Assembly (NCBI GenBank): GCA_030608005.1
Contig: JAUWIX010000010.1
Location: 1-40,126, forward strand
DNA from: Dehalococcoidia bacterium
Lineage (GTDB): Bacteria; Chloroflexota; Dehalococcoidia; Dehalococcoidales; BS750m-G39
Length of the DNA: 40,126 nucleotides
Reading direction: 5' to 3'
Part shown: piece after piece, positions 1 to 40,126 of the stretch
How positions within the stretch are numbered: position 1 is the first letter of the stretch
How the letters are laid out: each line of letters begins with the position of its first letter
Notes under the pieces: model-generated
What the model was told of the DNA's origin: nothing
The model's input: only the letters and a program-made list of their open reading frames with translations
Database searches by the model: none
Translations under genes and position numbers: made by a program

Positions 1-21
1 CCCCTTATTTTTTTATGTGGT

Positions 22-187
22 AACCCTATCCCCTTTAACCCCTTCCTCTTATCGAAGGGGAAGGGGGAAATTATTTTAAAAGAGGGGCTGACGCCCCTCT
101 TAAACTCCCCCATAAAGCGAGGGATTGGGGACACTAGCCTCTATAGGGTGGGTGGGAAAAAGAACTATGTTAAAAACGGGGGGATGG
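22..187. repeat. Dispersed G/C-tract palindromic repeat, copy R1
   Basis: This gap downstream of the response-regulator operon holds a CCCTATCCCC edge, a CCCCTTCCTCTT...AAGGGGAAGGGG stem, a GAGGGGC-TGAC-GCCCCTC hairpin and a tail (GCCTCTATAGGGTGGGT, then a run of G) that recurs almost unchanged at 28810-28860. It is one of six related intergenic copies in the window. It encodes no convincing protein. From 188 to 308 I see nothing recognisable. Confidence 0.7.
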
Positions 188-308
188 GGTCAATGCCGCG
201 GAGAAACGAAACATGATAATCTGTGTCACCAATCTATCTGAACTAGCTTAGTTATTACCATAGGTATGGGAGAGGTAGAGAGGATTTCAGCATAAAAGAG
301 GGCTTGTC

Positions 309-1016
309 TCAGTTGGCTTTATGGAAGTAATAACCAACCCCGGGCTCAGTAATAACATATTTGGGTTGAGTTGGGTCTGGCTCTATCTTCTGACGCAGAT
401 GCCAGATATAGATGCGAACATAATCCAGGTCATCGATGTATTCCCAGCCCCACACCCCTTCCAGCAGTTGTTTGTGAGTGAGGATACGTCCGGCATTCTG
501 CATCAGTAGCGCAAGCAGGCGAAACTCCGTCGGGGTCAGCTTCACCCGCTCTCCATTGACAATAACCTTCCGCTGGGCAATATCCACCGTCAGGAAGTCA
601 TCACTATAGGTAATCCCCCTCTCCACCTCCGGGGAAGGAGGCAACTCAGCGCGCCGCAGCATCGCCCGCACCCTTGCCACCAGCTCCCTACTCCGGACCG
701 GCTTTATGAGGTAGTCATCGGCTCCGCAGTCAAGCCCACGCACTATGTCTTCCTCGGATTTTTGCTTACCAGTGAGCATAATGATGGGGATATCAGAGAT
801 ATCACGGATGCGGCTACAGGTCTGCCAGCCATCCATTCTGGGCATCACCACATCCAGGAGAACCATATCTGGTCTATGGGCGAATAAAAGCCGCAGCCCT
901 TCCTCCCCGCTACCGGCGCTGAGCACTTCGTATCCCTTTTGAGTAAGAACCCGCTCAACCAGTCTAACGAAGGCAGGGTCATCATCAACTACTAGGATTT
1001 TCTTCCCCACAGTCAT
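309..1016 (-). CDS. OmpR/PhoB-type response regulator, DNA-binding
   Basis: Transcriptional output protein of the signalling cluster, about 235 aa. An N-terminal receiver domain (about residues 4-118) keeps the acidic pair (VVDDD), the phospho-acceptor Asp in VLLDVVMPRMDG and the Lys in IKPV. A C-terminal winged-helix Trans_reg_C domain (about 135-233) shows the typical LTPTEFRLLALLMQNAG and YVRIYIWHLRQKIEP stretches. Phosphorylation by a partner kinase should promote DNA binding in the cytoplasm. The gene overlaps the 3' end of the preceding CheY-like gene by about 30 bases, which suggests translational coupling. A GGAG directly abuts the ATG at 1016, so the in-frame GTG at 1010, six bases after the GGAG, is an equally good start. 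It is the last gene of the cluster and the only one with a DNA-binding domain. Confidence 0.93.
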   Translation of the reverse strand: MTVGKKILVVDDDPAFVRLVERVLTQKGYEVLSAGSGEEGLRLLFAHRPDMVLLDVVMPRMDGWQTCSRIRDISDIPIIMLTGKQKSEEDIVRGLDCGADDYLIKPVRSRELVARVRAMLRRAELPPSPEVERGITYSDDFLTVDIAQRKVIVNGERVKLTPTEFRLLALLMQNAGRILTHKQLLEGVWGWEYIDDLDYVRIYIWHLRQKIEPDPTQPKYVITEPGVGYYFHKAN

Positions 1017-1413
1017 CTCCAGCGATGCTAGGGCTATCTTTACCCCGTCGCAGCATTTCAGCAACCACTCCGGGTAACTGACGGGTATCAATGGGCTTTG
1101 TTAAATATCCATCGCACCCGGACTCAATAACCCTCTCTCTGTCTCCCTTCATAGCATACGCAGTAAGGGCAATAATAGGGACTTGGCTGAATCCCGGGGT
1201 CTGCCTGAGCTTCCTGGCCACCTCAAACCCAGTCATTTTGGGAAGGTTTAAGTCCATTAAAATAAGGTCTGGTCGCTCTCTCGTAGCTATAGCCAGTGCC
1301 TGTTCACCGTCGGTTGCCTGAAGCAGTCTGTAGCCCTTGGCTCTAAGGGTCATTTCAATCAGTCTCGCATGGATGGGATTATCCTCTACAATTAGTATTT
1401 TCTCTTTCATCAC
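985..1413 (-). CDS. CheY-like single-domain response regulator
   Basis: A 142-residue protein that is almost entirely one receiver domain. ILIVEDNP supplies the acidic pocket, LILMDLNLPKMTG the phospho-acceptor Asp, and GYLTKPID the conserved Lys. The KMTGFEVARKLRQTP pattern resembles the DivK/polar-differentiation type of receiver that passes phosphate between kinases rather than binding DNA; that role is inference. The start is GTG at 1413 or the adjacent ATG at 1410; both lie just after a GGAGGAGGGG ribosome binding site. The 3' end overlaps the OmpR-type regulator gene, and the gene follows the receiver-kinase hybrid by 23 bases, so all three are probably cotranscribed. Confidence 0.9.
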   Translation of the reverse strand: MMKEKILIVEDNPIHARLIEMTLRAKGYRLLQATDGEQALAIATRERPDLILMDLNLPKMTGFEVARKLRQTPGFSQVPIIALTAYAMKGDRERVIESGCDGYLTKPIDTRQLPGVVAEMLRRGKDSPSIAGDDCGEENPSS

Positions 1414-1436
1414 CTGTTCCCCTCCTCCGGATTTGG

Positions 1437-2591
1437 TTAACCGCTGGTTGCCAGGGGCAGGGTAAAGGTAAACCGGCTGCCCTTCTCATAATCACTCTCT
1501 ACCCAAATTTGACCGCCGTGGCGTTCCACAATTTCCTGAGCAAGCGTTAGCCCCAGCCCCGTCCCCTTCTTCTCCCCAGCTACCGAACTATCCACCTGAT
1601 AAAAAGGTTCAAATATTTGCTCCTGGTCTTCCTTTTTGATACCAACACCACTATCCACCACGCTGACCTGACACCAATTGCCCCTCCTGGCAACCTCAAT
1701 CTTCAGCCTGCCTCCGCTTGGGGTAAACTTAGACGCATTGCTCACCAAGTTGAAAAATACCTGCCTCAGTTTAGCTCTATCGGCATGAACCGGTGGGAGC
1801 CCTTCTTCCACCTCAATATCAAGGCTTTGCTCTCTTGGGATGAGCACGGGCATCATGGTGCTCCTCAACGACTGTACCATATCGCTCAGAGCTATATTTG
1901 TCAGCCTGAGTTCCACCTTACCCGATTCTACCTTGGACAGGTCAAGGATTTCGTTGATTAAGCCCAGCAGGTGCCGACTACTGGACAAGATATCGTCAAG
2001 GCACCCCCTCTGCTCCTCATTGACCTCACCAGGCACCTGGTCCAGCATGAGTTCAGAGAAGCCGCTAATAACATTGAGTGGGGTGCGCAACTCGTGGCTC
2101 ACTTTTGCCATAAAATCTGATTTGGCACGGCTTGCCCGCTCCAGCGCTTTGTTGGTTTCCTCCAATCTTTTGTTGGAGCGTTGCAGGCTCTCCACCAACT
2201 TCCGGTTCTCAATCAATAACTTCTGCTCTCTCAAAGCATTATTGATTATGGTCGCTAGCTCATTCATAGCTACTGGTTTGAGTATGTAGGCATAGGCGCC
2301 TTCATCAACGGCATTTACCGCCGTTTCAAAGCTGGCATGGTCGGTTATCATAATTACCGCTGCCTCTGGATTGAGTTCCTTCGCCGTCTCCAGTATTTCC
2401 AGACCACCGATATCAGGCAATTTTATGTTGGCAATGACAATATTGAAGGGGTGCTTCCTGAGCAGTGCCAGTGCCTCTCGTCCTGCGGCAGCAGTGCTCA
2501 CCCTGTGCCCCATATCTTCCAGTCCCGCTGATAATGTCCTTAAGGTAGTAGCCTCACCATCTACTACCAAGATGTTTGCTGAAGAGGTCAT
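1437..2591 (-). CDS. Hybrid receiver-histidine kinase with a degenerate receiver
   Basis: A 384-residue cytoplasmic protein with no membrane segment. It has an N-terminal receiver-like domain (about 5-120), a short coiled coil (about 125-160), a HisKA domain with the phospho-acceptor His in SHELRTPLN, and a HATPase_c domain with an N box (NLVSNASKF), G1 box (DSGVGI) and G2 box (GTGLGL). The receiver has Asn55 where the phospho-acceptor Asp is expected (IVIANIKLPD) and a broken acidic pair (VDGE rather than VDDE), while the Lys of LKP is kept. It therefore probably cannot be phosphorylated at the usual site and may act as an interaction or sensing module; this is inference. ATG at 2591 follows GGGGAGG. 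The upstream double-receiver gene ends two bases before it, so they form one transcription unit. Confidence 0.92.
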   Translation of the reverse strand: MTSSANILVVDGEATTLRTLSAGLEDMGHRVSTAAAGREALALLRKHPFNIVIANIKLPDIGGLEILETAKELNPEAAVIMITDHASFETAVNAVDEGAYAYILKPVAMNELATIINNALREQKLLIENRKLVESLQRSNKRLEETNKALERASRAKSDFMAKVSHELRTPLNVISGFSELMLDQVPGEVNEEQRGCLDDILSSSRHLLGLINEILDLSKVESGKVELRLTNIALSDMVQSLRSTMMPVLIPREQSLDIEVEEGLPPVHADRAKLRQVFFNLVSNASKFTPSGGRLKIEVARRGNWCQVSVVDSGVGIKKEDQEQIFEPFYQVDSSVAGEKKGTGLGLTLAQEIVERHGGQIWVESDYEKGSRFTFTLPLATSG

Positions 2592-2593
2592 AT

Positions 2594-3319
2594 CTACCTC
2601 CCCCTTCGCCGGGAAATCTCTCCCACCAATGCCAATATCTTATCTACGTTAAACGGTTTATAAATGCAGGTATAAGCCCCGTGGGATATTGCCCTCCTCA
2701 CCAACTCCTCTTCAGAATAACCGGTCATCATAATCACAGCCACCTCGGAGTCGAGAGCCTTCACCTGCTCAAAGAGTTGCGCCCCATCTATATCCGGTAG
2801 CCTGACATCCAAAAATATGATGTCAAAGCGCTTTTCTTTAACTCTCGCCAACGCCTCAGCACCAGTGCTGGCGGTAACAATCTTGTGCCCCCTTTCCTCC
2901 AGGATGTTCTTGAGGGTTTCACGGTCAGCAAAGCTGTCATCTACTACCAAAATCAGTGTTTTGCGAAGGGCAGATTCAATGATGTTCACGATATTCTCAA
3001 TATCAAATGGCTTGTAAACCACAGCATAGGCACCCTCCTCCAGGGCTTCTCTCACCAGGTCCTCAACAGAATAGGCGGTCATCATTATGACGGCTGCTTG
3101 AGGATTGATTTTTTTGACCTCGCGGAAGGTCTGTACCCCGTTTATCCCCGGCATCTTTATATCCATAAAGATGAGGCCAAAGGAAGTTTGCTTTGCTGCC
3201 TCAATGGCTTGATAACCATTCTCAGCCAGGACTACATTATGCCCCTCGTCCTCTAATATCCCGCCCAGAGTCACCCGCATACCCTTGAGGTCGTCAACCA
3301 CTAGGATGTTAGTTTCCAT
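2594..3319 (-). CDS. Tandem double-receiver protein (REC-REC)
   Basis: About 241 residues made of two receiver domains and no visible output domain. REC1 (about 1-115) has VVDDL, the acceptor Asp in IFMDIKMPGING and Lys in YKPFD. REC2 (about 120-240) has VVDDS, the acceptor Asp in IFLDVRLPDIDG and Lys in YKPFN. Both look phosphorylation-competent. Such proteins usually act as phosphate relays or sinks between kinases. I chose the ATG at 3319 because it follows AAGGGG and begins directly at the first receiver strand; a longer in-frame extension to 3349 lies in the ribosome-binding region. REC1 and its leader are duplicated at 5394-5806. It lies 30 bases downstream of the PAS kinase and two bases upstream of the hybrid kinase. 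Confidence 0.9.
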   Translation of the reverse strand: METNILVVDDLKGMRVTLGGILEDEGHNVVLAENGYQAIEAAKQTSFGLIFMDIKMPGINGVQTFREVKKINPQAAVIMMTAYSVEDLVREALEEGAYAVVYKPFDIENIVNIIESALRKTLILVVDDSFADRETLKNILEERGHKIVTASTGAEALARVKEKRFDIIFLDVRLPDIDGAQLFEQVKALDSEVAVIMMTGYSEEELVRRAISHGAYTCIYKPFNVDKILALVGEISRRRGR

Positions 3320-3382
3320 TATTCCCCTTCTTTCTAGATACAAACTCACCTAGATTACCTGGGCAGGCAGGGAGACGGTAAA
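2970..3382. repeat. 413-bp segmental duplication, copy 1
   Basis: This stretch matches 5394-5806 at a constant offset of 2424 bases with scattered substitutions and no indel. It contains the first receiver of the tandem-receiver gene, its ribosome binding site and the last codons of the PAS histidine kinase. Confidence 0.9.
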
Positions 3383-5233
3383 TGTGCTTCCTTTTCCCAC
3401 CTTGCTTTTTACCCCAATGTCTCCGCCGTGTCTTTCCAGGATACCTTTACACACCGCTAACCCCAGTCCGATGCCCCTGGCTTTGGTAGTAAATAATGGG
3501 TCAAAAATGTTATCTATATCCGACTTGAGAATGCCACACCCGGTGTCGGTAAACTCCACCTCCACAAATTCGCCCTTGCTTCTAGCCCTAATATCCAGGC
3601 GACCACCTTGGGGCATAGCTTCTACCGCGTTGAAGATTACATTGACAAACACCTGTTGAATCTGTCCGGCGTCCACCATTACCATGGGGAGGCTTTTATC
3701 TATATCCCTGGCTAGGTTAACATTTTCAGGTAGAGGAACATGCTTCAGGGCATCCTCAATTATGCCGCCTATATTAACCGGTGAGATGGTTGGTTTAGCT
3801 ACCCGAGAGAAGCCAATAAGGTCGCTTATAACATTGTTGGCAATATTAACCTCCCCATCTATGATATCGAGAAATTCCAGCACTTTGGGCTCAGTAGCCA
3901 GCAGGTCGCTCTTGGCGAGCCTTCTCTGCACATAGAAAGCAGCAGTTTTAATCGCTCCCAGGGGACCCCTGAGCTCATGAGCAACCCCGCTGGCCAGTTG
4001 CCCTATCGCTGCCAGCCTCTCGGAGCGAATTAGCTGCTCCTCCATTTGCTTGCGCTCAGTGATGTCCCTGTATATTGCAAATATTCCAACTGCTTTGTTA
4101 CCAAACTGAATAGGATAGGCAAGTATAGAAACATCTACCAGGCTGCCATCCTTACGTTTTCTCACCGTCTCTTCCCGAACCACTTTCTTATTGAGAGCAT
4201 CCCGAGATATAGCAGCCGCTTCCTCAATACGGTCTTCAGGAACAACGATTTCGTCAATGGACCGACCTTTGATTTCCTCAGCTCGGTAGCCAAAAAGCAT
4301 CTCGAATCCCTTGTTGGTGGTAACAACTTTGTCAGCATCATCCAGCCAAGCGATGGCATCAGGGGAGTTGTCGAACAGTTGCTGGAAGTAAGCTTGTTGA
4401 AGCTTGAACGCCTCCTCTGCCCGCTTGCGCTCGGTGATGTCACGGAAAAGACCCAGCACCAGGCGACGCCCCTGTATGGTTAGGGACGAGGCACCGATAG
4501 ACACCGGGATGATTGCCCCGTCCTTCCTAATGACCTCACCCTCATAGTCCACAGCATGCCCTTTCGCAATATGTGCAGCAAATCTCTGCTTATATTCCTC
4601 AGCCTTGCCCGGAGGGTGGAGGGCGGACTGGTGCATACCTACGATTTCATTGCGGCTCTTCCCCAATAGGGCTTCCCCTTGGCAGTTAGTCTCAAGAATG
4701 TGCCCCGTCTCGGCGTCCGCGAGAAACGCCGCATCATTTAGGCTCTCAAACAGATGGCGGTATCTCGCTTCGCTCGTCCGTATCTCCTCCTCAGCCTGCT
4801 TGCGTTCGGTGAGGTCAGTGAACATTACATATGCTCCAACTATTTTGTTGCCAAACTGGATAGGGTAGCCAAGTACGGAAACATCTACCAGGCTGCCATC
4901 CTTACGTCTTCTCACCGTCTCTTTCCGACATACTTCACTGTTAAGGACAGTAGCCCGAGACAAAGCAGACGCTTCCTCAATAAGGTCTTCAGGGACAATA
5001 ATGTCGTTAATAAACCGACCTTTGATTTCCTCAATTCGGTAACCAAAAAGCGTCTCGAATCCCCTGTTGGTGTTAACAATCCTGTCAGCATCATCCACTA
5101 TAGCAATACCCTCAGGGCAGTTTTCAAAGAGCTGCTGGAAGTAAGCTTGTTGACGCTTTAACGCCTCCTCAGCCCACTTACGCTCGGTGAGGTCTGAAGA
5201 GAGTGCCTTACTTGCCCCCCTTCCTTTAGCCAT
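3350..5233 (-). CDS. PAS-PAS-PAS sensor histidine kinase
   Basis: About 627 residues, soluble, with no transmembrane segment, so it probably senses a cytoplasmic cue. Three PAS/PAC units occupy roughly residues 25-145, 150-270 and 275-395; each ends in a DLTERK or DITERK PAC motif. PAS1 and PAS3 are close copies of each other, also at DNA level. The HisKA domain has the phospho-acceptor in HELRGPL, and the HATPase_c domain has VIFNAVEAMPQGG, DTGCGI and GIGLGL, the NtrB/ZraS-like kinase style. I chose ATG 5233 because AGAGGAGG lies eight bases upstream; an in-frame ATG at 5260 and upstream codons fall in the promoter region. No cofactor-binding residues could be assigned. Its own promoter lies at 5271-5300 between inverted-repeat arms. 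It should feed the receivers encoded downstream. Confidence 0.93.
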   Translation of the reverse strand: MAKGRGASKALSSDLTERKWAEEALKRQQAYFQQLFENCPEGIAIVDDADRIVNTNRGFETLFGYRIEEIKGRFINDIIVPEDLIEEASALSRATVLNSEVCRKETVRRRKDGSLVDVSVLGYPIQFGNKIVGAYVMFTDLTERKQAEEEIRTSEARYRHLFESLNDAAFLADAETGHILETNCQGEALLGKSRNEIVGMHQSALHPPGKAEEYKQRFAAHIAKGHAVDYEGEVIRKDGAIIPVSIGASSLTIQGRRLVLGLFRDITERKRAEEAFKLQQAYFQQLFDNSPDAIAWLDDADKVVTTNKGFEMLFGYRAEEIKGRSIDEIVVPEDRIEEAAAISRDALNKKVVREETVRKRKDGSLVDVSILAYPIQFGNKAVGIFAIYRDITERKQMEEQLIRSERLAAIGQLASGVAHELRGPLGAIKTAAFYVQRRLAKSDLLATEPKVLEFLDIIDGEVNIANNVISDLIGFSRVAKPTISPVNIGGIIEDALKHVPLPENVNLARDIDKSLPMVMVDAGQIQQVFVNVIFNAVEAMPQGGRLDIRARSKGEFVEVEFTDTGCGILKSDIDNIFDPLFTTKARGIGLGLAVCKGILERHGGDIGVKSKVGKGSTFTVSLPAQVI

Positions 5234-5258
5234 CTCGCTATCCTCCTCTTGAACTGCC

Positions 5259-5313
5259 ATCCTGATGCCAATTGTATCATAAATAGCATAAAAATGCCAA
5301 TAGGCATCAGGAT
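5259..5313. repeat. 11-bp perfect inverted repeat flanking the kinase promoter
   Basis: ATCCTGATGCC at 5259-5269 is answered by GGCATCAGGAT at 5303-5313. The 33 bases between them contain exactly the -10 and -35 elements of the kinase gene. An additional ATGCC-AATA-GGCAT half-palindrome lies at 5294-5307. This is likely an operator for a dimeric regulator, or less likely an RNA hairpin; the regulator is unknown. Confidence 0.6.
5271..5300 (-). promoter_or_regulatory. Promoter of the PAS histidine kinase operon
   Basis: On the minus strand a TTGGCA -35 (5295-5300), an 18-base spacer and a TACAAT -10 (5271-5276) preceded by TGA (extended -10) precede the kinase ATG at 5233. The predicted start of transcription is near 5264, inside the promoter-proximal arm of the inverted repeat. 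Confidence 0.6.
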
Positions 5314-5365
5314 AAATATGGCTTAATGGAAAAGAAAAAGGCATAAAGGGGACGAATTTTGACCG

Positions 5366-5743
5366 TTAGGAGGTAGGTCCTAAGTGAAAAAGAGCAGATT
5401 CAATGATGCTCAATATGTTCTCAATATCAAATGGCTTGTAAACCACAGCATAGGCACCCTCCTCCAGGGCTTCTTTTACCAGGTCCTCAACAGAATAGGC
5501 GGTCATCATTATAACGGCTGCTTGAGGATTGATTTTTTTGACCTCGCGTAAGGTCTGTACCCCATTTATCCCCGGCATCTTTATGTCCATAAAGATAAGG
5601 CCAAAGGAAGTTTGCTTTGCTGCCTCAATGGCTTGATAGCCATTCTCAGCCAGGACTACATTATACCCCTCGTCCTCTAATATTCCGCCCAGAGTCACCC
5701 GCATACTCTTGAGGTCGTCAACCACTAGGATGTTAGCTTTCAT
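5366..5743 (-). CDS. Single receiver-domain protein, duplicated copy of REC1
   Basis: About 125 residues. The first 115 are nearly identical to the first receiver of the tandem-receiver protein, with intact VVDDL, acceptor Asp in IFMDIKMPGING and Lys in YKPFD. After ESAL the homology ends and a short unrelated tail (FHLGPTS) runs to a stop, so the gene is a truncated duplicate lacking REC2. ATG 5743 corresponds exactly to ATG 3319 of the original copy and keeps its ribosome binding site. It could still be a working CheY-like protein, a competitor for the kinase, or a decaying copy. It lies upstream of the kinase's own promoter, so it may be transcribed separately. Confidence 0.75.
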   Translation of the reverse strand: MKANILVVDDLKSMRVTLGGILEDEGYNVVLAENGYQAIEAAKQTSFGLIFMDIKMPGINGVQTLREVKKINPQAAVIMMTAYSVEDLVKEALEEGAYAVVYKPFDIENILSIIESALFHLGPTS

Positions 5744-5806
5744 TATTTCCCTTCTTTCTAGATACAAACTCACCTAGATTACCTGGGCAGGCAGGGAGAC
5801 GGTAAA
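5394..5806. repeat. 413-bp segmental duplication, copy 2
   Basis: Second copy of 2970-3382. Positions 5774-5806 retain the last codons and stop region of the PAS kinase without the rest of that gene, showing that the copied unit came from the kinase/receiver junction. From 5807 to 5854 there is no recognisable feature. Confidence 0.9.
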
Positions 5807-5854
5807 CAGCAAGGTTTGGGCGTTAAAGGCAAGCCCTGGCAGAAGTGGATTTGT

Positions 5855-6052
5855 TTACCACTCATCCCTTGAAACTGTTCTTACATCGGTCTCATAATCA
5901 AACCAGTGACCAAACATCGCCTCCGGCGGGGCGTCTTTCAGGATGCGTTCCTTCACTTCTTCGTATCGCCCCTGATACTCAGGGACTTGTTCGTCATCCT
6001 GGTCAAATACTATAACCATATCATTTTGGCATCTGATAACACTTTTAATCAT
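5855..6052 (-). CDS. Conserved small protein of unknown function
   Basis: A 65-residue acidic soluble protein, rich in Asp and Glu, with one Cys, no membrane segment and no known catalytic motif. ATG at 6052 follows GGAGAA with good spacing. The central EYQGRYEEVKERILKDAP stretch and the WF-D-E pattern near the C-terminus resemble short proteins I associate with Dehalococcoidia and other Chloroflexota genomes, from memory only. It stands alone between the signalling cluster and the divergent ABC exporter. I cannot assign a function. A small interaction or regulatory protein is possible, but nothing in the sequence proves it. Confidence 0.65.
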   Translation of the reverse strand: MIKSVIRCQNDMVIVFDQDDEQVPEYQGRYEEVKERILKDAPPEAMFGHWFDYETDVRTVSRDEW

Positions 6053-6196
6053 TATTGTTCTCCGTCTCTAGCCGCTTTAGCTCGCTAATGTTATCTATAT
6101 TCACGCCTTAATCTTAGGCTATTGCAATTAATTACCCATAAAATTGGCGTTTAGATTTCATTAAAATTTGCTATAGCGATAATCCCCTATCAAGTA

Positions 6197-6202
6197 TATA
6201 AT
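6197..6202 (+). promoter_or_regulatory. Possible -10 box upstream of the ABC exporter
   Basis: A perfect TATAAT stands 28 bases before the 24-codon leader ORF and about 92 bases before the ABC ATPase. No convincing -35 was found at 16-18 bases, so this is a weak call. Confidence 0.3.
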
Positions 6203-6230
6203 AGCCGTTGGAAATCCTAGGAACTTTTCC

Positions 6231-6305
6231 ATGAATAGGCAGGAGAATAGACCATATATAGCGGAGCTGGCTCAAAAGCTAAAGCAGAGGGAAGATGTCA
6301 AATAG
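6231..6305 (+). CDS. Possible 24-codon leader peptide overlapping the ABC ATPase start
   Basis: ATG at 6231 opens a 24-codon frame (begins MNRQENRPY, ends QREDVK) that stops at 6305, eleven bases past the ATPase start codon at 6295. An AGGA lies eight bases upstream of its ATG, and its last codons contain the GAGGGA that would serve as ribosome binding site for the ATPase. The arrangement fits translational coupling. It is too short to be sure that it is translated. Confidence 0.3.
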   Translation: MNRQENRPYIAELAQKLKQREDVK

Positions 6306-7284
6306 CCATATTATTGAGGTAGAACACCTGGTAAAGAGCTACGCAGACCTGGTAGCGGTAAATGACATCAGTTTCAGTGTTGACCAGGGGGAGGTGTTTG
6401 GTCTTCTCGGTCCCAATGGAGCGGGAAAGACGACGGTAATCAATATCTTGTGCACCTTGTCCAAGCCGACCTCAGGCAAGGCATCAATCAACGGCTTTGA
6501 TGTCACCCATCAACAGGGGCAGGTGCGTCAGTGCATCGGGCTGGTATTTCAAGACCCCAGTCTGGATGAACGGCTGACCGCCCTGGAGAACCTAAAGTTC
6601 CATTCCATGGTGTATAATATCCCCGCCTCGGTGAGAAAGGAAAGGATAGAGCAAGCGCTGAGGATGGTGGAGCTATGGGAAAGACGCCGCGACATAGTTA
6701 AAACCTTCTCTGGTGGTATGAAACGTCGCCTTGAGCTTGCCCGCGGTCTCACCCACCGCCCCAAGGTGCTTTTCCTAGATGAGCCCACACTTGGGCTTGA
6801 CCCCCAAACCCGCAGCCGCCTCTGGGATTTCATCCTCGACTTACGCCAAAGGGAGGGAACCACCGTCTTTCTCACCACCCATTATATGGATGAAGCCGAG
6901 TATGCCGACCACATCGCGGTTATGGATTACGGCAAGATAATCGCCCTAGATAGCCCAAAGGGGCTGAAGAGCATGGTGGGTGAGGATATGATTAGCCTGA
7001 GCACCGTGGATGACCAGAGGGCTCAAGCCGAACTCCAGAAGCGATACCACATCAAAGCCAGATGCGATAGTGGGCAGGTAACCTTTGAGATTGCCAATGG
7101 AGAGAGGTTTATCCCCGCTTTAATAAAGGAGTTTGACACCGACATCCTCAGCATTAGCCTGCGTCGACCCACTCTAGATGATGCCTTCCTCAAGCTAACA
7201 GGGCATCGGCTCAGGGATGAAGCGGTCAAGAGCGAGCTAAAGGAGATGGTGCGACAGCATGGTCGCTACCGGATGAGGCACTGA
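6295..7284 (+). CDS. ABC-2 type exporter ATPase (DrrA-like)
   Basis: A 329-residue ATP-binding subunit of an exporter. It has Walker A in GPNGAGKTT (about 37-45), a Q-loop in LVFQDPSLDERLTALENL, the signature FSGGMKRRLELARGL, Walker B VLFLDEPTLGLDPQ and the switch His in TTHYMDEAE. The C-terminal 90 residues form the accessory domain typical of daunorubicin-resistance DrrA-type ATPases, including RRPTLDDAFLKLTG. ATG 6295 has GAGGGA close upstream. The permease gene follows after 23 bases. The exported substrate (drug, lipid or polysaccharide) cannot be told from sequence. Confidence 0.95.
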   Translation: MSNSHIIEVEHLVKSYADLVAVNDISFSVDQGEVFGLLGPNGAGKTTVINILCTLSKPTSGKASINGFDVTHQQGQVRQCIGLVFQDPSLDERLTALENLKFHSMVYNIPASVRKERIEQALRMVELWERRRDIVKTFSGGMKRRLELARGLTHRPKVLFLDEPTLGLDPQTRSRLWDFILDLRQREGTTVFLTTHYMDEAEYADHIAVMDYGKIIALDSPKGLKSMVGEDMISLSTVDDQRAQAELQKRYHIKARCDSGQVTFEIANGERFIPALIKEFDTDILSISLRRPTLDDAFLKLTGHRLRDEAVKSELKEMVRQHGRYRMRH

Positions 7285-7307
7285 GCACTTCACAATGAAG
7301 GAGAGCT

Positions 7308-8096
7308 ATGAATAGCTTACGGGGTATGTATACTATTTGGTATCGTGATTTGTTGAGAGTGTGGCGAGATAAGATACGCATGGTGACCTCCCTAGCCTTT
7401 CCCCTATTATTTTTAATCGTCTTTGGCAGTGGACTGAGCGGCACCATGGGCATGCTCGCCCCGGGGGTTGATTTCTCCAAGTTCATGTTTCCCGGCATCA
7501 TTGCTATGACAGTGCTGATGACCTCTTTCACCTCAGGGGTGTCTGTGGTTTGGGACCGTGAATTTGGCTTTCTCAAAGAGGTATTGGTGGCACCCGTCAG
7601 CCGAGTAGCAGTAGCGGCGGGCAAAACACTAGGTGGAGCCACTGTTGCTCTAATCCAAGGGACTCTGATACTCCTCTTTGCCCCCATTTTTGGGGTCATG
7701 CTCTCCCCAGAAATCTTGCTCAAGCTATTGCCAGTGATGTTTTTGGTAGCCTGCGCCTTGTCAGCAATGGGAATCTTCCTTGCCTCCCGAATCAAGTCCA
7801 TGGAAGCCCATCAGGCGGTAATGCAGTTACTCATGTTCCCGATGATATTCCTTTCCGGTGTTTTCTTTCCGGTCAATAATCTGCCACCCTGGATGAATAT
7901 TCTGGTCAAAATCAACCCGGCAACCTATGGAGTTGACCCTATACGCCAACTGGTGCTCGGAGCACAGCCCGCCACTTCCCTGGGCATTATCATTTTTGGA
8001 CATACCATGTCCATCGGCGACGATTTAATTGTAGTGGCAGCCTTTGGCGTGGTCATGGTTATTCTGGCGATGTGGTCATTCAGTACCCAGGAATAA
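7308..8096 (+). CDS. ABC-2 type exporter permease (DrrB-like)
   Basis: A 262-residue integral membrane protein, the partner of the preceding ATPase. It has about six hydrophobic segments: an N-terminal amphipathic stretch WYRDLLRVWRDK, a first membrane helix (about 25-45), a cytoplasmic loop with VVWDREFGFLKEVLVAPVSR (the conserved ABC-2 permease coupling motif), then further helices to the C-terminus. MFPMIFLSGVFFPVNNLPPWM matches the ABC2_membrane signature. ATG 7308 follows GGAG. The operon is probably just these two genes, closed by the hairpin at 8118-8149. Confidence 0.93.
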   Translation: MNSLRGMYTIWYRDLLRVWRDKIRMVTSLAFPLLFLIVFGSGLSGTMGMLAPGVDFSKFMFPGIIAMTVLMTSFTSGVSVVWDREFGFLKEVLVAPVSRVAVAAGKTLGGATVALIQGTLILLFAPIFGVMLSPEILLKLLPVMFLVACALSAMGIFLASRIKSMEAHQAVMQLLMFPMIFLSGVFFPVNNLPPWMNILVKINPATYGVDPIRQLVLGAQPATSLGIIIFGHTMSIGDDLIVVAAFGVVMVILAMWSFSTQE

Positions 8097-8116
8097 TCAG
8101 GGCACTACCCCAAGAA

Positions 8117-8182
8117 AAAAAGTGCCAGCTTTGCGAAGCTGGCACTTTTAAATTTCTGGTGGAGACGGGGGAGGGTCGAACT
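8117..8182. repeat. 66-bp direct repeat, attachment-site-like (displaced tmRNA 3' end)
   Basis: Identical to 11406-11471 except for two T/C substitutions. Positions 8157-8182 are the last 26 bases of tmRNA (minus strand, T-loop through CCA) and 8118-8149 are its terminator hairpin. No tmRNA body adjoins this copy, so it is the displaced original 3' end expected after integration at ssrA. Confidence 0.85.
8118..8149. terminator. Hairpin terminator, probably bidirectional
   Basis: AGTGCCAGCTT / AAGCTGGCACT with a TGCG loop, extended by A-T pairs, is flanked by an A-run on one side and a T-run on the other. It can stop the ABC exporter on the plus strand. It is a copy of the ssrA terminator. 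Confidence 0.75.
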
Positions 8183-8230
8183 ACATTCACACTAAAATCA
8201 AGACCTTAGCTGAGTGCCATGCCTTCTGGG

Positions 8231-10030
8231 TTATATTTTATCAACATCCGTCTTCATAACTATGTCTTTAGCCTGCTTAGGCCAAGTCCATTCGGGATGT
8301 TCCTTCTCTATAGCTTCAAGGTCAGCGATATGCTCTTTTAGCCTGTCACGGGTGTCAATATCCTTAGCTTGTTTATACTCCTTGATTCCTTGTTCGATTT
8401 CTCCCCTAGCTAAATAACACGCCCCTAAGTTATAATGGGCAATGGCGTAAGTTGGCTCAAGCTCTATGCAGTGACGAAGATGGCTTTGCGCGCAATCTGT
8501 ATCTCCCTTGAATAGGTAAAGGTATCCTAAATTGTTGTGGGCGACAGCACCATCGGGCTTCAGTTGAACAGCATTCTTGTATGTTTCAATCGCTTGCTCT
8601 ATTTGTTTCATCAAATAGTAGCAAAGGCCGACTTCGACCAGCGTTTCATATTTTGGAGTTCCACCACGCTTGGTGAATTCCTCTACAGCTTTGAGTGCCT
8701 CATCGAATTTTCCCAACTTTGTAAGAGCCTCAACCAACTCTAAAAGAGCAAAAGCATCGGTTGGTCTTAGCCTGAGAACTGTGCTAGCTACTTTAAGTGC
8801 CTCGCTATGCTTGCCGAGGCCATTTAGCGAGTAAGCTAACACCCTGTAGGGGTCAGCGTATCCTCTGTCTAAGGCTATAGCTTTTTCGCAATAAGGTATT
8901 GCCTCTTCAAATCGCCCTAGGTTATTTAGCGCAGCACCAATGTTGCCAAGATACTGTGGATTCTGGGTATCGCTTTCAGCCACCTTGAGATATGCGTTTA
9001 GGGCTTCTTCATATTGTTTGTTTTGGAAATGCACGGTGCCTAGTGTGTTTAAAACATAGTCATCTTTTAAATTAATCCTGAGCGCTTCCTGGCAAGCCTC
9101 CATAGCCTCATCGTGTCGGCCAAGCTTTGCGAGACAATGCGCCACATCTGCCTGATAGCGGGCATTCTTTGGGCTTAATTCTGCCGCTTTTAGGTAGACT
9201 ATGTATGCCTCCTCATGCCGGTCTAGCTGTGATAGCAAATTGCCCATTAAGTTGTATAGCCCAGCATCCTTTGGTGTAAGCTCGATTGCCCTTTGAGTGG
9301 ATGATAGCGCTTCCTCGTGCAGCCCCAACTGAAACGAAGATAGCGCTAGAGCAACATAAGAAGGAGCATGCCTGGGAGAGAGTTCAACTGATTTCTTTGC
9401 AGCTTGGATAGATTCCTCATAGCGCCCCAAAATGCCAAGAAAACCAGACATCATATGGTACAGGCATGTATCAGTCGGGTCGAGTGCAATGGCTTTCTGG
9501 AGGGCTTGCCTTGCCTCTTCTATTTTATTTGTGGAGAAGAAAGCCTCTGCTAATGTACTATATGCCTTTTCATCTTCCGGTTCGAGTGCAATGGCGTCTT
9601 GGCAAGCCCTTATTGCCTCTGGATATTTGCAGCGTCTTGCTAAAATATGTCCGAGTAGCGAGTGAGCATGAGCACGTTTAGGGTTCAGCTCGATCGACTT
9701 TCTGATTTCCTGCTCAGCTTGTCTATATTTGCGCAATTGGCTTAATAGGGCAGCTAAACGATAACGCGTCGCTGCATTATTGGGGCTCAATTCCACAGCT
9801 TGATGGAATAGTCCCTCGGCCTGTTTATACTTTCCTAAGTCGCATAGCGTAACAGCAATGGCATTCTGAAGTGAAGCCCTGTTACCTCCAACTTGGATTG
9901 CCTCCTTGAAAGCATCCAATGCTTGTTCATACCGTTCCAGATCTCGTAGAGCCATTCCTAACTTGAATAATTTCTCAGACTGTGTAGCAGGATCAAGTGA
10001 TGATAATCCTACTTTCTTATGCTTTGCCAA
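8231..10030 (-). CDS. TPR-repeat protein (about 17 repeats)
   Basis: A 599-residue soluble protein built almost wholly of 34-residue tetratricopeptide repeats from about residue 15 to 575, each with the W/L-G-Y-A-F-A-P style pattern (for example LGRYEEALNAYLKVAE and LYNLMGNLLSQLDRHEEA). There is no catalytic, membrane or signal segment. TPR superhelices bind peptides or assemble protein complexes. The start is TTG at 10030 with GGAGGA seven bases upstream. It is the third gene of the ssrA-bounded cassette, 87 bases after the antitoxin-like gene, so a role as partner or scaffold for that pair is a reasonable but unproved guess. A free-standing O-GlcNAc-transferase-like TPR is ruled out because no transferase domain follows. 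Confidence 0.9.
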   Translation of the reverse strand: MAKHKKVGLSSLDPATQSEKLFKLGMALRDLERYEQALDAFKEAIQVGGNRASLQNAIAVTLCDLGKYKQAEGLFHQAVELSPNNAATRYRLAALLSQLRKYRQAEQEIRKSIELNPKRAHAHSLLGHILARRCKYPEAIRACQDAIALEPEDEKAYSTLAEAFFSTNKIEEARQALQKAIALDPTDTCLYHMMSGFLGILGRYEESIQAAKKSVELSPRHAPSYVALALSSFQLGLHEEALSSTQRAIELTPKDAGLYNLMGNLLSQLDRHEEAYIVYLKAAELSPKNARYQADVAHCLAKLGRHDEAMEACQEALRINLKDDYVLNTLGTVHFQNKQYEEALNAYLKVAESDTQNPQYLGNIGAALNNLGRFEEAIPYCEKAIALDRGYADPYRVLAYSLNGLGKHSEALKVASTVLRLRPTDAFALLELVEALTKLGKFDEALKAVEEFTKRGGTPKYETLVEVGLCYYLMKQIEQAIETYKNAVQLKPDGAVAHNNLGYLYLFKGDTDCAQSHLRHCIELEPTYAIAHYNLGACYLARGEIEQGIKEYKQAKDIDTRDRLKEHIADLEAIEKEHPEWTWPKQAKDIVMKTDVDKI

Positions 10031-10117
10031 TTTCTAAATCCTCCGAACTTAATTTTGGGTACATATCTTGCACAGGATGGTAGCGGGTGTTCTCTGGCTT
10101 GAGAATAAGTAGTCCAT

Positions 10118-10930
10118 TTAACTTACTACCGGCCTTGGTAAAAGCCTTTCCTCTAACTTTTTATCTATTGTCTCTTCAACAGTTGCCATGAGCACACCTA
10201 CGCCTGCCATGACCCGATTCAGTTTTGCGTCAACATCGCCTTTCCATCCTCCTGCTGCCACACAAGTCGCTTGAGCAATGCTCAGAACTCTAATAGACAG
10301 GTCAGCATAGTCCAAAGGGAACTGGGCAGCTTGGCAGATATTGAGGATATTCTCCAGCGCGCCAGTCGCCTCATCATAATCCCAGTTCAAAACTGACTTC
10401 TCTGCATGGGTAAGTAATGGTTTAATACAGACTTGTTGTATACACGACCATACCATTTGCATTTCGCCCTTGATATTATCAAGATACCCTTCTGGTACAG
10501 TCGCAACTGCTTCTCTTGACAGTGAAATAGCGATTTGCCAATCACCCTCAAGAGCCTGGCATAGGGCTTTTTGGAGCTTCATTTGCGCGGCTGAAGTACT
10601 TCGCTTTCGGGATGAGCTTTGTTCTAATCTATGTGTAAGTTCATCAAAAGTAATAACCTTTGGCAGCTTCTCTCTACGCTCGATAACTGACATGAGGATG
10701 AGGCGGGCAAAGGTGGAAGGCCCAATCCCTTGCTCAGCAGCTAATTTATCGAGTTTCGAACGGCTTTTGCTATCAAGGCGAATTGTTATCGGCCTATCCT
10801 TGGGAACCCTTACCCGTATCTCTTGAACCTTGGGTTCGGCAGCAAGGTCAAGCGGGCTATGCGTATCCCAATATTCCGCTTCTTGCTCCTCTGTCTCAAA
10901 TTGGGGTATAAGATCTTTCTCAATGCTCAT
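10118..10930 (-). CDS. CopG/BrnA-like ribbon-helix-helix antitoxin with long C-terminal extension
   Basis: A 270-residue protein. The N-terminal 100 residues carry the CopG-antitoxin pattern: EEQEAEYWDTHSPLDL, then a ribbon strand (RPITIRLD) and two helices (SKSRSKLDKLAAEQGI / GPSTFARLILMSVIER), which dimerise and bind DNA. Usual members end here at 80-110 residues. This one continues for about 160 helical residues (LQKALCQALEGDWQIAISLSREAV and following) that look like helical repeats and match no family I know. ATG 10930 follows AGGAGGAG. It lies 36 bases downstream of the BrnT-like toxin gene, the usual brnT-brnA order. It probably neutralises the toxin and represses the shared promoter at the palindrome 11264-11286. 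Confidence 0.75.
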   Translation of the reverse strand: MSIEKDLIPQFETEEQEAEYWDTHSPLDLAAEPKVQEIRVRVPKDRPITIRLDSKSRSKLDKLAAEQGIGPSTFARLILMSVIERREKLPKVITFDELTHRLEQSSSRKRSTSAAQMKLQKALCQALEGDWQIAISLSREAVATVPEGYLDNIKGEMQMVWSCIQQVCIKPLLTHAEKSVLNWDYDEATGALENILNICQAAQFPLDYADLSIRVLSIAQATCVAAGGWKGDVDAKLNRVMAGVGVLMATVEETIDKKLEERLLPRPVVS

Positions 10931-10966
10931 CTTTTCTCCTCCTTTCTGTTTCGGTCTTAACCTTGG

Positions 10967-11251
10967 TTAACTCTGATGCTTCTTGTAATATCGCTTCTCC
11001 TTGTCTTGCATATCTCGGGCAGTGATAACTTTATATCGTGCCCCTTTGCCTTTCTTTCTCACAACAATGAACAGGTAGCGCCCAGACACAGCCTGACCGT
11101 ATACGCAATATGAAATTGATGTGCCTTTATGACAAATTGGCTTATCATCATAAATTGCCTCTTGAACTGCTTCAGGAGTAACACGATGCTTATGCCAAAT
11201 CTTGTCGACTACAGCTTGAGTCCAAATTAACGGGTATGTTATGAAAATCAA
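10967..11251 (-). CDS. BrnT-like toxin of a type II toxin-antitoxin pair
   Basis: A 94-residue basic protein. The N-terminal W...VVDKIWHKHRVTPEAVQEAIYDD, central GRYLFIVVRKKGKG and C-terminal YKVITARDMQDKEKRYYKKH follow the BrnT order (W-x-x-K-H-x-V, then D, then a central RYLF-V strand, then I-x-AR-x(3)-E-x-x-Y). BrnT proteins are RelE-fold ribonucleases that stop translation and are neutralised by BrnA. The start is TTG at 11251 with AAGGAG five bases upstream. The antitoxin-like gene follows. A promoter with a 23-bp palindromic operator lies directly upstream. Family identity is from pattern recall, so it could be a related RelE-fold protein. Confidence 0.72.
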   Translation of the reverse strand: MIFITYPLIWTQAVVDKIWHKHRVTPEAVQEAIYDDKPICHKGTSISYCVYGQAVSGRYLFIVVRKKGKGARYKVITARDMQDKEKRYYKKHQS

Positions 11252-11263
11252 TCAAGCTCCTTT

Positions 11264-11286
11264 GTTGTAATACAATGTATTACAAC
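11264..11286. promoter_or_regulatory. 23-bp palindromic operator of the toxin-antitoxin promoter
   Basis: Two 11-base arms (GTTGTAATACA and its exact complement) around a single central base form a perfect palindrome 12 bases upstream of the toxin start. It covers the predicted -10 box. This is the position expected for autorepression by the ribbon-helix-helix antitoxin. Confidence 0.75.
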
Positions 11287-11303
11287 TTGAGGGGCAATGT
11301 CAA
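11274..11303 (-). promoter_or_regulatory. Promoter of the toxin-antitoxin-TPR operon
   Basis: Minus-strand TTGACA (11298-11303), 18-base spacer, TACATT (11274-11279). A TAATAC at a 15-base spacer is an alternative -10. Both lie within or beside the palindrome. Further upstream (11336-11366) an eight-base inverted repeat GAAGTGGT/ACCACTTC of unknown role lies between this promoter and the ssrA terminator. Confidence 0.6.
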
Positions 11304-11405
11304 GTCTCTGTGATAAAATGGAGCAGATAACTATAGAAGTGGTTGTTATTAAGGGGAGACCACTTCAAAACCGATATATATCATCACCAAACCCGTCCCA
11401 GATAT

Positions 11406-11471
11406 AAAAAGTGCCAGCTTCGCGAAGCTGGCACTTCTAAATTTCTGGTGGAGACGGGGGAGGGTCGAACT
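11406..11471. repeat. 66-bp direct repeat at the intact ssrA 3' end
   Basis: Partner of 8117-8182 at an offset of 3289 bases. It comprises the tmRNA T-loop-to-CCA sequence and the ssrA terminator. It marks the ssrA-side boundary of the cassette. Confidence 0.85.
11408..11437 (-). terminator. Terminator of ssrA
   Basis: An 11-bp stem AGTGCCAGCTT/AAGCTGGCACT with a CGCG loop is followed, in the minus direction, by TTTTTATA. It starts nine bases after the tmRNA CCA. Confidence 0.8.
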
Positions 11472-11800
11472 CCCCGTCCAGAAGAAGCTGCCCAGAATAT
11501 ACTACAAGCTTAGTCAGCTCTTTAATCTCGCCTGGCTAGCCTCTGCTGACCAAGTTTAGCCAAGCCAGTCGATAACTCTTTCACCACCCTTATCGACATC
11601 TGGATGGTGGCACCTCAATTTTACGGCACCCAATCCCGACCCATTGAGGAGAGGCCGGGTGGATGTGCAACCTATTTAATTAGGCTGCGTAAGCGAATTC
11701 AGGTTCGCCAGTTATTTTTTTGCCACTTGTTTTATGAGGTTAGCGGCACCTCAGCTTGCAATCCTGCAACATACTTCCCCTGTCGAACCCACGCGTCCCC
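11446..11800 (-). ncRNA. ssrA: tmRNA (transfer-messenger RNA)
   Basis: About 355 nt, a one-piece tmRNA that rescues stalled ribosomes together with SmpB. The 5' end GGGGACG pairs with the 3' CGTCTCC in the acceptor stem; a discriminator A and encoded CCA follow. The 5' GGGTTCGACAGGGGAAG segment and the 3' GGGGAGTTCGACCCTCCCC T-arm are diagnostic. The tag reading frame ends at the TAA at 11680-11682 and can be read as GKKITGEPEFAYAA from GGC at 11722-11724; the exact resume codon is inferred. The C-terminal AYAA resembles the ALAA degron recognised by ClpXP. smpB lies just upstream on the same strand. The 3' end is an integration site. Confidence 0.95.
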
Positions 11801-11819
11801 ACTTATTTGATTAGGTAAA

Positions 11820-12284
11820 CTACCCCCTTCCCAGCTTCTGCCTTTTTATGGCTCGCTCGATCTCTCTTTCTGTTTCATGGCGAGCTATGGACTCTCGCTT
11901 ATCATAAAGCCTTTTACCTTTAGCCAACGCCACCTCAACCTTGGCAAGGCTATCTTTAATATACAATTTGAGTGGAACCAAGGTAAAGCCCTTCTCCAAT
12001 ACCCTGCTGGTAAGACTATCAATCTGCTTACGATGCAGTAGAAGCTTTCTAGGTCGCCTTGGTTCGTGACTCAAATAGCTACCTGCTTCATAGCGAGCTA
12101 TATGAGCATTCAGTAACCATAATTCCCCAGCCTCAGGTCTAACATAGGCATCACCTAAACTCACTCTCCCGGCTCGGATTGACTTTATCTCCGTGCCAGT
12201 AAGGGCAACGCCGGCTTCTAAGCTATCGCCTATATGATAATTGTGATAAGCCTTCCGATTGGTAGCTACTGTCTTTATAACCAC
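11820..12284 (-). CDS. smpB: SsrA-binding protein SmpB
   Basis: A 154-residue basic RNA-binding protein that delivers tmRNA to stalled ribosomes. It has the OB-fold core with NRKAYHNYHIGDSLEAGVALTGTEIKSIR, LLNAHIARYE, HEPRRPRKLLLHRKQI and KLYIKDSLAKVEVALAKGKRLYDKRE, followed by the positively charged C-terminal tail (ESIARHETEREIERAIKRQKLGRG) that enters the mRNA channel. Its length is normal for the family. The start is GTG at 12284 with a GGGG just upstream. ssrA follows after 19 bases, so the two partners probably share a transcript. Confidence 0.97.
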   Translation of the reverse strand: MVIKTVATNRKAYHNYHIGDSLEAGVALTGTEIKSIRAGRVSLGDAYVRPEAGELWLLNAHIARYEAGSYLSHEPRRPRKLLLHRKQIDSLTSRVLEKGFTLVPLKLYIKDSLAKVEVALAKGKRLYDKRESIARHETEREIERAIKRQKLGRG

Positions 12285-12297
12285 AACCCCAAATTAA

Positions 12298-12325
12298 ATT
12301 ATATCACATATCAAAGTCAGCCCAA
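12298..12325 (-). promoter_or_regulatory. Promoter of smpB
   Basis: Minus-strand TATAAT (12298-12303) with an upstream TGA (extended -10) and a TTGGGC 16 bases further up (12320-12325). Transcription would begin a few bases before the GTG start codon. Confidence 0.5.
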
Positions 12326-12378
12326 AACTGGGGGTGGTTCAAAAATCGAGGAAGGAAGCGAGAGAAGCTATATGCTTC

Positions 12379-12714
12379 TCAGCGATGCTTAACCTCGTAT
12401 GAGCCAAAAATAAAGTCCAGGTCTTCTTTTAAAGCAGAAACCTTCTCCTGGGGGAAAAGCTCGTCATTAATATCAAGCATCAGTTTGGTTTCGCCTTTAG
12501 CTGAGCCCACGATATGTGCTCTTAGGCATTCTTTCTCACCCTGAATGTTGAAGGTTAATGTGCCTCGGGAGATAAATGATGACGAGTCGCTAGGTAAGGA
12601 GTATGTTTCCAGTTTTGCCTCACCTACAATCGCTCCCTGCTTGAGAATAAAGTCCCTGACCTCATCATAAAGTAGCTCAGGCTTTAGCTCGCTGTATATT
12701 TTCCTAATTTGCAT
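12379..12714 (-). CDS. Conserved hypothetical protein, 111 aa
   Basis: A soluble alpha/beta protein of 111 residues with no membrane segment and no catalytic motif I recognise. The alternation of strands (AKLETYSLPS, SRGTLTFNIQGEKE, AHIVGSAKGETKLMLDIN) with two helices, one at each end, would suit a small SRPBCC or ligand-binding fold, but this is only a structural impression. ATG 12714 follows GAGG with acceptable spacing. It stands between smpB and the divergent rpsB operon. From 12715 to 12825 there is no other feature. Confidence 0.7.
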   Translation of the reverse strand: MQIRKIYSELKPELLYDEVRDFILKQGAIVGEAKLETYSLPSDSSSFISRGTLTFNIQGEKECLRAHIVGSAKGETKLMLDINDELFPQEKVSALKEDLDFIFGSYEVKHR

Positions 12715-12825
12715 TCTTCTAACCTCTGTTGATAGTCCTATAATAATGCTTTGTCAATTTTTTATCAACAAAACACAAATTACCGAAAGGACAGGCGCCG
12801 CTGGGCTCAGCTCGACCCTGTGATA

Positions 12826-12854
12826 TTGTTGCCGACCAGACAGTGTGCTATACT
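12826..12854 (+). promoter_or_regulatory. Promoter of the rpsB operon
   Basis: TTGTTG (12826-12831), a 17-base spacer and TATACT (12849-12854) with an upstream TGC, an extended -10. Transcription from here would give a leader of about 45 bases before the TTG start of rpsB. Confidence 0.6.
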
Positions 12855-12904
12855 GTTAAACTAACTAAAAACAATAGCTGAATAATCGGAAAGGGGGGTC
12901 AAGC

Positions 12905-13690
12905 TTGCCAGATACAGTCACCATTAAGGAGCTCTTAGAGGCTGGGGCTCACTTTGGGCATCAGACCAGTCGCTGGCACCCAGCGATGAAGAAATACATC
13001 TTCACCAAGCGTAATGGCATTCACATCATTGACCTGGAACAAACGGCCACCATGTTAGACAAGGCCTGCGACTTTGTTCGGCAAGTAGTCTCCGAAGGTG
13101 GCAGCATCCTTTTTGTCGGCACCAAAAAGCAGGCTCAAGAGACTATAGAACAAGAGGCACAACGCTGTGGTATGTACTATGTTAACCAACGCTGGCTGGG
13201 AGGGGTGCTGACCAATTTTGCCACTATCCAAGCTCGAATAGACTACCTAGTCCGCTTGGAAGACCAACAAGCTAGAGGGGACTTCGAGCGCTTGCCGAAA
13301 AAGGAAGCCCTAAAGCTGGGGGAGGAAATTTTGCACCTCAATCGACAGATGGGCGGTTTTAAGGAGATGACTAGTTTACCAGATGCTATGTTTATTGTTG
13401 ACACCACCAAAGAAAGGATTGCTCTAGCCGAAGCTAAGCGGGTGGGAATACCGGTGGTAGCTATAGTTGATACCAATTGTAACCCCGCTGATATAGACTA
13501 CCCTATTCCAGCCAATGACGATGCTATCAGAGCCATCAAACTGATGTGCAGTAAAATTGCCGATTCAGTTATCGAAGGTAAGACTGGCGAGGCGGTGGCT
13601 CCAGCAGGGGTAGGTGAGGAAGAGGGACTGGAGGGGCCTGAGATTACAGAAATCGCCGAGCCTATTATTTTCACTCCTGACGAGGAATAA
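12905..13690 (+). CDS. rpsB: 30S ribosomal protein S2
   Basis: A 261-residue S2 protein of the small-subunit head/body junction. Family landmarks are [35 protein letters not shown] at the N-terminus, the coiled-coil insertion with [22 protein letters not shown], and the core [52 protein letters not shown] (split here only for reading). An acidic tail of about 35 residues follows. The start is TTG at 12905, after AAGGGGGG. It is the first gene of the long translation/lipid/isoprenoid operon, followed by tsf after 12 bases as in most bacteria. Confidence 0.98.
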
Positions 13691-13702
13691 AGGGGGAGAA
13701 GT

Positions 13703-14943
<1,241 letters not shown>

Positions 14944-14944
14944 G

Positions 14945-15502
14945 ATGGTTAGCCCCGTTTTATGGAATACTGAGGAAAAGATGCGAGCCTCGGTTGAGGG
15001 TTTGAAGAGGGAATTAGCTACCATCCGCACAGGGCACGCTACACCTGCCTTAATAGAACATATCAAGGTAGAATATGCAGGCGTTCCCACCTCACTCAAT
15101 CAAATCGCTGGCATTTCCGCACCCGGGGCAAGGCTCCTCGTCATCCAGCCGTGGGACCGAGGCAGTATACCCAGCATAGAGAAGGCTATCCTCAAGTCTG
15201 ACCTGGGACTAAATCCCACTAGTAATGGGAATGTAATTCGGTTAAATCTCCCGCCACTCAGCGAGGAGAGGCGACAGGAACTAACTAAGGTGGTGCGAAA
15301 GAGGGTCGAGGAAAGAAAGATAATGATACGCAACCTGAGGCGTGATGCCATGAGTGAACTAAAGGGGCTGGAGAAAAATAAGGATATATCACAGGATGAG
15401 CATAAGCGTGCCCTGGACCAGCTACAGAAGCTCACTGACAGCTTCATAGCCGATACCGAGCAGATAGCCAGAGATAAAGAAGCAGAACTTATGGAGGTCT
15501 AG
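14945..15502 (+). CDS. frr: Ribosome recycling factor
   Basis: A 185-residue ribosome recycling factor that, with EF-G, splits post-termination ribosomes. It starts one base after the pyrH stop region. Typical segments are the N-terminal helix (EEKMRASVEGLKRELATIRTG), the beta domain (YAGVPTSLNQIAGISAPGARLLVIQPWD and NVIRLNLPPLSEERRQEL) and the long C-terminal helices (KVVRKRVEERKIMIRNLRRDA). Length and order are normal. No strong ribosome binding site is visible, so translational coupling to pyrH is likely. Confidence 0.97.
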   Translation: MVSPVLWNTEEKMRASVEGLKRELATIRTGHATPALIEHIKVEYAGVPTSLNQIAGISAPGARLLVIQPWDRGSIPSIEKAILKSDLGLNPTSNGNVIRLNLPPLSEERRQELTKVVRKRVEERKIMIRNLRRDAMSELKGLEKNKDISQDEHKRALDQLQKLTDSFIADTEQIARDKEAELMEV

Positions 15503-15563
15503 CCCGGGCTAAGAAAACTTGCCACCTACTATTGAGTAGCAAAATAATGGCGGCTTATCATCA

Positions 15564-16262
15564 ATGAGAAAAATAGCTCACCTTCCCAACCATGTAGCCG
15601 TTGTGCCGGACGGTAATGGTAGATGGGCAAAGCAGCAGGGATTGCCCAGGCTTGTGGGTCACCTGGCGGGGGCAAAAAACATGCGCCTCGTGGTTGAATA
15701 CCTCAACGAATACTCCATAAAACATATGACGCTTTATGGTTTCTCCACTGAAAACTGGAGCCGCCCAGAAGATGAGGTTGAAGGTTTGTTCCACCTATTA
15801 GAAAAGTTTATAGACCAAGATGTCCCAGAATTTCATAAAAGGGGTATTAGACTTCGTCACCTTGGACGGCTTGGTGAACTCCCGCCAAGTCTGCAGCAAG
15901 CAATGAATAGAGCGGTAGAGCTAACTAAGAATAATACCGGAATGACGCTTAGCCTCGCCTTCAACTATGGAGGACGCGCTGAGATTTTAGATGCAGTGCA
16001 CCATCTCATAGCTGACAGCATTTCGCCTCAAGACATAGACGAAAAATTATTTAATAGCTACCTCTATACCGCCGGTTTGCCTGATGTTGACCTGTTAATT
16101 CGCACTGGTGACGAGCTCCGCCTCAGCAACTTTCTAATATGGCAAACAGCTTACAGCGAATACTACTTCACCAAGGTTCTATGGCCTGACTTCGGTAAGA
16201 GAGAGATTGAAAAAGCACTGCTATCCTACAGCCAGAGGCAAAGGCGCTTCGGTGGACTATAA
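15564..16262 (+). CDS. uppS: Undecaprenyl diphosphate synthase (cis-prenyltransferase)
   Basis: A 232-residue cis-prenyltransferase that elongates farnesyl diphosphate with IPP to make the lipid carrier for cell-envelope glycans. Motifs are the catalytic Asp16 in PDGNGRWA, GHLAGAKNMR, FSTENWSRPEDEV, LSLAFNYGGRAEI, and the C-terminal RTGDELRLSNFLIWQTAYSE, where RTGDE replaces the commoner RTSGE. IPP would come from the MEP pathway, two of whose genes (dxr, ispG) lie downstream. The product is cytoplasmic with membrane-associated substrates. The ribosome binding site is weak; a 61-base gap from frr contains nothing else recognisable. Confidence 0.96.
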   Translation: MRKIAHLPNHVAVVPDGNGRWAKQQGLPRLVGHLAGAKNMRLVVEYLNEYSIKHMTLYGFSTENWSRPEDEVEGLFHLLEKFIDQDVPEFHKRGIRLRHLGRLGELPPSLQQAMNRAVELTKNNTGMTLSLAFNYGGRAEILDAVHHLIADSISPQDIDEKLFNSYLYTAGLPDVDLLIRTGDELRLSNFLIWQTAYSEYYFTKVLWPDFGKREIEKALLSYSQRQRRFGGL

Positions 16263-16287
16263 TCACCTTTATTTTAGGAGGTTACAA

Positions 16288-16485
16288 ATGTGGAAGAAAG
16301 TGCTGGGTTGGGTCTTGATTTTGGGTGGCATTTTCGCTGGGATTGCTGGCGTCGGATCTTCATTGCAACCTCCTTTGTTGCCACCGCTAGGTTGGAGGAT
16401 TAACTTTGTAGAGGTGGCTCTTTGGGTAACTCTTGCATTGGCACTTATTGGAGGCGGCTGGAAATTAATTCAGGGCAAGAAGTAA
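16288..16485 (+). CDS. Small two-helix membrane protein
   Basis: A 65-residue protein beginning at the ATG at 16288, which has a strong AGGAGG seven bases upstream; a longer frame overlaps uppS but lacks a start signal. Two hydrophobic segments (about 5-25, VLGWVLILGGIFAGIAGVG, and about 42-60, VALWVTLALALIGGGW) are separated by a proline-rich loop, and the C-terminus is basic (KLIQGKK). It has the look of a small inner-membrane protein of unknown function. Its place between uppS and cdsA hints at a role near lipid-carrier or phospholipid synthesis, but there is no direct evidence. Confidence 0.7.
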   Translation: MWKKVLGWVLILGGIFAGIAGVGSSLQPPLLPPLGWRINFVEVALWVTLALALIGGGWKLIQGKK

Positions 16486-16530
16486 ATTCCGATTACTTGC
16501 CCTTAAGGGATACTTACCATAATTTTATTA

Positions 16531-16660
16531 ACCCATCCCCCTGACCCCCTTCCCTTAGTAAGGGAAGGGGGAGTGAAAGTAAGAGAGGGGGCTTTGCCCC
16601 CTCTCTAAAATCTCTTCCCCCTCTCCTTGTAAGGAGAGGGGACATAGGGGGTGAGGTTGA
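16531..16660. repeat. Dispersed G/C-tract palindromic repeat, copy R2
   Basis: It contains CCCCCTTCCCTTAG / TAAGGGAAGGGGG, GAGAGGGGGC-TTT-GCCCCCTCTC and CCCCTCTCCTT-GTA-AGGAGAGGGG palindromes and ends in GGGGGTGAGGTTGA. It lies inside the housekeeping operon, immediately in front of cdsA. Confidence 0.8.
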
Positions 16661-16671
16661 TACATAACTAT

Positions 16672-17475
16672 ATGCTAAAGAAAAGGGTTATAACCGGGCT
16701 GTGGGGCATCCCTCTCCTAATCGCTGCTGTCTGGTTTGACCAGCCATTACCCTGGTTCACCCTACTGGTGGCTATCTGGGGGCTACTGGCTGTCTTTGAA
16801 TTCTATAAAATGGTGGCTGGGGCAAAGGCGCCACCACTCACCTACTTTGGGCTAATCTGGACCCTGCTATTTATCCTGAGCCCTCATTTCAACTATGACT
16901 TTCTTATACCATTGCTCCTGACCTCAGCCGTGGTGCTATCTCTAATCTGGCTCCTGCTGCGTCCACAAAAGGAAGGGGCTTTTATCGGCTGGGTGTGGAC
17001 AATAGCTGGAATCCTCTATGTGGGGTGGCTGCTAAGCTACTTTGTGGCATTAAGAGGTCTGGATGATGGCAGAAACTGGGTATTTCTTGCCCTGTTTGCC
17101 ACCTTTGGCTCTGACACCGCTGCCTTCTTCATTGGCAGAGCGCTGGGTAGGCACCATCTTGCCCCCGGTATCAGCCCAGGCAAAACCTGGGAAGGGGCTA
17201 TAGCCGGCATTCTGGGTGCTATCATAGTTAGTCTGCTGTTTACTTTACCCACACCTCTCAGCTTGCCTCTCGGTTACGGGCAGGCAATACTTCTCGGCCT
17301 GCTGATTAGCATTTTTGGACAACTTGGCGACCTAGTAGAGTCCTTGCTCAAACGCAATATGGGAGTAAAAGACTCAGGTAGGCTACTTCCAGGGCACGGT
17401 GGTTTCCTGGATAGGATAGACAGCGTTGTCTTTACTGGCGCAGTGGTATACTATTATGTAATATGGGCAATATAG
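16672..17475 (+). CDS. cdsA: Phosphatidate cytidylyltransferase (CDP-diglyceride synthase)
   Basis: An integral membrane enzyme of about 267 residues that makes CDP-diacylglycerol from phosphatidate and CTP, the branch point of phospholipid synthesis. It has about eight hydrophobic segments. The C-terminal signature is complete: SLLKRNMGVKDSGRLLPGHGGFLDRIDS with the metal-binding Asp residues. ATG 16672 is preferred. A GTG at 16651 in the same frame lies inside the R2 repeat and would add seven residues; no ideal ribosome binding site precedes either. Its 3' end overlaps dxr by 13 bases. The uppS-cdsA-dxr-rseP order is conserved in many bacteria. Confidence 0.95.
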   Translation: MLKKRVITGLWGIPLLIAAVWFDQPLPWFTLLVAIWGLLAVFEFYKMVAGAKAPPLTYFGLIWTLLFILSPHFNYDFLIPLLLTSAVVLSLIWLLLRPQKEGAFIGWVWTIAGILYVGWLLSYFVALRGLDDGRNWVFLALFATFGSDTAAFFIGRALGRHHLAPGISPGKTWEGAIAGILGAIIVSLLFTLPTPLSLPLGYGQAILLGLLISIFGQLGDLVESLLKRNMGVKDSGRLLPGHGGFLDRIDSVVFTGAVVYYYVIWAI

Positions 17476-18611
17476 TAAAGCAAGTAGCTGTCCTGGGTTC
17501 AACCGGCTCTATAGGTCGTCAAACACTGGAAGTAGTCCGCGCCCTACCTCACCGATTTGGCATAATCGGGCTGGCTGCCGGGAAGAACATCGATTTGCTG
17601 GCAAATCAAATCAATGAGTTCAAACCGAGGTTTATCTATTATCAGGATAGAAAGGTGCAGCCTCGCCTAGCCGATGCCGAATATGAATTCCTATCACTGG
17701 AAGAAATGGCTAGCCATCCTCAGGTAGATATCGTGGTTATGGCTACTTCTGGGAAATGGGGGCTAAGCCCGACATTGGCTGCGGTAAAAGCGGGCAAGAG
17801 GGTTGCCCTCGCTAACAAGGAATCATTAGTTATGGCAGGCGAGATTATCACCAATGAGGCGAAGCTAAATAGGGCACAAATTACGCCTGTTGATAGCGAG
17901 CACAGCGCTATATGGCAATGCCTCAGGGGTGAAACACAGAAGGCGACTCAGCTTATTCTCACCGCCTCAGGAGGACCCTTCTACCATTATTCAGCAGCCC
18001 AACTAAATGGGGTTACGACAGAGCAAGCCTTAAAACACCCCTCATGGCGGATGGGGAAAAAGGTTACCATTGACTCAGCTACTCTGATGAACAAGGGGCT
18101 CGAGGTAATTGAAGCCCACTGGCTTTTTGACATGCCCTTTGACAATATCAAGGTTCTAATCCACCCCCAGAGCATCGTCCACTCTATGGTAGAATTTATA
18201 GATGGCTCAATTAAAGCCCAGTTGGGCTACGCCGACATGCGCTTACCCATTCAATATGCCCTTTCTTACCCCGAACGCCTAGCCAACCCCCAACTCCCCA
18301 GGCTCAACTGGGACACCGTCAAAAACCTAACCTTTGAGCAGCCTGACCTTGATACCTTCCCTTGCCTTAAGTTAGCTATTGAGGCGGGGAGGAAAGGGGG
18401 GACTTATCCGGCAGTGCTTTGTGCCGCCGATGAGGTGGCTGTTGAGCTCTTCCTATCTCAAGGCATCAAATTTACTGATATCGCCAAGCTTGTCGAGCAG
18501 GCGCTGGAGGAGCATCAAGCTATATCTCACCCCACCCTGGAGGAAATTATGGCGGCTGATAACTGGGCAAGAGAAAGGGTTATCCAGCTCGTCGGTGGAG
18601 ATAATCCATGA
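17463..18611 (+). CDS. dxr: 1-deoxy-D-xylulose 5-phosphate reductoisomerase
   Basis: A 382-residue enzyme that converts DXP to MEP with NADPH, the committed step of the MEP isoprenoid pathway. It has the NADPH loop GSTGSIG (12-18), ALANKESLVMAGE, the metal- and substrate-binding PVDSEHSAIWQCL, TASGGPF, HPSWRMGKKVTIDSATLMNKGLE and HPQSIVHSMVEF. The start at 17463 overlaps cdsA. The stop TGA overlaps the rseP ATG (ATGA), so translation is coupled. It works in the same pathway as ispG two genes downstream. Confidence 0.98.
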   Translation: MGNIVKQVAVLGSTGSIGRQTLEVVRALPHRFGIIGLAAGKNIDLLANQINEFKPRFIYYQDRKVQPRLADAEYEFLSLEEMASHPQVDIVVMATSGKWGLSPTLAAVKAGKRVALANKESLVMAGEIITNEAKLNRAQITPVDSEHSAIWQCLRGETQKATQLILTASGGPFYHYSAAQLNGVTTEQALKHPSWRMGKKVTIDSATLMNKGLEVIEAHWLFDMPFDNIKVLIHPQSIVHSMVEFIDGSIKAQLGYADMRLPIQYALSYPERLANPQLPRLNWDTVKNLTFEQPDLDTFPCLKLAIEAGRKGGTYPAVLCAADEVAVELFLSQGIKFTDIAKLVEQALEEHQAISHPTLEEIMAADNWARERVIQLVGGDNP

Positions 18612-19672
18612 GCATGATAATTACCATAGTAATCTTTCTCGGCATTCTGGCAGTGCTTATCCTTGCCCACGAACTGGGGCATTTTGCTACTGCCAAAGCC
18701 TTCGGGGTAAGGGTAGAAGAGTTCGGCTTGGGCTTTCCCCCCAGGCTAATATCGGTAAGAAGGGGGGAGACACGATATTCATTGAATGCCATACCCCTGG
18801 GTGGATTTACTAAAATGGCTGGCGAGGAAGACCCCAAGGTGCCGAGGAGCTTAGCCAGTAAGGGCATTGGCACCAGACTAATAGTTCTCAGCGCCGGCTC
18901 AATAATGAATGCACTGCTGCCTCTACTTTTGTTCTCCATTGCCTTTATGGTTCCCCATGATATGGCAGTGGGGGAGGTGTCGGTGGAGGAAGTAGCCCCC
19001 AATTCGCCAGCGGCAGCGGCTGGCATTGAGCCTGGAGATATAATCCTGAGCATAGAAGACAAGCCGGTGCATAATATCGGCAACCTGCAGCGCTATACCC
19101 ATCTCAACCTGGGCAAGGAAGTTACCCTGCGTATTAAACACAGTGATTCAACCACAGAGGAGGTTCAGGCGATACCCAGGTGGAAGCCTCCTGAGGGTCA
19201 GGGGGCAATTGGCATTTTGGTCAGCATGCTAAATCCAACCGTTGTTAGCCAACATGAGCCTTTCTGGAAAGCAATACCTATGGGAGCAAGCGAATGTATA
19301 GAAACCTTCGTCCTGTTCAAGAATGAGATAATCAGAATATTTATCGGGGCTACATCTCTCCAGGTGACAGGTCCGGTGGGTATCGCCCAATTGACGGGAG
19401 AGGTAGCTAAAGCCGGTATCAGCCCACTTCTGCAATTTGCTGGTTTTATTAGCATAAACCTGGCTTTAATCAATATCTTCCCCCTCCCAGCCCTGGATGG
19501 TGGCAGAATTGTGTTTGTTCTCCTTGAGGGGGCCCGCCGAGGCAAGCGTATTTCACCAAAGACAGAAGGACTGATTCACGCTATCGGTTTTGCCCTGCTC
19601 ATGGCAGCAATTCTGGTAATCACCTACCAGGACATTATACGCATTATAGCTGGAGAAAGCCTGATACCATGA
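18608..19672 (+). CDS. rseP: RIP-type site-2 zinc metalloprotease (RseP/RasP family)
   Basis: A 354-residue intramembrane protease. The first membrane helix carries the zinc motif H21-E22-L-G-H25. A PDZ domain occupies about 115-190 (NSPAAAAGIEPGDIILSIEDKPV). The third zinc ligand region is NIFPLPALDGGRIVFVLLE near residue 275-290, and a last membrane helix ends the protein. There is a single PDZ domain rather than the two of E. coli RseP, as in Bacillus RasP. Substrates are usually anti-sigma factors or signal-peptide remnants. ATGA overlaps at both ends join it to dxr and ispG. Confidence 0.96.
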   Translation: MSMIITIVIFLGILAVLILAHELGHFATAKAFGVRVEEFGLGFPPRLISVRRGETRYSLNAIPLGGFTKMAGEEDPKVPRSLASKGIGTRLIVLSAGSIMNALLPLLLFSIAFMVPHDMAVGEVSVEEVAPNSPAAAAGIEPGDIILSIEDKPVHNIGNLQRYTHLNLGKEVTLRIKHSDSTTEEVQAIPRWKPPEGQGAIGILVSMLNPTVVSQHEPFWKAIPMGASECIETFVLFKNEIIRIFIGATSLQVTGPVGIAQLTGEVAKAGISPLLQFAGFISINLALINIFPLPALDGGRIVFVLLEGARRGKRISPKTEGLIHAIGFALLMAAILVITYQDIIRIIAGESLIP

Positions 19673-20715
19673 ATCCTAGGCGAATATCAAAACCGATTCA
19701 AATTGGCAAGGTGACCGTTGGCGGCAGTGCCCCCATCGTGGTGCAATCTATGACCAAAACCGATACTCGTGATGTTATGTCAACCATTCGGCAAATCAAG
19801 GAGCTTGAGGACTGTGGCTGTGAACTGGTGCGGGTAGCTGTGCCCGATATGGAAGCAGCCGAGGCAATATCAGCTATTAAAAAGGGCGTCTCTATCCCCA
19901 TAATTGCCGATATTCACTTTGACTACCGCCTTGCCCTGATGGCACTGAAGGCTGGGGTTGATGGATTGCGGCTAAATCCAGGTAACATCAGCGAGCCGGA
20001 AAAGGTCAAGGCAGTAGCCTGTGCAGCTAAAGAAAGAAATGTCCCCATCCGTATCGGGGTAAATGCCGGCAGTTTGCCCAAGTCAGCAAATCCACAGTTA
20101 ACCATTGCTGAGCAGATGGTAGAGGCTGCCTTACAGCAGATAAGGCTACTGGAAAGCCTGGACTTTGACCTGATTAAGGTCTCGCTTAAAGCCTTTGATG
20201 TGCCGACTACTATTGAGGCTTACCAGAGCATTGCTCAGAAGATACCCTATCCCCTGCATATAGGCATCACTGAAGCCGGCACACCAAGAAAGGGTATTAT
20301 CCGCAGTGCTGTAGGCATCAGCACCCTTTTATATCAAGGTATTGGCGATACGATTAGGGTTTCACTGACTGCCCACCCCAGGGAGGAGGTTATTGCTGGC
20401 TATGAAATTCTAAAGAGCCTGAACCTGCGCCAGCATGGTCCGATACTGGTCAGCTGCCCCTCCTGTGGTCGGGCTGAGGTTGATATTATAAAATTGGCTG
20501 AGGCAGTAGAAAAAGAGCTGGTGAACATTGACAAGCCGATAAAAGTAGCAGTTATGGGCTGTGTGGTCAATGGACCTGGCGAAGCCAAGGACGCCGATAT
20601 AGGCATCGCCTGCGGCAAAGGCAGAGCCGTCCTGTTCAAGAAGGGCAAAAAGATTAGAACTATAGAGGAAAAGGATTTTATAACTGCCCTGATGGCGGAA
20701 GTGGAGAGGTTTTAG
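19669..20715 (+). CDS. ispG: 4-hydroxy-3-methylbut-2-en-1-yl diphosphate synthase
   Basis: A 348-residue [4Fe-4S] enzyme that converts MEcPP to HMBPP, the penultimate MEP-pathway step. The N-terminal TIM barrel shows PIVVQSMTKTDTRD, CELVRVAVPDMEAAEAI, IIADIHFDYRLAL, GLRLNPGNI and PIRIGVNAGSLPK. The C-terminal reductase-like domain contributes the cluster cysteines in CPSCGR and VMGCVVNGPGEAKDADIGIA. This is the compact bacterial form without the plant-type insertion. It overlaps the rseP stop by four bases. The stop is followed two bases later by the pentapeptide-channel gene. Confidence 0.98.
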   Translation: MNPRRISKPIQIGKVTVGGSAPIVVQSMTKTDTRDVMSTIRQIKELEDCGCELVRVAVPDMEAAEAISAIKKGVSIPIIADIHFDYRLALMALKAGVDGLRLNPGNISEPEKVKAVACAAKERNVPIRIGVNAGSLPKSANPQLTIAEQMVEAALQQIRLLESLDFDLIKVSLKAFDVPTTIEAYQSIAQKIPYPLHIGITEAGTPRKGIIRSAVGISTLLYQGIGDTIRVSLTAHPREEVIAGYEILKSLNLRQHGPILVSCPSCGRAEVDIIKLAEAVEKELVNIDKPIKVAVMGCVVNGPGEAKDADIGIACGKGRAVLFKKGKKIRTIEEKDFITALMAEVERF

Positions 20716-20717
20716 AT

Positions 20718-21722
20718 ATGGCGGAAGAAAAGGAAAAGCCCCTAACCCGTGAAGATGTAATTGATGCAATAGCACGAAATGGAGGTTCTGCGTGGGACCT
20801 TGACTTGTCGGAAAGCAATTTTGAGAAGGATGTTGACCTCCGCGATCTTGACTTATCTGGAATTATTTTAAACAAGGCAGCATTGCTTTCTGCTAAATTC
20901 GATGGTTCGAAACTTAAAGAGGCAAAATTTCGTGATGCTTACCTTCAACATGCTACATTCATTAAATACAAGGATAAGGTGACACTTCTCCGGGATGCTG
21001 ACCTAAGTGGTGCTTCTTTGGATGAAACTGACTTTAAAAACGCAGACCTGCAAGGTGCAAAGTTTGGTGCTACAGAAGAATCACCAGGAACATACTTATT
21101 TGATACCGACTTTCGAGGTGCAAATCTGTTTTTTACTCAATTCAAAGACTGCACTTTCTACCACACCAAACTAGAGGGAACTCGTCTTTTTGCAGCTGAT
21201 ATTTATGATTCCGATTTAGGAGACGCTGATTGGGGCAACTATAAAATTGGGGAAGAGACAAAGAAAAAAGATTTCTACTCTGCAGAGAGTATCTACCGAC
21301 GGCTGAAGCAGTGGTATACCAATACCGGTAGGTATGACTTAGCTGGAGAGTTTTTCTTCCGGGAGATGACAGCCCAAAGGAACAGGATCAAGTGGTGGCC
21401 ACAGCCTCGACATAGGCTCTGGTCTAAAATTGTTTCTCTCATCTGCGGCTATGGAGAGAGACCACTGAGAGTTATCGGATGGGCGGCGTCAGTCGTATTG
21501 ATTTCAGCACTCATTTATTTTATTGTAGGTTCAGTATGGGAGTGGTCGGCTTTTTGGAACTCCCTTTATTTTAGCGCGGTGTCTTTCACTGCTCTGGGCT
21601 ATGGTAGTTGGCTACAAGCAACTAATGACTGGATAAAGGGAATCGGTGCCTTTGAATCTTTCATTGGCGTTTTCACGATAGCGCTATTCCTGATAACCTT
21701 TACCAGAAAAATGAGAAGATAA
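20718..21722 (+). CDS. Pentapeptide-repeat protein fused to a two-helix potassium channel pore
   Basis: A 334-residue membrane protein. Residues about 25-165 form a pentapeptide-repeat beta-helix (A(D/N)LXX units such as LRDADLSGASLDETDFKNADLQGAKF). A linker (about 180-235, SIYRRLKQWYTNTGRYDLAGEFFFREM) leads to two membrane helices (about 248-270 and 310-330). Between them lies a pore loop with the filter-like T291-A-L-G-Y-G296, close to the TVGYG of K+ channels (Ion_trans_2 type). ATG 20718 has GGAGAGG upstream. It is two bases from ispG, so probably in the same operon, though its lower-GC, AT-richer codons look unlike ispG and suggest transfer. The ligand or sensor role of the pentapeptide part is unknown. 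Confidence 0.88.
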   Translation: MAEEKEKPLTREDVIDAIARNGGSAWDLDLSESNFEKDVDLRDLDLSGIILNKAALLSAKFDGSKLKEAKFRDAYLQHATFIKYKDKVTLLRDADLSGASLDETDFKNADLQGAKFGATEESPGTYLFDTDFRGANLFFTQFKDCTFYHTKLEGTRLFAADIYDSDLGDADWGNYKIGEETKKKDFYSAESIYRRLKQWYTNTGRYDLAGEFFFREMTAQRNRIKWWPQPRHRLWSKIVSLICGYGERPLRVIGWAASVVLISALIYFIVGSVWEWSAFWNSLYFSAVSFTALGYGSWLQATNDWIKGIGAFESFIGVFTIALFLITFTRKMRR

Positions 21723-21810
21723 GGGGAAGTTTGAAGGGGCTTCGCCCCTTCAAACACCATCCCTTCCCCCTCTCCTGTTTAGGAGAGGGGGATTAAGGGG
21801 GTGAGGTAGA
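21723..21810. repeat. Dispersed G/C-tract palindromic repeat, copy R3
   Basis: TTTGAAGGGGC-TTC-GCCCCTTCAAA and CCCCCTCTCCT-GTTT-AGGAGAGGGGG hairpins followed by the GGGGGTGAGGT edge. The copy fills the gap between the channel gene and proS. The proS ribosome binding site (CGGAG) lies just outside it. Confidence 0.8.
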
Positions 21811-21831
21811 TAAATATAAACGGAGTAAAAA

Positions 21832-23535
21832 ATGCGTGTATCAAAGTTATTCGGTAAGACACAGAGGGAGACGCCCGCCGAGGCGGAGACGGTCAGCCAC
21901 CAGCTACTGCTGAGAGCTGGGATGATTCATCAGGTAGCCGCCGGGGTCTATTCCTACCTGCCTCTGGGGTGGAGGGTGTTTAAGAAAATAGAGAATATAA
22001 TCAGGGAGGAGATGGATAAAGCCGGCGGGCAGGAGCTGATGATGCCGGTTCTTCAGCCTCTGGAGCTGTGGCAGGAAACAGGAAGAGACCTGGCTTTCGG
22101 CAAAGGGCTTTTCACCCTCTCCGACCGCAAAGACCGCAAATTATGCCTGGGACCAACCCACGAGGAGGTCATCACCCAACTGGTAAGATATAATGTCCAG
22201 AGCTACCGTGACCTGCCCCTGCTTCTATATCAAATCCAGACCAAGTTCCGCGATGAGCCCCGCCCCAGAGCCGGGTTGATTAGAGTTCGTGAGTTCACTA
22301 TGAAAGACCTCTATAGCTTTGATACCGATGAAGATGGATTAAACCAGAGCTACGATAAGATGCTCCAGGCATATCAGAATATCTTTACTCGCTGTGGTCT
22401 GCACACCCTGCTGGTTGAGGCTGATAGTGGTGCCATTGGTGGCAAGGAGTCCCACGAGTTTATGGTTATCACCGAGAGCGGCGAAGACGAGATTATCCAC
22501 TGTGCTCATTGCCGATACGCAGCTAATGTGGATAAGGCTGAGAGCATCAAGGGCAAAGTAGAACCAGAGGAGCCGTTACCACTGGAAGAGGTTGCCACAC
22601 CAGGTGTCGGCACTATTGAACAGGTATCAAATTTCCTGAAGGTGCCTAAAAGCCATACCCTTAAAGCAGTATTCTATATCGCCGACGGCAAGCTAGTCTT
22701 TGTCGTCATCAGGGGAGACATTGAGGTAAACGAGGTAAAGTTAAGGAACGCTCTGGGCTGCGTTGAACTCCGCCTAGCCACTGAGGCTGAGGCAATAGAA
22801 GCCGGTGTAGTAGCTGGGTCAGCATCAGCCATAGGCATAAGTGACATCAAAATCATTGCTGACGATTCCATAACCTCAGGGGCGAACTTTGTTGCTGGCG
22901 CCAATAAACCCGATACCCACTTTAGAAATGTCAACTACCCCAGAGACTTCCGGGTTGACCTAATGGCAGACATAGCCCAGGCTCGTGCCGGAGAAGGATG
23001 CCCCCAGTGTGGAAGTAAATTATTATCCACCCGCGGCATTGAGGTAGGACACATCTTCAAGCTTGGCACCTTCATTAGTGAAAAATTAGGCGCCCTTTTT
23101 ATTGACCCCAATGGTGCACCTCACCCTATTATCATGGGATGTTACGGCATTGGTCTTGACAGGTTGCTAGCAGCTGCCATAGAGCAGAATCATGATGCTC
23201 AAGGCATTATCTGGCCAATGTCTATCGCCCCATATCACATCTATCTTTGCCCCCTGCATCTGGAAAACCCCGAAGTAGCCACCGCCGCAGAGAAAGTCTA
23301 TGCCGAGCTTGAGGCACAGGGTTTAGAGGTGCTCTTTGACGACCGCAAAGAATCCCCGGGGGTAAAGTTCAATGACGCCGACCTCCTAGGAATACCCATC
23401 AGGGTTACCATTAGCCCCCGAGCTTTGGAGACCGACAGCGTAGAGATAAAGAAGCGCTCCGAGAAAGAATCTGAGCTTATGCCACTGGAGGGGATAGCGG
23501 CAAGGCTCAAGGAGCTTATTAAGAATTTGTTTTGA
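21832..23535 (+). CDS. proS: Prolyl-tRNA synthetase, bacterial type
   Basis: A 567-residue class II synthetase that charges tRNA-Pro. Motif 1 region GWRVFKKIENIIREEMDKAGGQELMMPVLQP, motif 2 QIQTKFRDEPRPRAGLIRVREFTMKDLYSF, an inserted YbaK-type editing domain (about 225-390) with KVPKSHTLKAVFYIADGKLVFVVIRGD, motif 3 GCYGIGLDRLLAAAIEQNHD, and a C-terminal anticodon-binding domain (about 465-560, GLEVLFDDRKESPGVKFNDADLLGIP). The insertion makes it the long bacterial ProRS. ATG 21832 follows CGGAG. It is the last gene of the plus-strand operon and converges on pheT. Confidence 0.98.
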   Translation: MRVSKLFGKTQRETPAEAETVSHQLLLRAGMIHQVAAGVYSYLPLGWRVFKKIENIIREEMDKAGGQELMMPVLQPLELWQETGRDLAFGKGLFTLSDRKDRKLCLGPTHEEVITQLVRYNVQSYRDLPLLLYQIQTKFRDEPRPRAGLIRVREFTMKDLYSFDTDEDGLNQSYDKMLQAYQNIFTRCGLHTLLVEADSGAIGGKESHEFMVITESGEDEIIHCAHCRYAANVDKAESIKGKVEPEEPLPLEEVATPGVGTIEQVSNFLKVPKSHTLKAVFYIADGKLVFVVIRGDIEVNEVKLRNALGCVELRLATEAEAIEAGVVAGSASAIGISDIKIIADDSITSGANFVAGANKPDTHFRNVNYPRDFRVDLMADIAQARAGEGCPQCGSKLLSTRGIEVGHIFKLGTFISEKLGALFIDPNGAPHPIIMGCYGIGLDRLLAAAIEQNHDAQGIIWPMSIAPYHIYLCPLHLENPEVATAAEKVYAELEAQGLEVLFDDRKESPGVKFNDADLLGIPIRVTISPRALETDSVEIKKRSEKESELMPLEGIAARLKELIKNLF

Positions 23536-23695
23536 ACCCTATCCCCTTTATCCCCTTCCCCTTGATAAGGGGAAGGGGAATTGTTTATATAAGAGAGGCA
23601 AAGCCTCTCTTTGACTCTCCTTCCGTATCCCCTTCAAAGGAGAGGGGGAAGAATAATTATTGAAGGGGCGGAGCCCCTTCAACCCTCCTTTAATA
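23535..23695. repeat. Dispersed G/C-tract palindromic repeat, copy R4
   Basis: It lies between the convergent proS and pheT genes. It contains CCCCTTCCCCTT-GAT-AAGGGGAAGGGG, AGAGAGGC-AAA-GCCTCTCT and TTGAAGGGGC-GGA-GCCCCTTCAA. The left edge AACCCTATCCCCTTTA matches R1. The hairpins may also serve as terminators here, although no long T-run follows. Confidence 0.8.
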
Positions 23696-23713
23696 AGCGA
23701 CCTTAAGCCCGCA

Positions 23714-26119
23714 TCAAGCCCGCAAGCTAGCCCCAAGCTCACCGGATAGCTTGCTCAGGATTTGCTGCTGAACCTTGTTGACCTCTTCATCAGTTAAGGT
23801 GTGAGAGGGCGATTGAAAGGTAATTCTATAGGCAAGGGACTTCTTGCCCGGTGGAAGTTGCCCACCACTATAGACATCAAATATGGTAACCTGACTCACT
23901 AATGAAAAGCTCCCGATAATATCCTGCACTCGGCGATGGGCTACTCCTGAATCAACCACCAGAGCTATATCCCTGACTATGGCAGGAAAGCGTGGTATAG
24001 GCTGGAATAATTTATGACCTATGGTAAAGGGCAAAAGTGCCGTCAAGTCAATCTCAAATAGATAAACATTCCCGGAAATCTCAAAGGCGTCCAATACTTT
24101 GGGGTGTAACTCACCGATATCGCCAAGCCTATTATCGTCTATAGCTATAGCTGCTTGTTTACTTGGATGTAAACTCTCATCCTCACCCGGCTCAAAGCTG
24201 GCTTCCACACCCAACCGGCTGAGTAAGCCTTCAACTACTCCCTTAGCATCAAAAAAATCAAGCGACTCATCCCCGCCATGCCATGATTCTTCAAACCTAG
24301 GTCCAGTTAATACGCCACACAGTACCTCAGGCTCATGGGGCAGGTCTTTCGGTCGCGGTAGGTACACCCTACCCAGCTCAAAGAGCCTGATACTGCCCTC
24401 CTCGTGTCTTCTATTTGCCGAAAGGGCAGCTAAAAGGTTAGCCCGTAGGTTGGGGCGAAGATACTCCTGGTCAGCAGTCATGGGATTAGCCACGCGCAAG
24501 GGCGCAGGTTCAAGGGGACGAGGTTCAGGCAACAGCTTGTTTAGCAATTCCAAACTGGTTAATGAATAGGTGATGACCTCCTGAAAGCCATAGCCGGTAA
24601 GGCTATGCCTCGCCTCTTGCTTAAGCCTGATGATAGGTTGGGGGTTCTGTCTAGGCACTGGCTCACTGAGCATGGTAGCTGGAATTTTATCATAGCCAAT
24701 AATACGGGCTACCTCTTCCACAAGGTCTTCAGCCAGATTTATATCGCTTCGCCAGTAAGGAGCGGTAACCCAAACCTCTGAAGCTGAACCTGCTGGTTGG
24801 CAATCAAAGCCTAAAGAAGCCAGCACTGCTATTATCTGCTCAGGACTGAACTCAACACCCAAAAGGCTCTTTACCCTGCCCGTTGATAGCAAGATGGGCT
24901 CCGGCTCTAGTTTGCCGGGATAAGCATCAACCAAGCCCTTAGCCGCTTCGCCACCGGCTAGCTGGATGAGCAACTGGGTAGCCCGTTTAAGCGCTGGCAG
25001 AGTTAGCTCAGGGCTAATCCCCCTCTCAAACCGCAAACGAGCCTCACTAGGTAAATTTAGGGTGTTACCGGTATGATAAATTCCCGCCGGGTTAAAATTA
25101 GCCGCCTCTAGCAGTATGGCAGTGGTCTGCTGAGTCACCTCGCTATCAGCACCGCCCATAACCCCAGCGATAGCCACTGCCTGCTCTGGGTCAGCTATAA
25201 CCAGCATATCCTGGGAAAGAACCCGTTTTACACCATCCAGGGTAACCAAAGTTTCACCCTCATCAGCCCGGCGGACAATGATTTTCTTACCTCTGATTCG
25301 GTGATAGTCAAAGGCGTGTAGCGGCTGTCCATATTCCAGCATGACACAGTTGGTAATATCCACAATGTTATTTATCGGGCGCATGCCACAAGCCAAAAGT
25401 CGCTGTTGCATCCACCTGGGGGAGGCAGCCACTTTCACCCCGGTAATCAGGCTAGCACAATACCTGGGACATAGGTCGGGGTCAACAATGTCTACTGATA
25501 TCTGATGGTCTATAGGCAGCGGCGCCTCCTCATAGCCGACCTCGTGGAGATGCAAACCTTGCCCGGTCAGGGCGGCAACCTCTCTAGCCATTCCAATTAC
25601 CGACAGGCAATCGGGGCGGTTAGGAGTTATATCCAGGTCAAAGATAATATCACCCATATAATCAACCAGCAGGATGCCAACAGGGGCTTCAGCAGGTAAA
25701 ACCATGATTCCCTCATGGCTATCAGAGATACCAAGCTCCTTTTCCGAGCAGACCATACCAGTGGAGACCACTCCGCGAATCTTAGCTGGTTTCAGGCGAA
25801 TTACCTCTCCTGTGTGCCCATCTATAAGTTGGGCACCGACATAAGCAAAGGCTACCTTATCGCTGAGCCTGAGATTTGGCGCCCCACAGACCACTGTTTG
25901 CTTCTCAGTGCCTAAGTCTATAGTAGGCAAAGTGAGGCGGTCAGCATTAGGGTGAGGGTTGATAGCAACAATTTGCCCGACAACGATGTTTTCCCAATCA
26001 CCTCCAATAACCTGCCACCCCTTGACCTCGGTGCCTGCCATGGTCAACCTCTCAGCTAAGTCAGCCAGAGGCAAGCTAACATCTACATATTCCTTAAGCC
26101 ATTTTAGTGAAACCTTCAT
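23714..26119 (-). CDS. pheT: Phenylalanyl-tRNA synthetase beta subunit
   Basis: An 801-residue beta chain of the alpha2-beta2 PheRS. In order it has an N-terminal tRNA-binding OB domain (about 39-150, VVGQIVAINPHPNADRLTLPTIDLG), the B3/B4 editing domain (about 210-385), the B5 domain (about 405-470), the catalytic-like core (about 475-690, ARHSLTGYGFQEVITYSLTS) and the C-terminal FDX-ACB anticodon domain (about 708-800, FPAIVRDIALVVDSGVAHRRVQDII). Length is normal. ATG 26119 follows AAGGAA. In most genomes it follows pheS directly; here a DUF262-HNH gene lies between them. Confidence 0.98.
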   Translation of the reverse strand: MKVSLKWLKEYVDVSLPLADLAERLTMAGTEVKGWQVIGGDWENIVVGQIVAINPHPNADRLTLPTIDLGTEKQTVVCGAPNLRLSDKVAFAYVGAQLIDGHTGEVIRLKPAKIRGVVSTGMVCSEKELGISDSHEGIMVLPAEAPVGILLVDYMGDIIFDLDITPNRPDCLSVIGMAREVAALTGQGLHLHEVGYEEAPLPIDHQISVDIVDPDLCPRYCASLITGVKVAASPRWMQQRLLACGMRPINNIVDITNCVMLEYGQPLHAFDYHRIRGKKIIVRRADEGETLVTLDGVKRVLSQDMLVIADPEQAVAIAGVMGGADSEVTQQTTAILLEAANFNPAGIYHTGNTLNLPSEARLRFERGISPELTLPALKRATQLLIQLAGGEAAKGLVDAYPGKLEPEPILLSTGRVKSLLGVEFSPEQIIAVLASLGFDCQPAGSASEVWVTAPYWRSDINLAEDLVEEVARIIGYDKIPATMLSEPVPRQNPQPIIRLKQEARHSLTGYGFQEVITYSLTSLELLNKLLPEPRPLEPAPLRVANPMTADQEYLRPNLRANLLAALSANRRHEEGSIRLFELGRVYLPRPKDLPHEPEVLCGVLTGPRFEESWHGGDESLDFFDAKGVVEGLLSRLGVEASFEPGEDESLHPSKQAAIAIDDNRLGDIGELHPKVLDAFEISGNVYLFEIDLTALLPFTIGHKLFQPIPRFPAIVRDIALVVDSGVAHRRVQDIIGSFSLVSQVTIFDVYSGGQLPPGKKSLAYRITFQSPSHTLTDEEVNKVQQQILSKLSGELGASLRA

Positions 26120-26195
26120 TTTTTCCTTATTTACTAAACCCTTTCTAAATCCGTCTAACTAGACTGCGCTCTTAATCTTTCAAACCCTATAAGGA

Positions 26196-27470
26196 TTAGG
26201 TTCCTTCTGAGAACTTTGGTTGCTTGGCATGGCATTCGGAGCATAAAAGAAGCCCGTTTTCTACCGTTGTAGGCCCTCCTTCATGCCATGGCTTTATGTG
26301 GTGAAATTCGGCTTCATCAAAGTTTAACGACTTTCCGCAACCGTGCCCTTGACACTTACCTTTATCTCGGAAGTAAATTGCGAGTCTCTGTCCATAATCA
26401 AATAGTCTTTTCTCATCCTTAAGTCGCAACTCTGGAGCAAATTCCAAAAACTTTCCAAGCATTATATCGAAGCCTTTCCCAACTGATTTCCTACTCTCTG
26501 TGCTTCGGCTTCTAGCGTCTCTATAGTCAAAATAAGGTCCATACTCGTAGCTGTAGCCATAGACCTTTGTTAGAAACTGTTCCACGAAATCTTTGAACTT
26601 ATCTCCCTTCTGCTTTATAGAAGCATATCGTTTCAGTAAATACGATGCGAGAAGGTAGAGCGGGATGACGTCACCTCTACGCTTTATTATCTTAGCTTTT
26701 GTGCCCAACGCCTTGTGAAGGAAGCTCAAAGTCTCATCGATTTCATCCAATAATTTTTGGGGAGGATTCACATCTTTATATAATTGATAGTTTTGTCGCA
26801 GATTTGGAAACTTTATGTTGGTGATGTGAAGACCGCTCGTTGGAAGGTCAATATTACCTAACTCGAGCGAAACTACTTGAGCACAAAGATATCTGTGACC
26901 AAACCTGTAATTTTCTATACCTAAAGACTGCCAGAATCGGTCTTGAGAGATTTCCACTATCTTATTTCGTAGCTTACCCCTCATAGCATTTAACTTCTCC
27001 GGCGAGTTCAAGGGTATTCCTTCTTGAAGTCGAAGGAAAATGTCAGAAGTAATTTCCTCTTGAGCTTGGTAAACGACCACAGCATCTATCTTGTAATAAA
27101 GGAGCTTGTAGTAAAACTGGGGGTATAAATTCTTCAAATGTGCAATGTATTTGCCTTGTATAGCTAGGTCGGTGCTACGCTCTCCTAAAGTGAAGAGACC
27201 GTCTATAAAATCAAAAATGCCTCTAAGCCTCTGCTGTCCATCCAGACATTCGTAAGCACCGTCTTTCATCTGCCGCAAAAATATTTTATTAATGTCGTAA
27301 TCCCGCATAATAGAGTCTATTAGAAGTTGTTTCTTGGGGACTTTCCAGATGTAGGAACGCTGATACTCTGTATTAAACAAAATTTTGGTTGGTTCTTGCT
27401 CATAAAGTTTGTAAAGCTGCTCAATAGTAAAATTTACCCCTCTACCAATTACAACATTTTCATCAGTCAT
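26196..27470 (-). CDS. DUF262 protein with C-terminal HNH nuclease (putative defence)
   Basis: A 424-residue protein. The N-terminal DUF262/ParB-like domain has YQRSYIW (36-42) and the hallmark DGQQR (77-81), followed by a helical middle. The C-terminal HNH unit has a zinc-finger-like Cys set (C373, C378, C410, C413) and H390/H391, N405 and H414 as the nuclease core. DUF262 with a nuclease partner occurs in GmrSD-type modification-dependent restriction and other anti-phage systems, so a defence role is likely but not shown. GmrSD normally uses DUF1524 rather than this HNH type. ATG 27470 follows GGAGG. It interrupts pheS-pheT, 107 bases after pheS and 76 before pheT; its AT-richer codon use suggests acquisition. 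Confidence 0.85.
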   Translation of the reverse strand: MTDENVVIGRGVNFTIEQLYKLYEQEPTKILFNTEYQRSYIWKVPKKQLLIDSIMRDYDINKIFLRQMKDGAYECLDGQQRLRGIFDFIDGLFTLGERSTDLAIQGKYIAHLKNLYPQFYYKLLYYKIDAVVVYQAQEEITSDIFLRLQEGIPLNSPEKLNAMRGKLRNKIVEISQDRFWQSLGIENYRFGHRYLCAQVVSLELGNIDLPTSGLHITNIKFPNLRQNYQLYKDVNPPQKLLDEIDETLSFLHKALGTKAKIIKRRGDVIPLYLLASYLLKRYASIKQKGDKFKDFVEQFLTKVYGYSYEYGPYFDYRDARSRSTESRKSVGKGFDIMLGKFLEFAPELRLKDEKRLFDYGQRLAIYFRDKGKCQGHGCGKSLNFDEAEFHHIKPWHEGGPTTVENGLLLCSECHAKQPKFSEGT

Positions 27471-27577
27471 TCTTTCCTCCTATCCGCAACGATTTCGCTT
27501 TTCCCTACCACCAATCATCAATGCTCTAGATGAAACATCATTCTAAATCAGAGACCCTCGATAGTTTCTCCTAAGCC

Positions 27578-28618
27578 TTAAAACTGCCTTAGGAATCTAA
27601 GGTCACTACCATAGAATAATCTGGTATCATCAATCCCGTAGCGGAGCATGGGCAAGCGGTCTATGCCCATACCGAAGGCAAAACTGGTATAAACCTCGGG
27701 GTCAAGGCCAACACGGCGGAGAACCTGGGGATGGGTCATCCCCGCCCCCAATATCTCAATCCAGCCGGTATTACCGCACAACCGACAGCCAGCGCCACCA
27801 CAAACCGAGCACTCTATAGCCATCTCAACGCCGGGCTCGACAAAGGGGAAGTAGTCACAGCGGAAGCGCACCTTCCTATCCTCACCAAAGAAACGACGAG
27901 CAAATTCATAGAGCGTCCCCTTTAGCTCAGCCATGGTGATACCTTTATCTACAGCCAAACCGTCAATCTGATAGAACACAGGGGTATGAGTAGCATCACT
28001 AGCCTCATAGCGATAGACCTTGCCAGGTATAACTACTCGGATTGGAGGGCTCATCTTCTCCATAACCCTCACATCCTGAGAGGTATTGTGAGTGCGCAGT
28101 AACATGGTTCTTTCGCCACTTTCGTTTTCAACATCAACCCAAAGTGTAGCCATCATATCCCGAGCCGGGTGGTGTTTAGGGATGTTCAGTGCCTCAAAAT
28201 TGTAATAATCCCACTCCACCTCTGGTCCCTCCATAACTTGAAAGCCCATAGAGACAAATATATCGCATATCTCATGCAGGGTTTGAGTGATAGGATGCAA
28301 ACGACCTACAGGAAAGGGGCGACCGGGCAGGGTAATATCAATATGCTTTTCCTTGATGGTGGTTACCAGCTGCGTCTCCCGAAGAACCTGCCCTTTTTGC
28401 TTCAAACCATCCTCTAATTTGGCTTTAACCTGGTTGGCAAAAGCGCCAACCGCCTTCCTCTGCTCAAGAGGTAATGTAGCTAAGCTGCGCAGAAGCTTGG
28501 TTAGCTGGCTCTTCTTACCTAGATAGCGAACTCGCCACGATTCTAATTCCTTAACTTGGTTAACGCCTTCCAGTTCCTGGGCGGCTCTTTGTTCTAGTTC
28601 CTCAAGCAGATTTAGCAT
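27578..28618 (-). CDS. pheS: Phenylalanyl-tRNA synthetase alpha subunit
   Basis: A 346-residue catalytic alpha chain. It has an N-terminal coiled coil (about 1-85) that grips tRNA-Phe, then the class II core with [77 protein letters not shown] and motif 3 [36 protein letters not shown] segment puts two close CxxC pairs before the [10 protein letters not shown] stretch, a zinc-binding-like insertion seen in some bacterial PheS. ATG 28618 follows AAGG. It has its own promoter at 28637-28666. Confidence 0.98.
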
Positions 28619-28636
28619 CTTAATACCTTGGGCAGA

Positions 28637-28666
28637 TTATAGGTTATAAGCTATAGACGGGTCAAG
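28637..28666 (-). promoter_or_regulatory. Promoter of pheS
   Basis: Minus-strand TTGACC (28661-28666), 18-base spacer, TATAAT (28637-28642), about 19 bases before the pheS ATG. It shares the ATAACCTATAATC core and the same spacing with the promoter at 29474-29503. Confidence 0.75.
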
Positions 28667-28672
28667 AAAATA

Positions 28673-28905
28673 GGGAGTGAGGTTGATAAACAACCTCACT
28701 CCCTGTATCCCCCTCTCCACTCTTGGAGAGGGGGAGGAGAAGAAAGAGGGGCTTCGCCCCTCTTAAACACCCCAAAAATAGGCGAGTCAGAGAGAGGCAG
28801 AGCCTCTATAGGGTGGGTTGGGTGGGAAGAAAGACAACTAAAAACGGGGGGTGGGGGAGAAACAAAAAGAGGGGGCGAAGCCCCTTCAAACTACCCCTGA
28901 TTAAG
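28673..28905. repeat. Dispersed G/C-tract palindromic repeat, compound copy R5
   Basis: The largest copy. It opens with a perfect 14-bp stem (28673-28686 against 28692-28705) built from two GGGAGTGAGGTTG edges in opposite orientation. CCCCCTCTCC / GGAGAGGGGG, GAGGGGC-TTC-GCCCCTC, the GCCTCTATAGGGTGGGT tail shared with R1 and a GGGGGC-GAA-GCCCC stem follow. It fills the gap between pheS and the exonuclease-like gene. Confidence 0.8.
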
Positions 28906-28913
28906 CAATATTT

Positions 28914-29465
28914 CTATTTCCAATCCGCTTTAACCTCAATCCTTACTCCTCTGGTTGGGCAATAGTAAATCAGTCCATGTTCCCGTCCATATTCGTAAAT
29001 CTCTCTTGTCAGTTCCACATCCTGCCGACAATAATTTATTACCTCTTGAATTTTCCCCTCTTGAAACCAACCCACTGCCTCGTATCCAGTCCCCAATTTC
29101 TCCATTCCTAATGTAGGCGAAGATATTTCTTCTAAACTTGGCCACTTCACATCAGGCGGTAAGCGATCTTTCACATCAATAAAAATGTCAAATGTCTTTC
29201 CATCTAATAGCGTGTGGACATCATCTGCATACCCGCTCAGCACTTCATAATCAAATTTTAGTAGGTTAAATCCGATAATCGTATCAAACTGTGCTAGTTC
29301 CTTAATCAGCTCTTGCACTTTACTCTCAGACCAATCACGAAACCCATGTCCTTTATCCCAAGACACTGCAATGGACAAACCGAACCCACGAATATTGTCC
29401 CATCCGCCCTCCACCTCTGTTGACCAACGCTGGGTTTCTAAATCAAAGAATATTTCCTTCTTCAT
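28914..29465 (-). CDS. RNase H-like DEDD-family exonuclease-like protein
   Basis: A 183-residue protein with the DnaQ-like fold signature. Exo I is FFDLET (Asp8 and Glu10), Exo II is FNLLKFDYEVL with the Asp, and Exo III is VINYCRQDVELTREIYEYG, giving a Tyr-x3-Asp (DEDDy) site. Such proteins are 3'-5' exonucleases or RNase H-like nucleases, often next to helicases; here there is no helicase neighbour. The C-terminal CPTRGVRIEV stretch follows the fold. The substrate is unknown. ATG 29465 has no ribosome binding site but has a -10 box nine bases away, so the mRNA may be leaderless. Confidence 0.82.
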   Translation of the reverse strand: MKKEIFFDLETQRWSTEVEGGWDNIRGFGLSIAVSWDKGHGFRDWSESKVQELIKELAQFDTIIGFNLLKFDYEVLSGYADDVHTLLDGKTFDIFIDVKDRLPPDVKWPSLEEISSPTLGMEKLGTGYEAVGWFQEGKIQEVINYCRQDVELTREIYEYGREHGLIYYCPTRGVRIEVKADWK

Positions 29466-29473
29466 TATTCTGG

Positions 29474-29503
29474 ATTATAGGTTATCAGTAGCAAAAGGGT
29501 CAA
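29474..29503 (-). promoter_or_regulatory. Promoter of the exonuclease-like gene, probably leaderless
   Basis: Minus-strand TTGACC (29498-29503), 18-base spacer, TATAAT (29474-29479). Transcription should start within a few bases of the ATG at 29465. Confidence 0.7.
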
Positions 29504-29517
29504 GGAAATATACTAAT

Positions 29518-29606
29518 AGGGAGTTTTAGAGGGGCTATGCCCCTCCAAAGAAACTACCTTCCCCTTCCCCTTAATAAGGGGAAGGGGATACAGGGGATAG
29601 GGTTGA
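29518..29606. repeat. Dispersed G/C-tract palindromic repeat, copy R6
   Basis: GGGAGTTTTAGAGGGGC-TAT-GCCCCTC, then CCCCTTCCCCTT-AAT-AAGGGGAAGGGG and the AGGGGATAGGGTTGA edge (reverse complement of the R1 and R4 edge). It lies between rplT and the exonuclease-like gene. Confidence 0.8.
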
Positions 29607-29619
29607 ACACTCTTATATT

Positions 29620-29979
29620 TTAGCCCTGAACTTTGCCTTTGGCTATGGTTACCAGATTGGCGAAGGATTCAGGCTCCCTGACTGCCATATCGGCTAGCAT
29701 CTTGCGGTTGATTTCAACCCCTGACTTCTTCAAGCCATCAATAAACTGACCATAGGTAAGACCCTGAGACCGGCTGGCAGCACTAACCCGCAGAATCCAC
29801 AGCCGCCTCATATCACCCTTTCGCTCCCGACGATGAGCATAGGCATAGCTCAAGGCATGAAGCATAGATTCGTGAGCTCGTTTATAAAGAGAATGCCTGG
29901 TTGCCCTATGCCCCTTGGTCAGAGCTAATACCTTCTTGTGGCGGCGATGACTGGTTACACCTCTCTTTACTCTGGGCAA
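29620..29979 (-). CDS. rplT: 50S ribosomal protein L20
   Basis: A 119-residue basic protein needed for early 50S assembly. It begins PRVKRGVTSHRRHKKVLALTKG and keeps the helical core RRERKGDMRRLWILRVSAASRSQGLTYGQFI with the C-terminal GVEINRKMLADMAVREPESFANLV. The start is TTG at 29979 after AGGGGGA. It is last in the infC-rpmI-rplT operon. In several bacteria L20 represses its own operon through the leader; no clear pseudoknot leader was recognised here. Confidence 0.97.
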   Translation of the reverse strand: MPRVKRGVTSHRRHKKVLALTKGHRATRHSLYKRAHESMLHALSYAYAHRRERKGDMRRLWILRVSAASRSQGLTYGQFIDGLKKSGVEINRKMLADMAVREPESFANLVTIAKGKVQG

Positions 29980-29992
29980 AATATCCCCCTAT

Positions 29993-30196
29993 TTACTTCA
30001 CCCCGTAGGGTATGAGCCTTTTTATCCGAGCCCTATCACTGGGACTTATCGGTATGGTCTCATCATAAAGACGCTTGGTCCGCTTTGCCTTTCGGCGGCG
30101 CAAGTGGCTTTTACCACCCTTAACCCGCATAATTTTGCCGCTACCTGTGATATGGAAGCGGCTCTTTGCCCCTTTATGGGTTTTGATTTTCGGCAC
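29993..30196 (-). CDS. rpmI: 50S ribosomal protein L35
   Basis: A 67-residue highly basic protein. KIKTHKGAKSRFHITGSGKIMRVKGGKSHLRRRKAKRTKRL is the family pattern (read in pieces), and the tail ends in IKRLIPYG. The start is GTG at 30196, one base after the infC stop, with AAGGG upstream. L20 follows after 13 bases. Confidence 0.96.
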   Translation of the reverse strand: MPKIKTHKGAKSRFHITGSGKIMRVKGGKSHLRRRKAKRTKRLYDETIPISPSDRARIKRLIPYGVK

Positions 30197-30197
30197 T

Positions 30198-30767
30198 CTA
30201 AGACCCTTTTACCTCTCCACCTGTTTTGGTCTTCTGGGTAACTGCTGGCGAGAGGATTACGGTCATGCTCTTCCCCTCTATCACCGGTTGCCTAGCAACA
30301 GAAGCCACCCCTTGCAATGATTCTAACATCCTCTGAAGTAACCTCCAGCCAATCTCAGGGTGTGTGATTTCACGCCCTCTAAACCTTAACGTCACCTTAA
30401 CCTTGTCCCCGCCATCCAGTAGTTTCCTGACCGACCTAATCTTAGCTTCAAAATCATGATTATCAATCTTAGGTCGTAACCTGACCTCCCTCAAAAGCGA
30501 AACCCTCTGGCTCTTCCTAAGCTCACGCTCTTTCTTAGCCTGCTCATATTTATACTTCCCGTAATCAAGGAGGCGACATACCGGGGGTACTGCGGTAGGA
30601 GCTACCTCAACCAAGTCAAGATTATGCCTCCTTGCCGTCTCCAGTGCTTGGCTCAAGGGCATAATCCCTAATTGCTCCCCCTTCCCCCCCACCAGGCGGA
30701 CCTCTTTAGCCCTAATCAGCTTGTTAACACGCAGCGCTTTAACTATATTCCTATTTACCTCCCCCAA
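30198..30767 (-). CDS. infC: Translation initiation factor IF-3
   Basis: IF-3 blocks premature subunit joining and checks the start codon. The N-domain (LIRAKEVRLVGGKGEQLGIMPLSQALETARRHNLDLVEV, VCRLLDYGKYKYEQ), linker and C-domain (VRLRPKIDNHDFEAKIRSVRKLLDGGDKVKVTLRFRGRE) are complete. The 5' end is unsettled. TTG at 30767 gives 189 residues but has no well-placed ribosome binding site. ATA at 30746 lies 11 bases after GGGGGAGG and gives a start that aligns with the short Bacillus IF-3 N-terminus. Non-canonical AUU/AUA-type starts are a known autoregulatory trait of infC. A promoter lies at 30792-30820 and a palindrome in the leader. Confidence 0.96.
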   Translation of the reverse strand: MGEVNRNIVKALRVNKLIRAKEVRLVGGKGEQLGIMPLSQALETARRHNLDLVEVAPTAVPPVCRLLDYGKYKYEQAKKERELRKSQRVSLLREVRLRPKIDNHDFEAKIRSVRKLLDGGDKVKVTLRFRGREITHPEIGWRLLQRMLESLQGVASVARQPVIEGKSMTVILSPAVTQKTKTGGEVKGS

Positions 30768-30787
30768 GCCCTTGACATGTCATGGGC
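30768..30787. repeat. 20-base imperfect palindrome in the infC leader
   Basis: GCCC-x-TGACA / TGTCA-x-GGGC arms, with one T-T mismatch pair, lie from about the transcription start to just before the TTG. It could be an RNA hairpin or an operator. Confidence 0.45.
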
Positions 30788-30791
30788 AAAA

Positions 30792-30820
30792 ACTATAGCA
30801 TAACCCTTTATGCTAGTCAA
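30792..30820 (-). promoter_or_regulatory. Promoter of infC-rpmI-rplT
   Basis: Minus-strand TTGACT (30815-30820), 17-base spacer, TATAGT (30792-30797) with TGC before it (extended -10). The -35 begins right after the thrS stop, so the ribosomal block has its own promoter. Confidence 0.75.
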
Positions 30821-30821
30821 G

Positions 30822-32582
30822 TTATAACCTTAGCTCCTTTGCCCTGTTTACTATAGTCTTCCTGATGCTTTGTTTAAAGCTATCAAAGGATTGGGAAGCC
30901 AGTTGCTCTCCGCTGCGCAAACGGACGGAAACGGTTGATGCCGCTACCTCCCTGTCACCCACAATAAGCATGTATGGTATCTTATCAAGTTGCGCTTGCC
31001 GAATTTTTAGGTTTACTGTTTCTGAGCGAGCATCAACCCCCACCCGCACCCCCTCACTTTTAAGCCCGTCCTCCAGCTTACGAGCATAGTCCAAGTGGCG
31101 GTCTGCTACTGGAATCAGCATTACCTGAATTGGCGCCAGCCACACTGGGAAGGCGCCGCCATAGTGCTCAATCAGTGAGGCAAGAAAACGCTCCATACTC
31201 CCCAGCACGGTGCGATGCACCATGGCTACCAAATGCTCCTCGCCATCATCACCAATATAGGTAACATCAAAGCGCTGGGGAAGGTTAAAATCAACTTGAA
31301 TAGTGGGACCCTGCCACCCCCTGCCTTGAGCATCCTCAAACTTAATATCTATTTTAGGTCCATAAAATACACCCTCTCCGGGGTCTATATTATAGGGAAG
31401 CCTTTGCCGAGCCAGAGCCCGGCTTAGGGTCTCGGTAGCCTCATCCCAAGCCTGGATAGTGCCAGCATACTTTTCGGGTCGGGTGGAAAGTAATACCTGA
31501 TAATTGGCGAAGCCAAAGGTATCTACCATGAACAGGGCTAAGTCCAGTACCCCCACTACCTCATCCTCTAACTGGTCAAAGCGGCAAAAGATATGGGCAT
31601 CATCCTGAGTAAAGCCCCTGACCCGGGACAGGCCATGCAGCACCCCGGAGCGCTCGTAGCGATACACCGTGCCCAGCTCAGCATAGCGCAGCGGTAGCTC
31701 TCGGTAACTGTGCTGACTTGTCTTATAAATCAGGATATGCCCCAGGCAATTCATTGGTTTGATAATATACTCCTGCCCCTCCACCTCCATAGGGCTATAC
31801 AGGTAATCGCGATAAAATTCCCAATGACCGCTGGTCCTCCATAAATCCAATTTAGCGATATGGGGAGTATATATGATGTCATAGCCACGCTTGATATGTT
31901 CATCCTTCCAGAAATCTTCAATGACACGGCGTATCACTGCCCCTTTAGGGTGCCAGTGAACCAGCCCCGGACCAGCCTCCTCGTGGATGCTAAATAGGTC
32001 AAGCTCCTTACCCAATTTCCTATGGTCGCGCTTTGCCGCCTCATCAAGTTTTTTGAGATGCTCCGCCAAAGCCTCCTCGGTGTCAAAAGCAACGCCATAT
32101 ACCCGCTGTAGCATAGGGCGATGCTCATCACCCCGCCAGTAGGCACCAGCAATACTGAGAAGCTTAAACGCCTTTATCCCCCCGGTAGAACTCACATGGG
32201 GTCCGCGGCACAAATCAAGGAATGAACCCTGCCGATATAAGCCGACCTTCTCCTCGGGAATTTCATCAATTAACTCCAGCTTATAGGGCTGGGCAGCAAA
32301 TAGCGCTCGAGCCTCTTCCTTGGTTACCTCCTGTCCGATAAAAGGGGCATTAGAAGCGATTATTCCCTTCATCTTAGCCTCAATGAGGGGCAAATCATCT
32401 GGAGTCAACGAGCGAGGTAACTCAAAGTCATAGTAAAAGCCATCTTCAATAGCTGGACCGATACCAAACTTGGCATCAGGGAAGATAGACTGAACCGCCT
32501 CCGCCATAACATGAGCTGCGGAATGCCGCATTATCTCCAGCTTCTCACCCTCAGTTTCCCTCTGCTGTTTATCAGAAACCAT
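30822..32582 (-). CDS. thrS: Threonyl-tRNA synthetase without TGS domain
   Basis: About 586 residues, a class II synthetase. The N-terminus opens directly in the editing domain (MRHSAAHVMAEAVQSIFPDAKFGIGPAIEDGFYYDF, with its zinc-like HxxxH), continues with the SAD motif region (GPHVSSTGGIKAFKLLSIAGAYWRGDE) and the catalytic core (motif 2 YRYERSGVLHGLSRVRGFTQDDAHIFC, motif 3 MVHRTVLGSMERFLASLIEHYGG). The anticodon-binding domain (PIQVMLIPVADRHLDYARKLEDGL) is last. The usual N-terminal TGS domain of about 60 residues is absent. ATG 32582 with AGGA eight bases upstream is preferred to a TTG at 32588. It shares a divergent promoter region with an MFS gene. Confidence 0.97.
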   Translation of the reverse strand: MVSDKQQRETEGEKLEIMRHSAAHVMAEAVQSIFPDAKFGIGPAIEDGFYYDFELPRSLTPDDLPLIEAKMKGIIASNAPFIGQEVTKEEARALFAAQPYKLELIDEIPEEKVGLYRQGSFLDLCRGPHVSSTGGIKAFKLLSIAGAYWRGDEHRPMLQRVYGVAFDTEEALAEHLKKLDEAAKRDHRKLGKELDLFSIHEEAGPGLVHWHPKGAVIRRVIEDFWKDEHIKRGYDIIYTPHIAKLDLWRTSGHWEFYRDYLYSPMEVEGQEYIIKPMNCLGHILIYKTSQHSYRELPLRYAELGTVYRYERSGVLHGLSRVRGFTQDDAHIFCRFDQLEDEVVGVLDLALFMVDTFGFANYQVLLSTRPEKYAGTIQAWDEATETLSRALARQRLPYNIDPGEGVFYGPKIDIKFEDAQGRGWQGPTIQVDFNLPQRFDVTYIGDDGEEHLVAMVHRTVLGSMERFLASLIEHYGGAFPVWLAPIQVMLIPVADRHLDYARKLEDGLKSEGVRVGVDARSETVNLKIRQAQLDKIPYMLIVGDREVAASTVSVRLRSGEQLASQSFDSFKQSIRKTIVNRAKELRL

Positions 32583-32620
32583 GGTCAAAATCCTGTTACC
32601 TATTAAGTGAAAGCTGTTTG

Positions 32621-32649
32621 ATTATATCAGCTATGAGCTATATGTGCAA
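32621..32649 (-). promoter_or_regulatory. Promoter of thrS
   Basis: Minus-strand TATAAT (32621-32626) with TGA before it (extended -10) and a weak TTGCAC -35 (32644-32649) at 17 bases. The leader is about 33 bases, too short for a T-box; no T-box motif was seen. Confidence 0.6.
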
Positions 32650-32659
32650 TTGGCTCGGG

Positions 32660-32689
32660 TTGCCAGGCTGGGGGGCAAAACACTATAAT
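32660..32689 (+). promoter_or_regulatory. Promoter of the first MFS gene
   Basis: TTGCCA (32660-32665), 18-base spacer, TATAAT (32684-32689). Transcription would start about ten bases before the ATG at 32705, leaving little room for a ribosome binding site. Confidence 0.65.
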
Positions 32690-32704
32690 GCTTGAGATAC
32701 CCAG

Positions 32705-33841
32705 ATGATAAAGAAGGTTTTTCCTGTCCTAGCCCTAGCCGTCTTCTCCTCTATGCTAGGAGTTGGCATAATAGCACCACTATTACCCCTTTACGCCAAG
32801 AACATGGGAGCTACTGGAATTTGGCTGGGGGTAATCTTTGCTGGCTTCTCTATCTCTCGAGCTATATTTATGCCCATCTTTGGCAGGCTCTCCGACCGCA
32901 ATGGACGAAAGCTATTTATCTGCACTGGTCTTGGCATCTACGCCATTATTTCACTGGGCTACATATGGGCAGATAATGTCTCACAGCTAATCTTAGTCCG
33001 CTTAATCCAGGGTGCTGCTGCTGGAATGATTATGCCTATTGCTCAAGCTTATGTTGGTGATATCTCGCCAGAGGGTGAGGAGGGGAAGTGGATGGGCTAC
33101 TTCCAGGCTGCTTTTTTCACCGGCTTTGGCTTCGGTCCCCTGATGGGTGGAGTACTAACCGACCACTTTGGAATGAATATTGCCTTTTCCGCTATGGGTG
33201 GTCTTAACCTGCTGGCTTTCTTGATTGCTGCTCTTTTCCTTCCTGAGATTAGACAGAAGAAAATGGCAAGCTCTGTGCCATCCTTCAAAGAGATGAGCGC
33301 CAGTGGCATGGTGAAGGGTCTTTTCAGTTTCCGACTGACATTTTCCCTGGGCAGGGGAGCCTTCGCTTGCTTTCTCCCTATCTTTGCCGCTATGTATATT
33401 GGCTTGAGCCCGACTCTCATAGGAGTACTGCTAGCAGTTGAAATCTTGCTGCTGGCATTACTTCAAGTCTATTCAGGTAATATAGCCGACAGATTCAACA
33501 GGAAAGCCATGGTAGTTGTGGGCAGCCTCATCAACCTCACCTTCCTTGGTTTGGTTCCCTTTACACACAACTTCTGGCAGCTATTAGGTCTGTGTGCTCT
33601 CCAGGGTCTTGGTGGTGCTATTTCTATGCCAGCCTCCTCAGCCCTGACAGTAGAGGAGGGGAGAAAGTTTGGCATGGGCTCGACCATAGCCATATTCACT
33701 ATGGCAATGAGCATAGGTATGGCTATAGGACCACTTTTGGGCGGGGTAATAAACGACTTTGTAAACATTAACTCTGTGTTCTACTTCGGGGCGAGTGCGG
33801 GGCTTATAGGAACCGGCTTATTTATCTGGTTTACCAGGTGA
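32705..33841 (+). CDS. MFS transporter (drug/metabolite efflux type)
   Basis: A 378-residue membrane protein with about 12 hydrophobic helices, somewhat short for the family. The cytoplasmic loop 2-3 motif A is GRLSDRNGRK (about 60-69), and the loop 8-9 counterpart is GNIADRFNRKAM. A motif C-like PLMGGVL in helix 5 (about 142-148) points to antiporter or efflux types such as the MdtG/tetracycline-resistance group. The substrate is unknown. ATG 32705 is preceded by a near-leaderless promoter and diverges from thrS. tRNA-Val on the opposite strand follows five bases after the stop. Confidence 0.9.
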   Translation: MIKKVFPVLALAVFSSMLGVGIIAPLLPLYAKNMGATGIWLGVIFAGFSISRAIFMPIFGRLSDRNGRKLFICTGLGIYAIISLGYIWADNVSQLILVRLIQGAAAGMIMPIAQAYVGDISPEGEEGKWMGYFQAAFFTGFGFGPLMGGVLTDHFGMNIAFSAMGGLNLLAFLIAALFLPEIRQKKMASSVPSFKEMSASGMVKGLFSFRLTFSLGRGAFACFLPIFAAMYIGLSPTLIGVLLAVEILLLALLQVYSGNIADRFNRKAMVVVGSLINLTFLGLVPFTHNFWQLLGLCALQGLGGAISMPASSALTVEEGRKFGMGSTIAIFTMAMSIGMAIGPLLGGVINDFVNINSVFYFGASAGLIGTGLFIWFTR

Positions 33842-33845
33842 TAGA

Positions 33846-33922
33846 TGGTGGGCGATACTGGACTTGAACCAGTGACCTCTGCGATGTCAACGCAGTGCTC
33901 TAACCAACTGAGCTAACCGCCC
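33846..33922 (-). tRNA. tRNA-Val (anticodon GAC)
   Basis: 77 nt including an encoded CCA. The acceptor GGGCGGT pairs with ATCGCCC (one G-U pair). The D arm is TAGCTCAGTTGGTTAGAGC, the anticodon arm CTGCG-TTGACAT-CGCAG with GAC, and the T arm CTGGTTCAAGTCCAG. It is single-copy in the window with its own promoter. Confidence 0.96.
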
Positions 33923-33936
33923 ACTAAACAGTGATA

Positions 33937-33965
33937 ATTGTACTAAACACCCTTCCCCTAGTCAA
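33937..33965 (-). promoter_or_regulatory. Promoter of tRNA-Val
   Basis: Minus-strand TTGACT (33960-33965), 17-base spacer, TACAAT (33937-33942), 15 bases before the mature 5' end. Confidence 0.75.
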
Positions 33966-34019
33966 GCCCATACTTTTTGTCCTATTTTGTTGTTGTTCTA
34001 TGATTTTGTCACCATCTAA

Positions 34020-34355
34020 TTGTTAAGGGAAAATGTCACCACGAAGGAGTTGGTGATATTGAACAAGAAAGGGCAAAAGAGGTCGATGGTCTTAAATCAA
34101 ATGGAGAAAGGTGAGATAATTGGGAGAAAACCTCACCATGCCTTAGATGAGAATCTGAGGAAGCGGGAATTGGAACTGGCAGGCTCAACCTATGCTGGCT
34201 GTAACAATCAGCACTTTATCAGCACTTTACTGAGCTTCTAGACGAGCGAGAGGGCATAGCTCTATCCAGGTCTTCGGTGCGCCTGATTCTCCTTGAAGCT
34301 GGGATAAAGAACCCAAGGAAGAGGCGTCCACCAAGGCACCACAGCCGGCTACGGA
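34020..34355 (+). pseudogene. Decayed transposase fragment (ISNCY/IS1202-like)
   Basis: The first frame (34020-34241) reads GRKPHHALDENLRKRELELAGSTYAGCNNQHF and stops. Shifted frame from 34229 reads TELLDEREGIALSRSSVRLILLEAGIKNPRKRRPPRHHSRLRR. Joined, this is the linker and second helix-turn-helix region of a transposase of the group with two N-terminal HTH units. The frameshift is caused by a tandem duplication of 11 bases (34207-34217 and 34218-34228). The first HTH and the whole DDE catalytic region are missing. It is a dead remnant. The rest of the gap to 34434 shows nothing recognisable. Confidence 0.65.
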
Positions 34356-34434
34356 GGTTAACCCGCCTGCCTTGCTCATTATGTCTCCCCGCCCCTCAAC
34401 AGCCCATCGCTCTACTAATTGCTTCTCACCCGCC

Positions 34435-34463
34435 TTGACTGACCAAAGCCTATGTGGTATAAA
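34435..34463 (+). promoter_or_regulatory. Promoter of proV-proW
   Basis: TTGACT (34435-34440), 17-base spacer, TATAAA (34458-34463). The leader to the proV ATG is about 180 bases and contains an unused GGAGG at 34496-34500; its function is unclear. Confidence 0.65.
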
Positions 34464-34650
34464 GGTAGCGCCAGTTTTCTGACAGAAAGATTGAGGAGGT
34501 CTTTAAAATTAAGCTAGTCTTAAGGGAATACCTGCGAAATCTTTTGTATCCTCGTGTTTGCTTCGCTTTCAGCTTCCTCGCTACTTCTCACTCCTGACCG
34601 AACTGTCCATTGTCCTCAACTCTGCCGTTGCAAGAAAGGGGAAAGAGCCT

Positions 34651-35871
34651 ATGAGTGAAATGGAAAAACCTATAGTGAAAATTTCGTGTCAAAATCTGTG
34701 GAAGGTCTTCGGCCGTAACCCACAACATGCTCTCAATCTGATAAAGGATGGCATGAGCAAGGAGGAAGTGCTGGAGCAGACCGGCCACGTAATAGCAGTG
34801 AGAGACATTTCCTTTGATGTCACAGAGGGAGAGATATTTGTGATTATGGGGCTATCCGGCAGTGGTAAGTCCACTCTCATCCGCTGCATCAATCGGCTCA
34901 TCAAGCCCACCATGGGACGAATCTTCATCGATGGAGTTGACCTTTCCACCATGAGTGGGGCGAAGCTCAGGAGGACCCGGCGCCATAAGGTGTGCATGGT
35001 ATTCCAGCAATTCGCCCTATTCCCTCACCGCTCAGTGGTCGACAATGCGGCTTATGGGCTTGAGGTGCAGGGCGTGGAAAAAGCACAGCGGAAAAAACGG
35101 GTGCTGGAGGCGCTCGAGATGGTAGGACTCAAGGGCTGGGAGAACAGTTATCCCGATGAGCTTAGCGGCGGTATGCAACAGCGGGTGGGTCTAGCGCGGG
35201 CGCTGGCGGTAGACCCCGAGGTACTACTCATGGACGAGCCATTCGGCGCTCTCGACCCCCTTATCCGCCGCCAGATGCAGGACGAATTCATCAACCTGAT
35301 GTCGGTGGTGCATAAGACCATCGTGTTCATCACCCACGACCTTAATGAAGCGCTCAAACTGGGTGAACGCATTGCCATCATGAAGGACGGTCAAATCGTC
35401 CAGATCGGCAGCCCTGAAGAGATAGTATCCGTCCCGGCTGATGAGTATGTAACTGAGTTTGTCCGTGATGTGCCCCGAAGTAAGGTCGTCTCGGTTAGAA
35501 ACATCATGAGGGAGCCGGAGCTTAAGTTATACAGATGGCAGGGACCGAAGGTAGCCCTGCACGCGATGAGTGAGAAAAATATTCGCCGTGCCTTTATAGT
35601 TGATTCTTGGGGTCGGTTGAGTGGGGTTATCACGCTCAACGAGGTGGCGCGAGCAATTGTCCGCCATGTCCAAAGGCTGGACGAGGTCGCGAGGGAACAT
35701 GCCCTTCAGATTGGGCCTGACCAAGCGATTGAAGAGGTGATACCCTTGGCAGCCAGCAGCGATAATCCGGTGGCTGTAGTTGATGAAGGGGGAAGGCTTA
35801 TCGGAGAGGTGCCCCGCGTGGCTCTATTATTGGGTATGATGGGAAAGGAGAACAGCAATGACACCACCTAG
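34651..35871 (+). CDS. proV: Glycine betaine/proline ABC transporter ATPase with CBS domains
   Basis: A 406-residue ATPase (ProV/OpuAA type) of the osmoprotectant importer. Family-specific N-terminus NLWKVFGRNPQHALNLIKDGMSKEEVLEQTGHVIAV precedes Walker A GLSGSGKST, Q-loop QQFALFPHRSV, signature LSGGMQQRVGLARAL, Walker B LLMDEPFGALDPL and switch ITHDLNEAL. Two CBS domains (about 280-400) at the C-terminus sense ionic strength in OpuA-type systems. ATG 34651 has GGGGAAAGAG upstream; an in-frame extension to 34558 lacks a start signal. It overlaps proW by 14 bases. Confidence 0.95.
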   Translation: MSEMEKPIVKISCQNLWKVFGRNPQHALNLIKDGMSKEEVLEQTGHVIAVRDISFDVTEGEIFVIMGLSGSGKSTLIRCINRLIKPTMGRIFIDGVDLSTMSGAKLRRTRRHKVCMVFQQFALFPHRSVVDNAAYGLEVQGVEKAQRKKRVLEALEMVGLKGWENSYPDELSGGMQQRVGLARALAVDPEVLLMDEPFGALDPLIRRQMQDEFINLMSVVHKTIVFITHDLNEALKLGERIAIMKDGQIVQIGSPEEIVSVPADEYVTEFVRDVPRSKVVSVRNIMREPELKLYRWQGPKVALHAMSEKNIRRAFIVDSWGRLSGVITLNEVARAIVRHVQRLDEVAREHALQIGPDQAIEEVIPLAASSDNPVAVVDEGGRLIGEVPRVALLLGMMGKENSNDTT

Positions 35872-36859
35872 TACTTCTCCGAACGAAGAGACAGAAACAG
35901 CGGAGGCTGTGCCCTCCAAGAAGATTACCCAGCGCCCATTCTTCCAGGCGCTGATTTGGCTTGGGGTGGCTGGGTTTGTCATACTGCTTGGCTGGCTTCT
36001 GGGCGACTACAGAGGGGGCTTTTACCAGTTGCCCTTGGGTGGGTGGGTGAATACCGGGGTGGAGTGGCTTATAGTTAATTGGGCAGTGTTTTTCGATGTT
36101 ATAAAGGACGTTACTGCAGCAGTGCTGAACAATCTGGAGAAGTTTTTGCTCTGGCTGCCATGGTGGTCGGTGCTGGCGCTCATTATACTGCTGGCGTGGC
36201 GTCTGGCTGGACGCCGTGTTGCCATATTCACTGGTGTTGCCATGTACTTCATTGGCATGCTCGGGCTCTGGGACCTCAGCATGTCCACCCTGGCGCTTAT
36301 TGCTACCGCAGTGCTCATCTCGGTAGTGCTGGGTATTCCCACAGGCATACTCTGTGCCTATAGCGACCATGTGGACGCCATAGAACGACCTATATTGGAT
36401 GCTATGCAGACCATGCCTGCCTTCGTTTACCTAATTCCCGCCCTGATGTTTTTTGGTATCGGCAAGGTGCCAGGGGTAATAGCTACCGTTATCTTCGCCC
36501 TGCCCCCGGCAGTACGGCTGACCAATCTGGGAATCAGGCAGGTGCCCGTGGAACTGGTGGAGGCAGCTCATGCCTTTGGCTCCACTTCTTCCCAGCTCCT
36601 GTTTAAGGTGCAGTTACCCATGGCGCTGCCCTCCATCATGGCTGGGGTCAATCAGACCATTATGCTCTCTTTGTCTATGGTGGTGCTAGCAGCAATGATT
36701 GCCGCTGGTGGGTTGGGTAGAGAGGTAATCATGGCGCTGGGGCAGGTGGACGTTGGGCGGGGATTTGTGGCGGGAACTGCCATTATCCTCATTGCTATGG
36801 TCTTGGACCGGGTTACTCAGTCCCTAGGCAAGGTGAGAAGAAGAGCGAAGGCTGCCTAG
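35858..36859 (+). CDS. proW: Glycine betaine/proline ABC transporter permease
   Basis: A 333-residue membrane permease. After a charged cytoplasmic N-terminus (about 1-30) come about seven helices. The binding-protein-dependent transport signature lies in VPVELVEAAHAFGSTSSQLLFKVQLPMALPSIMAGVNQTIMLSLSMVVLAAMIAAGGLG (the EAA loop, here EAAHAFGSTSSQLLFKVQLP). ATG 35858 has AGGAG and overlaps the proV 3' end, so the pair is coupled. A 13-bp hairpin terminator follows at 36879. The binding protein gene lies beyond it on the opposite strand. Confidence 0.95.
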   Translation: MTPPSTSPNEETETAEAVPSKKITQRPFFQALIWLGVAGFVILLGWLLGDYRGGFYQLPLGGWVNTGVEWLIVNWAVFFDVIKDVTAAVLNNLEKFLLWLPWWSVLALIILLAWRLAGRRVAIFTGVAMYFIGMLGLWDLSMSTLALIATAVLISVVLGIPTGILCAYSDHVDAIERPILDAMQTMPAFVYLIPALMFFGIGKVPGVIATVIFALPPAVRLTNLGIRQVPVELVEAAHAFGSTSSQLLFKVQLPMALPSIMAGVNQTIMLSLSMVVLAAMIAAGGLGREVIMALGQVDVGRGFVAGTAIILIAMVLDRVTQSLGKVRRRAKAA

Positions 36860-36878
36860 GCTACTATGGCTTAAAGAT

Positions 36879-36910
36879 AAGAAGCCCTGGGTGGATGCCC
36901 AGGGCTTCTT
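36879..36910. terminator. Bidirectional terminator between proW and proX
   Basis: A 13-bp perfect stem AAGAAGCCCTGGG / CCCAGGGCTTCTT with a six-base loop (TGGATG). A-rich and T-rich ends on both sides let it end both convergent transcripts. Confidence 0.85.
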
Positions 36911-36938
36911 TAGTCTCAACCTAACCGGTTGACCTTAG

Positions 36939-37862
36939 CTATTTTATTGCCTCTAGCCAGGAATCTACCTCAGCCTGGTGTTTTGCCATCCACTCCCTGG
37001 CGAGCGCTTCCAGCACTGCGGCGTCATCGCCTTTCTCTTCCATTTGCGCAACCCACCAGCCGATGTCATCGGAGGTCATCTCCACCCGGCGGACAAGTTC
37101 AGCTGCCTGTGGGTTTTCCGCAATCCAATCCTTATTGCCGAATTTGTACACATTAGCTATAGGCCAGAAGTCCTTGGGGTCGTCCAGCCAGACCACACTC
37201 TCCCCGACAGGGTGCCTGACAAAGAATGGATGTGGGGTATAAAAGTAGAAAAGAACCGGCTCGTCCTTTTTCAGCCTGCCCTCAATGGCAGCCGTCATCA
37301 TTGCCTCTGCTCCGTATTTCTGCTCGTAGAGGTCGCCCAGCCCATAACCAGCTATCTCCTCATCGGTTACTCTGCAACAAGTCCAGGCAGCATCACAGCC
37401 TATAATATCGCCGATGCCGTCATCATCAATATCAAACATCTTGGCAATCTCCGGGTTGTCCAGGTCAGCTACCTCAGCGATGCCATATTGGTCGGATACC
37501 CACTTGGGTACCATCCAGCCTTGCAGGCAGTTGCCGTAGATTAGTCCCAGTGATTCAATGTTATCAGCATACTTTTCCGCAAGGTTTGCCTGATTGGGCT
37601 GCCAGGAATCAGTCCAGAGGTCAGCCTCACCAGTTGCTATAGCTGTAAAGGCAGCAGTAATAGATAGTTCCACTATCTCTGTGGTGTAGCCCAGTTCCTC
37701 CTCCAGCAGTATCTTGGGCACATAGATGGTCATCCAATCGCCTGACCATTGTGCGAAGCAGAAAGTGGCATGCTTCTCCGGCTTTTCAGCACACCCGGGC
37801 ATTACTAATGCTAAGACAAGCACCACTGCCAGCAACAAGAAAATCCATTTATGTTTCAACAC
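36939..37862 (-). CDS. proX: Glycine betaine-binding lipoprotein
   Basis: About 307 residues, the extracytoplasmic substrate-binding component (OpuAC/ProX family). A basic N-terminus and hydrophobic stretch (WIFLLLAVVLVLALVMPGC) end in a lipobox-like MPGC, so it is probably a lipoprotein with mature Cys24. Aromatic ligand-cage segments such as ADLWTDSWQPNQ, YGNCLQGWMVPKWV, IGCDAAWTC and FYFYTPHPFFVRHPVG are present. I chose GTG 37862 because AGGAGG lies eight bases upstream; a GTG at 37871 overlaps that ribosome binding site. It is convergent with proVW, so expression is separate although the three proteins must work together. Confidence 0.93.
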   Translation of the reverse strand: MLKHKWIFLLLAVVLVLALVMPGCAEKPEKHATFCFAQWSGDWMTIYVPKILLEEELGYTTEIVELSITAAFTAIATGEADLWTDSWQPNQANLAEKYADNIESLGLIYGNCLQGWMVPKWVSDQYGIAEVADLDNPEIAKMFDIDDDGIGDIIGCDAAWTCCRVTDEEIAGYGLGDLYEQKYGAEAMMTAAIEGRLKKDEPVLFYFYTPHPFFVRHPVGESVVWLDDPKDFWPIANVYKFGNKDWIAENPQAAELVRRVEMTSDDIGWWVAQMEEKGDDAAVLEALAREWMAKHQAEVDSWLEAIK

Positions 37863-37943
37863 CGTAAGCACCTCCTATAATATCTATTAATATTCATTTG
37901 TGTTTGGCGGTGATAAAACCCCCTTTCAAATTTAATCCCGTGT

Positions 37944-37973
37944 ATGCTATAATACCCCTCCTTTTTTTGTCAA
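37944..37973 (-). promoter_or_regulatory. Possible promoter of proX
   Basis: Minus-strand TTGACA (37968-37973), 18-base spacer, TAGCAT (37944-37949), leader of about 75 bases. A TATAAT on the opposite strand overlaps at 37948-37953. Between here and the tRNA cluster nothing else is seen. Confidence 0.4.
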
Positions 37974-38054
37974 CTCCCACCGTATAAAGGCTCACCTTTA
38001 ACAAGTTTATCTGCGGTATGCTGGTTGGGTAGGAAATTAGGAGATGCTGCCAAG

Positions 38055-38128
38055 TGGCTGCCGAGCCTGGATTCGAACCAGGGCTAAGGGATCCAAAGTC
38101 CCCCGTGCTACCACTACACAACTCGGCA
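38055..38128 (-). tRNA. tRNA-Gln (anticodon TTG)
   Basis: 74 nt with an encoded CCA. Acceptor TGCCGAG/CTCGGCA, discriminator G, anticodon loop CTTTGGA containing TTG, T arm CCTGGTTCGAATCCAGG. Last of four tRNAs transcribed from 38395 leftwards. Confidence 0.95.
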
Positions 38129-38138
38129 TTTTATATAG

Positions 38139-38224
38139 TGCCGAAGGTCGGGCTCGAACCGACATGGAGGTTGCCCCCCAACAGTTTTTGAGACTGCCGC
38201 GTCTGCCTATTCCGCCACTTCGGC
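38139..38224 (-). tRNA. tRNA-Leu (anticodon CAA)
   Basis: 86 nt, type II with a long variable arm (TTGGGGGGCAACCTCC region). Acceptor GCCGAAG/CTTCGGC, discriminator A, anticodon loop CTCAAAA with CAA, T arm GTCGGTTCGAGCCCGAC. CCA is not encoded, unlike its neighbours. Confidence 0.94.
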
Positions 38225-38236
38225 TGATAACCAAAT

Positions 38237-38311
38237 TGGAGCGGAAGACGAGATTCGAACTCGTGACCCTCTCCTTGGCAAGGAGATGCTCTGCCGCTGA
38301 GCCACTTCCGC
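38237..38311 (-). tRNA. tRNA-Gly (anticodon GCC)
   Basis: 75 nt with an encoded CCA. Acceptor GCGGAAG/CTTCCGC, discriminator T, anticodon arm TCTCC-TTGCCAA-GGAGA with GCC, T arm ACGAGTTCGAATCTCGT. Confidence 0.95.
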
Positions 38312-38319
38312 CTTTAGCT

Positions 38320-38395
<76 letters not shown>

Positions 38396-38404
38396 ACAGA
38401 AATT

Positions 38405-38433
38405 ATTGTAGCTATTAGCCATATCAGTGTCAA
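38405..38433 (-). promoter_or_regulatory. Promoter of the Phe-Gly-Leu-Gln tRNA cluster
   Basis: Minus-strand TTGACA (38428-38433), 17-base spacer, TACAAT (38405-38410). It is near consensus and spaced to start just before tRNA-Phe. Confidence 0.8.
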
Positions 38434-38474
38434 GCAACCTTGCCCCAATATATGCTTCTCCTACGGAGCAGGGA

Positions 38475-39728
38475 ATGGTATACTGGGTAGCTATAATGAA
38501 GCTGCCGGCGACTGATAAAGCCTATCTAGAGCGGCGCAAGGTCTTTGGGCTTAACCCAAATGTATTTTTCCTGGGTATAGTTAGCCTGCTGACTGATGTC
38601 TCAAGCGAGATGATTTTTACCCTTGTCCCCCTCTTTTTATTCAATGTACTGAGGGTGGGAACTCCTATTATAGGTCTTATCGGGGGGTTGACAGAGGGTG
38701 CTGATGCTGTTCTAAGGATATTCAGCGGCTGGCTCAGCGACAGGGTAAGAAAGCGCAAGCCTCTGGCGGTATTAGGCTACAGTATTTCTACTATAGCTAA
38801 GCCCTTTATGTATCTGGCCTCAAGCTGGGGCGCAGTGCTGGCAGTTAGATTCAGCGATAGGGTGGGGAAGGGCATCCGCACTTCGCCCCGCGATGCCATG
38901 GTGGCTGATTCGGTCTCTGCCGAGGAAAGGGGCAAGGGCTTTGGGCTGCACCGGGCTATGGATACCACGGGTGCTGTCCTCGGGCTGGCGATAGCCGCTA
39001 CCATTATATACCTGGTTCAGGGTGGGGAACTGGCGCTCAGCCTGAAGACTTACCAGTGGCTGGTATTGGTGGGCGTGGTGCCGGCAGTGCTGGCAGTATT
39101 AGTGCTGCTATTCTTTGTTAGAGAGCGAAAGCCATTGCCGGGTAGTAGTGCTCACCCAGGGTTGCCCCGAAATAGATTAACCGCTGGCTTTGATACCCGT
39201 TTTCAGCTATTTCTGGCTATTATGGCTGTATTTACTCTGGGTAATTCCAGCGATTTCTTTGTTATTCTGAGGGCACAAAATCTGGGGTCATCGGTTATCT
39301 ATGTGGTATTGATGCTCGTCCTGTTTAATATCACCTATGCCGCTACCTCTTTACCGGCGGGAATGCTTTCTGACCGACTGGGGAGGCGGCGTGTTATCAC
39401 CATGGGCTGGTTTATCTATGCCCTGGTTTACCTGGGATTTGCCCTGGCATCAGAGCTGTGGCAGGTCTGGCTGCTATTTGCCTGTTACGGAATCTACTAT
39501 GGAATAGTGGAAGGGGTGGCACGAGCCTTTGTCGCTGATTTGGTTCCCGAGGAGAGGAGAGGCACCGCCTATGGACTGTATCATGGCGTGGTTGGTCTCA
39601 CCCTTTTGCCCGCCAGCGTCATTGCCGGGTGGCTGTGGCAGGCTTACAGCCCAGCCGCTCCTTTCTTCTTCGGCGCCGGTCTTGCCTTTATAGCCATGCT
39701 GGGGATGATGGGGCTGGTGAGGGAGTGA
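38475..39728 (+). CDS. MFS transporter
   Basis: About 417 residues with 12 hydrophobic helices. Conserved stretches are LGIVSLLTDVSSEMIFTLVPLF in helix 1, motif A-like GWLSDRVRKRKPLAVLGY, and VRFSDRVGKGIRTSPRDAMVADSV after helix 4, plus GMLSDRLGRRRVITMGW in the second half. The TDVSSEM and GKGIRTSPRDA blocks mark a widespread family of uncharacterised bacterial MFS proteins; the substrate is unknown. ATG 38475 has GGAG six bases upstream. ATG 38496 is an alternative and lies closer to where similarity usually begins. It is transcribed away from the tRNA cluster. Confidence 0.88.
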   Translation: MVYWVAIMKLPATDKAYLERRKVFGLNPNVFFLGIVSLLTDVSSEMIFTLVPLFLFNVLRVGTPIIGLIGGLTEGADAVLRIFSGWLSDRVRKRKPLAVLGYSISTIAKPFMYLASSWGAVLAVRFSDRVGKGIRTSPRDAMVADSVSAEERGKGFGLHRAMDTTGAVLGLAIAATIIYLVQGGELALSLKTYQWLVLVGVVPAVLAVLVLLFFVRERKPLPGSSAHPGLPRNRLTAGFDTRFQLFLAIMAVFTLGNSSDFFVILRAQNLGSSVIYVVLMLVLFNITYAATSLPAGMLSDRLGRRRVITMGWFIYALVYLGFALASELWQVWLLFACYGIYYGIVEGVARAFVADLVPEERRGTAYGLYHGVVGLTLLPASVIAGWLWQAYSPAAPFFFGAGLAFIAMLGMMGLVRE

Positions 39729-39743
39729 TGGGGAAAACCGAAA

Positions 39744-39971
39744 TTAAGATGCTCCTTTCTTAATTCTACCCCTGATATAACCCACTAGACACCCAACTGC
39801 TCCTCCAATTATAGGTGATATCTTCATCCATACAGAGGTATCTGCCACAATATTGTAACCTACAAATGAGGGTAGTAAGATTGAAAACCCTACTATGTAG
39901 CATATTTTATTGGCTCTGTCTGACAACTTCCATACATCGGTAAGAGCCATAAGCCATAAGCCACAACACAT
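39744..39971 (-). CDS. Hypothetical small membrane protein
   Basis: A 75-residue frame with two hydrophobic stretches (about 22-45, KICYIVGFSILLPSFVGYNI, and about 52-66, SPIIGGAVGCLVGYI) and a basic C-terminus (RGRIKKG). No family is recognised. ATG 39971 has no ribosome binding site; ATG 39950 is an alternative and has none either. The left end of an IS3-like element lies 33 bases upstream and may have cut away the promoter. It may be a real small membrane protein or a remnant. Confidence 0.4.
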   Translation of the reverse strand: MCCGLWLMALTDVWKLSDRANKICYIVGFSILLPSFVGYNIVADTSVWMKISPIIGGAVGCLVGYIRGRIKKGAS

Positions 39972-40004
39972 CGTTCATAATTGTGAAAAAGAAGATATAT
40001 GGAG

Positions 40005-40126
40005 TGAACCCCTGAAACTGGACACATTAGGTTAGGAAGGTTTGGTAGGGTCGGAGTATTCTATAATGGAGGGAGAAAGGACCTTGCCATGAGAAATCAG
40101 AGAAGTTTCAGCCTAGAATTTAAGAG
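40005..40126 (+). mobile_element. Left end of an IS3-like insertion sequence (runs off the window)
   Basis: TGAACCCCTGAAACTGGACA at 40005-40024 has the TGAAC...TGGACA form of IS3-group terminal inverted repeats. A TATAAT (40062-40067), a ribosome binding site and a transposase start codon follow at the usual distance. The right end is outside the window, so its size is unknown. Confidence 0.6.
40089..40126 (+). CDS. IS3-like transposase OrfA, N-terminal fragment
   Basis: Only the first 12 full codons are in the window (MRNQRSFSLEFK, then a partial Arg codon). The FSLEFKR start is typical of the HTH_Tnp_1 domain at the beginning of IS3-family OrfA. AGGA lies seven bases before the ATG. The gene is cut by the window edge. 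Confidence 0.6.
   Translation, partial: MRNQRSFSLEFK

Follow-up and report, generated by a model that had tools for sequence, protein, structure and literature searches.

The three-gene locus at the end of ssrA

The window analysed here is a stretch of 40,126 nucleotides from the assembly of a Dehalococcoidia bacterium (GCA_030608005.1, contig JAUWIX010000010.1, positions 1 to 40,126). Its minus strand carries three genes coding for a toxin of 94 residues, an antitoxin of 270 residues and a TPR protein of 599 residues. The original prediction had placed a toxin and an over-long antitoxin at the locus, where both reading frames are indeed present. The genes and the elements that accompany them are as follows.

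10967..11251, minus strand: BrnT-like toxin, 94 aa; PF04365 match with E 4.8e-6 over profile positions 7-77 of 77; relatives 59-78% identical
10118..10930, minus strand: ribbon-helix-helix (RHH, CopG-type) antitoxin, 270 aa, with a core (1 to about 104) and a predicted helical extension (about 105-270); PF12441 match in residues 8-79; relatives share the core only
10121..10606, minus strand: antitoxin extension module, residues 109-270, with the boundary at about residue 105; aligned with L095/L099 over 142 aa (46% identity), its start also in L045; predicted helices
8231..10030, minus strand: TPR protein of 599 aa with at least 14 repeats; Pfam TPR families; orthologues in L099 and in genome G146
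11446..11800, minus strand: ssrA (tmRNA) gene, integration site; ARAGORN, and Rfam RF00023 with 173 bits
11407..11471, minus strand: ssrA-proximal copy of a 65-nt direct repeat, from base-by-base comparison
8118..8182, minus strand: second copy of the 65-nt repeat, distal to ssrA, whose hairpin (8118-8149) doubles as terminator after the TPR gene
11274..11303, minus strand: promoter-like site TTGACA-N18-TACATT from a consensus scan, its second hexamer within the palindrome
11265..11285, no strand: perfect palindrome of 21 nt (TTGTAATACAATGTATTACAA), probably the operator of the RHH antitoxin; shuffling expects none

The ssrA gene lies upstream of the toxin gene, and the repeat consists of the last 26 nt of the tmRNA plus the terminator hairpin, the two copies differing at 2 of 65 positions. 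The second ssrA-end copy stands just after the TPR gene, and therefore the repeats enclose the three genes alone, in what looks like a 3.3-kb mobile unit that has settled at ssrA without an integrase. In a genome of the same family (G004, locus L184) the same rpsB-smpB-ssrA order is found, but ssrA has a single end there and both the repeat and the three genes are absent. This ssrA is an unoccupied site; its other flank differs, so that the two genomes form an imperfect before-and-after pair.

The arrangement recalls the ssrA islands of Dehalococcoides, such as vcr-GI, in which the 3' end of ssrA is duplicated and which typically carry a CcrB-like integrase, the integration module being present in 16 of the identified islands and not in all of them (PMC3146451). 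As in those islands, the insertion at the T-loop region of ssrA has left a 3'-end repeat, and the window repeat includes the published repeat primer TGGTGGAGACGGGGGAGGG. This window repeat is, however, 65 nt long and runs through the terminator hairpin, compared with 20 nt in the islands, and the unit holds only three genes, with no integration module (neither a DsiB-like nor a CcrB-like recombinase).

Two other units are likewise flanked by repeats. In genome G276 (L048:1817-2864), a toxin and an antitoxin with a different, alpha/beta-type tail lie between ssrA-end-plus-hairpin repeats of their own (66 nt, 82% identical), 982 nt apart, which delimit a toxin-antitoxin (TA)-only unit of less than 1 kb with no integrase. 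In L011 (4071-5897), a toxin, an antitoxin and a small open reading frame lie between two copies (129 nt, 81%) of the 3' end of a NUDIX-like gene. The next gene, at 5943-7085, is tyrosine-recombinase-like. Such an arrangement suggests that a related unit uses a different integration site.

As regards expression, the 21-nt palindrome sits just before the toxin gene, over the second hexamer of the promoter-like site, and is the sole such site in the 1.12-Mb assembly when up to 2 mismatches are allowed. Counterparts occur at the same position in L010, L048, L011, L012 and L045. The TTGACA element is also found upstream of relatives, the count of promoter-like sites in the region being near chance. 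By analogy with established type II TA biology, the palindrome fits autorepression by the RHH core of the antitoxin. No terminator was found between the three genes, and the one after the TPR gene has a 14-bp stem followed by a T run.

Toxin, antitoxin core and alternative tails

The toxin had been described as BrnT-like, a description that survives with some qualification: the match to PF04365 (BrnT_toxin) covers the full profile, but its 27.2 bits fall under the curated cutoff of 34.5, and the toxin of the relative L010 scores 33.1 bits. Judged by this profile match, the protein is a divergent BrnT-like toxin. For the CopG/BrnA character attributed to the antitoxin, only the first name held, and below threshold: residues 8-79 match PF12441 (CopG_antitoxin) with E 3.5e-4 and 21.7 bits against a cutoff of 28, which antitoxins of the same family from L099 (34.1) and L002 (37.8) pass, while neither Pfam nor NCBIfam gave a BrnA match for the window antitoxin at E<=1.

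One of the closest described systems is the type II pair BrnT/BrnA of Brucella; a summary of its structure is available, and for its toxin residues Asp6, Glu7, Lys9, Arg41 and Glu78 were named in RNase activity (PMC5086665). The window shares with it the toxin-first order, a BrnT-like toxin, an RHH antitoxin and a promoter palindrome that fits autoregulation. It differs in a toxin scoring below the BrnT cutoff, in an antitoxin that matches CopG_antitoxin and not BrnA, and in an extra antitoxin module and a third gene.

Closer relatives within the Dehalococcoidia share the toxin as well as antitoxin residues 1-105 (77% identity in L010, 70% in L011 and 55% in L012), and their antitoxins end in another tail of about 80 aa, here called alpha/beta from its sequence pattern. 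The similarity between the window and its close relatives breaks off at the same point in the DNA, at about residue 105, after an antitoxin N-terminal part (residues 1-95) that is up to 82% identical. Elsewhere in the family the tail is of the same kind of about 80 aa, is a LuxR/GerE HTH domain (L004), or is missing. As read from these alignments, a common antitoxin core is followed by one or another C-terminal module. Since the tail differs among relatives that share the core, the observation is more specific than that of an over-long antitoxin. The CopG_antitoxin/BrnT pairs with the alpha/beta tail (L010, L011, L012 and L048) have the toxin, antitoxin core and operator type of the window, but their tail is unlike that of the window and they come without a TPR gene; indeed, no TPR gene adjoins the pair in relatives without the extension.

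Two antitoxins of this family deserve mention in their own right. The BrnT-paired RHH antitoxin at L004:1135-1776 has the C-terminal LuxR/GerE HTH with a Pfam E-value of 7.8e-22, and may thus combine two DNA-binding domains in one protein. The genome of the window itself encodes a second antitoxin on another contig (L046:2811-3242, contig C24 of G000), with no toxin match beside it; it is of the alpha/beta-tail type and N-terminally damaged.

The extension of the window antitoxin was originally taken to add about 160 residues to a 100-residue part. It exists, with the figures corrected to a start at about residue 105 and a length of about 165 aa. The view that it belongs to no recognised family was upheld, as profile and sequence searches returned no known unrelated domain and none of Pfam, NCBIfam, PHROGs, PADLOC and the PDB sequences gave a significant match for the segment (about 105-270). 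That it is real coding sequence follows from its gap-free alignment to an orthologue from another order (L095/L099), with 46% identity over 142 aa.

AlphaFold2, run with an alignment of 11 rows of which just one to two others cover the extension region, predicts helices at residues 112-127, 131-144, 147-181 and 185-202, with pLDDT mostly 75-94 for residues 111-200; the pLDDT was 58 from the single sequence and 68.5 with the 11 rows. Fold searches with the extension model retrieved common helical arrangements only, many of them designed proteins, and the natural matches given by Foldseek were mostly TPR, none at E<=0.001. Sub-threshold matches of TPR type were also seen in profile searches (HemY_N, E 0.017, for the window; TPR_12, E 0.0044, for L099). 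The extension is best described as a helical domain outside the recognised families, possibly TPR-like. Its derivation from the neighbouring TPR gene was considered and rejected: the profile comparison was not significant (hhalign probability 0.8%), and a model of the TPR repeats in the neighbouring protein scored the extension no better than shuffles.

Recurrence of the extension with the TPR gene

All genomes compared are draft assemblies. The recurrence of the three-gene order in other genomes had been set as a test by which the prediction could be refuted, and the order does recur, in another order of the class. A core profile search found, in genome G793 (loci L095/L099), which belongs to the order of G379 and not to that of the window, an antitoxin with the same extension. 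In L099 the next gene encodes a TPR protein that aligns to that of the window over 585 aa with no gap and 43% identity, and the contig opens with the last part of a BrnT-like toxin gene, so that the toxin/long antitoxin/TPR order is repeated on one contig. In genome G146, the contig carrying the toxin and the antitoxin (L045) stops within the extension, and a second contig encodes, from its base 2 onwards, a TPR orthologue that is 47% identical over 524 aa (E 2e-161); the two contigs probably adjoin.

Among 35 genomes tested, the TPR orthologue was present in 3 of the 3 that have the extension and in 0 of the other 32, the same antitoxin core being encoded in 17 of these 32. Apart from the orthologues, the best TPR match had an E-value of 2e-32. 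The chance of 3/3 against 0/17 is 1 in 1140 if the cases are independent. The three carriers of both the extension and the orthologue span three families (f1, f49 and f51). Known instances of the three-gene unit number only three, one of them split between contigs.

The extension is rare. The core was matched in 64 of 393 genomes of the class and, among the long-tailed matches read out, only the genome of the window and G146 had the extension, G793 having come from the separate search; where the open frame at a core match was short, some of the matches were read out. In genomes, phages, plasmids and viral contigs, the extension was not found outside the three-gene setting. Weak matches to it in L044 and L101-L104 look like chance. 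The identity levels suggest that the extension may have been swapped as a module between cores, the core trees (106 columns, or 192 with the toxin) being too short to place a single gain against movement between cores.

Taken together, the recurring gene order, the joint presence of extension and TPR orthologue, and the enclosure of only three genes between the repeats strongly support, at the genetic level, the linkage of toxin, long antitoxin and TPR gene as a three-component unit. The proposal of such a system in place of a plain TA pair is therefore supported in part, for the genetics; in mechanism, the extension may bind the TPR protein, and either of the two may sense a trigger.

Possible modes of action

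With slightly less than even confidence, we propose that the locus is a mobile tripartite type II TA system at the ssrA 3' end, resembling the toxin-antitoxin-chaperone (TAC) systems, with the TPR protein in the place of SecB. The antitoxin core would repress the promoter and block the toxin, which by analogy with Brucella BrnT would be a ribonuclease. The extension would dock on the TPR protein, and the folding or stability of the antitoxin would then depend on that protein. A stress or a phage product occupying the TPR protein could release the toxin, as happens with the SecB-like chaperones in TAC. The unit would move by means of ssrA-specific integrases supplied in trans, and its TA function would stabilise it.

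In TAC, it is through its C-terminal extension that the antitoxin comes to need a SecB-like chaperone, and this extension can be transferred to other antitoxins (PMC5105189). The toxin of CmdTAC is freed when the capsid protein of a phage displaces the chaperone (PMC11618068). The tuberculosis HigBA1-SecB system and CmdTAC share with the window the joining of toxin, antitoxin and third protein in one unit, as well as an antitoxin C-terminal extension that two-component relatives lack. Nevertheless, the third protein of the window is a long TPR protein and no relative of SecB. Moreover, its extension of about 165 aa, predicted to be helical and folded, is far longer than the ChAD sequences of the TAC antitoxins, which are short destabilising tags. 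By the SecB criterion the unit falls outside TAC, yet it may, by analogy, work like TAC. No relevant description of a tripartite TA system with a TPR protein was found in the open-access papers searched. A broader idea, possible but on the doubtful side, is that the locus represents a tripartite TA class in which a TPR superhelix would recognise a folded module at the C-terminus of the antitoxin and act as its specific chaperone and as sensor, and which would spread without an integrase via the ssrA-specific recombinases of other islands.

The genetic linkage of extension and TPR orthologue would equally be expected if the three genes formed one functional unit in which the TPR protein is no chaperone. 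Together with the extension, it could serve as an adaptor by which the toxin, or the repressor complex, reaches its target (a ribosome, a protease, a membrane or a phage component); alternatively, it could modulate how the antitoxin binds DNA. The prediction for the extension is a folded domain and not a short disordered tag, and the LuxR-type DNA-binding tail in the same place elsewhere in the family implies that tails need not be chaperone tags. However, neither a target nor a further DNA site is visible, the assembly having one such palindrome, and we consider this reading rather unlikely.

A plain two-gene TA system, with a structural extension on the antitoxin and a TPR gene that is a second cargo of the mobile unit without joint function, seems quite improbable. 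Genes bounded by ssrA-end repeats would travel together for any reason, and the gap of 87 nt between antitoxin and TPR genes is not tight. Against this, the extension goes together with the TPR orthologue in each of three families, the three-gene order is kept at 43-46% identity, and TA cores without the extension lack the TPR orthologue, including the one in the similar ssrA-bounded unit of L048. As to the long antitoxin being an artefact, in which an assembly error, accidental read-through or frame fusion joined an unrelated open reading frame, the abrupt divergence of close relatives at about residue 105 is what it would produce; the same fusion in two other genomes (L099 and L045), gap-free over 142 aa, rules it out for practical purposes and leaves it with negligible credence.

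Should the tripartite TA reading be correct, toxin control by a third protein would not be tied to SecB, and one TA core would be combined with different modules (alpha/beta tail, LuxR HTH or TPR-partnered helical domain), the response possibly changing accordingly. In addition, the ssrA site, known in this class for the spread of vinyl chloride respiration islands, also carries tiny TA-only units, which suggest how such regions could be stabilised.

Finally, the alpha/beta-tail antitoxins of L010 and L011 are followed by a shared small open reading frame (L010:5559-5765 and L011:5459-5686) with no Pfam match, which codes for 68-75 aa with a hydrophobic stretch and is possibly a different third component.

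Follow-up and report, generated by a model that had tools for sequence, protein, structure and literature searches.

The window, i.e., the whole 40,126-nucleotide stretch of DNA analysed here, carries on its + strand an open reading frame (20718..21722) encoding a 334-aa fusion of a pentapeptide-repeat domain to a K+-channel fold, as indicated by the ORF list, the translation and Pfam. The gene is bordered upstream by ispG (19669..20715, +; NCBIfam NF001540, 5.8e-143) and downstream by proS (21832..23535, +; NCBIfam NF006625, 1.4e-231), which delimit what is referred to below as the slot. Since the ispG stop codon lies at 20713-20715, only two bases (20716-20717) stand between ispG and the channel gene. 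The motif GGAGAGG (20703..20709, +), located inside the last ispG codons, is likely the ribosome-binding site of the channel gene, with translational coupling to ispG, and most relatives are similar to the window locus in having an RBS-like motif and a start at +2 nt. Upstream of ispG are found pyrH, frr, uppS, dxr and rseP, and downstream of proS is pheT, all of them, like ispG and proS, confirmed by NCBIfam. The first-pass annotation had placed the ORF two bases 3' of ispG and 5' of proS, in agreement with both the coordinates and the NCBIfam assignments.

The channel gene was also said to differ in composition from its neighbours, and it does. Its GC content is 0.432 (ispG, 0.497; proS, 0.511) and its GC3 is 0.401 (ispG, 0.520; proS, 0.564); both values fall below those of 11 other translation and isoprenoid genes (tsf to proS, pheT and pheS), which range from 0.47 to 0.51 for GC and from 0.45 to 0.56 for GC3. 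The gene occurs as a single copy in its own genome, and no other Ion_trans_2 protein was found in that assembly (87% complete). Given that homologues are 48–66% identical over the last ~160 aa and that the channel genes of two relatives (G007 and G009) show a dN of 0.081 for a dS of 0.537, the ORF is, on this comparison of sequences, a selected protein family and not a chance reading frame.

Just 3' of the channel stop codon, a hairpin is predicted at 21729..21755 (+; -28.4 kcal/mol, z -5.7), the core of which is present in a second copy at 23661-23681, after proS. These strong hairpins share the core TGAAGGGGC...GCCCCTTCA, for which shuffled sequences gave an expectation of 0 by chance, and similar ones were also observed in the ispG-proS gaps of two relatives (L084 and L087).

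Domain architecture and predicted structure

Two Pfam domains are found in the same chain, Pentapeptide (PF00805; 2.1e-16, 59.6 bits for a cut-off of 20.2) and Ion_trans_2 (PF07885; 1.7e-8, 34.6 bits for a cut-off of 22.5), and the proposed joining of a pentapeptide beta-helix to a pore with an ALGYG filter is thus confirmed. The protein begins with an N-terminal cap (aa 8-24, 20739..20789, +; consensus TREDVLxxIEENGGTAEG), which was recognised in the alignment of homologues, is modelled as a helix at 11-20, and is present too in a relative from Chloroflexota (L147) and in one from Nostoc (L142). It is followed by a pentapeptide beta-helix of ~7 coils (aa 25-175, 20790..21242, +), identified by Pfam, by the model and by a fold match to 2j8k, on which this rod was superposed over 158 residues (Z 18.9, rmsd 3.4). 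Next come a conserved linker, the helical hairpin AxxYRxLKxWYTxxGxYDxAGEFFFREM (aa 183-221, 21264..21380, +), whose helices appear in a low-confidence part of the model, and a pre-TM segment (aa 230-248, 21405..21461, +) whose GYGE (244-247) is invariant in 13 aligned sequences.

The pore itself consists of a predicted TM1 (aa 249-273, 21462..21536, +; Ion_trans_2 match, and a model helix with pLDDT <60), a pore helix with its selectivity filter (aa 278-298, 21549..21611, +), and a predicted TM2 (aa 304-333, 21627..21716, +; Pfam and model) that runs up to the basic C-terminus. The pore helix and filter are indicated by Pfam, by the alignment and by profile matches to Kv1.2, K2P and NaK-type channels, the match to Kv1.2 reaching 3.9e-6 among solved K+ channels. 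The filter reads SFTALGYGSW, with ALGYG at aa 292-296 (21591-21605). In two-TM K+ channels the filter is TVGYG. Of the K+ signature T-x-G-Y-G, the window channel has the GYG and keeps T291, while A292 occupies the position of the TVGYG threonine. Its pore profile is similar to the NaK and MthK pores, from which it differs in three respects: the filter threonine position is A, S or T in the channel family, GYG is followed by S, P, N or Q in place of D, and there is no RCK domain.

The homologues share the same succession of blocks, i.e., N-terminal cap, pentapeptides, helical linker, and GYGE segment followed by the pore, and their chain ends with TM2. Their total length ranges from 272 to 428 aa, and the extent of the pentapeptides is highly variable.

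A monomer model was obtained with AlphaFold2 from a four-row alignment (mean pLDDT 64.4). The beta-helix is confident to about aa 150-170 (block pLDDT of 82-95 over aa 11-150, except for 70 at 81-90), the helices beyond are uncertain, and the pore of the monomer has a pLDDT <60; the pore modelled alone was poor (pLDDT 53.5) and gave no useful structural match. The two-helix pore claimed in the first reading is a prediction from the sequence profiles, the model being confident for the beta-helix only.

Occupancy and history of the slot behind ispG

Of 61 relatives, counting the genome of the window itself, 11 carry the channel gene. Using a linker-pore profile, we obtained matches in 22 of the 151 genomes of the order, 21 of which were kept as carriers once G501, with a weak and partial match on another contig, had been dropped. 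Two further contigs (L021 and L023), whose records, like that of L022, name Dehalococcoidia or Dehalococcoidales, were added to the loci of the order, and L022 and G458, which are one contig, were counted once. Twenty loci show ispG and the channel together, a set that leaves out G471 and G531, at contig edges, and G469, whose ispG lies on a different contig. In each of them the channel gene comes either first or second 3' of ispG. Its ATG stands exactly 2 nt past the ispG stop in 14 of these loci and at 0 nt in one; a single ORF separates the two genes in G001, G002 and G009, the gap is 159 nt in G007, and G509 has a tandem pair. Moreover, proS lies 3' of the channel in 16 of the 17 loci with enough contig (the 20 above minus G462, G509, G510 and L023, where the contig ends before proS, plus G469), the exception being G034, where proS is on another contig.

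The slot is shared by nine family codes of the order. Within the order the ispG-proS gap varies from 38 bp to 4.6 kb, and a reading of 60 regions showed unrelated contents in non-carriers. A search of 393 genomes of the class gave matches at 1e-8 in 16. Eight strong matches fall outside the order, five of them behind ispG (G324, G547, G577, G598 and G637) and three elsewhere, the weak matches G604, G644 and G689 being left out of this reading. Matches at 1e-5 were obtained in 33 of 400 genomes of the phylum, many of them with several long open frames. Because the same slot is occupied by homologues in many families, a lone recent insertion at the window site is ruled out.

We also examined the slot as a possible defence island and rejected this view: its 85 ORFs are mostly of zinc-ribbon/TM2, metallophosphoesterase, DUF4760, ABC and NUDIX types, and PADLOC matches are few, many resembling generic ATPases. 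Likewise, a phage or plasmid origin of this channel clade was discarded, with 0 matches in phages or viral contigs and plasmid relatives at most ~34% identical. As a separate observation, a cluster of related ORFs, of the DUF4760 type where checked (L113 and L026), recurs in the channel's slot, both in L026 and in non-carriers (e.g., L086, L090, L113, L121, L122 and L125). Two ORFs located between ispG and the channel (L024, 3309-3995; L034, 865-1704) have no Pfam or PADLOC match.

The history of the channel was then compared to that of its flanking genes, using distances over the channel's C-terminal 160 aa. These distances follow neither those of ispG (Mantel r 0.04, p 0.37, n=16), nor those of proS (r 0.07, n=12) or dxr (r 0.006, n=8), whereas the flanks agree with each other (r 0.93 for proS-ispG, n=10; r 0.94 for dxr-ispG, n=8). 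Grouping the channels of family f1 as one clade was rejected (AU p 6.9e-48). The seven f1 channels require at least four changes on the channel tree, compared to two changes for f1 on the proS tree, and on the ispG tree five f1 sequences form one side of a branch (85/90). Conflicts between the trees include that of G503 and G508, which are ispG sisters, yet distant by channel. It should be noted that G510, G007 and G008 are included in the channel tree and absent from the ispG tree, their ispG being split or partial.

Composition was examined in the same way. The channel GC3 is 0.33–0.48 in 13 of 15 genomes, for an ispG GC3 of 0.375–0.773, and the difference between channel and ispG averages -0.18 (p 4e-4, n=15). 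Over the same nine genomes, GC3 is correlated between proS and ispG with an r of 0.98, versus 0.59 (p 0.09) between channel and ispG. The channels of G001 and G009 are host-like, as if long resident.

Remnants support the loss of the channel in some lineages: G004 retains a start remnant, ATGGGAGACGGG, behind ispG, and decayed copies are seen in G476 (truncated) and G469 (in-frame stop). On the G469 contig (L077), the interrupted channel has proS directly 3', the full ispG lies on another contig, and an upstream frame resembles a fragment of ispG from its 3' end, which may reflect rearrangement or faulty assembly. The possibility that the 3' end of ispG was transferred together with the channel was also considered and set aside, no signal of it being seen there. 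Within the channel, N-terminal and pore distances agree weakly (r 0.19, p 0.07). A single clade for the order's channels was not rejected (p 0.17), and therefore any exchange seems to have taken place within this group.

Overall, we infer an old slot in which recombination between relatives replaces one channel allele by another without change of position, as in genes of conflict or stress response. The missing trace at the ispG 3' end and the weak agreement between the N-terminal and pore distances of the channel count against this view. The acquisition put forward earlier is thus retained in part: it agrees with the foreign-like composition and with the tree conflict between channel and flanks, but not in the form of a lone insertion, the same slot being used in nine family codes and in five of the eight strong class matches. 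Hidden paralogy, which rivals this history and not the function, would also yield tree conflict without transfer if different copies of an old tandem array behind ispG had been lost in each lineage. The tandem pair of G509, the start remnant of G004 with the decayed copies, and the single clade that was not rejected (p 0.17) are consistent with it. We nevertheless consider it somewhat unlikely, since every other carrier read has a single channel gene at the slot, most channel GC3 values do not follow the host as expected of old residents, and several duplications plus many losses would be needed.

This is an unusual case, in which an exact position is kept and the history of the gene is unlinked from that of the core genes on both sides. 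Related bacteria appear to have exchanged versions of the channel in this slot, which points to a defence-like or stress channel that is open to change and not to an ordinary housekeeping pore. The slot also offers a natural set of alleles, with differing rods on one pore type in one place, which may reveal what the rod senses.

HalA, other relatives and candidate functions

Relatives with the pentapeptide-channel fusion were found across Chloroflexota, haloarchaea, Nostoc and Aeromonas. Those from haloarchaea, cyanobacteria, Aeromonas and other Chloroflexota are annotated as 'pentapeptide repeat-containing protein' or 'potassium channel family protein'. Like the window channel, they have pentapeptides, a helical linker, a GYGE-like segment and a pore ending at TM2, but they are at most ~34% identical over linker and pore and lie outside the ispG slot where examined; some of them (L042 and L142) have a filter without GYG. 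Pentapeptide-channel fusions are common, yet uncharacterised as far as the literature was searched: no study of one was found, and on this search they do not form a well-studied family of known role. What is new here is the slot, its history and the link to HalA, the domain pair being already annotated in haloarchaea, cyanobacteria and elsewhere. The rod has its beta-helix fold in common with MfpA, Qnr and HetL, which are soluble proteins with no pore fusion, and the window channel falls far under their cut-offs (Qnr equivalog, 44.8 against 240; MfpA, 25.7 against 360).

Among full-length proteins of solved structure, the nearest relative is HalA, the channel effector of the anti-phage system Hailong (PDB 9nyi; NCBIfam NF051894), although the similarity is weak and far under the HalA cut-off (19.2 bits against 250). 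The effector of Hailong is reported to be suppressed by ssDNA oligomers that the system itself produces (PMC12657230). The lengths are alike, with 334 aa for the channel, 333 for the HalA chain and 338 positions for the HalA model. Foldseek aligned the channel to HalA bound to oligodeoxyadenylate (9nyi_A) with an E of 7e-4 over 311 columns, the only match of full-length scale among the PDB matches listed; with a TMq of 0.26, an rmsd of 13.1 A and a largely uncertain model, this match is not a rigid superposition. HalA is not among the 50 matches listed by a VIA-align of the model, which are pentapeptide folds.

With the HalA profile, matches were obtained to the window channel in its pore (5.5e-4) and to 7 of the 12 aligned channel homologues (0.01), as well as to a Chloroflexota relative (L042) at 1e-12 over positions 178-338, i.e., linker and pore, and to the Nostoc relative (L142) over HalA positions 50-338; plain pentapeptide proteins were matched by HalA positions 48-139. 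HalA is therefore probably a distant member of the pentapeptide-channel architecture. A search of relatives with the HalA profile gave 0 matches above the cut-off in 21 genomes. In contrast to HalA, the window channel sits in a core operon and has no nucleotidyltransferase partner among the scanned neighbours: none of the 19 distinct window proteins scanned is a HalB-like nucleotidyltransferase, the neighbours being ispG and proS, and none was found among the ORFs scanned in the relatives' slots.

As a tentative reading, we propose a cytoplasmically gated cation channel, which a signal acting on the rod would open and which would serve as a stress or defence effector. It would be a membrane channel, probably a tetramer as in its fold family, with both termini likely cytoplasmic because basic residues precede TM1 and stand at the chain end. 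The rod would stand on the helical hairpin and the GYGE segment, leading to TM1, the ALGYG P-loop and TM2. A cytoplasmic ligand or partner (protein or nucleic acid) on the rod may keep the channel shut, and its loss or binding would pull on the hairpin, causing a leak of K+ or other cations and a depolarised cell. This gating is modelled on HalA, which reportedly has a DNA-binding crown domain and a channel gated by DNA, the DNA being the restraint. The HalA link suggests a testable mode, that of a cytoplasmic beta-helix keeping a cation channel shut.

The defence role suggested by the first-pass annotation is supported indirectly, by the distant relationship to HalA and the exchange-like evolution; against it, most of the 85 slot ORFs are not defence genes, no phage or viral contig matched, no HalB-like partner was seen in the scanned neighbours, and the HalA score is 19 bits for a cut-off of 250. 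Moreover, the GYG filter and purifying selection suit an ordinary K+ channel as well. A broader proposal sees the ispG-proS junction of the class as a place permanently reserved for an immune-type channel, where versions of a HalA-like, rod-gated cation channel with rods of variable length are passed between families and inserted at one translationally coupled position, so that each lineage has its own trigger specificity; it seems to us unlikely.

An ordinary channel for K+ homeostasis or osmotic adjustment, with a rod sensing ionic strength or a metabolite and a gene that is a dispensable niche adaptation, is a possible if doubtful alternative to the stress or defence effector. The GYG filter and the channel's being the sole Ion_trans_2 protein found in an 87% complete genome would both fit, as would a haloarchaeal relative that adjoins a sodium:proton antiporter gene. 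In its favour, too, TrkH was not found in the own genome, nor in any of the 11 f1 genomes; over the order, however, it is present in 6 of 21 carriers, as compared to 68 of 130 genomes without the channel gene (Fisher p 0.059; 0.57 without f1). TrkH thus does not separate carriers from non-carriers, and the channel as a substitute for Trk K+ uptake is not supported. In addition, the gene is absent from most genomes of the order, and an exchange-like history with a foreign GC3 is unusual in housekeeping channels.

A link to isoprenoids or lipid II, in which the channel would sense envelope precursors and have its dose set through the coupling with ispG, could account for the +2 nt start in 14 of 20 loci, kept through allele changes; given the unrelated slot contents of non-carriers and the location elsewhere of three of the eight strong class homologues and of the plasmid relatives examined, it appears very improbable. 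Scarcely credible is a rod acting as an MfpA/Qnr-like DNA mimic tethered to the membrane by a non-conducting pore-like anchor, for even if its best fold matches are pentapeptide proteins including MfpA and Qnr, such folds are common to all pentapeptide domains, and the filter, pore helix and GYGE are more conserved than an anchor requires.

Other genes of the window

Two further features of the window were recorded apart from the channel. At 26196-27470 (-), ~4.5 kb from it, a gene with a GC content of 0.404 encodes a GmrSD_N (1.4e-15) and HNH protein, whose best PADLOC match is NsnA (1.7e-22). It lies between pheT and pheS, which are adjacent in L021 and L024, and is likely a restriction-type defence gene inserted in the core operon. 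At 10970-11251 and 10121-10930 (-), a weak BrnT-toxin-like ORF (4.8e-6, below the Pfam cut-off) and an ORF without Pfam match, respectively, stand side by side and possibly form a toxin-antitoxin pair.
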